Assembly (NCBI GenBank): GCA_963457665.1 | Contig: OY735216.1 | Span: forward strand, 47,895,825 to 47,959,824 | Direction: 5' to 3' | Source of the DNA: Thysanoteuthis rhombus | Taxonomy: Eukaryota > Mollusca > Cephalopoda > Oegopsida > Thysanoteuthidae | Length of the DNA stretch: 64,000 bases | Shown here: one piece after another, positions 1 to 64,000 of the stretch | Position numbering within the stretch: the first letter of the stretch is position 1 | Layout of the letters: every line of letters starts with the position of its first letter | Notes under the pieces: generated by a model | Told to the model about the DNA's origin: nothing | The model's database searches: none | Seen by the model: the letters and a program-made list of their open reading frames with translations, nothing else | Made by a program: the position numbers and the translations under genes

Positions 1-405
1 TGTGATTTTCGGCAGCATGCTGTGTTGGGGTTAATCAATTAAGATATTGGGCAATGAATTGGAATGAATAAGTTACCTCTCTCACATCTGTTGAATACTG
101 ATAACTAAAACTAAGTCCAAAAATTGAAAAAAAAGGTGTGAATGCTTTCGGATACAAACTAAGGGATTTATTTAGCATAAATGTACATTGTAAATTGAGT
201 TCCCTCACTATAAACTTATTTAGGGAGTGAGTATTTTTTTTAAAAACGCATTTCTAATCTCAGAGTAAATGTTGAAATTTTCAGTCATACAGCTTTATTT
301 GTGTGGTTTGTATTCGTGATGCATTCATATACAGCCAGCCAGACCAGATCAGACACTGAAAAAATCTATGTTGTCAGTTTTGGTGGATAGTTCGTTATAA
401 TGCGT
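1..405 (-). repeat. Dispersed repeat A, partial copy
   Basis: On the minus strand this matches the block seen at 3617-4060, 5585-6060, 14115-15130, 47090-47350 and 62900-63420. Shared landmarks are a run with GCTGGCTGGC-like text, 'CAATGTAAGTTCATGCTAAAT' minus its last base, and a 'GTGTCC..CAGCATTCACGC' segment. Copies are roughly 70-80% alike by eye. No ORF is conserved among copies, so it looks like a non-coding interspersed repeat. The left end runs off the window. Confidence 0.6.
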
Positions 406-1290
406 CACTTCGTCTGAAAGACAAAGAAATATTATTGGAAAGTATATTGATGTTCTGATCTTTAGTTTTGAATAAAAACGCACAAACATATAGATGCCAA
501 GTCATTTGAAAGATACATCTATGCCACACCTCTAGACAACTTTGGAAGTGAATGTATGGATGGCTATGATTGGTACTTTCTTTTTTCCATCGCTATATGA
601 TATGATCGAGTTTTTGTTCTGACTTTTCTTGTTTCTCTACCTCCATTTTCTAAGGAAGGGTCGCTTTTTTCATTCCGTAAAGTTCCGTCTGACTTCGGCA
701 ATTCCTTTCGCTCCTCCCTTTTTAATTCTTTGATCTTTGTTCCTTTCAGTGTTTGAAATTTCGCTTTCAATGTTTGAAATTACCTAACTTTTTGGATAAA
801 GTAGGGACTTGCAATCTAACAAATATTCTCGATGGTTTTCTCGTTTCTTCTCAACTACTATGAACGCTGATAGTTCTATGAATGCCAAAGAGGTCTTTGT
901 TCAGACCAAACTTGAATTGGCGAATAGCGTTCGAAAAGAAGGAATTATAGAGTGGACGAAGAAAGAGGAATACTTTTTCTTTTTTTTACGACATACCACG
1001 TCATATAATCTTTTTCAATATCTCATATTGTGAGCTTGGTGTTATGACCCTTAACTTATAAGGAACACAAATAGATACACACTTCTTGGATACAAACGAA
1101 AATGTAGCAAGGCTTGAGAAAACATGTCAGTGTCCGTTTTCAAAGAGTCTTTTTTAATCTCTTAACAGCAATACATTATTCTTTCCTTTTAATCAATTGG
1201 AAATAAAAGGTTCTTTGCCTAGAAAAAATGTTGTCAAATGCTATCAAAAATCATGTAAATAACGTCACAGGTTTTGAAGAGAGTCTGTTC
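406..1290. other. AT-rich intergenic stretch, nothing recognised
   Basis: Only short chance ORFs occur here. A phrase TGTTTGAAATT is repeated at about 750 and 770. I see no gene, RNA or element boundary. Confidence 0.5.
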
Positions 1291-1299
1291 TTATTCTTG

Positions 1300-1625
1300 T
1301 GTTTTTACCTCCCCAAATAAAATTGGAAAAGGTATACGTATCCACTTGTGTCTGTTTGTACAAACAATACCTCCAAAAGTTCCCATTGAATTTCAATGAC
1401 ATTCCGTGTGAGTTTGGGCCACGAGCCGAAGAAGAAATGATTAAATCTTTGGGCGTACCCGGAAATTCTTTTCTGGTTGAGAGATATTATGACAATAGTT
1501 TTTAAATCGAAGCTGTCTTCCCTTGCTACACATGAACTAATTTTCATCCTGTTTTTAGTTAGTGTATGGCGTTAGCAGTGGTACGCACTCTTTGAGTGCT
1601 TTCTAGGTTTACAAAGTTTCTCCTA
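1300..1625 (+). repeat. Dispersed repeat F module
   Basis: It contains the recurring text 'CTCCAAAAGTTC..TTGAATTTCAATGACATT' followed by a block ending in 'TTTTCATC..GTTTTTAGTTAGTGTATGGCGTT'. The same module is at 30790-31450 (two copies), 21555-21790 (minus), 46245-46310 and within 2560-6560. It is non-coding and of unknown class. Confidence 0.5.
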
Positions 1626-1689
1626 ACTTTGGGAATTCCTTCTGTCCTTTCGTTGAACGAAGATGGAGAAGAGTTCTATCCTCTTTATT

Positions 1690-2095
1690 CGTGTCAGTGC
1701 TTTTGTGCTTGTTCATTTGTTTGCTTGTGCGTTTGTGTGTCTCAGCGCTTATGGCCATACCGTTTTGACTACGGACTTGGAGATTGGTATCAGTACTCCA
1801 CTAGATCCCTTCAAGAATTTTTTTTTTAATTTTTAGAAAAAAATGGGAGGGGGGTTATTTTGACGGGTATAGTTTTTTTTTAATAGCAACTAGATTCTCC
1901 AGAATCAAAATATTCCAAGATGTTTTGTTAATTCTATTTCACATGTTTTCCTCTTGAAAACGCGAGTGATGTCATGAATAAGATTTATTCTGACCATATT
2001 TATTTTTCGATAGATTTTTTTTTTACATGATTTCAGGTTTTGACGCTACAGTTGTTTAATTATTGACTGTGAAGGCGAGTTTTTATCTCTTTCAA
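1690..2095 (+). repeat. Dispersed repeat D, copy 1
   Basis: It aligns over about 400 bases with 17690-18085. Both share GGCCATACCGTTTTG, a G-run followed by TTATTT, 'TTTTGACGCTACGGTT' or a close variant, and 'ATTACTGACTGTGA'. Divergence is about 30%. A peptide similarity (WPYRF..) follows from DNA similarity and is not evidence of a gene. Confidence 0.55.
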
Positions 2096-2142
2096 TTTTT
2101 ATTAATTTCAGTTTTTGAACCTTGACTTCCTACTTTCCTACT

Positions 2143-2551
<409 letters not shown>

Positions 2552-2559
2552 ATTTTGGA

Positions 2560-4500
2560 GATATTGTGTGGACAAACAGGGATGAATGCATAAAGGTATA
2601 GGAAAAAATGAAAAACATCCCTAATATATAAAAAAAATCCTTCCAGAAAATCTCATTGAAATTAATCGATAACTTTTGGAGTTGCTTTGTGGATATATGG
2701 CAATAATGCAAGAGAAATAACCGTTGAGAAAACTTATTGAATCCGCCCCCAAATTTAATTTCCTTTTTCGTTGCCCATTGCCAATGATACTATGAAATAT
2801 CATGGATATTCATCAAGAGATTTTGAGATGCTGTGTGGTGTGTTCATACAGCTACTATGTTAGTAAGGAAAAATACTTGATTCATCGAGGATTTGATCAC
2901 ACCTTTCAACAAAATGTTATTCAAATTTGTAGTGGACTTTTGGAAATATTGCGTGGATGAATGATGTATGAAAAAAAATTCTCAATCAAAAGAATTTCCC
3001 AAATCCATCCCAAAACATAACCCATTCTTCCTTATGCCCTGCCCTTCTGTAAAGTGTCATTGAAATTCGTTGGGAACCTTTGGAGATTTTCTTATGGACA
3101 AGTAACAGACAGACAACGAGTGAATGCATATATTTCTATCTATATCGTTGGCAGAGGTAAATAAATTGAATATTCTCGACGATTGAAGAATTTACTCGTC
3201 ATTTTAAAGATTATTTATTCATTTCATGAAGTCCTGACAACATATGTCATAACACTTGTCCACAGAGAAAGAGCAAATTTTCTAATCCCTCAGAGTTATT
3301 TTTCCTTCTATTTTTCACTGCCTTTTCTTTTTTTTAGATTTATTTCTTCCTTTCTTTCTATTTCTATTTCTTGCTTCCTTAGTCTTTCTTTGTTCCTTCC
3401 TTCCTTCCTTCCTTTCTTTCAAGCCTTTTATTTTTCTATGTCGTGTCTTTCATTCTTTCTTTCGTTTTTCTTGCCTTTTTTTATTTGTTGTTTTCTAGTT
3501 TTTTCTTTCTTTCATTCATTCTTTCGTTCTTCCTTTCTAGCTTTCAATCATTATTCATTTAGTTATTTCTTCCTTGCTCCCCCTTTCCCATTATATCTCG
3601 TTTTCTTTACTTCTTTTTTTAGAAACAGTAAACTAAAACTGTCGACATGGGTCTCTTCACTTTTCAAGCTGGTCTGGCTGGCTATCAATGCATGCATTTG
3701 TCGCTTATACAGGCTGCACCAATGAAGCAAGAGGAATAAAATTTACTCCTTATTATGTCTTTTTTTGTTTTGTTTTTGGAAAATTATTGGCCAAAAAGAT
3801 TCTAATTCGGTTCAATTTGCAATGTCAGTTCATGCTAAATTAGTCCCTTAGTTTGTGTCAAACAACTTTTACGCTTGTTTTAATAGTAATCAGTGCCCAA
3901 CAACGGATGAGAAAAGTAACTTATTCTTTGATCAAGCCTTTTATCATTTTGTTAATTGATCATCAACAACCATACATGCTGCCAAAAGATATTGGTCGCA
4001 TGACGATTTCAACTGAGAGACTAATCAGACCTGTTTCTGTTTCTTTCATTCTTGGTATTTCTATTTTTTACGTGCCTGAATCTCCAAACGTTGTTTGCAT
4101 AATCTCAGCGAACGTTGTCAGTCAAATAGTTTCCTCAGTGACCACCGACCGTCAACACAAGTCTCGTAGCTGTTAGAGGATTGACATAAAAACTCAGTTT
4201 GCACTGATGCTTTGAAGATGACGGATGCTGCTCAAAAAGAGACAGTATTCAGGGAGGGTATACCTCTGCCAACACCATACACCCAATAAAAACTGGATGA
4301 AAATTAATTCGTATACTGCTAAAATGACGGGTAGGGTGTCTTGTTTTGATTTTCGATATTTTTGACTATTTTTTACTTTTTCCTAATAAATGAAAAAAAA
4401 AACACGCCTTTCAATCGAAAACAAATTCTTGGATCCTGCACAAAACGTATTCAATACGTTATCAAATTTCCCAACCTTCAGTTAAATGGCATTGAAATAC
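2560..4500 (+). repeat. ~2-kb tandem unit, copy 1
   Basis: It aligns in order with 4500-6560. The shared order is modules with 'CATTGAAATTCGTTGAGAAC' text, a segment with AAATTTTCTAAT and CTCAGAG, a CT-rich tract (3300-3620), the repeat A block (3617-4060), 'GCCAAAAGATATTGGTCGCATG', and a CCAAACGTTGTTTGCATAA block. The spacing between matching points is about 1,960-2,000 bases. The long 'F/S-rich' ORF at 3183-3725 is a translation of the CT-rich tract and is not conserved as protein. Confidence 0.65.
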
Positions 4501-6560
4501 GTTGAGAACTTTCGGGGATATTTTGTTAAAAACATGTAAAACCATGAATATGCAGAAACAAAAAATTAAATCCTGGACCCGTCCCAAATTTAACAAATTT
4601 TCAGAAAATGTCATCATAATTCATTGATGACTTTCAGAAATACTGTTAGGACATATAGCTAAGATGCAAGGGGGATAACAGTGAACAGTTCCTTGATCCA
4701 TTCCTAAATTTAATTACTTATTACATAGCTCCTAGCCTATGATTCCATGACATTTCTTGGAAATCCATTGCGAATTTTTTTTAGATATTGTTGGGTGTGT
4801 ACATACTGCTACGATGAAAGGGAGAAAAATTACTTGATCTACCCCAATATTCTATTACGTCGTTCGTAGATCATCCAACAAAATGCCATTCAAATTTATC
4901 GAGAACTTTTGGAGATATAATGTGACAAATAATATGTATGAAAAATACCTCTCAATCGAAAACACATTCCTAGATTCAAACCAAAAGTGTAATCAATTAT
5001 TTCTTTTTTGGTGCCCAGCCCTTCTGCAAAATGTCATTGAAATTCGTTGAGAACTTTTGGGGATATTGTGTGGACAAATGGACACTCAGATACTGAGTAT
5101 TAACATATTCTTTCCTAATGTCGTTGGTAACAAAAAATGAAATGAACATTCTCGATGATTGATGAATATTCTCATTTTTTTCTTGTTTAATGTATTCATT
5201 TTGTTTTCTTTGCCCATTGCATTAAATTCTGAAAATATGCGTCATGCCGTTTGTCCACTGCAAAATTGCAAATTTTCTAATGTCTCAGAGAAACTTTCCT
5301 TCTATTTTTCTATTTCTAATACTTTCTTTCTTCCTTTATTTATCTATTCTTCTGTTCATTGCACTCTATATCTTTCTTTCTTCTTTTTTTCCTTCTTTCT
5401 AGCTTTTGTCTTTTCTATCTCTGACTTTGCTAATCTTATTTTTTTTCTCTTGCTCGTTCTTTCTCGCCTTCCCCTTTTGTGTCTTGCTCTCTGATTATTG
5501 CATTCTAATACTTTCTCTCAATCTTTCTTTCTTTCTTTCTTTCTTTCTTTTTCATTCCTTCTCATATCTTGCTTTTTTTCCCAGATTTGTTTTAGAAACT
5601 GTCAATCAAAACTGTCAACAAACCATTCAACATAGGTTTCTTTGGTTTTCAAATGGATCTGGCAGGCTGGCTATCTATATATGTATGTATGTATGTTTCG
5701 TGCGTTTAGTTCGCATCAATGGAGTTAGAGGGCTGAAGATGTAAACATTTACTACTTATCATGCCAAGAAAAAATTTTTTGCATTTTTGAACGCGCCTTC
5801 CATGAATTCGTTGTGTGGGATTCAACTTATAATGTAACTTTATGCTAAATAAGTCCCTTAATTTGTGTCCGGAAGCGTTCACGCTTATATTTTGAAAATC
5901 CAGATTCTTTTTAAAATTTTTGATCACTGCCTAAGAAAAGGCGAGAGGAATAATCTATTCATTAATCTCCCCTTTTCAATTTTTTGATTGATCACCCACT
6001 GCACTACATGTTGCCAAAAGACATTGGTCGCATGACAGTTTTAACCGAGTGACTAACCAGACCTGTTTCCCTTTCTTTCAATCTTAGTATTTTTATGTTT
6101 TACGCGCTAGAACCCTCCAACGTTGTTTGCATAAAGTCTCGTCAGTCAAATGGTTTGCTTAGTGACCATCAACCGTCAACACAAATCTCGTAGCTTTTAA
6201 AGAATTGACATAGAAACACAGATTACACAAATGCTTTGAGGATGACGGATAGCACCGAAAAACTTGACAGTATCCAGAAAGTGCATATCGCCGCCAACGC
6301 CATACGCCAACTAGAAACCGAATGAAAATCCGTTCATATATAGGCACGATGAGGGGAAGGTCACATGGTTTTGATTTCTGATATTTTGGACTATTGTTTA
6401 CCCCTACTTAGTATACGAAAGAATTCCTCCCGATTAAAAACAAATCCCTTAATTTGACCCAGAATGTACTCTTCATTGCCCTATCTCCTGCCTTTATGCA
6501 AAATATTATTCCAATTCGCTGAGAACTCTCGGAGATAATTTCTAGATAAGCATGAGTGAA
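4501..6560 (+). repeat. ~2-kb tandem unit, copy 2
   Basis: Second unit of the tandem pair, diverged by about 25-30% from copy 1. Its CT-rich tract is at 5285-5580 and includes (CTTT)n, and its repeat A block is at 5585-6060. It ends near 6560 in the same module that closes copy 1 near 4530. It is non-coding. Confidence 0.65.
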
Positions 6561-7081
6561 ACCATAAATATGTGAAAAAAACGATAAAATAAGATGGAGT
6601 TCAATAGTCTGAAAACACCTTGAATATCTGTCTATCTATTTATCTCTCAAGGACGGAGTTGAATGATCCGAAAATTTTGAATATTAATGGCCCGTCTCAA
6701 ATTATTGATAGATAGATAAATAGATAAATAGAGATGGGGTGAGCAAAATGTGACTAATGTTAAACAAAGAAAGTCCCTTATAGAATCTCATGTATAAATC
6801 ATGACAATCGTATTCGACGCAAAAAGTCTTTTTGTTTCTGAATCAAAAAATGTCTGCATCGTTCACCATTTTTCATCCACTTGAAAGCGCTTTCAAGTAG
6901 TTAAAATGTCATTGAGACAGAAAGAAGTGTAAAACATTGAAATACTTCAAGAAAAGACGTTCATCTCTCTATATTTATCTACACCCGAACCGATTCTATG
7001 AAAAGAAAGTATTTTGGTGCGTAACGTAAAAGTTGAGTGAAAAAAGTAGCTGAATACTATTCAGTATTTCAGAAGTTTTCT

Positions 7082-7083
<2 letters not shown>
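6561..7083. other. Intergenic stretch with (TATC)/(GATA) inverted tracts
   Basis: Short TCTATCTATTTATCTC text near 6632-6648 and its reverse complement in GATA-type text near 6705-6735 could form a hairpin. Nothing else is recognised. Confidence 0.4.
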
Positions 7084-7172
<89 letters not shown>

Positions 7173-7183
7173 GTATATATATG

Positions 7184-7256
<73 letters not shown>

Positions 7257-7264
7257 GTATATAC

Positions 7265-7321
<57 letters not shown>
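7084..7321. repeat. (TA)n array with TGTA interruptions
   Basis: About 238 bases of TA with scattered ATGTAT variants, the longest continuous (TA)n array in the window. Open frames reading 'YIYI' across it are artefacts. Confidence 0.95.
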
Positions 7322-7322
<1 letters not shown>

Positions 7323-7325
<3 letters not shown>

Positions 7326-7855
7326 CTACACAAGAATAATGTAACTTCATTTGTATACGAAGTATTTCAAATCTAAATATCATCTACTGACTTTTGTAAG
7401 GCACTTTTTTCTTGACTTTTGAAACTTTCGAATAATGGTGAGGTATAAATAGGGCCTTTCTCTTAAAAGATACCAAAATTTCTTAGTCAATAAGCTCTAA
7501 TAGGTCTTTAGTATCACCAAAACAATTTTCTAAACCCCAGATCCTTGGGAGAATTGTCAAGACCAAGTGGAAGATGCGTATTTGGAATCGTGTCAGGCGT
7601 AGAAAAATTTAAAGATTCAGAATCACTCATTTGAGTTGAAATCAATTCCCTTTGGAAATTTTGGGCCGAGAACCACCGTAAAAGCAATTATATTGAACTA
7701 TATTTGATTTTTTATGCAGAAAATCAAAAGTTTATCTGTTTGGTTTTTTTTTTCGTTACAATCACGCAAAAGTTAAGATGGAAATTTTCTCAATAAATTT
7801 CAACGAGATTTTGTGTAGGGGTGAGTTATGAAGTAAAGAAAGAATGCTCAAATTT
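7323..7855 (+). repeat. Repeat C, copy 2, with 227-base extra segment
   Basis: Bases 7323-7565 match 2258-2499 almost exactly. Then 7566-7792 has no counterpart in copy 1, and the match resumes at 7793. The extra segment lacks terminal inverted repeats, so a deletion in copy 1 is as likely as an insertion here. Confidence 0.8.
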
Positions 7856-10729
7856 ATAGGTGGGTACAGGGGTTTGTTCTTGATTTAGAGATACTTTTTC
7901 GATGTTATCATTTGATACATTTCTGTATTCGCACCCGAGAAGTCCTGGTTAATTAAAAATTTTATAAAAGTAATTAATGTATTTCAATGAATTTTGCTTT
8001 TTATTGAGAGATAATTTTTCGTTATTTTTTTCATAAATTTCTGTATTCGCTCTTGATTCTCAACATGATAACTCCAAACGGTCTCAATTAATTTTGATGG
8101 AATTTAGTGAAAGGACAAGATGCGGAGTAAGGCAGATGCGATCAAATTCTGGGATGAATCAAGGCATTCATTTCTTTCTATTTAGATGTATTTAACCACA
8201 TTTAAATATTAACATGATACTTTTCTTTTGAAACTTTATCATAAGATTTATTTGCTAACAGAATGGTTTTAATTAACCAGGAATTCTGTTTACGAAGTGA
8301 AGATCTATTTTGTGATATTCGTGATGTATACCGAATCATGTATATGGATATATATGCATGTTGATATACATCAACTTGCATATACATACACATGCATAAA
8401 TATAAAGGGTGTTTTTTTTTAAAAACTCTTTTGATTTGTATTTAAAGTATATAATTTTACAAACTTATTTTTTAAGACTCTTGGCAAAAAATATCACAAA
8501 AAATGCTAATTACATATATTTTGACTTTACAATAGAAGTCGTAAGTAATTTCCTTCAACGTGGATACAAGTTCGTACTTATCACATTACATAAACATCTC
8601 ACCACGTTGGAAAACAGAATAGGTGACGCAACACAAACGAATGGATGCTCAAATGAGGCTAGCGTTTGATGCAATCATTTCAACATCTAAAGATTGATAC
8701 ATCTAAGTAGAGCGTTGCCACGTGGCTAATATGACATTTCTACCCTTTAACCTTAGGGTTACGACCTTTATGAAAAAATCCGTGTTTTAAAAAGTATTCT
8801 CCGAATATTTCAACCGAAATTCAAACGACTAACTTCGAATATGCCTTAATTCTCTTTTTCTTCTTTTTCTCACCTCGTCTTTTTTTCTTTTCATATATGC
8901 CAAGGGGGCGTGGCTGGTTAACAATTAACGACAACGAAAATTTCTCTGACGCATTGGAGGCGCTCCCCAGCACTCGACGCCGTGGGAAACAGCTCGTGTT
9001 GTCGATTCTTGGGACATGCCCTACAAACAATATTTTACCAGTTTCCATAAACCACACTACTTTTTCCCTTTCTTTTTTTTTTCTGTTGTAAACCTTTCAG
9101 ATCTGATACGTATGTACATCATACGAGGATTAAATCTGCTGATGGCTGGTGGGATTTCTTTTTACACAACGTATTTTCTGCATTGTTATGTTTTCAATTT
9201 GTCAAGGTTTCTTGACATGGGTTTTTTTTGCTTTCTTGCATTTTCATTGCATGGACTTTTCTCCTTTCTTTGCAGTTGTCTTACAATAAGCTTTTGAGAT
9301 AACGGCTCAGCGAAATTTCAAAAGATTTAGTAGAATCCATGAGTAATTTGAGTAATTTCATTAATTTTTATGAGTAGTAACTAGTGTGTAATACTAACCT
9401 TTACTACTACAATGATTTCGATCATCGGTGGATGACCTACTACTGTGGCCTTGTGTCAGACAAAGCTAAACTTACTAAATATCGAGTACAATCTGCTTCG
9501 GTATTTACAGTGTATACAAATTTCATGAAATTACTGAAATGTTCAGAGATTTCACAAAGTCCTGAGAGGTTTCACGAAATCACTGGAAATTTCGCTAATT
9601 TCATAATCTCACTGTAATAGCCACGACTGAATTGCATAAAACCAGCGATGACACTAAGCATTGGTTATCATTAAATTACCACATGCTGACAGAAAAATGA
9701 GTTGTCTGATTGAAACTAGAGAATCAGACAAGAATCCAGTCTGGTCATGATTCATCAATATGTTAACGTCATTTTTAATCGAGCTATTGAGTGTTTGATT
9801 TTTTCTCGTCTTAACTGTAAGGAGTTGAATTACAGTGCTTTGATTGAAATTGCGACATTATTAATACAGAGTCTGAGAAAATACCCGTTAATGAAAACAC
9901 TCAGACACCTGATGCTGAGAATTATCATTGGACGCAATCTTCCCCGTAGTCAAAGGTGATAAAACCGTCTTCGACAAGAAATAGTATTCTAGAAATACAG
10001 ATTATAGATACATCGTGTTCGATTATAATATTAACTCGATTCGCTGCACAAACACTTTTATGTTTATGTCCTTCGGGTTTATTCGGGCCCCCTCGGGTGA
10101 ATGATTCGATCTATTCAGATCCCTATTCAGTATATTATTGAGAAGAGCATATTTTTTCTGGGTGGAGAAACTGTTATATCATATTTATACTTCCTATACG
10201 TACATATAATGATGCATGCTATCATTTAGGTAGTACATTGAAAGGGTAGCGAGAGAGGGGGAGAGAAATGAAGGTTAGGTACTTTATCAGGAAGGTTGAA
10301 TAGAGAGAGGAAAAGAGAGAGTTATATAGTTTACTGACAGGATTAGAATGAAGAGGAGGAGGAGAAAAAAAGAATGGAAGGGGAGGAAAGGTGTTATGCA
10401 GTTTGCTCAGGTTAGGAGAACATGGATGAAATTCTATTTTACTACGTCAGTTGCACGAATGAAATCCCATTTCATTTCATCAGTTACGCTCTTTAGCGTG
10501 ACAGAAGAATCTGCACATTGCTGATCATCATAATGTGCGGGTTATTGCAATCAATTGCTTGGCCTGTCGCAAGCATCTCACATACAGCTTTGTCCTGAGA
10601 ATCCAATAATGAAATCATCGACACCGAAGACAAAACCCTAACAAAAGATACGAAAAACAAAAATTGTGGACAAGGGGACGCCATCGACGATATCGAAGGA
10701 CTGCGTCAAGCACCATGCATTATCACCAA
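7856..10729. other. Intergenic DNA, no gene recognised
   Basis: Open frames are all below 95 codons and none has a recognisable motif. A small internal duplication is visible: GAGATA..TTTTTCG followed by TTTCTGTATTCGC occurs at about 7888-7932 and again at 8006-8053. The rest is ordinary AT-rich sequence, with purine-rich text at 10250-10400. Confidence 0.5.
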
Positions 10730-10743
10730 GATTATTATTATTA

Positions 10744-10787
<44 letters not shown>

Positions 10788-10860
10788 GTTGTTGTTGTTT
10801 TTGTTGTTGCTGTTTTTATTGTTTTTTGTTATTATTGTTGTTGTAATTATTGTTGTTAAC
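10730..10860. repeat. (ATT)n to (TTG)n compound microsatellite
   Basis: A pure (ATT)n run (about 10731-10786) passes into TTG and TTT triplets to about 10858. The Y-, L- and C-rich frames over it are artefacts. Confidence 0.9.
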
Positions 10861-11214
10861 TGATACGTTGATCCTCGTGTGTATTGTACTCGTTGACGGC
10901 ATCAGATTCTTATCGCCACTAACCGGGCAACGGCCACGACCATCAATAATTTTACTACGAACAAATTGTGACAAACTGATAACTTGTCAATGGATTGTTG
11001 TCACCAAGTCAACACGTTTAATCATTACATTATTTTTGCTTCACAATTTTGTTATTGCGTTCGTCTGTCTTCTTCGATCGAAATCTCGTTGAGTTCGTTG
11101 ACTTATCATATATACATTTTTTTCATCTTGAATTTTCATTGGACGAAACAATGTCGACCATTACTAACAAGCAAAATGCCCGTTTCATTCCTAACTGTAT
11201 ACCTAGGGTGAAAT
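10861..11214. other. Intergenic DNA, no gene recognised
   Basis: Several overlapping ORFs of 75-83 codons cross this segment, but none shows a domain and none is supported by a neighbouring exon signal. Confidence 0.4.
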
Positions 11215-11505
11215 TTAAATGCATTGTAGTATCTGGATCACGAAGATCACGAAGAGGGCAGGGAACTAGGGAGAGAAGGGCAGGTTGTGCAAAAGGGTAG
11301 GGATGGAATATGAAGATGTTTGCTATAGATGAATGGGTGAATTCGGCCATTGAGAAAAGAAGGAAAGTGAGAAAGTAAAAAGAGGTGGACTTGAACTATA
11401 GCTTCAGGCAACTCTAATGAGTTTGTTTTTTTTCAGATACTGCAGTTGCTATGCTTTAGATCTCCACCTTAGGGCATACCTTTAGCAAAGCAATCGGTAT
11501 ATTTG
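11215..11505 (+). repeat. Dispersed repeat E, copy 1
   Basis: A purine-rich start is followed by GAATTCGGCCATTGAGAAAA, 'CTTCAGGCAACTC', a TTCAGATACTGCAG-like stretch and 'TTTAGCAAAGCAATCGGTAT'. The same order is seen at 15755-16070, and the last third is also at 44025-44110. It is non-coding. Confidence 0.5.
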
Positions 11506-13104
11506 AGAATGTATTGAAATAGAAATTACCATTCAAAGAGACATAAATGAATAAAGAAAATTAAGAATAAAACAGCTTGCTGTTCTCGCTCTCAAAAATT
11601 AGATTTTTGCAAGTAAGTATTTGAAAATGCAAAAATTGTCATATACAGGCTGACTTCGATACTTCTAATCTCGTTTATACTATTTGTCAGTTAGTATTAT
11701 TCAGTGACTTTGCAGCTTCACAGTTTTTTCTACCTTTGCCCCCAAGTGGACAAGATTTGACACGAGGTCGATTTAATGTGAGGAACCACACACGAGAAAG
11801 TGTGAAGAAAGAACTCTGCAGTTGGTCAAATACCGATGAACCCCCTGTTACATATCACCAGGGGAGGAAACTCTCACTCAGTTGGAATTCGATTATCAAA
11901 TATGATTATTATGTTCAATAAAGGTCGTATTGATAAGAAATGAATAGATTGTATTGGGCGACTACAGATCAACTTGTTGACAACGGCCTGATAGGAATTT
12001 CCAACGCATTCAGAGATTTTTTAGTACAGATAAACTTCAATTAGTACGAATTCGAATAATACGAATTCCATTTAGTATACACTCGGACAGTTCCTATTCT
12101 AAAGGTGCATGTTTGGAAGGTACCAGAATTTACGTTGTGTTGGGCAGCCTACCATAAAAGTAATGTAAAATGAATTTCTGTCCGTCGTACGAAACTATGA
12201 CTTAGATGTATTCCAATTACTACTAAGCAGTATAGCCAATCTAGATATTTTATATCTTAATTTAGATCTGTTGTCCATTTAGATATTTTCAGAATAGATT
12301 TAGATCCATGATTTTAAGTAAAATATCTATAATCTGTTTTTTTTTTTTATTCATTCATACTAAATTTCTTGAGAACTGCCCATCCAAACAACTTCAAACC
12401 CAACACTGCAATGTCTGGTGTGCTGGCTCATATACATGGGTAATGTCAACTTCATACAATGGCCTATTGTTGGGTTAGCCCAGAGCATACACATGCCAAT
12501 TTCTAAAATTATAATTAGATATATACATACGCCTCAAACCCACTTTTTCACATATGAGGCGAATTGATTGTATCCCTTCTCTAGGATTATCTAATTTTTT
12601 TTCTATTGTTCTAATGTTCTAGGGTAGGGTTTCAGGACTGAACGAAATAGTTTGGGAACTTCAAAGTTTTAGATTTTTTTTGCATCAATACCATATAATA
12701 TTTCATTTGAAACTATGAAGGTTTTTTTTATTTTCTAAAAATTGGCCACAGACCAAAAGCATATGATGCAGAACCAAAGGATTCTACCGAACCCAGTTTA
12801 AGAAACCCTGGTACAGGCTATGGCCATATTTCCGAGTATTTTTGCATAAGTATTTATAGCACGATTTGGGACACCAAACAAAACGTATTGCTTTAGCCAA
12901 TTCACCGTACAGCAAGGCTTTTACTGGCCTGTCATTGTCCATTTTTGAGATATGGCTTAGCTACCATAGATTGCTTCTAACTAGTTTTTGCTCTGTCTTC
13001 CACATCTGCTCTCGCCAGTACTTCTTCATTACTGATGTATTGATACCATTCAATCTTTATGATTGCCCTGAAATCATATTGCTAAATTGTATGGGAGTTG
13101 TCAG
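11506..13104. other. Intergenic DNA, no gene recognised
   Basis: No motif-bearing ORF. A/T-rich with scattered homopolymers. The 107-codon frame at 12866-13189 only becomes meaningful at its 3' end, where it enters a LINE fragment. Confidence 0.45.
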
Positions 13105-13395
13105 ACGACGAATGTGCAGTGTCCAAGAACGTGCACAGGAGAGAATCATGCTCAACATAACATGGAAAGATCACAGGACAGTACATTAGAGAAAAAAAAA
13201 CAGGATTCAGGGATATCATAGAATCCATCACTACTCATGTGAAACTGTTGCTGGCATAATATATGATGGTGTGACTAACTAGACAAGTTCAGGAAGTATT
13301 GGCTGAGCGACGCTCATGATAGAGAGATCTAGAGAATCCTTGTGGTGGTCAATGTCCAACGACGGAAGCTAAATGGCTGAAGATGATGAAGTCCA
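13105..13395 (+). mobile_element. RTE-like LINE, decayed 3' fragment
   Basis: In frame, part reads ERAQERIMLNITWKDHRT, matching RAHERIMLGLTWRDHKT of the better preserved copy at 35859-37062. The later text 'GACAAGTTCAGGAAGTATTGGC' less its last two bases, and 'GTCCAACGACGGAAGC', correspond to the C-terminal DKFRKYW and VQRR region. A stretch in the middle is missing and stops are present, so this is a dead copy. Confidence 0.8.
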
Positions 13396-14114
13396 AGTTT
13401 TACTGCTGCACATAAATAGTGGCATAAGACATTGACCGTATACTTTAATTTTCGATATAAGAGATTAGGTCATGTTGATGAAAACCTCTATGATGCTGTC
13501 GCCAAAATGCACCTGATATTGTTTTGATGCAAGATGGCGGCTCTTCATTCGAAGGGGAATCGTTTGTTACATGACTGTCAAGATGCTTGGAGTGTTTGAC
13601 ATATTTAGATCAGTAATGTAAGGTGTCACATACATTCAAATTTATCTACTGGGATTAATTAGTAAATAAACGTAATCTGCGATATATTTATATTTGCTTT
13701 AGCGAAGCAAACTTATAGTGGTAAAAGTAATGCAGTATGACGACCGGTGACAAAGTCCCAGTTTCTGTTGCACGCATCAGCTAAGTGATATTTGCAAGTC
13801 TCAAGTCTGGTCGAGACCAGGACTTTATACCTACAAGTTTTTACTGAATGATATGGGGAAAAAAGGGAAAATAGTTGTCCCACAAATGCTTTTCCTGTGA
13901 AAAGAGAAGGGACTTACTAATATATTTGAGACGAAATTCGATGAAATAGGTCACCATTTTGATTGAGTTTGGACCAATTACGCAACATATTTCAAATGCT
14001 CTAATGACTTTGAATTGTAGAATTCAACGATGTTTTTATTGGATTAATTATTTGTACTAATTGTGACTTAATTGTACCGAAATACCTTCAAAATAGATAT
14101 GTAATCAAAGTCAA
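13396..14114. other. Intergenic DNA, nothing recognised
   Basis: No ORF, repeat boundary or RNA could be supported here. Confidence 0.5.
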
Positions 14115-15130
14115 TATTAGAAACCGTCAACTAAAAGTGTCAGCATAGGTTTCTTCAGTTTTCAAGTTGGTCTGGCTGGCTACGTATGTATCACGTGTAC
14201 AAGCCGTGTCAATGGAGCTAGAATGCTGGAAATGTAAACATTTACTCCTGATTATGTTGACAAAAACGAAATTATATTTCTGGAGAGGAGGTCGATTTAC
14301 AATGTAGGTTTATGCTAAATTGATCCCTTAGTTTGTGTTCGGCAGAATCCATGCTTATTTCTTTAAAAAAAATGCCCGACGTAAAGCGAGTCACGTAACT
14401 TTTTCATTCATCACCCATTTTCAAATTTTTTAATTGATCACCCTCAATTGGACATGCAGAGGTAAAAACCCCTTTTCACCCTGCTCCAAAGCTGTTTTTC
14501 CAATGTGCACATTTTAATTTACTTTTACAGTGCTTTTTTACATTATTTTACTCTTAGCTGCATTACGTTTGTTCTGTATTCAACATCCATGTATTTTCAA
14601 TTATTCACTACGCCCTTGTATGTAATTAAATAAATGTATCTTAGCTTATTATATGCCTTTCCCCTACCTCTCTTCAATGTATTAGAAACTGTCGACCGAA
14701 AAAGACATCGAATCTGTCAACATATGTTTCTTGAGTTTTCAAATTAGTTTCACTAACTGGCTGACTGGCTATGTGCGTATGTATCCTACGTACAGGCCGC
14801 ACCAATGGAGATAGAGGGCTGAAAATTTCAACATTTACTCCTTAATATGACTACAAAAAACGTTGGGTTTTTTGTCTTTTTAATACCAATAGGGGTTCAA
14901 GTTTGAATACAAATTCATGCTAAATTGGTCCCTTAGTTTTGTCCAGTAGCATTCAAGGTTTTTTTTATTTCTTTTTTGTGATCAGTACCAAATAGAAGGT
15001 TAAAGAATTTGATTATTCATTTATCTGTCATTTTTTTTCTGATTTTCAATTGATCACCCCTGACACAGCATGCTGCTAAAAGATGTTGGTTACGTGACGG
15101 TTTCTACAGAATGACCAACCAGGCCGGTTC
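14115..15130 (+). repeat. Dispersed repeat A, two tandem partial copies
   Basis: Two copies start at about 14122 and 14686. Each begins with AGAAAC(C/T)GTC, then 'TTCTT.AGTTTTCAA', a GGCTGGCTA-type segment, 'ATTTACTCCT..ATTATG' and a 'CAAATTCATGCTAAATTGG' relative. The period is about 565 bases. Confidence 0.65.
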
Positions 15131-15236
15131 TCTATTATATTTGTCAATAACAATCATGGACAATATGCATACAAAATTTCAAAGAATTCAAATATATCAA
15201 CGTAATTTTGGTAATGAATAGACATTCAATAACAAT

Positions 15237-15286
15237 ATCTCTCTCCTCTCGTCTCCCCCTCTCTCTCTCTCTCTTTCTCTCTCCCG

Positions 15287-15321
<35 letters not shown>

Positions 15322-15341
15322 CCCCTCTCTCTCTCTCTCTG
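15237..15341. repeat. (CT)n-rich tract
   Basis: About 105 bases of CT dinucleotides with CCC and TTT interruptions. The R/E-rich minus-strand frame across it is an artefact. Confidence 0.9.
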
Positions 15342-15754
15342 ATATGGTAACATTCAAACTCTATTAATTACAAGGCGGAAGAATATCCTTTCTATCCATT
15401 TTTTATGTTTCTTTTTCTTCCTTCGGATGTATTTAGCTTGTGGCTGAGTGTCGTCTGGTTTACAGAAAGATATATTGATTACAGAGTCCATTCCATTTAA
15501 CAGAATCATGATTAGCATAAAAACATAAGCAACGTCTAATCACCGAACATACGTACATTCAGGATTTATTTAGTACGTATCTTGTGTTCTGCAAAACCCT
15601 TCAATTAATCGTTGTATTCGAAATTATCATGATACAAAAGAAAAATAATGCAATTAGTTCCATCCTTTAGGAAATCTGTCATTTTTTAATATCATTAAAA
15701 GCAACGTGTCCATTTGTCTGCCACATTTTAAACATAGAGAGTTTACGTTGAAGA

Positions 15755-16070
15755 AATTGGGGATGGGGAATGGGTTCAGGGAATGGAATTGCAAAACAAA
15801 CACCACCAATAGTACGGGTATGAGGAGAGAGAATTAGTTCAGGGGATGCAAAAGGACTAGGGGTAGAGAATAAATATATCGCTTTAGGGGAACGGCCGAA
15901 CTCGGTCCCCATGGCGAAAAAGCAAAATGAGGGCGGATTGAGCTTAATTTCAAATGTCTGTGTGAAGGAGATTTGGGGATGGTCACTTCAGGTAACTTCC
16001 ATGAGTTTTTCAGAGACTATAGGTTACTACCCAAGATATATCGTTAGCAAAGCCACTGGTATTTTATTAG
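15755..16070 (+). repeat. Dispersed repeat E, copy 2
   Basis: Similar in order to 11215-11505: a GGGGAAT-rich start, 'CGAACTCGG..CCATGGCGAAAA', 'CACTTCAGGTAACTTCCATG', and 'CGTTAGCAAAGCCACTGGTA'. Moderately diverged and non-coding. Confidence 0.5.
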
Positions 16071-17089
16071 TATTATAAAATTCATCATGTATAAAAGATT
16101 CAACATTTTAAAAATTATATGAATGTTAAGGGACTAAAATATATACGTGTTATTGTCGAGTGATGGGTAACAAACTAGTTTTGCATACCATTACAACTGT
16201 AGTAAGTTCAACCTTTCCCACACTTGTAACCACACTGTTAGACTCAACATCAATGGTTGCAATCGGGTGAAATAAGTTCATACAATTAAGTTCGTAGGAT
16301 AAGCCCATTATTATTAATTTTTGACAACGATTTACCTTCATCTTAATTGTCAGACTCATACCGAGTTGACTAAACCTAACAACAATGACAAGTTCAGACT
16401 GCATGAGACAAAAAAGCAAAATGTTTCAAATGATGGATAAAGAGAAAAGGGAAAAAAGAGAGACAGATTCTATTTCTACATCATCAATTAACGAAAGAAA
16501 GAAAGAAAAGAAAAGAAAAAGAGAGAAAGAAAGAGAAAAGGAGATATATAAAGAGAGAAAGGGGGACATAAAGAAATAAAGAGAGAAAGGGAAAATTGTA
16601 AGTTGTTGACGCTAGATTCAATTATCTTGTGTCGCAGAACAGATAGTTTTAATTGGAAGTTATTACTTTTTTCTTTCCTTTTCTATTTTTTCATTTTTCT
16701 TTAACTGTTCAAAGTAGAAACTTGAAATTTTGCACATACACACCCTCAACACCCTCAATGAGTCGGGGAAACTTTTTTGGCCAATTCGACTTTATGGCTG
16801 AATTAGTGACGATCAGATTGGAGTCTGACTCTGAGGCAGTCAGTCAAGTTTTATTTTGTTTTCTTATTACAACTTGACTTAGACTGCCGATCTACGTCAG
16901 TACTTGAACAGCGTAGATTGGACTCAGAAGATTTAATGTATATACAATACAAAAGTTGCAGTAATCATCTCCGATCGGAATTGACTTTGGTGTGGAGTTT
17001 GAGCCTGTCTTATATCATAGAAACTAGTAAATCCGCGTTCAAAACGTTCATAGATATACAGATTCCCCCGCTAGTACAAAATTCCCATA
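16071..17089. other. Intergenic DNA with a purine tract
   Basis: A GAAA/GAGA-rich tract occupies about 16440-16590 and gives an artefactual K/R/E-rich frame. Around 16830-16920 the short phrase GTAGATTGGACTC and variants of GACTTAGACTGCC form an imperfect inverted arrangement. No gene is seen. Confidence 0.45.
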
Positions 17090-17380
17090 AGAGCTTTTCG
17101 TGACCTGTATTGGCGTTAAGTGAAAAAGCAATTACCATTAATTAATATACGAAATCTTTTTAGCGCTTCCAGATTAAAAAAAATGGTGAGGATTGTATGT
17201 CAGGCTGATTCATCGGAGGTTGTGGTGATTGGAGGTACAGGGGAATGGCGTAGAGGACAGAACAGGAGAGAGGATATAGACTGCCTCTGTATGGCTCCCT
17301 GCAAAATAAAAACTTGACACTCTTTTCGCATCCCGTCTCTTTTCGAAAAAACGAAAAAGTGGTGCAACGCGAATTTTCGA
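17090..17380 (-). repeat. Dispersed repeat B, minus-strand copy
   Basis: The reverse complement carries 'CTCCGATGAATCAGCCTGACAT' less two end bases, preceded by CT-rich text, matching the plus-strand copies at 31735-32090, 53700-54000 and 55290-55640. The flanking GAAAA-rich block also matches. Confidence 0.55.
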
Positions 17381-17689
17381 AAAGTTGGGACGACAAGACT
17401 TTGAACTTTATTAGATGAGGGATATTTTTATCGAAAAGAAACCAAAAAAATAAAAATAATTATAGAGGAAGAGTCCATTGTTCTAAATGGTGAGCATGAG
17501 ATATCTATATCAGTGAAACTGTTACCATAAAAGGGAGGAATCCATCGTTACGAACAGAGGGCCAAGAAAATTAGACTGTTCGTTATTAGGGTAGATTCTT
17601 GATTCCTAGTGATGGCTGGTGAACCACGATAAGCAGATGCAACCTTAATTTTTTTTCTTTTTTTGATCAACCACGAAGGATTCAATCCT

Positions 17690-18085
17690 TTTTCATATTT
17701 GCGTGTGTTTGTGTGTTTACTTATGTGTTTACTTATGTGTTTTAGTGTACCAGTGCTCTTGGCCATACCGTTTTGTGTACAGACTTGAAAATTGGCATGA
17801 TTACACTACTAAACTCTTTCTAATTTTTATTTTATTCTATTTTTATTTTTCGAAAAAAAGTTTCAATTACTTTGGGGGGGGGCCTTATTTGGACTGGTTT
17901 ATTAATTACATCTAGATTCATCCGCACTTCGATGTTAGTAGATTTTTTTTTTATTTACTTTTTAGTGATGTCAGATAGAATCTATTCTGACTATATCTAT
18001 TCTTCAATGGGGTTTTCTTACGTGACTCCAAATTTTGACGCTACGGTTATTTAATTACTGACTGTGATGACGAGTTTCATAACAT
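17690..18085 (+). repeat. Dispersed repeat D, copy 2
   Basis: Counterpart of 1690-2095. It includes GGCCATACCGTTTTG, a run of nine G at about 17874-17882, 'GATGTCAGATAGAATCTATT', and TTTTGACGCTACGGTT. Confidence 0.55.
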
Positions 18086-18206
18086 TTCGTTCTGAAGTTT
18101 TCAAGTTGTCCAAAATATCGATCTCTGTTGGAATGGCTGTCTCGACGAATTTTTTTCACAACAATTCTATTCCTTACTTTTGACAACCAGGATTTTTTTT
18201 CTATCA

Positions 18207-18390
18207 GAAATCGTCAACCAAGATCGTCATCAAAACTGTCAGTATAGATTTCTTCAGTTTTCAAGTAGGTCTGGCTAGCTGGCTGGCTTGCTGTCTTGCT
18301 GGCTGGCTGGCTGGCTGACTATGTATGTATTCTACATAAAAGACTGCAATGGAAGTAAGAGCTGAAAATTTGAACATTTACTCCAGCACA
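18207..18390 (+). repeat. Repeat A fragment with (GGCT)n expansion
   Basis: It begins with AGAAATCGTCAACCAAGA and continues with 'TTCTTCAGTTTTCAAGTAGG'. The GGCTGGCT segment that is short in other copies is expanded here to several GGCT units at about 18280-18320. The copy stops after 'GAACATTTACTCC'. Confidence 0.6.
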
Positions 18391-19489
18391 CGTGTGCCCA
18401 AACCAAATTCATCCGTCCTGCATACAAGCATTCCCGCTCGAACTCACACGTGCATGTTAGTTCATATATTTTTTATTATGACGTAGATAACCTGCGTCTA
18501 TCGACAGGTGTATCTGTATAGAATTGCTTATGTTGAGGTTCTTCTGCAATGATATTATTGATGCGATATGTTGAAGCCGGCGCGCTGTTTTACGATGTAA
18601 TTCGTTGCAACGAGTGCTTCTATGTACGAGCACAAAGAACGTGCGCTTATAAAGGAAGAACAGAAAAACTGTACAACACTGCTTAGGAACAGATCGCACC
18701 TTCTATAACCAGATAAAAAAAAACACAATGATAAAACGCGTACCCAACAAAACGACCCGCCAGATAAGAGAAGCAGTACTACACCCTATTCTCGAATCAA
18801 CATATCTGCCAACTGTTTTCTTAAAAACTCTCCGGCCACTTTCGTTATAGAGACACAACTATTTAGAATTTTTTAATTTCATGGGGAAACTAATAGTAAT
18901 CATTGCAGAAATTCTTTTTCAGCAGATTGTTGGTATCTAACCAAAACCCATTCAAAAAAAGAGATATAGCCCGACTGGCGCGCCACTATGGATTCTCCGT
19001 CGAAATGAAAAAATATCCTTATTCTCAAGGATGAAAATTCAATTCCCTCAATTGATCCTATTAATTCTTTCCATGTTGTTTATTTGGAAACTAAAGAGCA
19101 TTTCTGTTTTACTTTTGTATGTTTTTCTCATCTTAAATTGCTTTTAAGACTCTGTGGATGTGATTTCTTGTTAAATATTGTTTGTTTTTTTTGTGCGACT
19201 AACTTTTACCAAAGAATGTTTGAGGGATTTTCATGATCACATTTTGCTCTAAGCAAGTTAATAATTCAACGATACTTTCATAAAATACGCAGTTGGTTTC
19301 ACCCCGAGACTTTTTTGAATCTTCCAATCTTATATTGACTCACTGTTCCCTGGGGGATGTTTCACTGTGCACGAGGGCTGGGGCTGTCATCGACTAACTT
19401 AAAGAGATATTACTTTCTTATCTTCATATAACTTTTTTCACAACCAACAAAGTTGATCTGTCTTTTACTTACTGTTTTTTCTTACTTGA
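18391..19489. other. Intergenic DNA, nothing firm
   Basis: Two short GC-richer patches (about 18540-18660 and 18960-19000, with GGCGCGCC) interrupt AT-rich DNA. An 80-codon minus-strand frame at 18457-18699 has no recognisable motif. Confidence 0.4.
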
Positions 19490-19514
19490 TATATATATAT
19501 ATATATATCCATAG

Positions 19515-19723
19515 GAATAGAGCACTCTGTTGGATGAGGAGTTTCTACGTAAAATGAATATATCGCTTAGATTCAGCCTCACTGACCACCCAGTTCTGTA
19601 GTCTAGAGGTAGGATATCTGCCTCCAGTTTCAATTCTGCCTCGCAGTACTGGAGGGGATAAAGTCTATAGCCACATTGAAGAGATGTAATACATCGAAAC
19701 AGCTGTCTGTGGATGATACAATA

Positions 19724-19726
<3 letters not shown>
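19515..19726 (+). mobile_element. Hammerhead-bearing repeat, copy 1
   Basis: About 210 bases starting GAATAGAGCACTCTG and ending at a (TA)n array. They align with 58381-58588 at roughly 70% identity. The conserved 3' part carries a hammerhead ribozyme motif (19671-19712). No ORF is conserved between the copies. The pattern fits a non-autonomous Penelope-like or retrozyme-like element, and that class assignment is inference. Confidence 0.6.
19671..19712 (+). ncRNA. Hammerhead ribozyme-like motif, family 1 copy 1
   Basis: Stem I is CCACA (19671-19675) pairing with TGTGG (19708-19712). The core box is TTGAAGA (19676-19682), one base off the CUGANGA consensus at C3. Stem II is GATGT/ACATC with loop AAT. 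GAAA follows at 19696-19699, then a minimal palindromic stem III ACAG/CUGU and the GUC cleavage triplet at 19705-19707. The C3 to U change predicts weak or no activity. Palindromic minimal stem III is known from hammerheads that act as dimers. Confidence 0.65.
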
Positions 19727-19797
<71 letters not shown>

Positions 19798-19866
19798 AGA
19801 GAGAGAGAGAAGGGAGAATATATATATATATATATCCTGGATGCGAGAATATATATTGTTTACAAC

Positions 19867-19950
<84 letters not shown>
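19727..19950. repeat. Compound (TA)n array
   Basis: TA runs at 19727-19795, 19819-19834 and 19870-19950 are separated by a GA-rich segment and a short unique segment. The phrase GTT.ACAACCTTTA occurs on both sides of the last run, at about 19857 and 19951. A smaller TA run is at 19490-19508. Confidence 0.9.
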
Positions 19951-19954
<4 letters not shown>

Positions 19955-19959
19955 AACAA

Positions 19960-20473
19960 CCTTTAACCAGCATTCACCCATAAGCCAACTGACTACGATA
20001 AACACCAAAAATATATTTCCAAAACAACTCTAAGGAAACCCCACCCACTCTCACACCCAGGAATGGAAAATTATAAACATATCAAAAGAATAAAATGAAT
20101 CAATCCACCCTTTCTAGTTTTAATCCCCTTATTCTGCTAAACTCCCCCCCCCACACGAGTTTTCCCATGCCAACCTGCCTCTTGGAGACCTGGCCCAAGA
20201 TTACCCCCCATTCATATCAAATAGTAACCAATTCTCAAGACAGACAATACTATCAACAATGTAGTTTGCCGACTCACAGCAGCGAGGTGGACGTAAACTG
20301 GAACGTCTCTTTTTACTGATTCTTTTCCTATTTTATTCACCAATGTTGAAAGTGTTGAATCTTTCCGCTGGAGATGAGGTTTTTTCTTGCTTCGAAACAT
20401 TTTCGATATAATTCTATGTGAATAAACAATTCTGTATATATAACACAGCCCGTCCCCGTCTTGACTTTTCACA
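19960..20473. other. Intergenic DNA, nothing recognised
   Basis: Relatively C-rich between 20030 and 20210, but no motif-bearing ORF or repeat boundary is evident. Confidence 0.45.
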
Positions 20474-20474
20474 G

Positions 20475-20816
<342 letters not shown>

Positions 20817-21227
20817 TATAGATATCCTATGAAATAAGGTCGGATACTGTTTGACTTCATGAAATCTGACAGGGATTTTGTGAGCTTCTAGCCGGGCGAA
20901 AATCCTTTCGAGTCCTCTTAATGTCGTGATATCCAAGACAACAGTCGATCTGAAAAAGAATGCAAGCACTTTGGCACAAGAAGCAGTTCTCTCGAAAAAT
21001 CAATACATCTTTCCCGCCAAATAAGCATAGAAAGCGCCAACGGTTTTTGGATAATCGAAACCGGGTCTTAGCTGCCAGATGAACACAAGCGGCACTAAAT
21101 GCATTAACGTACATAGTAAATATATGTGTATGTGATTGTTTCATGATACAGTTAATAGCTAAAGGGGATACTTACGTAGATAAATACAGGTATAGTCTAA
21201 CACAGTGACACTTACACGTGTATACTA
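20817..21227. other. Unique segment between microsatellites
   Basis: A 95-codon minus-strand frame (20857-21144) crosses this slightly GC-richer DNA. It has no recognisable motif and I do not call it a gene. Confidence 0.35.
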
Positions 21228-21264
21228 ATCACCCACTCTCTCTATCGCTCTCTTTCTCTCTCTC

Positions 21265-21303
<39 letters not shown>

Positions 21304-21436
21304 GTGTGTGTGTGTGTATGTGTGTGTGCGTATTTGTGTTTGCGTGTACGTGTGAGAAATATAAAAATACACCACCATACATATATTCTCTCTCTCTTTC
21401 TCTTCCTTCCTTTTTCCCCCTCCATATACAGATGTG

Positions 21437-21490
<54 letters not shown>
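21228..21490. repeat. Microsatellite cluster (CT)(TA)(GT)
   Basis: (CT)n 21234-21264, (TA)n about 21269-21300, GT-rich 21303-21355, CT-rich 21388-21420, and a pure (TG)n run 21439-21490. H/T-rich frames over it are artefacts. Confidence 0.9.
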
Positions 21491-21494
<4 letters not shown>

Positions 21495-21499
21495 AGTTG

Positions 21500-21800
21500 A
21501 CTCCAAAACCCGATAAATCCATTTTCCTTAACTTGAAAAAAAATACCTAAGAAGTGGTAGCAAAAAATTCTCTTTCTGTCCACACAATATATCCATAAGT
21601 TATCAATGAATTCCAATGAAATTTTGTGCGAAAGTGGGCAATAGATTAGAAAAAGGGTGATCAATTTCTTTGAGCGGATCCATGCAAAATTATTTCCCCT
21701 ACATTGTAGCTATCTGTCCATATTACAAATGATCACAAAATATCCCCCAAAGTTCTCTGTCTGTCCACACGATATCTCCAGTTCATAGGAATTCAATTAT
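21500..21800 (-). repeat. Repeat F modules, minus strand
   Basis: The text 'CTGTCCACACAATATATCC' with 'CAATGAAATTTTGTGCGAAAG' minus one base, and again 'CTGTCCACACGATATCTCC' at about 21761, are two tandem module copies about 190 bases apart. Confidence 0.5.
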
Positions 21801-22235
21801 ATCCTAGGACTCTTCTAACTCTAGTTCATTGTCAACAAAAGACTGATATCTCGAAAAAGAAAGTTTCCCTTTTGTCTTGATGTAAATCTTGTTTCTTACT
21901 AAATCGACCAAACTCCTCGGAGAACTGTAGATCTGGCGCCCAGATTCAACAAAATTTTTGCGCAATATCCTCATCTGAATAAGAGCAACTGAAGAGATCA
22001 TTGATAAAACATTGCTTTTAGACGTATGGCCACCATCGCTAAAGGGCAGGATTGTATTTGGCTGGATTCGATAGCAAAGACTTCCGTCTCGAAAATATGA
22101 TGAAGCTCAAATCACAAGGCCTGCAAAAAAGAAATGCACATCCTGCCTCCCTGGGCTAGCTTGGGCTCCATAAAGACTGCCTCTGCTACTCAAATCCTCG
22201 CTGTGTTCGAATAATGTGACGTCAATCATCAGAAT

Positions 22236-22525
22236 CGTCATCAGCCTTTAACTGTCCTCCTTATCGTGCGCGCTGCAGAGCCAATACTTCCTGAACTCGT
22301 CGCAGTTTTGCATATGATCCATGTTGTGCGTCGTGATGTCCAACGGTTGTCTGAAATTCTTGCAACATAACTAGCCCATTGCCATTTGAGCTTTCTTTTG
22401 ATTTCTATGATATCTCTGACATCTATTATCTCTCTAATATACTGTGTCTTTTCGTGATCTCTCCATTTGATGTTGAGCATGACACTCTAAGACACGTTGC
22501 ATGGTTCTTAGTTTGAGGGCCAAAA
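22236..22525 (-). mobile_element. RTE-like LINE, decayed C-terminal fragment
   Basis: Minus-strand translation includes MLNIKWRDHEKTQYIRE and LKWQWASYVAR, then DNRWTSR. These correspond to LGLTWRDHKTAQHIRE, LKWRWAGHVAR and DNRWTSR in the 35.9-kb copy. The fragment is 5' truncated and frameshifted after TTW. Its 5' end lies close to a (TA)n array at 22562. Confidence 0.85.
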
Positions 22526-22559
22526 TCATAATAAATAATTTATATATTTGTACTGTGTG

Positions 22560-22561
<2 letters not shown>

Positions 22562-22626
<65 letters not shown>

Positions 22627-22643
22627 AGTGTGTGTGTGTGTGT
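22562..22643. repeat. (TA)n(TG)n microsatellite
   Basis: TA runs to about 22606 and then TG to about 22643. Confidence 0.95.
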
Positions 22644-23442
22644 TTATTTTCGCTATGTATAATACCATGAAGGTATGTGAATCATTTACAGCTCTTTTAT
22701 TCATTTGTTTTACATTTCAAAAAACAATAATATTTGCACTATTTCAGATATGAAAGAAATATCTGCAAAAATACTAGAATATCATCCCAAATACTCAAAT
22801 GATCACTCAAACTATTTTGTATACTCAATTACATAACCTTTTTGCTCTCTGGGGCTTCCTAATTGCTTAGGATTTGGTCCATTCAACCTAATGATTAATC
22901 CATCACTCGTTGATGCCTCCGATGATTATTTTGCTTATACTTAACCTTTGAGGTGGTCTCTCTATTACTCATCGTTAATTTCATTGATTTTGAGGTTATC
23001 TGACTTCACATCTAGCGAAAAAATCACTCTCCCGTGAAAGAGGACAAAAAAGAGTTCGTATGAAGTCGTATGAAAAAAAAGAGTTAGATATTTTTGATTG
23101 AAATGTGCTTCAGATTATTGATACTAGTTGAATCCGTGGAAATTCCACGGATGTTGACAACTGAGATTATCCTTCATCTCATGTCTGTTCCCCTCTCACC
23201 TTCTGCCTGTGATGGGCCCCAAATCAAATAATAGAGAAGTTTGAGTATAAAATATAATTACGTCTCATTATGAAAAGAAATATAACCTTCTAATTAGAAA
23301 TTCCCAGTTATCACGATAAATGATTGGGAAAAACAACTCGTGCTGTGCCCGACATCCTGTAATTAAAATTTTGGAGAATTAAATATGAATATTTCCCCGT
23401 GTGAATTTTCAAGATGTGAAGATTTCACCATCAGTCTGAGTG
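22644..23442. other. Intergenic DNA, nothing recognised
   Basis: No motif-bearing ORF. A near-perfect short inverted repeat TCCGTGGAAATTCCACGGA sits at about 23133-23151. Confidence 0.5.
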
Positions 23443-23640
23443 CTATTTGCCGGGGTCGTGTGTCGTGGCGTGTTTGACGAAGTGAAGATAAACGACATAG
23501 TCTAATGAATACTTGATGCCCAAGGTACAGCAGACGATGTACAAGATATCAAACATTGCTATTCTAACAAAATCGGCCGAGGTATAATGTGACCACGATT
23601 TCGTTATTCTTTCTATATTTGTGTGCACACTATTTTTTAT
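23443..23640 (-). CDS. Possible host exon fragment, unidentified
   Basis: The minus-strand frame ends in a TAG at 23443-23445. Its last ~60 codons, including FDILYIVCCTLGIKYSLDY and then a VYLHF..HATTHDPGK terminus, use many C-ending codons (ATC, GTC, TAC, GGC, GCC, ACC). That stands out against AT-rich surroundings. A hydrophobic stretch of about 20 residues could be a membrane segment. No start, clear splice acceptor or partner exon was identified, and I do not recognise the family. It may be a terminal exon, a decayed pseudogene or chance. Confidence 0.2.
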   Translation of the reverse strand: MKNSVHTNIERITKSWSHYTSADFVRIAMFDILYIVCCTLGIKYSLDYVVYLHFVKHATTHDPGK

Positions 23641-23957
23641 ACATATTCCTAAATACTGGAGGATGGTAGTTTGGCACCGATATTTCGAATTTCGTACACA
23701 CATGTATATACGAACATACACAAAAATGCGTCACTTTTCTCTCGCAGAAAAACTGTCTCGATTCATGTTCAGTAACAAAGGACAAGTATTAAATTTCTCC
23801 CTTTGACCTTCAGTTAAAAATCTCTTGACTGAAAAAACAGCTACAGTTTGTGTAACCATTATCCGAAATGCCTGGGCCCAGAAGTGTTTCAGATGTCCGA
23901 TTTTAGAATAATATGCTCACACCTCTGTCATTTAGCTTGATTTTCTGTGTTATAGCT

Positions 23958-24459
23958 CAGGGTTTCTCAACCTGGGTGATATTGCACTATCAGTTGGCGA
24001 TTTTAACTCTTGTGTGGGCGGCGTGCAACTGTGCAGACAATGATAATTGGTGGGTGGTATAAGATTTTGAGAAGTAGAGTTTGTAATTGACGATAAAAAA
24101 TCAGTCTTTTTTCAGTTTTAAAGTTTTTTTAATTAATCAAATCAACTATTTATTTACTAAGTAATACTGATGTCACACATTATGTAAACCCAAATGTGTC
24201 TGCACTTGCTGTGTCTCATCAAACTCTGAGAACACACTGATGATACCTAGATTTGTGAGTGTGTGTTAAAAGATCTGATTTTTTTACAACTTAACATTAC
24301 TTTCATTAAAGAAAGGATAAAAAAAACTGTACATTTTTTTTATTGTTTATTAAGAATTTAACTGTTTTGGTATCCATTTGAATATTTACTATGCAGGTGA
24401 ACGTTGTTAAGATTTTCTATGTGGGGGGGGGGTGAAGCCGAAAAGGTTGAGAAACCCTG
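23958..24459. mobile_element. hAT-type MITE, 502 bp
   Basis: Perfect 15-bp terminal inverted repeats: CAGGGTTTCTCAACC at 23958-23972 and GGTTGAGAAACCCTG at 24445-24459. The flanking octamers TTATAGCT and CTTTAGAT match at 5 of 8 positions and both have central TA, consistent with a diverged 8-bp hAT target duplication (possibly the nnnTAnnn Buster type). There is no transposase ORF, so it is non-autonomous. A run of nine G lies just inside the right end. Confidence 0.8.
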
Positions 24460-26007
24460 CTTTAGATAAATATAACCACTTTCCCTTTTTCTTATCACTG
24501 ATACTCAGTGGGTTACTTTCAGCTTTTTTGACATTTTCAACAACATCTTTGTACAGATGAGAGAATAAGCAAAAAATACATTGAATAATTCATTCATATA
24601 GATAGGGTGGCGACGATAATTTGTTTTTATTGGGACTTATTTCGTCTTTGGTCTTTTGTGATATAAATATAGTTTTACGTTTCTAAGGTTTTACTCAAAT
24701 ACAACCAAGATTTTACTGTTGTCAAAATGAATTAAATGCCTTGGAAATTAGCCTTGTCTCTCGTCTCTGAATCATATCACAGTGAGGTCAAGTGTAGAAT
24801 TTTTTTCATTTGTGACATCATGTTGGCATTTAAAAAATTACGGGTTTCGGAACATTTCAGCTTTCGGTATTTCAGATAAGGGATACTCAAGCTATAATAA
24901 CGCATCTCGTTATCGTGCTAAATAAAGATATTCTATTTTGTTGTAGGTTGCGTACATAGTTTGTCTTTTATTACTTCTTACTAGCTAACCTAAGCAAGGA
25001 AACTAATGAGCTTATATGCAAATTTTTGTTTATCTATTTGTTTGTTTATCTGCGCTCAAATAGGAAGATCTCATTGGTTGATTTACCTATTATATCATAA
25101 CATAATAAACATTACGTTATAGAAACTCTCAAGACTTCACGTCTGATCATCAACCATTAAAACAAGTTTAGATGAGTTGAGACTTTTAAGAAATTAAAAT
25201 TAGGATACTTGAATTATCAAAAATAAATTACCCGATAAAATAGCGTTAGACTTTTAATATATACAATCTAATATACGTCTAATATGGTAGTATCATTATA
25301 AATAAACTCGTAAATTCTGAAAGGTATATTCAAGTACTAATACAAAAAGCTTCCTTTCATTTCATCCCTTCAGATACGTATAGATATCAACTCGATTAAA
25401 AAGATGTTATACTTTCATGTAAACTTATACAATATCCTTAGCAACTCCAATAAGGACATTGAGTTCTTTGGCACGGTGACTCGTCTCTAAATGACCAGTA
25501 TCATTAAATCCGTACTTTCAAATTCATTTCTTTATCGTTTTCAATCTTTGTGGTCCGTACAGTTTTTTTATAGAGATGTTATACATAGATTAGTTTCATA
25601 GGCGAAAATCTTTCTAGCCCCTAAATAAACTACCAAATTTTCTCTTCTCAACAGCTTTACGTTCGTCTTACGACCCACTTATTCTTCCCTATAGCAATTC
25701 TAACGTCACAGACCTTGTACCTTCCACGCTTCGTTCAATATTTGGTTCGTTTTCTGAAAATCCCAATGTGGTGACTTGTTTCCATGTCTCATAGAATCGG
25801 CAAAATAATTTAATGACATTGTAAAACTTTCGCTTTGAGAATTACTGATGAAATTCCCATTGCTTATCATAATACAGATTAGTTTCCTCCTACTCCCGTC
25901 AAATATGGCAGTATCATTATAGATTTGCAAATGAAATATATTTAAAGATATCGGGACACTACGTTGATTAGCATTCTCTTGTTTATGTTCAACCAGAATG
26001 ATTGCTA
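24460..26007. other. Intergenic DNA, nothing recognised
   Basis: AT-rich. The 106-codon minus-strand frame at 25706-26026 has no recognisable motif. Confidence 0.5.
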
Positions 26008-26936
26008 AGAAAACCAAGAGAGACAAGTCTGCAATTAGAATCTCATCATCATCATCATCATCATCGGTCTTTTAAGGTCCGTTGTTGGACTCTATGGATT
26101 CTATGATGTCTTGGACTTTTATCCCTGATATATTGTGCTGTCAAGTGGTCTCTCCATATGAAGTTGAGCATGATTCTTTAATGTGCACGTTGGATGCTTC
26201 TCAGTTTGCGGGTTGGTCTCTTGCTTAAGTTCCTTGTTTCAGCTCCGTAAGTTACTATCGAGAGGATGCATTGGTTGTATGCCCTTCTTTTTAGGATTAA
26301 TGGGATCGTCTTGTCTTTAAAGTTGAGCTTGCTCATGTCAGGGGCTTGCTATCCTAGTGTGATTCTTCGCTTGTTTTCTTCTTCTTTTATGGGTTTCATG
26401 GAGATTCGTTGTCATAGGTAGATGTAGTGGTCTAATTTCTCCAATTCAGCTTCTTCGATTTTGATCGCTGTATTCTTATTTCTGACGTGATTGTTGCATA
26501 TGACCTTTGTTTTGCTGAAGTTCATGTGTAGACCAACCTTCTTGCTCTCATCACTCAGTTCATCAAGCATTAGGTGGATATCGCGTAGATTTTCTGTGAG
26601 GAGGGCAATGTCGTCTGCAAATCTGAGGTTGCTCAGATATTCGCCGCCCATTCTGATCCCTTTATATTCTCAGTCGAAGTTTCTGAAGATCATCTTGAGG
26701 CAGGTTGTGAAGAGTTTGGATGAGGTATTATCACCTTATCTTACCCCTTTTAGGAGCTGAAAGGGCTCAGAGTCTTTATGCAGCCCGATAAAGAATCTGT
26801 TGTGATTTCGTATATGTTGTAGTAGTTGACAAATGCCAAATGTTACGGACAGAAAAAATAGCCAATAACATGGAGAATTGAATAAGTAAAACTCTATTAT
26901 GTAAAAGAAAAAAAATGACATGTATAACGACCTGAT
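26008..26936. repeat. Direct duplication, full unit (929 bp)
   Basis: It begins AGAAAACCAAGAGAGAC and ends just before the same phrase recurs at 26937. It contains a LINE relic (26041-26820) plus about 30 bases of left flank and about 115 bases of right flank. The right flank contains AAATGTTACGGACAG and 'GAGAATTGAATAAGTAAAAC'. Confidence 0.9.
26041..26820 (-). mobile_element. RTE-like LINE 3' relic with RT domain
   Basis: On the minus strand a clean frame (26412-26651) reads GGEYLSNLRFADDIALLTEN and then KKVGLHMNFSKTKVICNN, which is the FADD palm motif and following region of RT. The (ATC)n at 26041-26059 is the (GAT)n tail. About 190 bases encoding the end of the C-terminus are missing just inside the tail, between 'TTGGAC' and TATGGATTCTATG. 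Stops and the deletion make it a dead copy. It is 5' truncated in the RT. Confidence 0.9.
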
Positions 26937-27239
26937 AGAAAACCAAGAGAGACAAGTCTGCAATTAGAATCTCATCATCATCATCATCATCATCGGTCTT
27001 TTAAGGTCCGTTGTTGGACTCTATGGATTCTATGATGTCTTGGACTTTTATCCCTGATATATTGTGCTGTCAAGTGGTCTCTCCATATGATAAAGAATCT
27101 GTTGTGATTTCGTATATGTTGTAGTAGTTGACAAATGCCAAATGTTACGGACAGAAAAAATAGCCAATAACATGGAGAATTGAATAAGTAAAACTCTATT
27201 ATGTAAAAGAAAAAAATGACATGTATAACGACCTGATAG
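26937..27239. repeat. Direct duplication, deleted unit (303 bp)
   Basis: Identical or nearly so to 26008-26936 at both ends but missing about 626 bases (26162-26787 of the full unit). The junction at about 27089 has two-base (GA) microhomology. It therefore carries a LINE remnant (26968-27120) whose RT core is gone. Confidence 0.9.
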
Positions 27240-27493
27240 CTATGCCTTTTACCTCAACAATACTGGCCATCTGGAACGACCAAAGACTCAAGAAAGGTCG
27301 TTCTCTTCCAACATTGTCTGCATTGATTTTTAGCATTGGGATCTGCTGAATACTTTTGTATCAAATCGGGTGACATTTCTTGAATTAACGTTTTTAAAAA
27401 AATGGAAATATTTCTATTCAAACGTCGTGGATCGTGTTCACCACTTAGAACTAATTGCCATGATCTTGCTAGAATTAGCTTTGTCCCTAATAA

Positions 27494-27497
<4 letters not shown>
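27240..27497. other. Intergenic DNA, nothing recognised
   Basis: No motif-bearing ORF or repeat boundary. Confidence 0.45.

Positions 27498-27579
<82 letters not shown>
27498..27579. repeat. (TA)n microsatellite
   Basis: About 82 bases of uninterrupted TA. Confidence 0.95.
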
Positions 27580-27581
<2 letters not shown>

Positions 27582-27865
27582 CAAAACGATAATTTTTACA
27601 TATACTGCTTTAACGAAATTTGGACAAAAGACCTATACAGCTACAAAAATACAAAAATATTGAAGCAAGATTGACCAATGAAAGGTTATGTACATTCAAG
27701 CTATATATGAACTGATTTTCATTCAGTTTTTAATGGCAATGGTGTATGCATCCCCAATGTGCTTTCTATTTCAATTTGATTTCAACGCTGTTATAACAAA
27801 CTCAATATCACATGTGGATGTGCAAACGTGTAATAGTACTCACATCTCCATGTGCTTGTTTATCA

Positions 27866-27896
<31 letters not shown>

Positions 27897-28571
27897 CATT
27901 GTTGGCTTCTTTTATTATGGGCTATTGATTTCGTCAAAATATGTGTTTTAGAAACTTTGCCAGTGAGATGAACAGCTGTGGGTGAAATCTGAAAAAATAA
28001 TACGATCGATGATACAAACGTATTGTAAAAGGCTTGGGTTACGCATGCTTGTGGGTGTAACCTGTGCAAGTAAAATTGAATATGCGTGTGCATGGGCACT
28101 CACTACAAGAGGGGATATATAGAAATATATCCCCTCCCACCACCAGAAAAGTATCTGCATACGCCAATGTGTGTGCATGTTTATAAATGAAATAAAACCA
28201 CGTATGGCGATGGTTGGAAAGCATTTAGAGTAAATACAGACATATTGAAAAGCACCTCGCTGATATACTTGAAACATGAAGTGTCCTATCAGGTACGAGT
28301 GCGAAACAAGGAAACTAACGACAGGTCAGAGGTTAGTACAGCCATGGTCGGCATGGAATGCACAAGGAAAGGCTTTTGTAAAGCAGCAGACCTGAAATGG
28401 CTAATTATGATGGCCATCATCATCATCATCATCATGACTATGATCCTGGGCATTTGTGAGAGTCTGTGTTTGTATTCGTCACTGTTATTGCTATTGTTGA
28501 ACGTGTTATGCTATTTCTCAGCTTACATTCTTTGTGTCTATCCGGATATTATCAATCAATACTCTTATTAT
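27580..28571. other. Intergenic DNA with a short (GT)n
   Basis: (GT)n at about 27866-27888 and (CAT)n at 28416-28433. An imperfect palindrome GGGGATATATAGAAATATATCCCC lies at about 28111-28134 (written here for position; the key arms are GGGGATATAT and ATATATCCCC). The 132-codon frame at 28245-28643 shows no recognisable domain and its 3' end runs into an inverted LINE piece. Confidence 0.4.
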
Positions 28572-29062
28572 TGTGAGGTTGAGCATGATTCTTTCATGTG
28601 CTCGTTGCATGCCTTTCAGCTTGCAGGTCAGTCCCTTGGTTAGTTTCTATATCTAAGCTCCATAGGTAATAGGAGGATGTATTGAACTAATGGGATTTCC
28701 TCGTTCTTAAAAAAAATCATACTCAACCTCACATGGAGAGTTCATGTGGCAGCACAATATATCAGGGAGGAAACAGGAGTCCGAAACAACGTAGAAATCA
28801 TTAGGAAACTCAAATGGCAATGGGTAGGTCATGTTGCAAGAGTGAAAGACAAACGACGGACATCACGATTCACAACATGGATCCTTAGAGATCACATGCG
28901 TAACTGAAGCCAGCAAAATGCAAGATGGAGAGATGAACTAGACAAATTCAGAAAGTATTGGCTCAATGACACCCATGATAGAGAGGTCTCGTGGATCGTG
29001 GGGAAGGTCTATGTCCAATGACGGACGATTAAAAAAAACTGATGATGATGATGATGATGATG
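28572..29062 (+). mobile_element. RTE-like LINE, 5'-inverted truncated copy
   Basis: Bases 28713-29062 are the sense 3' end: IILNLTW, AAQYIREET, LKWQWVGHVAR, the WRDELDKFRKYW region, and a (GAT)n tail. Bases 28572-28712 are the immediately preceding part of the same element in reverse orientation; their reverse complement includes 'TTATGGAGC'-like text and AACGAGCACATGAAAG. The far end of the inverted piece ends in ATCATGCTCAACCTCACA, and the sense piece begins with the same ~18 bases (one mismatch). That is the layout of a twin-primed insertion. No clear target duplication was found. Confidence 0.8.
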
Positions 29063-29497
29063 TTTCCAATTAAGACTTTCCTATTTTTTCCACATGCTCA
29101 GAGAATACGATCGATTAAGCTCTCCAAGATTTTCAAAACCATTGTACAATTATCTTTGTTATTTCCAATGGAGCATGGTCATTATTGATTACCATTATTA
29201 ATATTTGCTTATTGGTGCTTACTTTGATCTGGATTTTTATAGCTGCTTTATTGCAACTTCACTCCGACCTACAGTCTGATGAATAAATTAATATAATATT
29301 ATTCATATCAATACTACGGACTCAAACTCCACACTATCATTACTGAGTTTCAAATCACCCAGACTCTCTTTTTTTGCATTGATGATTCAGCCTGCAACAC
29401 CTGGGCTGATACTGCATTGTATTTGGCTTCCCGATTCTGCAGTTTCCGGGCGTTAATAAGTGAAAAAAAAAGTTGCATTTAGAGTCACCTTGGCCAT

Positions 29498-29577
29498 CAG
29501 TTTCCGATTGGACACCAATAAAAGGATGTTCAATCTGACATTGATTAATCATCTTGAAGTCATTCGTCTGACCCGGA
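29498..29577 (+). repeat. 80-bp direct repeat, left copy
   Basis: It starts CAGTTTCCGATTGGACACCA and matches 30245-30321 with about six differences and small indels. The copies bracket a (TA)n tract and a second-family RTE fragment. Confidence 0.75.
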
Positions 29578-29801
29578 TAAAAACTGAATGAATATCTGTT
29601 TATATTTAGCCACGATGCAATGGATTTAACTGTAAAATTCTTTCGTAAGTTTCAATTACTTCTTACCTGGCCAATGGCATCACTCTTCAACCAAATGCCA
29701 TAGGATTTCATTGAAAGCTGTTCGTGACATTGTGCTGACAATCAGACAAAGGAACAGAGAGACAGAAAGAAAGACAGACACCCAGACAGACATGTGAAAA
29801 A

Positions 29802-29811
<10 letters not shown>

Positions 29812-29850
<39 letters not shown>
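29812..29850. repeat. (A)n(TA)n microsatellite
   Basis: Thirteen A followed by about 38 bases of TA. Confidence 0.9.
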
Positions 29851-29856
<6 letters not shown>

Positions 29857-29989
29857 AACAAAGTTGAAACAAAGTTAAAATCGCACTGACTATGAAAAGA
29901 GGAATGCTAAGACTTCGAAAAAAAATTGGTGAAGGATAAGGAAATTATACAAATGACTAAGCGACAAAAATGATGATTTGCTGCACACA

Positions 29990-30215
29990 TAGCGATAAAA
30001 AAGGACAACTGATGGAGCAAAAAGTTAACCAATTAGTGCCCATCGGAAAGTAAACGCAGTAGAAAAATACCAGGCATAAAATGGAGGAATGAGATAGAAA
30101 AGTATATTAGTGAGACATAACAGACTTTAGTACAATTATCGTCGTCGTAGAAGGAGATGGGAAAGGCCTTTGTCCAGCAGTGGACATAAAAAGCTGATAA
30201 GGATGATATACATAT
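29990..30215 (+). mobile_element. Second RTE-type LINE family, 3' end relic
   Basis: The phrase 'GGCCTTTGTCCAGCAGTGG' followed by ACATAAAAAGCTGATAAGGA is the typical 3' end of a widespread RTE-clade lineage (CCAGCAGTGGAC then a GATGAT tail). Upstream, a frame with IKWRNEIEKYISE resembles the conserved RWxDDI region. It differs in sequence from the family at 35.9 kb. Only the 3' end is preserved. Confidence 0.7.
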
Positions 30216-30244
30216 AATCTCGCTTCTGGGCCCAACTTGACTAG

Positions 30245-30321
30245 CAGTTTCCGATTGGACACCAAGGAAAGATATTCAATCTGGCATTGATCAATCAATT
30301 TGAAGTCATTCGTTTGACCCG
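30245..30321 (+). repeat. 80-bp direct repeat, right copy
   Basis: Partner of 29498-29577. It could be a duplicated flank, or two copies of a short dispersed repeat. Confidence 0.75.
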
Positions 30322-30789
30322 AAAAAGCAGTGAAAGATTTTTCCCGCCTTGTGAGGCTCAGTTTTCATTTGCTATAAGAAGCAAACACAGCAGACGTACA
30401 ACGTTCACTTGACTCGACGGAACAGGTGATCAGAGGCGACAACTGAAGATAAATCATTTGGTATAAAATGACATGGACAGCTGAATATTATTTACAGATA
30501 GTAAACAATTTGAGAGAAGGAAAGGAAGGTCTACATTTCATCCAGTCTTCCCCTGCCAACAATATTGGGAGAGACATATGAATGGGCGCACATGATAAGT
30601 GTCCAATGAACGATCTAAAATAAACACGATATTTTCGTTATTTTCAGAGCTATGATTATCAGGATTTTTTATTTTTTATTTTGAAGCTTGAACATTCTGC
30701 ATCATGATTCATAGAGCATTGTAGATCAAAAAGTAGCAACAAAAAAAAAGGATCGTTGAGACCAAATCATGCGTGGCAACACGTATGCA
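30322..30789. other. Intergenic DNA, nothing recognised
   Basis: No motif-bearing ORF or clear repeat. Confidence 0.45.
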
Positions 30790-31450
30790 TTCTAATCACT
30801 TGTGTTTGTCTGTACATCTGTCGGTTTGTCCAAACAGTATCTCCAAAAGTTTTCAATGAATTTCAATGACCTTTCGTGGAAAGGTTGGAAACGGGCTATT
30901 GAAGAATTGATTACATTTTTAGGTGGATGCAGGGATTCTTATTCGATGGATATATATATATATATATTTTAAATCTGAAGTAGAAAATAGTCATGAAAAA
31001 GGACCACTTTAAGTTTTAAGGGAAATCACTCGTACAAGTTTTCCCCTTAATAATACAGTATTATTTACAACACCACTTATCTTCGCCAAGTTAAAAGATG
31101 AATATGAATCAACTCATGTCTGCCTGTCTGTTTGTACACACACTATCTCCAAAAGATCACAATGAATTTTAATGACATTTTGACGTAGGGTAAGAAAAGA
31201 GCTACAGAAGTGATTGAAATTTGGGGCAGGTCCTGGATTTTGTTACTTTTAGCTCTCACGTGAGATATTTTTTCCCATGGTAAGATTTCGGATATTAATT
31301 CGGAATTGAAATATCAAAACTTATAGTTACCTACCAAGCACTATAGGGACTGATTTTCATTCAGTTTTCAATTAGTGCGTAGCGTTGACAGAGATTTACG
31401 CAGCCATGATTATTCTAGTTTGCTTCTAGAGCAGAAATGGTTGAAAACAA
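30790..31450 (+). repeat. Repeat F, two tandem module copies
   Basis: 'CCAAACAGTATCTCCAAAAG' at about 30831 and 'CACACTATCTCCAAAAG' at about 31138 start two modules, each followed by AATGAATTT.AATGACATTT. The second continues to 'TTTTCATTCAGTTTTCAATTAG', as in 1540-1580. Confidence 0.55.
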
Positions 31451-31734
31451 TAACAGTTCGTTTGTAATTCCGGGAGAGCCTAAGTTCATATTACTTAACC
31501 TCTGCTCTGCGTGGATCGCTTCTTTGTGTCAATGATTGTCCGGGCTTATGTCAATCAAATACAATAAGGTGAAAAATTTGTCTCATATTCAGTGACACAA
31601 TTAATGATTTTATTTTTCTTGGCTTCAACCTATGACTATTTCAGATAGTGGGAGGTATTAATTGCCAGAGCATCACACAGACAGTGTGGTGCCGTATACA
31701 ATCTGCAACTAAATACAGGTATTCCTCGAAAGTT

Positions 31735-32090
31735 TGCTTTCCACCACTTTTGTGTGGAAAAAGGCGAAAATAGCGTTCAGCATTTGTTTTCGGTGAGTCA
31801 TTATAGAGTTAGCATGCACCCTTTCCTCTCTCTTCTATATCCTGGCTCCATTCACCACCTACCATCCAAATCTCCGACGACTCAGCCTAACATACCATCA
31901 TCACCATTTTGGGTGTCTTGGAACGCGAAAGGATTTCCAATATAAATTAATGATAATTGCCTCTTCGTTTTACGCAACGTCAACTTATAAACGGTGTGTT
32001 TTTTTTTTTCATAGGAATGCTCTATTTTCGGATAGTTCGAGAGACCAGTAAATGTATTGAAATGGAATTTTCAGAAAAATTACAAAAAAA
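31735..32090 (+). repeat. Dispersed repeat B copy
   Basis: Landmarks: GAAAATAGCGTTCAGCATTTG, trimmed here to GAAAATAGCGTTCAGC; TACCATCCAAATCTCCGACG; CATACCATCATCACCATTTT; 'ATAAATTAATGATAATTGCC'. The same order occurs at 53700-54000 and 55330-55640, with relatives at 47480-47690 and 17090-17380 (minus). Confidence 0.6.
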
Positions 32091-32357
32091 ACTAGAATAT
32101 CCTAATTGCTTTAATGAGTATCGTATTGATATCTACTAAACTTATCTTGGTCTGGCGTAGGGATACAATGAGGGATCCCTCTGTGATAATCAAAATCTTC
32201 TTACTACCAATAGCCAGCGAGCTTATCTTCCCTTATATTTGAATGAATTATAAAAGAGATGGAAGGTGTGGCACCAGGCCAGAAGTAAACTTTTACGGAT
32301 TGGAAAGATTATGGTTTTCACTCTGCGTACCTTGACTTCTTCGGTGGCATCCCTTTA

Positions 32358-32730
32358 AGGTCTATCGTTTCTCAAGATTTTCCAGTTCTCTCACATTTGA
32401 GCGTCATGGTGCCAATGCCTTATGAACTTATCTAAAACATCATGCCATCTTATTTTTTAACGCCTGCAATTTTGCTTAAGGTGTGAATCGTTATTTCCAG
32501 CAGTTGTCTGACATTCTTACAACACGTCCTGCCCATTGCCGTTAGAGCATTCTAATCGACACCTGTTCGCTTTCTGTCACATTGTACTCTTTTGTGATCT
32601 CTTCTCATGGAATTTAGTATGATTTTCTCCTGTGTGCACCGCATGGTTCTTAATTTGAGAGTCTGACTCTTGGTTAAGTTCCATGTTTCAGCTCCATTGT
32701 TGAACATCGGTTGGACGCATGGGTTATCAA
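32358..32730 (-). mobile_element. RTE-like LINE, decayed 3' fragment
   Basis: It aligns with the C-terminal region of the 35.9-kb copy on the minus strand. Examples are 'TTAAGTTCCATGTTTCAGCT' and GTGCACCGCATGGTTCTTA. Many stops and indels are present and no (ATC)n tail remains. It is older than the other copies. Confidence 0.75.
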
Positions 32731-33369
32731 CTAGATGTATTCATAATCACTGAAAGACCTACTTAGATATTTTCCTTCGATATAAATTGTGAAATATTAA
32801 CCAAAACTAAGCTAGCCTCTAGTCTCAAACCACAAGAGTAGAGTGCTCCTTAAGAATCGATCCCACTACACCAGCGAATGGTGTAGAGAAACTGGGATCT
32901 TAATCATTGCTCCAAGATATTTGCTCTACACACTTATTGTTATAATAGAGCGATGTTTTGACGTAAATGATATCGAAAGTATTCTCAAGCTTCTTATATA
33001 AAATATAGATTCGCTTAACCTCTCAGTCACGACGTTTTAACTCCTTCCCCATCCCCCCAAATCAGTTGTAAGCTTCAGATATTGCACTATAAATTGTTTT
33101 AGACTATACTTTTCTAAGCTGAAAAAGGTTGTACAAAAGGTGACTTTAGAATCATATTAACACCAATCTAAATGACCAGTTCCTGTGGGGTTCTTTCTGC
33201 TAATAGATATTTTGTTTGTCGAGAGGAATAACACGACTATTATAAAAACATCACTAATGTTCCATTGTAACAAAATGTAATTGCATTTACGACCGTCGCG
33301 TATATGTTGACCAAGTGACCCAATATTGGCTTAGCGACTGAAAAAGGCGACTATGTATAACAAATATGC
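32731..33369. other. Intergenic DNA, nothing recognised
   Basis: No motif-bearing ORF. Confidence 0.45.
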
Positions 33370-33880
33370 TGTGGACAAAGATACAAAGACCTGAAAAAGT
33401 AGACAACTACATTTACCTTGGACAACAAATCTTCATGAAGTCCTCGAAAGAAGGAGAAATCTGGTGAAGAATCACTTTAGGATGGCAAGCTTTTGGTAAA
33501 GCAAGCTCAACCTTTAAGGCCGAAAAAATCCCATTAGTCTACGGGTCTACAATCAATGCATCCTCCCGATAGTAATCAAGAGAATTGAAACATAGAACCT
33601 GGCCAAAGAATTGAGCGTCAAACTGAGAACTATTTAACGTATACATGAGAAAATCATGCTCAACACCACACGGAGAGATCACAAAACAGCACAGTAAACT
33701 AGACGAAAACAGCAGCCAGGGATATCATAGAATCTATTAGTAAACTCAAATGGCAATGGGCTGGTCATGTTGCATGAATATCAGACGACCGATGGACATC
33801 ATAAATCACAGTGTGGATCCCCAGAGATCATATGCAGGTAAGATGGTGTGACAAACTAGACAAGTTCAGAGAGTACGACT
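33370..33880 (+). mobile_element. RTE-like LINE, decayed 3' fragment
   Basis: Readable pieces are VDNYIYLGQQIFMKS, ITLGWQAFGKASSTF and then a damaged RAHERIML-like region through LKWQWAGH, with several stops and frameshifts. It ends near DKFREY without the (GAT)n tail. Confidence 0.85.
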
Positions 33881-34018
33881 AGCTTACAGCTTATCTGAAC
33901 ATTTATCTTTCTTATAGCATCTAAGTATTTTTATCACAATCATGTCAAGACATAATCTAGCGCCAACGTTTCCAGGTTGACAAGACGAATTTCTATTTCT
34001 TCACCTTCTTTCATCCTT

Positions 34019-34519
34019 GAGAGGAGCTCAACTTTCAAAAATAAGAAGATCCCATCTATCTTAAAAAGAAGGGTATATAACCAATACATCCTCCCAATAG
34101 TCACTTATGGAGCTGAAACATGGAACCTAACCAAGAGACAGATTCGCAAATAGAGAACTATGCAACGTACACATGAAAGAATTATGCTGGGCCTCATATG
34201 GAAAGACCACAAGACAGCACAAGTACATCCGGGAAAAGACAAGAGTTAGGGACATCATAGAATCCATTAAAAATCTCAAATGACAGTGGGCTAGCCATGT
34301 TGCAAGAATGGCGGACTACTGATGGACATCACGACTCACAACATGGGTCCCCCGAGATCAACCGAGGCCGGCAGAATATTAGATGAAGAGACGAGCTAGA
34401 CAAATTCAGAAAGTACTTGCTCTGTGACCCTCATAATTGAGAAGTGTAGTGAATCCAGGGGAAGGTCTATGTCCAACGACGGACGTTGAAAGACTGATAA
34501 TGATGATGATGATGATGAT
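34019..34519 (+). mobile_element. RTE-like LINE 3' fragment with (GAT)n tail
   Basis: Reads STFKNKKIPSILKRRVYNQ, ILPIVTYGAETWNLTKRQ, ERIMLGLIWKDHKTAQ and DIIESIKNLK, with point stops. It closes with GTCCAACGACGGACG and (GAT)n at 34495-34519. It is closer to the 35.9-kb copy than the other relics are. Confidence 0.9.
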
Positions 34520-35827
34520 TTGCACATCCGCCAAACTTACTTTTTAACACTAATTACTGATATAATCAATGTCTTTGCCACTGTATATGATCTGCACATA
34601 ATCGAATGTATATAATAGATAAAAACTTCTACATGAATATGAATATTTTTATTTGAGCAAATGAAAAATTCATTTTAATTGAAAAACAGAAACTAACTGT
34701 TCTTGTATATTTTTTTCTTAGACGGGGCCCATCAATCTTAGTTTATGTTATGGTCGAAATAGTGCCTTCGTCTTTATGTCAAGTTGTTCACGACGTTTAG
34801 ATCATGTCCATCCAGCTTTCGTCCGGAGTTCTTTGTTCTAGAATGCGTATCCCACAACAAAGAAACACAGGACGAAGCTTGCTGAGTCCATGGCCGAAAA
34901 GTTGTGTATAAATGAAAATAAAGATGACAAAGATAGCCTGACCATACTATAAACTATGAGAAACAATTGTTATTTGTCTCAAATGCACAAAACTAGACAT
35001 TAAATTCATGTGGCTTGTGATGTTTTCAACACTTCACGCAACAGTGTCAAGATTTTTAAATGATAAAGATAAATTTAAAACAAAAACTTGAATAACACTA
35101 TGCAACATTCTAAAACTTGCTTTTCATCTTGGGTAATAACTCTTATTTTCTGATTGATTATGTCTAAGATATAGAAAATGTTAATTATTGTCTTCAAACA
35201 TTGCTTTTGAGACCAGGACAGTGATAATTTGAAATCTAAGAATTCCCAATGAGACTGCAGGAAAATTTGTACATTTTAATCACACTAAGTAAGAAAAACA
35301 ATTCCATATGGACATATGAAAAGCAAAGTTTAGATGGAATGATAGCCATTTTCTGTACTTACACACGAGCATTCAGAAAACAACACTCACTATCCAGGAA
35401 CCTAAATCGCGTTACCACGGGATTTCTCAAAATGAAGACCAGTGGTGGGAATGGGGGGGGGGGGTTACGGTGTATACTTACGTCTTAATTTCCATGTTTT
35501 TTTGTATATCCCATGTTTTCCGTATACCTACTTTCCAAAACCCATTTCCATCATTGGAATGTGTGCATAAACTCACGTGGGATTATTACCCCGCCACCGA
35601 ACTTGAACAGATGTTATAATATCAATGATGTTTGTCTGTCTGTCTGTCTGTTCTCGCAATCTCTCGCAAACTTTTCAATGTAGAGTTACAAATTTAAATT
35701 CTTTGTTTTCAATTTTTCAAATTTGGAAGATGACCTCCAATTGTTAAGATTTGAAAAAAAAAAAACGTTTGAATCGGCAACACTGGGCTAAAAAAATATT
35801 GAGAAAAGAAAACAACAACCAACATCT
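34520..35827. other. Intergenic DNA
   Basis: A run of ten G at about 35455-35464 and (TCTG)n at 35630-35652 are the only notable tracts. No gene is seen. Confidence 0.45.
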
Positions 35828-35838
35828 AAAGCGGTAAC
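35828..35838. repeat. Target-site duplication, left (AAAGCGGTAAC)
   Basis: Eleven bases identical to 41460-41470. It directly precedes the (ATC)n that is the 3' tail of the LINE on the minus strand. Confidence 0.9.
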
Positions 35839-35858
35839 CATCATCATCATCATAATCA

Positions 35859-37062
35859 TCAGTCTTTTAGCGTCCGTCGTTGGACATAGACCTTCCCCAG
35901 GATTTGCCACACTTCTCTATCATGGGCGTCACGGAGCCAGTACTTCCTGAACTTATCTAGTTCATCTCTCCATCTAATATTTTGCCGGCCTCGGTTGCGC
36001 ATGTGGTCTCGGGGAATCCATGTTGTGAGTCGTGATGTCCATCGATTGTCAGCCATTCTTGCAACATGGCCAGCCCACCGCCATTTGAGATTTTTTATGG
36101 ATTCTATGATGTCTCTAACTCTTGTCTTTTCCCGGATGTGTTGTGCTGTTTTGTGGTCTCTCCATGTGAGGCCCAGCATTATTCTTTCATGTGCACGTTG
36201 CATGGTTCTCAGCTTACGGGTCTGTTTCTTGGTTAAGTTCCATGTTTCAGCTCCATAAGTGACTATTGGGAGGATGCATTGGTTATACACCCTTCTCTTT
36301 AGGATTAATGGGATCTTATTATTTTTGAAGGTTGAGCTAGCTCTGCCAAAGGCTTGCCATCCTAGTGTGATTCTTCGCTTGATTTCTTCTTCTTTTGAGG
36401 GTCTCATGGAGATTCGTTGCCCTAGGTAGATGTAGTGGTCTACTTTCTCGAGTTCTGTGTCCTCGATTTCGATCTTAGTGTTCTTTTCTCCAATGTGGTT
36501 GTTGCACATGATCTTCGTTTTGCTGAAGTTCATGTGTAGGCCGACTTTCTTGCTCTCCTCATTTAGTTCATCTATCATTAGTTGGAGGTCATGTAGGTTC
36601 TCTGCAAAAAGGGCTATGTCGTCTGCGAATCTGAGGTTGCTCAGATACTCGCCGTCTATTTTAATTCCTTTACTCTCCCAGTCTAGCCTTCTGAAGATCA
36701 TCTCGAGGCAGGCTGTGAAGAGTTTAGGTGAGCTGGTATCACCTTGTCTTACTCCTTTCTGGAGCTGGAAGGGGTCCGAGTCTTTATGTAGCCTGATAAA
36801 TGAGCTGCCGTGATTGTATATATGTTTCAACACCTCAACATATACTGGATCTACACCTTGGCGACTGATGGCCTCCATGACCTTAGGGATTTCTACTGAG
36901 TCGAACGCCTTTTTGAAGTCGATAAATGCTACGGCAAGTGGTAGTCTATACTCTGCTGCTTTTTCTTTCAGTTGATTTATCGAGTGCAGGTGGTCCATGG
37001 TCGAGTAGCTTCTTCTAAAGCCAGCCTGTTCACGTGGCTGGTTTTCATCGAGTGTTTTTGTG
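35859..37062 (-). pseudogene. LINE ORF 3' half: RT palm to C-terminus
   Basis: About 400 codons without a stop. Motifs in order, counted from the first TTG codon at 37085: FIDFKKAFDSV (about 54-64, first catalytic Asp), KGVRQGDTSSP (110-120), FADDIALF (153-160, catalytic Asp pair), GLHMNFSKTK (182-191), YLGQRIS (220-226), then the C-terminal RAHERIMLGLTWRDHKT and LKWRWAGHVAR...RWRDEL region typical of RTE-clade and related APE LINEs. The first eight or so codons of the open frame come from the adjoining 5'UTR monomer across the inversion junction, so there is no true start here. It ends in TTLKD before TAA at 35859, next to the tail. Confidence 0.92.
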
Positions 37063-37063
37063 G

Positions 37064-39198
37064 GAAAAAATTGAAACTTTTTCAACTGCTAAAATGAAGT
37101 CCCCAGACTAACTAAAATTGCCGCAAATTTAGATGAGTACATAATTTTCTTGATTTATTATTCATTTCCTCATTGTTCTGTGACAATCCTTAATGCCTGC
37201 CTATTCATCCAACTCTGTATTACATGCTTGTAAATGTCCTATGCGTCGAATCGTTGGTCAAGTAGCAAAAAAAAAAAAAAAGAAAAAATCCCTGAATGTG
37301 CACCAATTCCGTATATTCCAAAGAACCCTAAATCCCCCCCCCCGAAATTAACCATAAATCTATAAGGAAAAAAAAAAAGAAAGAACCCTCCCCCAAATGC
37401 CGAAATCTAAATATCTAAAAGCTAAACTGACCCCATACTCCCCCCCCCACTACCTCGACCTAACTTTGACTTGCCCTAAAAAACAAACGAATGTAGTGTT
37501 GGATATGTCCAGGCTGTATCTATTATCAGTAGTAAATTCTTGCTGGGAGACGGGCACGAATTATTTAGCAAGGAACGATGGAAAAAATTGAAACTTTTTC
37601 AACTGCTAAAATGAAGTCCCCAGACTAACTAAAATTGCCGCAAATTTAGATGAGTACATAATTTTCTTGATTTATTATTCATTTCCTCATTGTTCTGTGA
37701 CAATTCTTCATGCCTGCCTATTCATCCAACTCTGTATTACATGCTTGTAAATGTCCTATGCGTCGAATCGTTGGTCAAGTAGCAAAAAAAAAAAAGAAAA
37801 AATCCCTGAATGTGCACCAATTCCGTATATTCCGTATATTCCAAAGAACCCTAAACCCCCCCCCCCCACGAAATTAACCATAAATCTATAAGGAAAAAAA
37901 AAAAGAAAGAACCCTCCCCCAAATGCCGAAATCTAAATATCTAAAAGCTAAACTGACCCCATACTCTCCCCCCCACTACCTCGACCTAACTTTGACTTGC
38001 CCTAAAAAACAAACGAATGTAGTGTTGGATATGTCCAGGCTGTATCTATTATCAGTAGTAAATTCTTGCTGGGAGACGGGCACGAATTATTTAGCAAGGA
38101 ACGATGGAAAAAATTGAAACTTTTTCAACTGCTAAAATGAAGTCCCCAGACTAACTAAAATTGCCGCAAATTTAGATGAGTACATAATTTTCTTGATTTA
38201 TTATTCATTTCCTCATTGTTCTGTGACAATTCTTCATGCCTGCCTATTCATCCAACTCTGTATTACATGCTTGTAAATGTCCTATGCGTCGAATCGTTGG
38301 TCAAGTAGCAAAAAAAAAAAGAAAAAATCCCTGAATGTGCACCAATTCCGTATATTCCGTATATTCCAAAGAACCCTAAATCCCCCCCCCCCACGAAATT
38401 AACCATAAATCTATAAGGAAAAAAAAAAAGAAAGAACCCTCCCCCAAATGCCGAAATCTAAATATCTAAAAGCTAAACTGACCCCATACTCTCCCCCCCA
38501 CTACCTCGACCTAACTTTGACTTGCCCTAAAAAACAAACGAATGTAGTGTTGGATATGTCCAGGCTGTATCTATTATCAGTAGTAAATTCTTGCTGGGAG
38601 ACGGGCACGAATTATTTAGCAAGGAACGATGGAAAAAATTGAAACTTTTTCAACTGCTAAAATGAAGTCCCCAGACTAACTAAAATTGCCGCAAATTTAG
38701 ATGAGTACATAATTTTCTTGATTTATTATTCATTTCCTCATTGTTCTGTGACAATCCTTAATGCCTGCCTATTCATCCAACTCTGTATTACATGCTTGTA
38801 AATGTCCTATGCGTCGAATCGTTGGTCAAGTAGCAAAAAAAAAAAAAAAGAAAAAATCCCTGAATGTGCACCAATTCCGTATATTCCAAAGAACCCTAAA
38901 TCCCCCCCCCCCACGAAATTAACCATAAATCTATAAGGAAGAAAAAGAAAGAACCCTCCCCCAAATGCCGAAATCTAAATATCTAAAAGCTAAACTGACC
39001 CCATACTCTCCCCCCCCACTACCTCGACCTAACTTTGACTTGCCCTAAAAAACAAACGAATGTAGTGTTGGATATGTCCAGGCTGTATCTATTATCAGTA
39101 GTAAATTCTTGCTGGGAGACGGGCACGAATTATTTAGCAAGGAACGATGGAAAAAATTGAAACTTTTTCAACTGCTAAAATGAAGTCCCCAGACTAAC
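37064..39198 (+). repeat. LINE 5'UTR tandem monomers, 4.1 units
   Basis: Units 37064-37580, 37581-38106, 38107-38631, 38632-39149 and a 49-base stub to 39198; lengths are 517, 526, 525 and 518. Each starts GGAAAAAATTGAAACTTTTT. Differences are mainly in A-runs, C-runs and a doubled GTATATTCC. Units 1 and 4 share CAATCCTTAATGCC, while units 2 and 3 share CAATTCTTCATGCC plus the doubled GTATATTCC. The array sits directly upstream of the ORF half and starts at the inversion junction, so it is best read as a tandem-monomer 5'UTR, by analogy with monomeric L1 promoters. A 64-codon frame repeats in three units and probably has no function. Confidence 0.85.
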
Positions 39199-39513
39199 GA
39201 TGCAGTTGCAACCTTTTTTATAAACTTAACCCTCTGTGGACTTTATCTAAGTTAAAAACTTAATATATAAGGGAGAGGTATCTTCCAAATTGTCCCCACC
39301 GGAATCTGCATCCAACTTTTTCCTTTTTTTTTTTTTTTTTTTTTTTTTCAACCTTGGTGCTCCGAACATCCACTCTTGTTTTCACAAGAACAGTTTGGAT
39401 GTGTATCAAGAGCCGGTGGAGCTCTTTTGCCACTGACCAGCAGTGGACAATCCACTAGACCCCCTTCCAACACGTCTTGGGCCAGCGTGGCAGGGCATGG
39501 CCCATTACTCCCC
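39199..39513 (+). promoter_or_regulatory. LINE 5' leader downstream of the monomers
   Basis: Single-copy leader between the array and the coding region. It has a run of 25 T at 39324-39348. The coding frame stays open from 39271, but the first in-frame ATG is at 39514, so where translation begins is unclear. Promoter function is inferred only from position. Confidence 0.4.
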
Positions 39514-41469
39514 ATGATTTGCACACCAAATATTATATCGGCCGTTCCTGCTGAGACCTCGGTACCAAAAGGCCCAGCCATATCACTTGCTTTGGGTGGG
39601 GGTGATATGCTCCAAGGGCGACTACCCAAAAACTACACCAAGAGTACGTCAGTTCCTGCTGGGTCATCGGCCCCAAAAGACTCAGCCACATCACTTACTT
39701 TGGGTAGGGGTGATGTGCTCCGAAAGCGACTACCCAAATCCTTCACCAAGGGACCCTCTGTCCCTACTGAGTCACCGCTCAAACAACGACCATTTCAACA
39801 GAACTCTAAGACTGTCAACAAGAAGACAAATTTATACATAGGCACATACAACGTCAGAACATTGTCAACTGACATGCACCTAACTGATCTAGAAAGTGAA
39901 ATCAGAAATGTCAAATGGGACATCATAGGCATTAGTGAGGTAAGAAGACCCGGAGAAGAACTAATCGAACTGAGAAGCAAGCATCTTCTTTACAGCTACG
40001 GTAAAGAGAAAGCAAAACAAAGTGGAGTTGGCTTTCTCATCAATAAGAACCTGAAAGACAATGTAACTGGCTTCAAAGCCGTCTCTGACCGGGTAGCTAG
40101 CGTCACCATACAACTTTCAAAACGATACAAACTCAATATAATCCAAGTCTACGCTCCCACTTCGCAATCAACCCAACAAGAAATAGACAACTTCTATGAT
40201 GACTTGAACTCTCTACTCCAAGGCACCAGAAAACACTTCAATGTTATCATGGGAGACTTCAACGCACAAGTAGGACAAGGAAATGAAAATTGCGTCGGCA
40301 AATTTGGATACAAAATACGCAACGAGAGAGGAGAAGATCTTGTAAACTTTGCGACGGCTAATGGATTCAAAATCATGAACACCTTCTTCAAGAAGGGACC
40401 CAGTAGGAAATGGACTTGGAGGAGCCCCAATCACGAAACAAGAAACGAAATAGACTACATCCTAACGGACAAAAACGATATCGTCAAGGACATCCAAGTC
40501 CTAAATCAAGTCAATGTAGGCAGCGACCACAGAATGGTACGATGTAAAGTACAAATAAACACCAATAAAGAACGCAGGAAAATGTTCCATACAAAACCGC
40601 AGCCTCTACACATACCAAAAGAGCACGTTCAATCTTTCAAGCTCGAATTGAAGAACAGATTCAGAATTCTTACTGAACAAGACAGCACCAACATCAACGA
40701 ACTAAGCAGCAAAATGACAACGTCAATAATTGAAGTAGCCTCTACATTCAAGCCAATGGGCAAACAACCCATTAGCAAAATCTCGGATGAGACTAAAAAT
40801 CTCATGGAAAAACGCAGAAACCTCAAGCCACCGACAACAACGAGGGAGAAAATTGAAGAGGCTGAACTAAACAAATTAATCAAGAAGAAACGAAGAGAAG
40901 ACAGAAGGAGATACACAACGGCAGTCATTGAATCAACTCTGGAAAAAGGTCGGGGCTTCAAAGCTATAAACAAACTCCTCAACTCGGGACGAAGGCAAAT
41001 AACTAGCATACTCGAGGAAAATGGAAACCTAACAACAGACAGAGACAGGATTGTCGAACGCGCCAAAGAATTCTACCAAAAACTTTATTCGTCCAAACAA
41101 GGACTGCAAAACAATGAGCAAGATACGCAAGACACGGGCAAACAACTAGAGGACTTCCCAAAAGTAACCCCGTGGGAGGTGAAGGAAGCCATTAAACAGA
41201 CAAAGAAAGGAACTGCCCCTGGACCAGACAACATCACCATCGACCTACTCCGAAAAGCAGGTAAAACCATCAATAGGAAACTGGCCGTCCTCTTCAACCT
41301 GTGTCTAAAACACAGTAAAGTCCCAGACGATTGGAATACTGCTATCATAATGCTTTTATATAAAAAAGGAAACCCGAAAGACCTCAACAACTATAGGCCT
41401 ATAAGCCTACTCAACTGTGTATATAAACTTTTCACAAAGATCATCACCAACCGAATCACAAAGCGGTAA
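39514..41469 (+). pseudogene. LINE ORF 5' half: APE endonuclease and RT start
   Basis: The open frame runs from 39271; I place the start at the first ATG. Counting from 39376, motifs are GTYNVRTL (156-163), GISEVRR (185-191, catalytic Glu), IQVYAPTS (256-263), IMGDFNAQVG (291-300), NEIDYILT (357-364) and GSDHRMV (382-388). This is the full apurinic/apyrimidinic-type endonuclease signature. A charged linker follows, then RT: AIKQTKKGTAPGPDNITID (about 603-621) and NYRPISLLNCVYKLFTKI. The frame ends in KR and a stop that lie in the 11-bp target duplication, so the truncation is caused by the insertion structure rather than by decay. Confidence 0.92.
39545..39775 (+). repeat. In-frame 108-bp tandem repeat in LINE N-terminus
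   Basis: Units start at 39545, 39653 and 39761 (partial). Each encodes 36 residues beginning VPAETSVPK or VPAGSSAPK and including SLALGGGDMLQGRLPK or SLTLGRGDVLRKRLPK. The multiple-of-three period keeps the frame open. Function unknown; it lies before the endonuclease. Confidence 0.85.
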
Positions 41470-41470
41470 C
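41460..41470. repeat. Target-site duplication, right (AAAGCGGTAAC)
   Basis: Identical to 35828-35838. It supplies the last KR codons and the stop of the plus-strand LINE half. Confidence 0.9.
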
Positions 41471-43429
41471 ACTGGGGGTAAAATAACGATGACAGTTTTG
41501 TGGAAAGGTGGGCCATGAACCAAGAATAAATTGAATGATTGATTCACCAGTCAACAAATATGATTAATTGCATAACAGTTGTTTTTAAAAACTATCACAG
41601 TCAAAAATTGAACAACCATAGCGTCAATTTTTTAGTTCGAGGGAAGAATCGAAGAATAAATATAGTTAGAATGAATTCTATTTATGACATTACCGGCATT
41701 TTCCAAGGTAAAACATCTAGAATAGAATAATAGAAATCTAATAATATCAAGATTTTGGAGAATCTAGATGTCAATGAATAAACCCATCATGCCCTAAAAA
41801 TGGTCAGAAAAGCTTTTTTCCCTTTAATACATGGAAGAAATATTTCAGGAGGAGTCCAGTGGAGTACTAATGACAATTTTCGAGTCCGTTGATAAAACAG
41901 TATAACCAGGAGTTTTGAAGCACAAAGACATATAAACACACACAAACACATAAATATACGCATATATTTATTTTTAAAAAGGGGGATAGGACCCTTTGCC
42001 ATCCCTGATGGCTAAGATTCTTCAATAAAAATGAGATGAATAATTATTACACGCTTTTCTCACCGCATAATCAGGGATCTATAACCTGATTGTTCAGTTC
42101 TTAGAGACACTAATGTTGGCGGAGCTACACGTTTTCTGCGTCTACTCTTTATATCATTTTTAGATACGCTAACAACTGTAGTACCTATAAGCGTAACTGA
42201 CTGACGAGCTGACATACTGAAACAAAATTTGCCTATTTAGCTCATTCGGAACTGAATTTAGCACATTTTTGGTGCATTTAAGCCACTGACTGACTGACTG
42301 ACATACTGAAACAAATTTTAAAGAAACTGGTTGCTAGAGAGAGGAAATGGGATTGAACTCGCGCTTATATGTTCTGACTTTCAGGCTTGTTTCCACAAAA
42401 TTGTGAATCACGAAAAATCTAAATTTATGAGGGCGTCTGACACAATTAAATAAAAAAAACTTCCTGATTTTTGATTACGCTCTAAAATCTTCCTGCAAAT
42501 TTGGAATCGAATATCGTGAAAACCTTAATGTTAATTGAAATTCACTTTGTTGGTTTCTTTACAAGCAACTCTTACATTAATAGAAAAAGTGTCATTAACT
42601 TTTAGGCTCAAGTTTTAAAGACTATTAAATTTTCCGGCATCCGCCACGCTGAATTATCTGCTACTGACAAAATAAGCCAATACATGTCAGAATTGATGAC
42701 ATTCTTGGACATTGTGTCCTCTAAACGAGTGGTCCTACGCCATTGAGCTGCAGACCGGTACCGGTTCGCAACACATTTGCCTTATAAACGATATGATTAG
42801 AGGAAATAAAACCATATGAACCAGCTGCACCTGTCCTCATTCCATCTCATGCCTCCAACTGAGAAATATATTTGATTTACGCGACAAACCAACTGTAAAA
42901 ATGAGATTAATAAGACAAAAACATTCCAGTAGTCGATGAACGAAATTAATATGAATTTTCCACCTTGCGAATTCGGGTTGATCTTAACATTAAATGCGTT
43001 AGATGAACTCTTTTAGAAATGAAGTAGAGTGTATTAGTCATTTATAAGTTACTCATAGCTGTGTCAGGGACCGGTAGTATGTCTCGGCCAAATTATGCGC
43101 TTTTGGTCTGGTCATTGTCATCCGTCATTGTTGTTACACACGGGAATAAGGTCAAAACTCAACATAAAGAGTTCATCAAAAATTCTCAGAGAGTGTATGC
43201 CACTGCCAATGCTGTACATTCGTAAATTACAAAATGATTTTAAAAAATGATTTTAAAAAAATAAGCAAATCTTGCAAAAATGTTAAAACGTAGGTCAATT
43301 AATACTGTAAAGTAATAGAATGAAAAACTGCAATTATTAAAGAAGATAGAAAACAATTATAAACTAGACATGCATGGTTATGCTAGGATCAAACTACCTT
43401 CATTAAAATCTTAGAAGTAAATAAAACAG
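41471..43429. other. Intergenic DNA
   Basis: No gene. Small features: a repeated phrase GACATACTGAAACAAA at about 42210 and 42300, (CTGA)n at 42280-42300, and a minus-strand repeat F-like fragment at about 41800-42000. A tRNA-like phrase near 42725-42765 was considered and left uncalled. Confidence 0.4.
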
Positions 43430-43770
43430 AATTAGGAGTGAAACAAAAACACTCATAGACCGGATAACTCTGCCAACGCCGTACATAAAATAAAAACTGA
43501 ATGAAAGTCAAACGGGTCTGGTTAGTCACTCAGTAGAAACTGGCATTGTAGCATTCTGTGTTGAGGATGGTCAATTAAAGAATTGAAAAAGGGGTGATGA
43601 ATGAAAGAGAATAATAAAAAAAATATACATTTCAATCGGAAAGATAAGTCTGGATTTTCCCAAAAATGTAACCCCTTCCACCTTATTTCATTGCCCCCCC
43701 CCCATGCCATTGGAATTCTTTGATAACTTTCGGAGATATCGTGTGGACGGACAAACGATGGAGACTACAT
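43430..43770. repeat. Repeat A and F fragments
   Basis: Minus-strand text at 43470-43620 (the 'ACTCAGTAGAAAC' and 'GTTGAGGATGGTCAATTAAA' phrases) matches repeat A copies. The plus-strand phrase 'GATAACTTTCGGAGATATCG' at 43720 is repeat F-like. Confidence 0.45.
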
Positions 43771-44110
43771 GAACCTCTGCCAACTTACGTAGATGCCTTC
43801 ATATGTTCTCCAAAAATGTATATCAACAAAACATGTTTGTTTTTTGGTTTATTCAAGCGTATCTGCGTGTTCGTGTGTTTCGTTTGGGTTTTTTTGTGTT
43901 AATATTTTTTTTTAAATATTTGTCTTTTCGTGAATAGTTGCAAACCACGTTTCTTTCTTTCTCTCTCCTCTTGAACTTTCTTTCGAGTGTCTATGTGCAG
44001 AAGAGATGGTCTTGTGTTGAGGAGGGTACCTTCAGGCAACTCACTTTATTCGGATGCTACGGTGCTTCAGATTTTCACCACTGGGTATACCGTTAGCAAA
44101 TGAACGGGTA
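43771..44110. repeat. Mixed fragments incl. repeat E tail
   Basis: GT-rich text at 43850-43900 resembles repeat D. Bases 44025-44110 (ACCTTCAGGCAACTCAC, and ACCGTTAGCAAA) match the 3' part of repeat E. Confidence 0.45.
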
Positions 44111-44112
44111 AT

Positions 44113-44280
<168 letters not shown>

Positions 44281-44308
44281 GATGATGATAATAATGAAAA
44301 GAAGATGA

Positions 44309-46075
44309 CTCTTACCAGAAGAACGGAAAGGGTGCATCAAAGAAACCAAAAGAGCGAATGATTTGCTCTACATAGACAAGATGATCCTGGAAAAAAAAGT
44401 GTATAAAATGTTGCAATGGGATGAATTGACCACAAAAAAACATACGACGTAATCCCACATAGCTGGACACTCGAATGCCTCAGCATATTCACGTATGGAA
44501 AACTAGAAATAGCCAACTCTATGAAAGACTGGGAAGTGACAGTTGCAGGAGAAATAAAACTTAACACGGGTAAATATAAAAAGGTTTATCTTTCAGAGGG
44601 GTCCTCTGTCCCCACTACTATCTGTGCTAACCAGGATATCACCAATCAGAATCTTGAAAAACAGTAGACGATACCAAAACAAAAGAAAGTCAATTATGTA
44701 CACGAACGACATCAAGTTATTTTCAAAGAAGAGGTTACGGCTCGAAACGTTTTTCAACAAAGTTAATGAATACAGCAATGACATTGGGATGGAGTTTGGA
44801 ATAGAAAAAATTGCCCAAACTGTGATGCACATGGGAATGCTCATAGCAGCAGAGGGAATTGACTTACTAGACAACAAAAGGGTTAGAGCATTAACTATAC
44901 AAAACCGATATAAACACATGAGGATTCTCAAATTTGACTCCATAAAACAGGAATAAATGAAAAAAAAATTATCTTTTTTAATACTTTAAGAGAATAAGAA
45001 AAATATTAGAGACTAAGCTAAACTAGGAATCTGATAAGAGGAATGAACACATGGCCAGTATAGGTAGTAAGATACACAGGTCCATTCCTCAGATTGACAA
45101 AGGATAAACTCCAATCAATCGATAAGCGAATGAGGAAGCTTATGACAATGCACAATGCTTTACACCCCAGAGATGACACAGATAGACTGATTGTGAAGAA
45201 AGAATAAAGGCGACGGTGGACACATCAGCAGAGAAGAATGTGTACAGAAAGCAAAACAGGATTAGAAAAGTATGTGCAAGCAAGTAGTTAATATACTGTG
45301 GAAAGTGTTGGAAACAAGTGCAACAAACAGCAAAAAATAAAATTAAACGAGGGAGCAGGAAAGAAGATAACGAAGAAGGATAGATTGGAAGAAAAAAGAC
45401 AGAAAATATTACAAACGAGTGATCATGGACATGGCAACGCAAAGGAAACCTGAAGAGAGAAACAGAATCCCTCATAATGACAGCTCAAAACAAATACACC
45501 AGAGCAAACTATGTCAAGGCGTATGTCGGCAAAACCAAAACAAACAGCAAATGCCGAATTTGTGCAGAAAGGGATGAGACTGTAAACCACACAACCAATG
45601 AATGTAGTAAACTAGACCAGAAAGAGTAGAAGAACAGGCACCACAGGGTAGCAACTGTTATATACTGGGAATTATGCAAACGACTGTGATTCAACCATGT
45701 GGACAAATGATACCTGCACGAACCAGAGACTGTCTTGGAAAATTGAAGCCACAATTTACTCCAGGACTTCATTCAAACCGGCAACCCTATCCAAACGAGA
45801 GCACCAGACCTGATAGTCTTGGACATGGAAAAGAGAAACTGCCCAATAATAGACGGGGCCGAGACTGTGCATCACAAAGTGAATATGAAAGAGAGTTAAA
45901 ACCTAAGGGAATACCAGGACTTGGCAAGGGAGCTGAAATGTGGAACCTGAAGTTCAGGGTAGTGGTACCAATAACAGTGGGCGTGTGAAACTGCACCAAA
46001 GACATTTAAAACAAGATAAGAGGAAGGACTTAGACTATGCTGATCACAGTACTTCTGGGGTCTACACGAATACAA
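44309..46075 (+). mobile_element. Decayed LINE with restriction-like endonuclease
   Basis: 5'-truncated in the RT domain. Readable pieces across frames: LPEERKGCIKETKRANDLLY, KKTYDVIPHSWTLECL, IFQRGPLSPLLSVL, MYTNDIKLFS followed by DIGMEFGIEK, then MHNALHPRDDTDRL. At 45552-45605 there is a CCHC motif, C-R-I-C-x8-H-x4-C. At about 45797-45850 R-A-PDLIVLDMEKRNCPIID gives the R-PD-x14-D motif of the restriction-like endonuclease found in R2/R4/NeSL-type elements. The RT catalytic motif reads YTND instead of [FY]xDD. Frameshifts, stops such as TAG after LDQKE, and this substitution show it is dead. The 3' end is approximate. Confidence 0.85.
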
Positions 46076-46679
46076 AATATGAGACACCACCTCCAGTCGT
46101 CAGTAATGGCCTGAAAGAACCTTCAGAAATATTGCGTGAACATATGGTTAAAATAGAGGGGGGGGGATTCTGTAAAAAGAAAATTCCTGAATTCTCTATC
46201 AACATTTGATCACATCTGTGGCCCTTCGCCCAACCCACCATGAAATGGAAATTCATCGAACATTTTTGAAGATATTGTGTGGACAGACGGACAGACAAAC
46301 AGATCGTCAGATACTGCTGAATACATTTACAGGGGTGTTTCTTTAACGATGCAACCCTAACTTCAAGATGGTAGAATTTACACAAACGTAAATTTCATGC
46401 GATAATCTTAGCTGCGTGGCAACAATGTACTCAGGGACAATAGAATTTAGAAGTCGAACTGACTGCAACGATTGGCCATTTATTACAGGAGAATTGATTG
46501 AATTTCGGTGGATCCAAGAATTTGATTTCGATTAAGAATTATTCTTATTATGCTGCAGCAAAGGGGGTTAAAATGAACAGTTGATAAGAAGACTAAATTT
46601 AGACTTCAAGTATCTCAATATTTGTATTTCAAAATATCTCTCCCCTATCTTTTAATATCTTATCTTCATTCAGTTCTCT
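46076..46679. other. Intergenic DNA with one repeat F fragment
   Basis: GAAGATATTGTGTGGACAGA at about 46268 marks a repeat F fragment (46245-46310). Nothing else is recognised. Confidence 0.45.
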
Positions 46680-46924
46680 AGTTATGGTATGACGTTGACA
46701 GAAGTATGTTCTTTCGGGGTCTGGATCATTAATTTCAAATTTGAAAGAAAGTCGCAAAAGAAATCCTGTAAGATTGTCCAAATCCAATCAATTGTGGCCC
46801 ATGTCAAGAAGGTCCCTGATACAATTCAATTGCAATTGATGCAAGTAAATCCTTTAAATAACGTAATTACAACCCACCCAGCAGAGATGATGGGGATGGA
46901 AATAGCCACTTCAACAAAACAGGT
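46680..46924 (+). repeat. Repeat B/SINE-family fragment
   Basis: GCCCATGTCAAGAAGGTCCC and 'AATTGATGCAAGTAA' correspond to the block at 47800-47870 and 54210-54290. Confidence 0.45.
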
Positions 46925-47460
46925 CAGTGCTGTTCAGCGATCATTAAAAAATCCAAATTATTTATTTAAAAAAAAAACAACAAAAAAAAAGCGTGGGAGT
47001 TGCCGGATACAACTGAAGGACCAATTTAACATAAACTGATATCGCAAATCGGAACTGCCACCCGACCAACCTCTTTTGGCAACATGTCGTGTTGGGCAGT
47101 GATCATTCAAAAAAGTCCAAATTTGGAAAAAAAACAAAAAAACGAGCGTGAATGCTGCCAGACACAATTGAGGGACCCATATAGCATAAACTTACATTAC
47201 AAATTGAACTCCAACTAAAAGAAAAAAACTTTTTTAGGGGAACTGGCATCAAAAAACAAACCGAGCCTTTTTTTTCTCGACATAATAAGGCGTAAATGTT
47301 TGAATTCCTGCCCATGCAACACATGCTTAGATATACAGTCAGATAGACGGACTCAGTTGAAAATTGGAGAAAGCTGTTTTTATTGTTTTTGACAATTTTG
47401 ATAGATGAAACTACTTTTGAAATCGGAAGAATTACCCTTATGTTAACATTTCGTGGAAGG
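46925..47460 (-). repeat. Dispersed repeat A, with local duplication
   Basis: On the minus strand. The segment around 'GCTGCCAGACACAATTGAGG' and 'ATAGCATAAACTTACATTAC' (47090-47210) is also present, more diverged, at 46925-47045, giving a ~170-base tandem step. The remainder to 47460 matches the rest of repeat A. Confidence 0.6.
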
Positions 47461-47479
47461 GGGCCTTCTATTGTTGTTT

Positions 47480-48500
47480 TTAGCAACTAGTTTCAGTCTC
47501 CTGTATCTTCCATGATCCCTGCCTCGAACAACTCAGCTTTATATACTATCATCATCGTTTTTGGAATCTGGGAACTTTTTCAGATATGAATCAATGGTAA
47601 TTGCCTTTTCTTTTTATGCCATTTCGGCTTACAGAAACTGTTTATAAGAACACTCCACTCTTAATATCAGGAACGCATTCTGTTGGTTGCTGTAGCTTCA
47701 CCAACTGCATACAGGCACGTTCACATAACTTCCATTAATCTCTCTTCTTATTCAATCTCTCTAGGGCTTCATCGAAATAGTAATGGAAAAAACTCAAATG
47801 GGGGCTCATGTCAAGATGGACGCCAATACGGTTCGAATTTCAATGGATGCAACTAATGTCGTTTAATAACGATAGCATGTAATTGTACAGAGATGGAGTG
47901 GGGGGAAATGACCACTTCATCTAATTGAAGACTACTTTTGAAATTGGAGGAGGAGTGGGTGGTTAAACGGTCAGCAGCGCTGGAAAATAGACGAACCTAC
48001 TTCAAAACTCTAACAGGGACCATGTGCGTGCACTTTGCAGTAATGTATTCGGAAAAAGGAATTAATCTATCCCTTCTCCTCCTCCCCTATATGTTAAATA
48101 GCAAATCGGAATGTCTACTGGTTCAGCATCGTGAGGGACAGAGTAGGGAGAGTGTTCTCTAAAATGTACGGTTAACGAGGACGTGATGAAGCTTTGACTG
48201 GCCTAGCAAAATGCTCGCGTAGAATAAACCCTGCAAAACCATCAACAGTGCAACGGTATTGTCGATTGACTTTTTTAATAAGCTATTCATAACTGGTGGG
48301 GAGGTAATGATCACTAAGCCTAATTGGAGACTTTTTTTTCAAAAAGGATTAATTACCCTATGACTATTTGATAATAGGATAAGTAGGTTTTAGCTCTATA
48401 AATGATCAATAATTTTTGGATCATCTTTCTACGATAGATTTTCAATGATTCGTTTGTTTATATGCAATCATTTCTATGGAGGGAGATGCAAGGAGCCTGA
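47480..48500 (+). repeat. Repeat B plus tRNA-like SINE module
   Basis: Starts with the repeat B block (47480-47690). A module at 47940-48240 has GTGGTTAAACGGTCAGC (A-box-like, about 47958) and ACTTCAAAACTC (B-box-like, about 47999) roughly 35 bases apart, followed by 'TGTACGGTTAACG' and 'GTGATGAAGCTTTGAC'. Copies of the module are at 54360-54700, 56030-56110 with 56690-56880, and 56960-57240. The box spacing fits a tRNA-derived SINE head, which is inference. Confidence 0.5.
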
Positions 48501-49980
48501 AATAGATAAACAGATAAGATTGATATCTTTTTTAGTTGGTATTTTGTTATAAGTGGCCAAGTACCCTCCAAGCACTGTGATAATTTAGAACGCTATATAC
48601 GAGATCGTCTTTAAAATTTTCAAATTAAACCCTGTATGTGTTTATTCGTAAGAACGTTGTTAGAATTTGGTCACTCTGCTTGTGTGATGCCATGATTGGT
48701 CTCGATTTTGCAAGCATGTAAGATTACTATATTGTGTTTGGTGTCAGTTAGGTGTTGGATTTTTTAACGGTAGTGTTGGCACAATTTTAAGATATTTAAT
48801 CAAAAAATCAAATTAACTTAAGAGAAATAATTGCCATGGTTGTTGCAGATGGGTGGCCTCGAGGCCAGTCCCTGGCCTAACAAGTCTCATAGTTAGGACC
48901 CAACAAGGGCTGGGAACTTTTTGGTAGATGCTGAAAACCTCCATGATGTCAGAGATGCGTAGTTTGTCCCTTTTCATTTTCATAATTAACCACCTCCCAA
49001 ATACGGGTCTGGGGTGCATGGGACATTTTGATTGGATGGCGAGGTCATATGGGAGCAAAGATAATTCTACTCCCGGGGGGTATTTCTAACTCGATGGTTT
49101 TCTGGATCTCCTCTCCGCTCTGAAACGAGGTGTATAGATATATGTCATTTTGCTCGCTTAGGATCAGAAGTCGCTAAGAAGAAGACAAATGCCCAACTTA
49201 GATTGAACCACAAACTTGCAGTTCGAACTTAACTTAAAGGAAAAACCCACCGTTTTCATAAAGCTGCCTTATTCCAGTAGCCATCTTATTATCATTAGCT
49301 ACCTTATCTCTACAGAAATGAATAGCTTGTTGCATTTAAAACAGGCATTTTAAGCCGGAACGGAATATTTGAATCTAAAATTGCACAAAATGAGCTTAGA
49401 ATGTTTTTTGGTGTGAAGTGTACGACTTACGACGTGTCTAGGTGCTACAACTGGTGCCCTGACCAGGATTTTCACCCGTAAAAGTGACCCATAAAAAAGA
49501 CGCCAAGAGGCATTGTTGTATTTGATGCTGTCGGTTGCAGGAACTGAAGAAGAACCAAGGAATAAACTCCAGCAACCAGAGAAGACTGAACCAAAGGAGA
49601 AAAAACTTATGACCAAAGAATGCTGAACAAACAAACAAACCCTAAGTGACCAGAGAGAAATTCTTGTTTGAATCCTAGCGACTGCAGAACCAAACTGCCG
49701 ACTGGAGAGAGCTAAACCAAGGGCCAAACCCCCCATCAACCAAGAGAAGCAGTGACCTAAAACCTCAAAGATGTACCCAGGTTTGAGGCTACCCAGAGAA
49801 CTTCGAAGGCGAACTAAAATCTTTCATCCAATATCTTCCATTCAGAGATCAAGATGAATGAGTGCAATCTATTTTCCGTTGGCTTCAAATATTCCGACAT
49901 GAAGGAAGTTAATATTTGACTTTTATTTTCGATTACACTTTATAACAGTCAGAGCGAGACGTTGTAAATTATATTTGTCC
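48501..49980. other. Intergenic DNA with a GC-richer patch
   Basis: Bases 48815-49075 are GC-richer and hold an 81-codon minus-strand frame without low-complexity content and without a recognised motif. The rest shows no gene or repeat that I can match. Confidence 0.4.
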
Positions 49981-50275
49981 ATCATCATCATCATCATCAT
50001 CGCCCTGTTAGTGTCCGTCGTTGGACATGAACCTTCCCCAAGATTTGCCAGACCTCACTACCATGGGCATTGCGGAGCCAGTACGTCTTGAATTTATCTA
50101 CCTCGTCACGCTATCTGCCGGCTGCAGTCTGGCACATGATCTCTGGGGATCCACGTTGAGAGTCGTGATGTCCAGCCGTTTAACGTTCTTGCAACATGTG
50201 CATGAAAGTTTTCTATTTCCATGATATCTCGGACTCCTGTTTTTTCTCGGATATACTTTGCTGTCTATTCGACTA
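49981..50275 (-). mobile_element. RTE-like LINE, 3' terminal fragment
   Basis: (ATC)n at 49981-50000 is the (GAT)n tail, followed by GTGTCCGTCGTTGGACATGA and 'ACCTTCCCCAAGATTTGCCA'. The fragment covers the last ~90 codons with indels. It is 5' truncated at about 50275. Confidence 0.85.
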
Positions 50276-53219
50276 ATCTTTGATTGTGTAGTATAACCAC
50301 GTGGAGAACGCATTTGCGCGAGGCACAAGGAAATCGATGAAAAGCCCTCATCATAGAAGTATACGTGCAAGTCCGATTAGAAGCTTCTGTGAATTAAATA
50401 GCTTGTTCATTCAGAGGAATAGCCCCCGAAAAATAAAGCTGAAAGCAATATGCAAAAACAAAAGCTAGACAAAAATTTTACGATGGAGAAATGTAGGAAT
50501 TAAAATTCAGACCGAAGTGAAAAAAAAAAGGAGAATTTCCACAACAAATCTCAGGGATGATCATCGTGTATCTAAAACTATTATTGTTCAAAGCTGGTCT
50601 TTTAATCTCTCATCCCACGTGGACACTAACCAGCGAGTTACTTCATTTAGTTCCGCCTACTTTCATCATATGTGGGAATGAGGACGTTAACAGGGTCTTT
50701 TTCCAACTGACGTATTAAAATTCAAATTCTCTGCTACTCACGCTGCCAACATGGCATCGTTGGTTGGCTAGGCGAATCAAAACTCTTCGTAGGGGAGTCT
50801 GCGATAGGCCAACCGACCCCACAACCTATTCCCGCTAAAACTAATGACCCCCTTTATTTGATATGCGAATTCGTGTGTCGCTACAACTTATCAATTAACA
50901 GATACAGCAGATTAAGTACAGAAATTATCCACTAGTCGTATTTATAGAAGCAGAGTTTGTCGGCAAAATCCGAAAGATTTAGTCTAAAAAATCTTTATTT
51001 CGCCATACATATGATAGCATGGCGTGCTTTTCGAAGGTTTATTAAATACAAATCTGAATCCCGACCCAGCATTTGATATTGAAAGCCGAACAACACCTTA
51101 ATTTTAAATATTGAATTTTATTGCAAGCGCTTCCGAAAGAGCTGAACAGTTTATAGAAAATCTTGATATCCCGTTTGATTTGGCAGAAGATGTTTCATTC
51201 GAAACCACATGAATTATTCAGAACTTAATTTCTATCTAAAATAAGAACATGATTGAATGAAAAAATATTCGTGTTGATGAATTAGAAATTCAATTCCCAT
51301 CTCGTTCTTTCAACAATTGAATAATTAAACTTAGCAATTATACTTTTACACCAATTTGTTCAGTACACTATCAAAGTCCTAATTGCATATTTCCGCCAAT
51401 ATTTGACATGAGATAGGTAATATCAAAAAGGTAAATGAAATCCAATATCTTTCATTTAGAAGCCGACCTCTCATCAAGGTCTTCCATTGATTTTGACAGT
51501 CTGTTCGAGGGGTTATTTTTTTTTAACAATGTCTTTGAAAATATGCGTCACAAAAGTACAATAATTAGAAAATGACGTCGCCTAAACTTTATCTTCGGAT
51601 GTTGTATTACGAGATCCCTGACAAAACATTCAAAAAATTTGTAGGATTCATTTTTCATTGGACTTGGATCGCCGTAAGAGGATGTTTTCATGTGTTGGTA
51701 CGACAAACAAATTTGTAATATCCTCACTGAGTTTCCTAGAGATAAGATTCATTTTTTATTTGGCTTTGATGACCAAAAGAAAAGGTGTTGAGACACCCAA
51801 AATTTGGAAAATCCTTACAAGAAATTCCTGAGAGATGATAAGATTTTTTTTCTTTGGCATTTACCGAAAGAGGGAAAGAACGTTGTAGAGACGGAAAGTA
51901 AGGTCCTCTGAAAACGTGAGTAAAAAATTTTCGGAAAATTCTGAGGGTCTTCCGAAACTTCTCTTAAATCTGCCCAGTGAAGTAATTATTCCAGTGGTTA
52001 AGTAAATAAGAAGAAGACGTCGGTCGATTTAGCAATAGTGGTGGAACCATGACATGAAATGAACTGGTCGAAAGAAGGTAGGGATAAACCACAGGATTTT
52101 ATCGGACTTTGGAATCAAAATTAGAATTTAGAAACGTTGAACTAAAAACGGAAATAGTACACAGAAATGTTCATAATCGCCGGGGAAACTTGATGCCACT
52201 TGGCCTTCTTCGAGACCTGTCAGTTAACACTGGTGTTAATGATGATAAATTTAAACTTATATTTTCCAAGATAACCTTAACACTTGCTTTTTTTTTTTTT
52301 TTTTTTTGTAATTCACAATAACTCACCCAAAACTAGTATTAGTTTTACCATTTTTAGTATCTTTTTTTGTAAAAAGGAACCTTCTAACTTTTTACGCATA
52401 AGTAAAGAAGAAAACAATTGAAACAACTCAAGTGACCATATTAGGTAAGGCGAACATTTCATTCTTTTTCCTCTCGATTTTCCTCACACTGTAGCGGCTT
52501 TGCAAAGATGTATCTTGTTGGGATTTTGACATGGGCCATTTTTATATTGGCAATTTTAAATAGCTAAAAACAGCTAGATTTTTACCCTTGTTTGAATTAG
52601 ATATGTTCAAAAAGTTCACACATGTGCATTGTAAATGCGACCTGTAGATAATTTTATTGATCACTTTTGAAATTCAGAATTAAGGTTAAAACAGAGGAAG
52701 TGAAATCTACACGATTACCTCTCGCAATTAAATCTACCCAATAGACATTTTTTTCTGATATCTGATCACTTTTAGCCATATATTTGGCCCATATCACAGT
52801 GGCCAGATGACGTGTTGTTGTGGTTAGAAAAAATTTAATTAGCTTAAATCAAATGTAGAAATGTGGAAGGACAGGGAGTACACTGGTTGGCAAAAAGTGA
52901 GACGCTAATTGGTTCTGACCCATTCTTCCTGTTACTGGGTTGGCTGGGAACACCATCAACTGACTGGAAGTTTTCTGAAGCTGCAGAGGTAGGACCTACA
53001 AAGACTGACCATTCCAATTTGGAATTGGGGCCAGCACAGTAAGACATGAGCAAGTGGAAATATGAAGATGAAATTCCATTAGCAAAATACGAAAAGAGGT
53101 TAGAAATGAAAATTAAAAAGAAAAAGAAAGAAAAGTAGTAGTGTGGAAGAGGATGATAGCTCCTGTCCCTGCCAAGGTGAAGCAAATACTAGAGAACATG
53201 TTCCTCAATCAAAACCGGA
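50276..53219. other. Long intergenic stretch, nothing recognised
   Basis: AT-rich. The only notable tract is a run of 18 T at 52289-52306. The 113-codon minus frame at 52844-53185 has no recognised motif. Confidence 0.45.
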
Positions 53220-54720
53220 AGTCATTCAAGTGAGTTGAGGGGTTGGGGGCGTAACTACATTACTTGAATTGAGACTACTTTCGAAATCGAATTACCTTCC
53301 GACTATACGGCGATTTCAAGCCCAGTGAATAAACGCCAATAAATATTTCGAGCATCCTATTATGATAATTCATTGATTCATTTATTCATACGCAATCATT
53401 TTTATAGAGGGGGGCACATGAAAAAACTGAAGTAGATAGATAGATAGATAGATAGATAGATATCTGCATAGTTAGTATTTTATTTTAACTGACCTAATAT
53501 CCTTATCACTTGCGAAATAATTTATATTCTAAATTACGTGAACGACCTTAACAGTTTAGAATTAAACCCTTGAACGAGTTTGTTTGTCCCAAGGAACGTT
53601 GCCAGAATCTTGTCACTATGTGTGTGTGTATATATAGATGTGATCATACGCTTATTCGAGCCAATTTGTGAGTGGAGGTATCCAATGCTTATTGAGTGAG
53701 ATTCACTCCACTTTTTCGGTTTTACGAGAAAAGGTTGAAAATAGTACACAGCGTTTGTTTTTCAACGCTCCGTTATGAAGCAGAGAGCATCCTCTCCCAA
53801 TTCTACTGTGCCTCTTACCATCCAAACCTCTGACAACTCTGCTTAATATACCATCATCATCATTTTGGGGATGTAGGAAAGCTCAAATAAATGGTAATAG
53901 CTTCTTCTCTTTGCGCCATTTGGGTTTACGAAAGTTTTTTTTTCTTCTCATATTAATGCCCTACTTTCGCATTGCGAAGGAAAACATAAATAGTTCTGTG
54001 AGATAAAATTTGTTACCGATAAGACTTCATGAGCGTTTAACGAAAAGAGAAAATGTAATACTTTTGTGAAGTAGAATGTGCTGTGCATTACGTGACATTA
54101 ACGTAATTGTACAAATAACTCCTATTGAATGCATACTGACACGCCCACATCTGCTATTATATTCTATTCTCATTTAATTTCTTTCGGGCTTCACTGGAAT
54201 TGGAGTGGACGAAAATTGAGAAGTGGCTGATATGAAGAGGGACAGCAATACAATTTGAATTTCGATGGATGCAAGTAATGTCATTTACGTCATTCAACAA
54301 GACCGGGGAGGTAATAACCACTTTACCTGATTGCAAAATACTTTTCGGAACTGGTGTTGCTGGTCAAGTTGTTATTAGTTCGGAAAACGAAATCGACGAG
54401 CCAAGTTCAAATTCCACTTGAAACAATCTGCGAACATTCCGCATGAATGCCTTTGAGGGAAGGCACGAATCCATCTCTTCTTCCCACTAAGCTATGAGTA
54501 CAATCGCAAACCGTGAAATCCAACCCAGTGTTCAGCGCTGTGAGAGGCTAAAAACGGACAGAGTAGCGAACGTGTTTCCCAAAAGATACGGTTAGCGGGG
54601 CTCTGGTGAAGCTTTGATGGGTCAAGTGAGCCGGATGTAGACTTTGGTAAATGCCCACATGATGTAATTCTGTGACACCTGGTACAAACGTCATTCAGCA
54701 GACTCACTGAAAAAAAATGT
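53220..54720 (+). repeat. Repeat B/SINE composite, unit 1
   Basis: In order: 'GAGTTGAGGGGTTGGGGGCG' and a GATA-tract segment (53436-53461), the repeat B block (53700-54000), a block with 'GAAAATTGAGAAGTGGCTGA' (54180-54330), and the SINE-like module (54360-54700). The order repeats at 55290-57500, about 1.65 kb later. A TCTCACTGGAATTCC-free, purely non-coding composition is seen throughout. Confidence 0.6.
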
Positions 54721-54920
54721 AAACTTACTCTAATTTGTTACACTTAAATTTACTAGTTCGTCTCAAAGTTTATTTGCTCGACTAATGTACTTCGATTAGT
54801 CTTCGTAACATTGGCGTATGGCCTAGAATCCAGATGATTCCCCGTCTTTCTTCTAAGGATTTTTTCCATCTCTTTGTCGTCTTCTTTCTTAATGTCGGGT
54901 GCAAAACATCCTTTCACTCA

Positions 54921-54982
54921 CCACACACACACATACACATACACACACACTCACACATATGAGTGTGTGTGTGTGTGTGTGT
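54921..54982. repeat. (CA)n facing (GT)n, palindromic pair
   Basis: CACACA text at 54921-54957 is followed by ATATGAGTGTGTGTG to 54982, so the tract can fold on itself. A (CT)n tract is at 55211-55264. Confidence 0.85.
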
Positions 54983-55289
54983 GAAATTATAAACACTGTT
55001 TAGTTTGCTCTCTTTTCTTTCCTGCTTCCTTTCTCTCTTTTCGTTTTTTTTGTCAAGAATTGATTTTTTTCAGTGAAAGATACGACGCAAAGTGACATTA
55101 AAAAAAGAAACAATATATTTCTCTTTCTCTCTCTTATTATCCACTCCCTGCATATTGAGATAACAGCTTTCCTTCTTTGTTACAAACGCTGCCTATCTCT
55201 CTTTAACCCCCCCTCTCTCTCTCTCTCACTCTCTTTCTCTCTCTCTCAACCCCTCTCTCTCTCTTAATTCCTTACAAACGCTGTTAACT

Positions 55290-56648
55290 TACTCAAATCT
55301 GGTCTTAATATGAAATTTTCCCCCTTTTTAGAACTATCAACCTATGGTGCAGTTAAAAAGATGATAAGCGAAAATAGCACCCAGTGTTTTTCTTATAAAG
55401 AGCCGTAATAAAGCAGCTAGCTCTCTATATATATCTATCTCTACCTCTCTCTGTCCCCCCCCCCACATTCAAGTCTCCTGTGCCTCCTACCATCCCAAAA
55501 TCCAACGACTCTCCATAATATACCATTATTACCATTGTGGGGTCTGGGAAGGCTCAAAAACTTTTCCCCATATAAATTAATGGTAATTGCTTCTCCGCTA
55601 TTCGTCATTTCGGATAACGAAAGGATTTTCAAGAATAAAACTCGACCTCCGGATTGCGTAGGTAAACATGCATAGATCTGTGAGGAGTATTTTGAAGTAA
55701 AACCGAAACCCTTCTGTCAAGTAGAATCTTTACCGCATATTTTCTCGTTTTACAACAATGAAATCATACAAATAATTTCTGTTGGATGCTGTACCTCCAC
55801 TAATGCTTACGTAAACCTCAAAAAATCTACCATTCAGCTCTATTCTCAACCGTTCTTATTGGTCTTCACCGAAATCGGGATACACGAAACTTGAGAAGTG
55901 GCTCATTTCAAGATGGACGCTGATACAGTTCGACTTTCTATGGATGCAAGTAATGCCGAATAAAAAACATCATTCAGTGAGGTGGACGGAGGGAATAACC
56001 ACTTAATCTAATTGGAGATTAGGAGGTGCAGATAGCCAAACGGTTAGCAATCGACGAACCGAGTTTAAACTCCAGTTGGGATAATCCGCACTCACTCAGC
56101 AGTAACGTCTTTGGTTGTAGATGACATGGCTCCACCTGAATCACTTTAAGATGGCAAGCTTTCAGTAAAGCAAGCTCAACCTTTGAGGACAAAGAAATCC
56201 CATTAGTCCTAAAAAGAAGGGCCTACAACTAATGCATCCTCCCAATAGTTACCTATGGGGCTGAAACATGGAACTTAACTAAAAGACTGACACTCAAACT
56301 GAGAACCATGTAACGTGTGCATGAGAGAATCATGCTCAACCTCACATGGAGAGATCGTAAGCACAAAATATAAGAGAAAAGACAGAAGTCTGAGATATCA
56401 AAGAAACAGTTAGAAAACTCAAGTGGCTATGGGCTGGCCATGTTGTAAGAATGTTAGATAATCGCTGGACATCACGACTCACAATGTGGATCGCCAGAGA
56501 TCATATGAGAAACTTTGGCCAGCAAAATACGATGGTGTTATGAACTTGACATGTTCAGAAAGTATTGGCTCTGCAACGCCCATAATAGAGAGATGTGGTG
56601 AATCCAGGGGAAGTTCTATGTCTAACGACGGACGCTAAAAGGATGATA

Positions 56649-56681
<33 letters not shown>

Positions 56682-57500
56682 ATGAATTCATCTCTTCTAC
56701 CAAAGAGGTCCAACTCTTCGTCCAATGCCCAAAGATTCTACAAACATACAGGGTAGAAATTTGACTTCTCGAAAAAGTACGGTTAACGGTTTATAGTGAA
56801 GCTTCGACAGACCTAGCAAGCCGGTAGTGGATTGGAATAAATATCTACGCCTTCGATGTTACAAGAGACAAGATGATTTACTTCTTTTAACAAGCCATTC
56901 AGCTTAGGTGGGATAATGACTACTCCATTTAATTGAGGACTACTTATGAAATTTGAGGCGTGGAGTAGTTAGCAGTACGGAAAACGGAATCAACGAATCA
57001 AGTTCAATCTCTGACTGACACAAGGTGTGTTCTCTTGGTACCAATGCCCTTGGGGGGAAGGTATTAACCATTTTTTTCTGTTACTCCTCAGCTATGGGTA
57101 AAATACCAAACCTGCAAGGTCTAATCTCCGCCCTTCTCTGTGTGATACTTGAAATGAGCAGAGTAAGGACAGAGTTCCTGAAATGGTACGGTTAACGGGG
57201 TTCAGGTGATACTTTGACGGACTTCACTAGCCGGAAATGGATTATGAAGAATGCTCACGTTGATAAATCTACAATTAGTACTTTCAAATGGATGATTTAC
57301 TTTTGTCTCAACAAGTCATTCAGCAGATGTGTGGGTTGGGGATTTGACCATTTTACCAATTCAGAGACTTCATATGAAAAAGGATTGATAACCCTATGAC
57401 TATTCGGTTATAGGACCGGTGGGTTGTAGCTCTGTATATAAGTATCAATTATTTTTTTCTGTGGTTCATTGTCGTTGATTCGTTTATTCATATATTTTTT
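55290..57500 (+). repeat. Repeat B/SINE composite, unit 2, interrupted
   Basis: Same block order as 53220-54720. A LINE fragment (56142-56682) splits the SINE-like module: the left part ends near 56141 and the right part resumes with 'GAATTCATCTCTTCTACC', matching CACGAATCCATCTCTTC at 54465-54481. A further copy of the module follows at 56960-57240. Confidence 0.6.
56142..56682 (+). mobile_element. RTE-like LINE 3' fragment nested in a SINE-like repeat
   Basis: Frame pieces: ITLRWQAFSKASSTF, 'ILPIVTYGAETWNLTKRL', MLNLTWRDRK, LKWLWAGHVVRM, DNRWTSRLTMW. It ends ACGGACGCTAAAAG and a (GAT)n tail (56641-56682). It is 5' truncated with several stops. Confidence 0.9.
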
Positions 57501-57530
57501 TATAGAGCTAGACGTGGATAAGTATATAGA

Positions 57531-57680
57531 TATGGACAGACCAAGATGGATAAATAGTTATGATCAGACTGAAATAGAAAGATAGACGGATAGACATGAA
57601 CAGGCTGAGATTGATGGATAGATGGATAGATAAGAACAGACTGAGATAGATAGATAGATAGATAGATAGATGAATCGATG
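57531..57680. repeat. 36-bp minisatellite grading into (GATA)n
   Basis: Units near 57531 (partial), 57558, 57594 and 57630 share the pattern ATGAACAG.CTGAGAT and end in GATGGATAG-type text. The last unit dissolves into (GATA)n at 57645-57672. Confidence 0.8.
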
Positions 57681-58200
57681 GATATGAAGAAACATATTGA
57701 TCAAGCAACAAAAGACAAATTGCTCGAGGTGTTCAGAAAAACTCTTTTTTTTCTCTTGCTTTTAGTTAATAATGCTTCCAGCAATATCACAAGACAAGAT
57801 TTGGCATGGAACCGGATAATTAATGTTAGGATATTGGATATATGGAACTCCTATGAGTGGGTGCCATAAAAAAAAAACAGGCAGTGGACTGAGAGAAATG
57901 CTGCAAACAGTTACATGAAAAAATAGGTCACAATAATTCAACTCCATTAGGATTTGTAGGCACCTACAATAATAAGGATAAATAGCATTACTAATTCAAT
58001 TCTTTCTACCTTAGTTCTCATATCTTACAGCAAACGTGTTTTTATCCGGTTATCTCTAGCTTCATAACAAAATTGAGTGCTGCAAAGAGAAAGCCATTTA
58101 ATTTTTTTTTTAAATCAGATTTTTGTATAAGATATTAGGATTGGGTGTCTCTTATTTAAAAGACAAAACCACTAACATCAAACCATGAAAGCCAATTTCC

Positions 58201-58202
<2 letters not shown>
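57681..58202. other. Intergenic DNA, nothing recognised
   Basis: Short weak similarities to 59700-60000 were noticed but are not strong enough to call a repeat. Confidence 0.4.

Positions 58203-58270
<68 letters not shown>
58203..58270. repeat. (TA)n microsatellite
   Basis: About 68 bases of TA. Confidence 0.95.
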
Positions 58271-58273
<3 letters not shown>

Positions 58274-58380
58274 TTCTTATTTGAAATGATCACCCGTCAA
58301 TATTTGGTTAATGCATCACTTGGCTTAGAGAACGTAAATTAGATAATCGATGAAAGGAAACGCAATGCTCTTCCAACTCT

Positions 58381-58586
58381 GGAATAGAGCACTCTGATAG
58401 ACGGGGAATTATGTGTGAATTAATATCATTGCTTAGTTCTGTCCTACTGCTCGTCCAGTTCCACGCAAGACAGGGGTAAAATATGTGCCTCTGAGTCAGA
58501 AGCGAAGTGGTACTGGATGTTGGGTAGTCTATAGCCACACTGAAGACTTGTAATACAACGAAACAGCTGTCCGTGGATGACACAAT

Positions 58587-58588
<2 letters not shown>
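58381..58588 (+). mobile_element. Hammerhead-bearing repeat, copy 2
   Basis: GAATAGAGCACTCTG to the (TA)n at 58589, about 70% identical to 19515-19726, with the hammerhead and its 3' flank best conserved. Upstream, 58372-58396 can fold as TGCTCT..AGAGCA. No ORF is conserved between the copies. Confidence 0.6.
58535..58576 (+). ncRNA. Hammerhead ribozyme-like motif, family 1 copy 2
   Basis: Core box CTGAAGA (58540-58546) fits CUGANGA exactly. Stem I is CCACA/CGTGG (4 of 5 pairs), stem II is CTTGT/ACAAC with loop AAT (outer C-C mismatch), GAAA is at 58560-58563, stem III is the palindromic ACAGCUGU, and the cleavage triplet GUC is at 58569-58571. Its defects differ from those of copy 1, so the family ancestor probably had an intact core. 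Confidence 0.7.

Positions 58589-58620
<32 letters not shown>
58589..58620. repeat. (TA)n between two converging hammerhead elements
   Basis: About 32 bases of TA. The left neighbour is the plus-strand hammerhead element, and the right neighbour is a minus-strand one. Confidence 0.9.
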
Positions 58621-58624
<4 letters not shown>

Positions 58625-59230
58625 TGACCAATACAGAACGAGACAGACCCAGGAGTAAAAGTATATCAAAACTTTATTGGTTAATCGATGTATTTCATAA
58701 ATGAATTAATTAGTATGCTTTACATGTTTCAGAAGGGCTTCCCATCTTCAGTAGCATGTGTTTGCTTTTTATAGCTCAGAAGGTTTTCGTAGAAAACAAT
58801 TGTAGCATCAGATGTTTTGCGTTGAAAGCTAAAATGGGAATCAAGAATGAGAATTCCTGGCAGGTTATGGTAGTGGATCCAGATTGTTTTATGTTTATGG
58901 AGAAATTTTTGGTGGTTAAGTTGGATATTTCGTTGGAAGTAGTGTTAGCAGTCATGGGTATTTTATTGATTGTGCTGGTGAGAGGGGATGGGCAACCTTA
59001 ACAATCAGTCATGAATATTGGGGAGTTGGGTAATGGTTTAGAGTTTCCCTATTTGGGTACTTGGTAAGTTTGGGTGGAGGTTATCTCTAGTGCTAATCAA
59101 GGAAGAGGGGTAGGGCTTAGAGTCCTTGTTAAATAATTGAGTATCAGTTGGGACATGTATGTTGTGTATCCTTAATGGTCATTGTAGATATTCTGAAAAG
59201 TCAAATGCCTTTGAGTTGTACAAGTAAAAT
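58621..59230 (-). mobile_element. Probable Penelope-like 3' region, minus strand
   Basis: The element would run from about 59230 down to the (TA)n at 58620. It has a hammerhead-like motif (58716-58757) about 95 bases before its end. The minus strand is C-rich and G-poor upstream, similar in texture to the segment at 60960-61440. No RT or GIY-YIG domain was recognised, so the class is inferred from the ribozyme and its position only. Confidence 0.35.
58716..58757 (-). ncRNA. Hammerhead ribozyme-like motif, family 2
   Basis: Minus strand: ATGCTA, core CTGAAGA (58751-58745), a weak stem II, GAAA (58730-58727), palindromic stem III ACATGT, A17, then AAGCAT. Stem I pairs ATGCT with AGCAT next to an A-A mismatch. 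Stem II is poor, so this call is less secure than the others. Confidence 0.45.
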
Positions 59231-59233
59231 TGA

Positions 59234-59273
<40 letters not shown>

Positions 59274-59290
59274 ACATATATATATATATA
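59231..59290. repeat. (CA)n(TA)n microsatellite
   Basis: CA from about 59235 to 59275, then TA to 59290. Confidence 0.95.
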
Positions 59291-60660
59291 GTTCGGATTT
59301 ACGTAGTAAAATCTGAAATGATTTAAGACTGAAAACCTTTCTCCATTATTAAGCGAAATAAAAGATTTCAGTGCGTAAAGCTGAAAAGATTTCCAGTCTG
59401 TATTTACAAACACATATATGTCAACGTAGAACAGATGAAAATGTAATAATTTCACGAATACATGTATTTACTATAACTCTGTGTATGTATAAATGGTTAA
59501 ATCAATATCATGAATCACCTAAAGAAGTAAATCATTGGAAGCATGTAACTTCTGCTGGAAAGAATGTTTCAGTTACTCATGTCCACCAATACTCTCCACC
59601 ACACCAGAAGAAAAATGCTCGTTTTCCATTTTATAAAGATTTATGTTAAAAATAAAACTGTCGAGAGATTTCCATAAATTCTTTCTTTTACGTTTTCATA
59701 AGTTGTTTAGGATGGATCACTCTCGTTTGAAAGACAAAATCATTAACAACAAACAACGAGAGCCTAAGTTCTCGGGGCCTTTTCATAAAAAAATGAGCCC
59801 TTTTTCGTCTATAATGACTAATAATCCTATCACCAACACCACGAAGTGAAATTTGTATAAACCAATAGTAAATAATGATGAGATATTGGATTCAAGGAAC
59901 TACTATTAGTGGATGGCATGGACAACAGGTAGAGAAAAACGGAAAGAAATGCCCCAAGAAGAATGTGAATCCAAAAATGGGTCACCGAGCGCAACTCAAT
60001 TAAGATTTATAGGTTTTCCAATAATGAAGAGAAATAGCATCTCTTATTCAATTAATTCCGGTTCAGTTCTCATATTCGTGATCTGTTTTAATTGGTTATC
60101 TTATATATTCCTGGTGAAAGAGTCCATTGTTTCAAACGATGGATAGGAGACATTTTTATCAGCAAAACTTTTACTTTCAAGTGGAAGACTCATTACGGAC
60201 GGAGAAATAGAAAATTCCATTCATTCCATTATAAAGAAAGATCCTAGATTCTGAGACAAAATTGAAGACTAGAAAATAAAAGATATTTTATTCTTATATA
60301 ACTTCTAGAAAATCCCAGTGTGAAAAATTGATGGATATATTACATTTTCCGAAAGAATTATTTTTTTGGAAAAAAAATCACTTAATTCATTTTCAGTTAA
60401 GGAAACCATAATTTACAATAGTGGGCGGGGGATATTTATGTCTGCAAAATTTTTATCTTCATGTGGAAGAGCCCATTGTTACGAAAAGAGAAAAGAAAAA
60501 TCACGCTGTTCATTATATAAGTAGATATGCTTTTCCGTTAATCACAGTGCAATTATGTAACTTTGAACTCAACGTACAAGTACTTCTGTGTGAGCGCCTC
60601 CTGTAGACTGATGTTGTGCAATCTAGCCCTGTTAATATAGTGTGTTTGGATGAACAAACA
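59291..60660. other. Intergenic DNA with weak internal repeats
   Basis: Phrases like GAAGAGTCCATTGTT and GGAAGAGCCCATTGTTACGA occur at about 60118 and 60465 and also at 17468. They suggest a further old dispersed repeat. No gene is recognised. Confidence 0.4.
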
Positions 60661-60825
60661 TTGCTATTTGGAAGAGTTGTGTATATATATGTATATATAT
60701 AGAGAGAGAGAGACAGAGAGACAGAAAGAGGGAGAGAGAGAGAGAAGGGGAATAGAGACCAAATAACAATTTTATATTAATATAACGCATATGTAAGCAA
60801 AATGACTAATCTATATTAAAATATC
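60661..60825 (+). repeat. ~150-bp direct repeat, left copy
   Basis: (TA)n, (GA)n with G runs, then GAATAGAGACCAAATAAC and 'GCATATGTAAGCAAAATGAC'. It matches 61557-61715 at roughly 85-90% outside the microsatellite. The two copies flank the hammerhead segment at 60881-61440. Confidence 0.75.
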
Positions 60826-60828
60826 ACG

Positions 60829-60832
60829 CACG

Positions 60833-60880
<48 letters not shown>
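60829..60880. repeat. (CA)n(TA)n microsatellite
   Basis: CGCA then CA to about 60870, and TA to 60880. On the minus strand it lies directly 3' of the hammerhead at 60892-60947. Confidence 0.95.
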
Positions 60881-60881
<1 letters not shown>

Positions 60882-61440
60882 TAGAATGTGGATTCGCTAC
60901 ACAAACTAGCTCATGTTTCTATCCTCTTTGGGCCTCATCAGGCGAATGTTTGTCTACATTTTTTTTGGTCTATCAATTGGGAATTTGGTGAGAATGTTGT
61001 GAGTGTGGTAGTGGGTGGTATGGGGATATTCATTTTGTCAAGGGGTTCGAACTCCATATAGGGGTCATCTCTGCAAGGATGCTCAGTAGTGGTCTGGGAG
61101 CATTTTCTATCTTGACCTAGGTATCTTGGCATTGGGTTTTACTGCCCCTGTTGGTGTCTTCTGTAGCTCTAGTGGATAGAATTAATCTTGATGTTTAATT
61201 CATAATATGCTTGGGTATGTTTGAAGGTAAAAGATGGTGATGGGAAGTTTTAGGGATGATGGACATGGGGACGAATTGTCTACTTTACTTTTTGATTTAT
61301 TGGTGTTGTTTCATGTTGATAAAAAGAAATTTAGAGCGATGCCTGCACTGTATTATGGTAGATGTTCCTTGGGGTTTTTTGTGATTCTAGTAAAGTTTAA
61401 AATCTCAAGTTTTTCATAAAGGCAGAGATTTTTAAAAAAG
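60881..61440 (-). mobile_element. Probable Penelope-like 3' region, minus strand
   Basis: The minus strand reads through a C-rich region (61430-60960), reaches a hammerhead (60947-60892) and ends at (TA)n. Flanking direct repeats at 60661-60825 and 61557-61715 could be long terminal repeats or a local duplication. No RT motif was recognised. Confidence 0.4.
60892..60947 (-). ncRNA. Hammerhead ribozyme-like motif, family 3
   Basis: Minus strand: ATTCGC (60947-60942), CTGATGA (60941-60935, perfect core), stem II region GGCCCAAAGAGGATA, GAAA (60919-60916), stem III ACAT/GTGT with a loop of about ten bases, the GUA triplet, then GCGAAT (60897-60892). Stem I ATTCGC/GCGAAT is perfect over six pairs. 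Stem II looks decayed; an ancestral GGGCC second strand would restore it. Confidence 0.7.
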
Positions 61441-61556
61441 TTGTATGTATTGAGCACTCTATGAAATAAATCCATTACATTTCAAAAGTGGCTTTATATT
61501 ATTGATATATTATTGATATATCATTATATTATGTTATACTGCTGGCCTGATTTGCA

Positions 61557-61625
<69 letters not shown>

Positions 61626-61715
61626 AGAAGAATAGAGACTAAATAACTATTTTATATCAATATAATGCATATGTAAGCAAAATGACCAATTTATATTGGA
61701 ATAACACAGATAAGC
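61557..61715 (+). repeat. ~150-bp direct repeat, right copy
   Basis: (TA)n 61560-61586, (GA)n 61587-61617, nine G, then AATAGAGACTAAATAAC and 'GCATATGTAAGCAAAATGAC'. Partner of 60661-60825. Confidence 0.75.
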
Positions 61716-61908
61716 TCGAGACATTTTGAGACAATGAGAAAATCATTTGTTAAGACGTCTGACTGTCACTCTACATTTATCGTCTGATTTCTCTAACACC
61801 AATCGCCAATAGGAACGACCATTGCTTCATTCAATTGACTGCCCAGATAGATAAACACTTCCGTCTAACCCTCTATATGTGTGAGTGCGTCAATTGTGTC
61901 TATGTGTG

Positions 61909-61946
<38 letters not shown>

Positions 61947-62519
61947 GTGTGTCTATGCTCATACGCGTGTGTTTGCTTGTTGTCAAGTTGGCATAACACA
62001 CAATCTTTATCAGCATTTCCCAAAGCTTATCAGATTACCAACCCCTGTCAGTGCCAACACAGTCTCATCGTGAAGACCCTGCACAATTTAAAATGTTTAT
62101 AACTTCTACGTATGATAGAATTAATCTGTAGAGAACATTTAAAAGCCTGGTGCATCTATTATATTGTTATCAATTGAAAACTCGATTACGATTGTTAATT
62201 AAAATTCTTTTTATCCAAAAATTATGTCTTTATTCATAGACTTTTTGTTGAACTATGACTCCACTGGAAGAAAATCTATCGCTGGTGACAAAGGAAGATT
62301 TGAATAATGAATTCTTTTATTCATCATTTTCTCAGATATAAAAGTCATAAAAATTTTAACTTGTGCAAGGATTTTATAATGACCCAGGATTTCATCATAG
62401 GGTTGGTAAAAAAAAACGATACTTTAAAAATTAAACTTCGATAAAAAAAAATAATATTTAGATTATTTTGAATCAAAAAATATTCAACAGCTTTTTGGCA
62501 TAAGCCTTTATGCGTGGGA
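61716..62519. other. Intergenic DNA with a (GT)n tract
   Basis: (GT)n at about 61905-61950. No gene is recognised. Confidence 0.5.
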
Positions 62520-62672
62520 GCTATCGATTTGTATTCTTTGTCCCCTTGCTCCATTCACTATCCCCTTGTCTTTCAAGGCTCCCTCACTACCACCATGCTT
62601 TCTGGCGCCCTTTGACTGTTCAAACGCTCCAAGTGGGCGATCGCTCCGACTTTAAAAATCACTGATCTATAC
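62520..62672 (-). mobile_element. hAT-like MITE end, single terminus
   Basis: On the minus strand this begins CAGTGATTTTTAAAGTC and continues GGAGCGATCGCCCACTTGG, then AGGGCGCCAGAAAGCATGG. CAGTG ends with GC-rich 'GGCGCC' text are typical of hAT-type MITEs. The opposite terminus was not found, so the copy is either truncated or diverged. Confidence 0.4.
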
Positions 62673-62899
62673 TAATCCATCCAGAGAATCTCATTAACGG
62701 TCCTTTCTACTTGAGTGACGTTGTGAGGTTTGGCCCGTCTTCACTGTAGGCTCCGCTCATTTCTACTTCTCTCCCAGGAGCAGCTTTATTCATCCTGACA
62801 CTTCACCGTCGTAAATAATGCCAACGATATAATCTACTAATGGTTTGATTTCGCCAGGGAAAGCCGTCTTGCAACCAGTGAAAAATCGCATTGTTTTTT

Positions 62900-63420
62900 G
62901 TTTTTGGGGGTTTTCTTTTGTTCAATCGAAAACTTTCTATAATTCTATTTTTCTTTCTGAGTTCGGGAAACTTTTGGATATTTTCTTATTAGAAGCAGTC
63001 AAACAAAACTGCCAACGTAGGTTTGATCAGTTTTTAAGATCGTCTGGCTGTCCGCTGGCTATATATGTATGTAAGTATTATGCACACAGGCTACACCGTT
63101 AGAGCAAGAGAAAAATTCAAACCTTATCATTTTGAACCTCCCTAATAGTATTTTTGTGGGGTTTCAATATGCAATGTAAGTTCATGCTAAACTAGTAGCT
63201 ACTTTTTGGTCCGACAGTGTTTACACTTTTTTTTCCTTTGACTTTTTAAATTCATGATTTTTTAGTGATCACAATCCAACAACAGGCGATAGAGGTATTC
63301 GACTTATTCATTGATCATCATTTTGTTCAATTTTTAATTGATCATCCCCAACATGACATACTACTAAAAGACATCGGTCATATGAAAGTTTCCATTGAGA
63401 GACTAACTGGACCTGATTGT
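62900..63420 (+). repeat. Dispersed repeat A copy
   Basis: 'AGAAGCAGTCAAACAAAACT', GGCTGTCCGCTGGCTATA, 'CAATGTAAGTTCATGCTAAA', and 'CTACTAAAAGACATCGGTCA' follow the order seen in 3617-4060 and 5585-6060. Confidence 0.65.
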
Positions 63421-63619
63421 ATTTCTGTTGATCTGGCTCCACCGTATCGACTGATTGTCTGTTCAGTTATTTTCTGGGAATCGTTCACTGACCGAAAGTT
63501 TGTTCCTGTGGGAATAACTTGGATCAGTGGTCCTTAACTTTTGAGGGCCTCCTTCGACTTCTCAAAATATTTGATGTCCCCCTGACCATGATAAAAAAAA
63601 TGTTGGTCTTTAAAAGATA

Positions 63620-64000
63620 TAATAACATGTTAGGTCAGTCAATCAATAGAAACTGCCAGATGGCCAAAGCTTCTTGGCAGAATGCTGTGTTAGGGGTGAT
63701 CAATTCAAAAACTTAGAAATAAGTTACTTTTCCCGTCTTTTGTTGGGTAGTGATTCTTAAAAAGAGTCTGAATTTTCGAGAAGAAAAACAAGCGTGAATG
63801 CCACTAGACACAAACTAAGCGACCAAATTAGCATAAACTTACATCGCAAATTGACCATATCCTACTGGAACATATCTAGAGGCAGAGTTTCAAAAAAAAA
63901 AATTCTAGTAAATATGATAAGGAGTAAATTCTCAAAATTTCCTACCCACTCTTAATTTCCAACCCACTGGCCCCATTGGTGCGGTCTGCATGCGCGTTAC
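63620..64000 (-). repeat. Dispersed repeat A copy, runs off window
   Basis: Minus-strand copy: 'GAATGCCACTAGACACAAAC', 'TTAGCATAAACTTACATCGC', and CCATTGGTGCGGTCTGCAT. It faces the plus-strand copy at 62900-63420, forming a large imperfect inverted pair about 200 bases apart. Confidence 0.65.

Follow-up and report, generated by a model that had tools for sequence, protein, structure and literature searches.

Layout of the insertion

The window, which is the whole stretch of 64,000 nucleotides analysed from the squid Thysanoteuthis rhombus, was found to carry a LINE insertion at 35828-41470 made up of two opposed pieces lying between exact 11-bp target duplications, AAAGCGGTAAC. The 3' piece occupies the minus strand from 37062 down to 35839 and the 5' piece the plus strand from 37063 to 41459, with the following features:

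35828-35838, unstranded: target-site duplication AAAGCGGTAAC, the copy beside the 3' end of the element, exactly matching 41460-41470
35839-35861, minus strand: 3' tail, a TGA/GAT trimer repeat of which the first TGA (35859-35861) is the stop codon of the ORF; the same tail type in 20/20 fetched sister copies
35862-37061, minus strand: uninverted segment with 400 codons of the 3' half of the ORF; match to reverse transcriptase PF00078 (2.8e-25)
37060-37064, unstranded: inner inversion junction, GTG (complement of the CAC of the 3' half) with the GG of a monomer; 0-1 nt of microhomology
37063-39198, plus strand: 5'UTR of four tandem monomers of 517-526 bp with a 50-bp partial one; inverted segment
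39199-39513, plus strand: leader, from the monomers to the first in-frame ATG common to most fetched sister copies
39514-41466, plus strand: 5' half of the ORF, apurinic endonuclease PF03372 (8.5e-14) and PF14529 (2.9e-11), and the start of the reverse transcriptase
41460-41470, unstranded: target-site duplication, the copy at the internal priming site, whose AAA (TTT on the priming strand) would pair with the RNA

The minus-strand half is open for 400 amino acids (TKTLDENQ..TLKD) up to the stop codon at 35859-35861, and the plus-strand half from the ATG at 39514 to ..NRITKR. The last two codons of the latter (AAG CGG) and its stop codon TAA (41467-41469) lie inside the right target duplication. 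The first-pass annotation had described two open half-ORFs placed head to head, an exact target duplication flanking the block, a stop codon of the 5' half supplied by the target site and an overlap of the breakpoint with the AAA of the duplication, and all of this was borne out, with the 5' half ending ATCAC beside that AAA. Even with one mismatch allowed, AAAGCGGTAAC matches nowhere in the window except at its two copies at the edges of the block. Shuffled windows gave a mean of 0.72 matches at one mismatch and two or more in 20 of 100 cases; the weight of the duplication therefore lies in its exactness and in both copies abutting the block, and not in the mere count.

The middle of the block, left undescribed in the first-pass annotation, consists of monomers in a head-to-tail array (37063-39198). 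An array of the same kind stands upstream of the ORF in sister copies, which confirms the earlier suggestion that the 5'UTR had been copied as well. The accompanying description of the insertion as near full-length is correct as far as the ORF and a minimum of four monomers are concerned, with 37063 as a putative 5' end of the RNA.

An empty-site allele was not found in the squid's own assembly, in which neither flank has a second near-identical place. Within the 40 listed places, the first ~110 bases of the right flank matched nothing but themselves; for the left flank, the matches other than itself were short or weak. Beyond ~120 bases the right flank is an old dispersed repeat (41591-41880 of the window), with 39 other listed places at 72-79% identity.

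The element family and continuity across the breakpoint

The genome searched was a 2.73-Gb assembly, and a sister set of 20 copies of ~10 kb each was selected by match to the endonuclease half (ranks 2 to 20 of 80 scored matches, and one more equal in score to the last). Molluscan haemocyanin domains (PF14830) gave 52 matches in this assembly and none in 14 control genomes, which marks the host as a mollusc. Nine haemocyanin units of identical score were observed there at a spacing of about 2.18 kb (G000:C25:56607734-56625492), an array which resembles the mega-haemocyanin of some snails.

The element has one ORF, in which an AP endonuclease is followed by a reverse transcriptase (Pfam matches on the two halves searched apart), and 14/20 sister copies have 1,048 codons running from the same ATG to the same stop. 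Monomers lie directly upstream of the ORF and in direct orientation in 14/20 of the fetched copies, which is why the monomer array was taken to be the 5'UTR of the element. Direct copies start at various monomer positions and the monomer number is variable, with eleven whole monomers of ~520 bp in L031; in L034-L040 the monomers belong to a longer variant whose middle differs.

Two further features match those which define RTE elements in the available excerpts of PMC1291365 and PMC4245944, namely a very short 3'UTR of short-unit repeats (here the stop codon is itself the first TGA of the trimer tail) and target duplications of about 10-12 bp (11 bp in the window). The poly(A) tail of LINE-1 is absent, with the trimer tail in its place. 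The nearest solved structures by sequence are LINE-1 ORF2p for the 5' half and R2 and LINE-1 proteins for the 3' half; clade assignment by this route gives LINE-1 and R2 and is uninformative. By its one ORF, its trimer tail containing the stop and its duplications near 11 bp, the element fits RTE in structure. The RTE-like label given earlier agrees with these structural hallmarks and rests on them.

All 20 fetched sister copies read AACCGAATCACAAAAACA uninterrupted across the point at which the window's element is broken. There, the 5' half ends ATCAC/AAA and the 3' half begins CACAAAAACACTC / CACAAAAAC, with no letters lost and six letters present twice, three of them within the duplication. 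When the 5' half (1,619 nt) was aligned with the 20 copies one private substitution was seen, and alignment of the 3' half (1,198 nt) with 19 copies gave one private substitution and a two-column gap at the alignment end; L037 was left out of the latter because its 3' end lies elsewhere. The window insertion is young. Of the fetched copies, L021 comes nearest to each half, sharing that place with L023 in the case of the 5' half. Exactly L021 and L031 share with the window two minority variants of its 5' half and one of its 3' half. Among the other minority variants of the 3' half, one is common to L021, L031 and L033, one to L021 and six others, and one (T>C) to L026, L027 and L032 and not to L021 or L031, the last of these speaking against a single source. 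Since nothing was lost at the breakpoint and rare variants are common to the same sister copies, both halves were probably made from one RNA, as two segments of one template which meet near one point, although that one variant of the 3' half points elsewhere.

A 26-mer pattern across the continuous breakpoint had 3,050 genomic matches at up to 2 mismatches, against one match (itself) for a 36-mer over the window's inner junction at the same threshold. On these counts, the head-to-head layout is private to the window insertion at up to 2 mismatches. The same layout in other copies, as a normal structure, had been set beforehand as the test of twin priming, which came through it without being refuted; the other inverted copies, where read, differ from the window in breakpoint and flanks.

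Recurrence of the inversion, target duplications and microhomology

Three of the 20 copies fetched by the endonuclease half were inverted at other breakpoints, a biased count, since an unbroken endonuclease half was the ground of selection. For a second set, of 38 copies, the 3' end was the sole ground of choice (40 listed matches minus the window and L022). Probes of 120 bp placed 1,500 bp upstream of the 3' end found 7 of the 38 direct, 2 inverted and 29 without an element match. When these remaining 29 were probed with 60 bp at 600 bp, 9 were direct, 4 inverted or across an inversion junction, 1 shifted (L109), 1 a diverged relative (L121) and 14 without an element match, two of the 14 giving short weak matches only. 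The probe 600 bases upstream of the 3' end of L109 (G000:C11:23454914) reads element positions shifted by about 246, and this appears to be a differently rearranged or nested copy. Inverted copies thus number at least 6/38 in the 3'-end set, a lower bound as inversions outside the probes would be missed. In all, nine further inverted copies were found (3/20 and 6/38), and the inversion recurs in the family and is not a one-off. Seven of the nine were read at the outer end, including four of the six in the 3'-end set:

L036 (G000:C1:85931699-85941621): break in the leader; duplication ATGTATGTTTA; 4 nt of microhomology
L037: break in the 3' part of the ORF; duplication GAAAAAATATAT; 2 nt of microhomology by eye, about 30 nt lost
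L038 (G000:C2:12748303-12758225): break in a monomer; duplication TAAGAGCAATTTA; 5 nt of microhomology
C39:11408970: duplication AAAGGAAGAGA; 2 nt of microhomology
C33:44074154: duplication ATGTCTGTTTTT; 1 nt of microhomology
C28:39202193: duplication ATCCATTTTTTT; 2 nt of microhomology
C4:5974358: duplication ACCTGGAGCAGT; 3 nt of microhomology

The other two (C5:50679237 and C3:85380027) were read at the inner junction alone, and at C3:85380027 the stretch guessed as the outer end contained neither element nor duplication. Since L036 and L038 were broken within the 5'UTR, their frame is open over the ORF, for 1,117 and 1,138 codons respectively, and lies behind inverted monomers. The monomer arrays of L038 lie head to head and those of L036 are flipped. 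At up to 2 mismatches the inner junction of each of these two copies matches the genome once, and therefore no progeny with those junctions was seen.

With the window included, eight insertions were read at both outer ends, with duplications of at most 11-13 bp and, at the point of internal priming, microhomology of 1-5 bases. The duplication in the window is 11 bp with clear edges. For the seven others the lengths of 11-13 bp are maxima, as their first one to three letters may be tail, and 8-12 bp remain when letters fitting the tail are excluded. When 19 of the 20 long copies were scanned for duplications, lengths of at least 11 bp turned up in L034, L035, L036 and L038, of which L034 and L035 are the only direct copies with an 11-bp duplication; L028 gave an uninformative AT run, and the other direct copies showed no duplication above 9 bp within the stretch scanned.

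At the priming site of the window, the microhomology is 3 nt (target ..CTTT-3' on RNA AAA), which taken alone is not significant (P 0.06). A scripted test was made on seven insertions (those of the window, L036, L038, C39, C33, C28 and C4); L037 stood outside the sum because its exact letters were not found in the reference copies. The summed microhomology was 20 nt, a value reached by random template positions in 3 of 500,000 draws (joint P about 6 in a million), and microhomology of at least 1 nt in all seven occurred in 77 of 500,000 random draws. Earlier tests which included L037 came to 5 and 2 of 200,000 (with four copies, on two templates) and to 4 of 300,000 (with six copies). Between 0 and 4 bases are shared at the inner junctions of the window, C39, C33, C5, C28 and C3.

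Twin priming as the probable mechanism, and its alternatives

Twin priming is very likely the best explanation of the window insertion. The layout is that of a twin-primed copy, with the 5' segment inverted, the 3' segment direct and the tail outward, and a single target duplication abuts both outer ends. The earlier proposal of this mechanism is supported by the geometry, the duplication, the microhomology, the shared variants and the unique inner junction. Reverse transcription of one element RNA would have started at the two ends of a single staggered break. The first nick would prime on the trimer tail and copy the 3' 1.2 kb (minus strand in the window). The second-strand end, 5'-..GTTACCGCTTT-3', would pair by its TTT with the AAA inside the RNA at ..AUCACAAAAACA.., and synthesis of the second cDNA would proceed leftward on the RNA, first over the ORF's 5' half, then over the leader and on into four monomers. 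The first cDNA would extend three bases past the internal priming site, the two cDNAs would be joined at 37062/37063 and filling of the staggered ends would yield the 11-bp duplication, the source of the stop codon of the 5' half. We infer the order of events, the use of the element's own reverse transcriptase at the second nick and the manner of cDNA joining. It was also considered that the G at 37062, a single base, may be cap-derived.

A direct insertion inverted later by recombination or repair would also give head-to-head halves between one duplication pair, and is very improbable. It needs a breakpoint exactly at the duplication edge each time, as seen in all eight doubly read insertions; target-element microhomology is present at that edge in the eight; and a search of 35500-41800 with seed 12 detected no inverted repeats at least 30 bases long which might have driven the event. 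An assembly artefact has to be weighed given that young repeats are hard to assemble, and is just as improbable in view of the exact 11-bp duplication and target microhomology of the window insertion and of junctions of the same kind at nine other places with different flanks. There is next to no chance that two separate insertions landed head to head; the family is abundant, but the 11-bp duplication brackets the pair as a unit with none at the inner junction, the halves meet at one template point with a 6-nt overlap and they have rare variants common to the same copies. The layout is equally hard to accept as the normal structure of the element or as a propagating subfamily; inverted copies do recur in the family, but 20/20 fetched copies are continuous at the window's breakpoint and in the window, in L036 and in L038 the inner junction has a single match, which refutes it for these three at up to 2 mismatches.

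The squid element can be set beside known systems. Twin priming, or 5' inversion, of mammalian LINE-1 was reportedly described by Ostertag and Kazazian in 2001. As far as the excerpts of PMC2912911 go, the mammalian copies are alike in having an inverted 5' and an uninverted 3' segment, a target duplication, a short stretch of microhomology where internal priming took place, and overlap or loss of a few bases between segments; about 10% of human L1 copies are inverted, and of these ~70% have 2-5 bp of microhomology and 4.6% none. The squid element differs in its RTE features, its mollusc host, its trimer tail in place of poly(A), its duplications of at most 11-13 bp and its tandem-monomer 5'UTR, which lets some inversions spare the ORF. 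Mouse L1, in the passages available from PMC6454616, likewise has a variable number of tandem monomers upstream of the ORF; it is, however, a different kind of LINE, and the promoter role of the squid monomers is putative. SR3 of Schistosoma and the octopus RTE-2_OV are alike in having one ORF with endonuclease and reverse transcriptase (PMC1291365, PMC9115989, in part), and SR3 also in that its 3' end is short and built of short-unit repeats and its duplications are 10-12 bp long (PMC1291365, in part). Compared with both, the variable tandem-monomer 5'UTR is a feature of the squid element. In the SR3 paper (PMC1291365) the words 'inverted' and 'inversion' occur 0 times, and in the RTE-2_OV paper (PMC9115989) 'twin' occurs 0 times, with its six 'inver' places partly covered.

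In cell assays, 5' inversions were confined to human L1 in human cells, a single Nimb-2_DR insert excepted, and the suggestion was made that about 5 nt of overhang may not be enough for the second priming (PMC4245944, excerpts). For L2 and RTE, the snRNA chimeras in the part available of PMC4476161 are ascribed to template switching only. No twin-primed RTE was found in the accessible parts of PMC5389967, PMC4476161, PMC13174262, PMC4245944 and PMC2912911. The literature searched, which omits most subscription papers, yielded no report of twin priming in RTE-type LINEs and no paper on twin priming with BovB or with mollusc LINEs. A vertebrate survey of L1, L2, CR1 and RTE junctions, said to have been made by Ichiyanagi and Okada in 2008, could include RTE inversions.

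A LINE with RTE features twin-primes, and not rarely. We think it reasonably probable that twin priming is a frequent and ordinary integration outcome in this RTE-like family (at least 6/38 young copies), hence independent of L1 proteins and perhaps dependent on an overhang of some ten bases at the target, and that the long monomer 5'UTRs catch some of the inversions, leaving elements in which flipped or head-to-head promoter arrays precede an open ORF. A family with RTE features, duplications near 11 bp and an inversion rate like that of L1 makes the idea of overhang length testable, and thousands of copies outside the vertebrates provide a natural test set for it.
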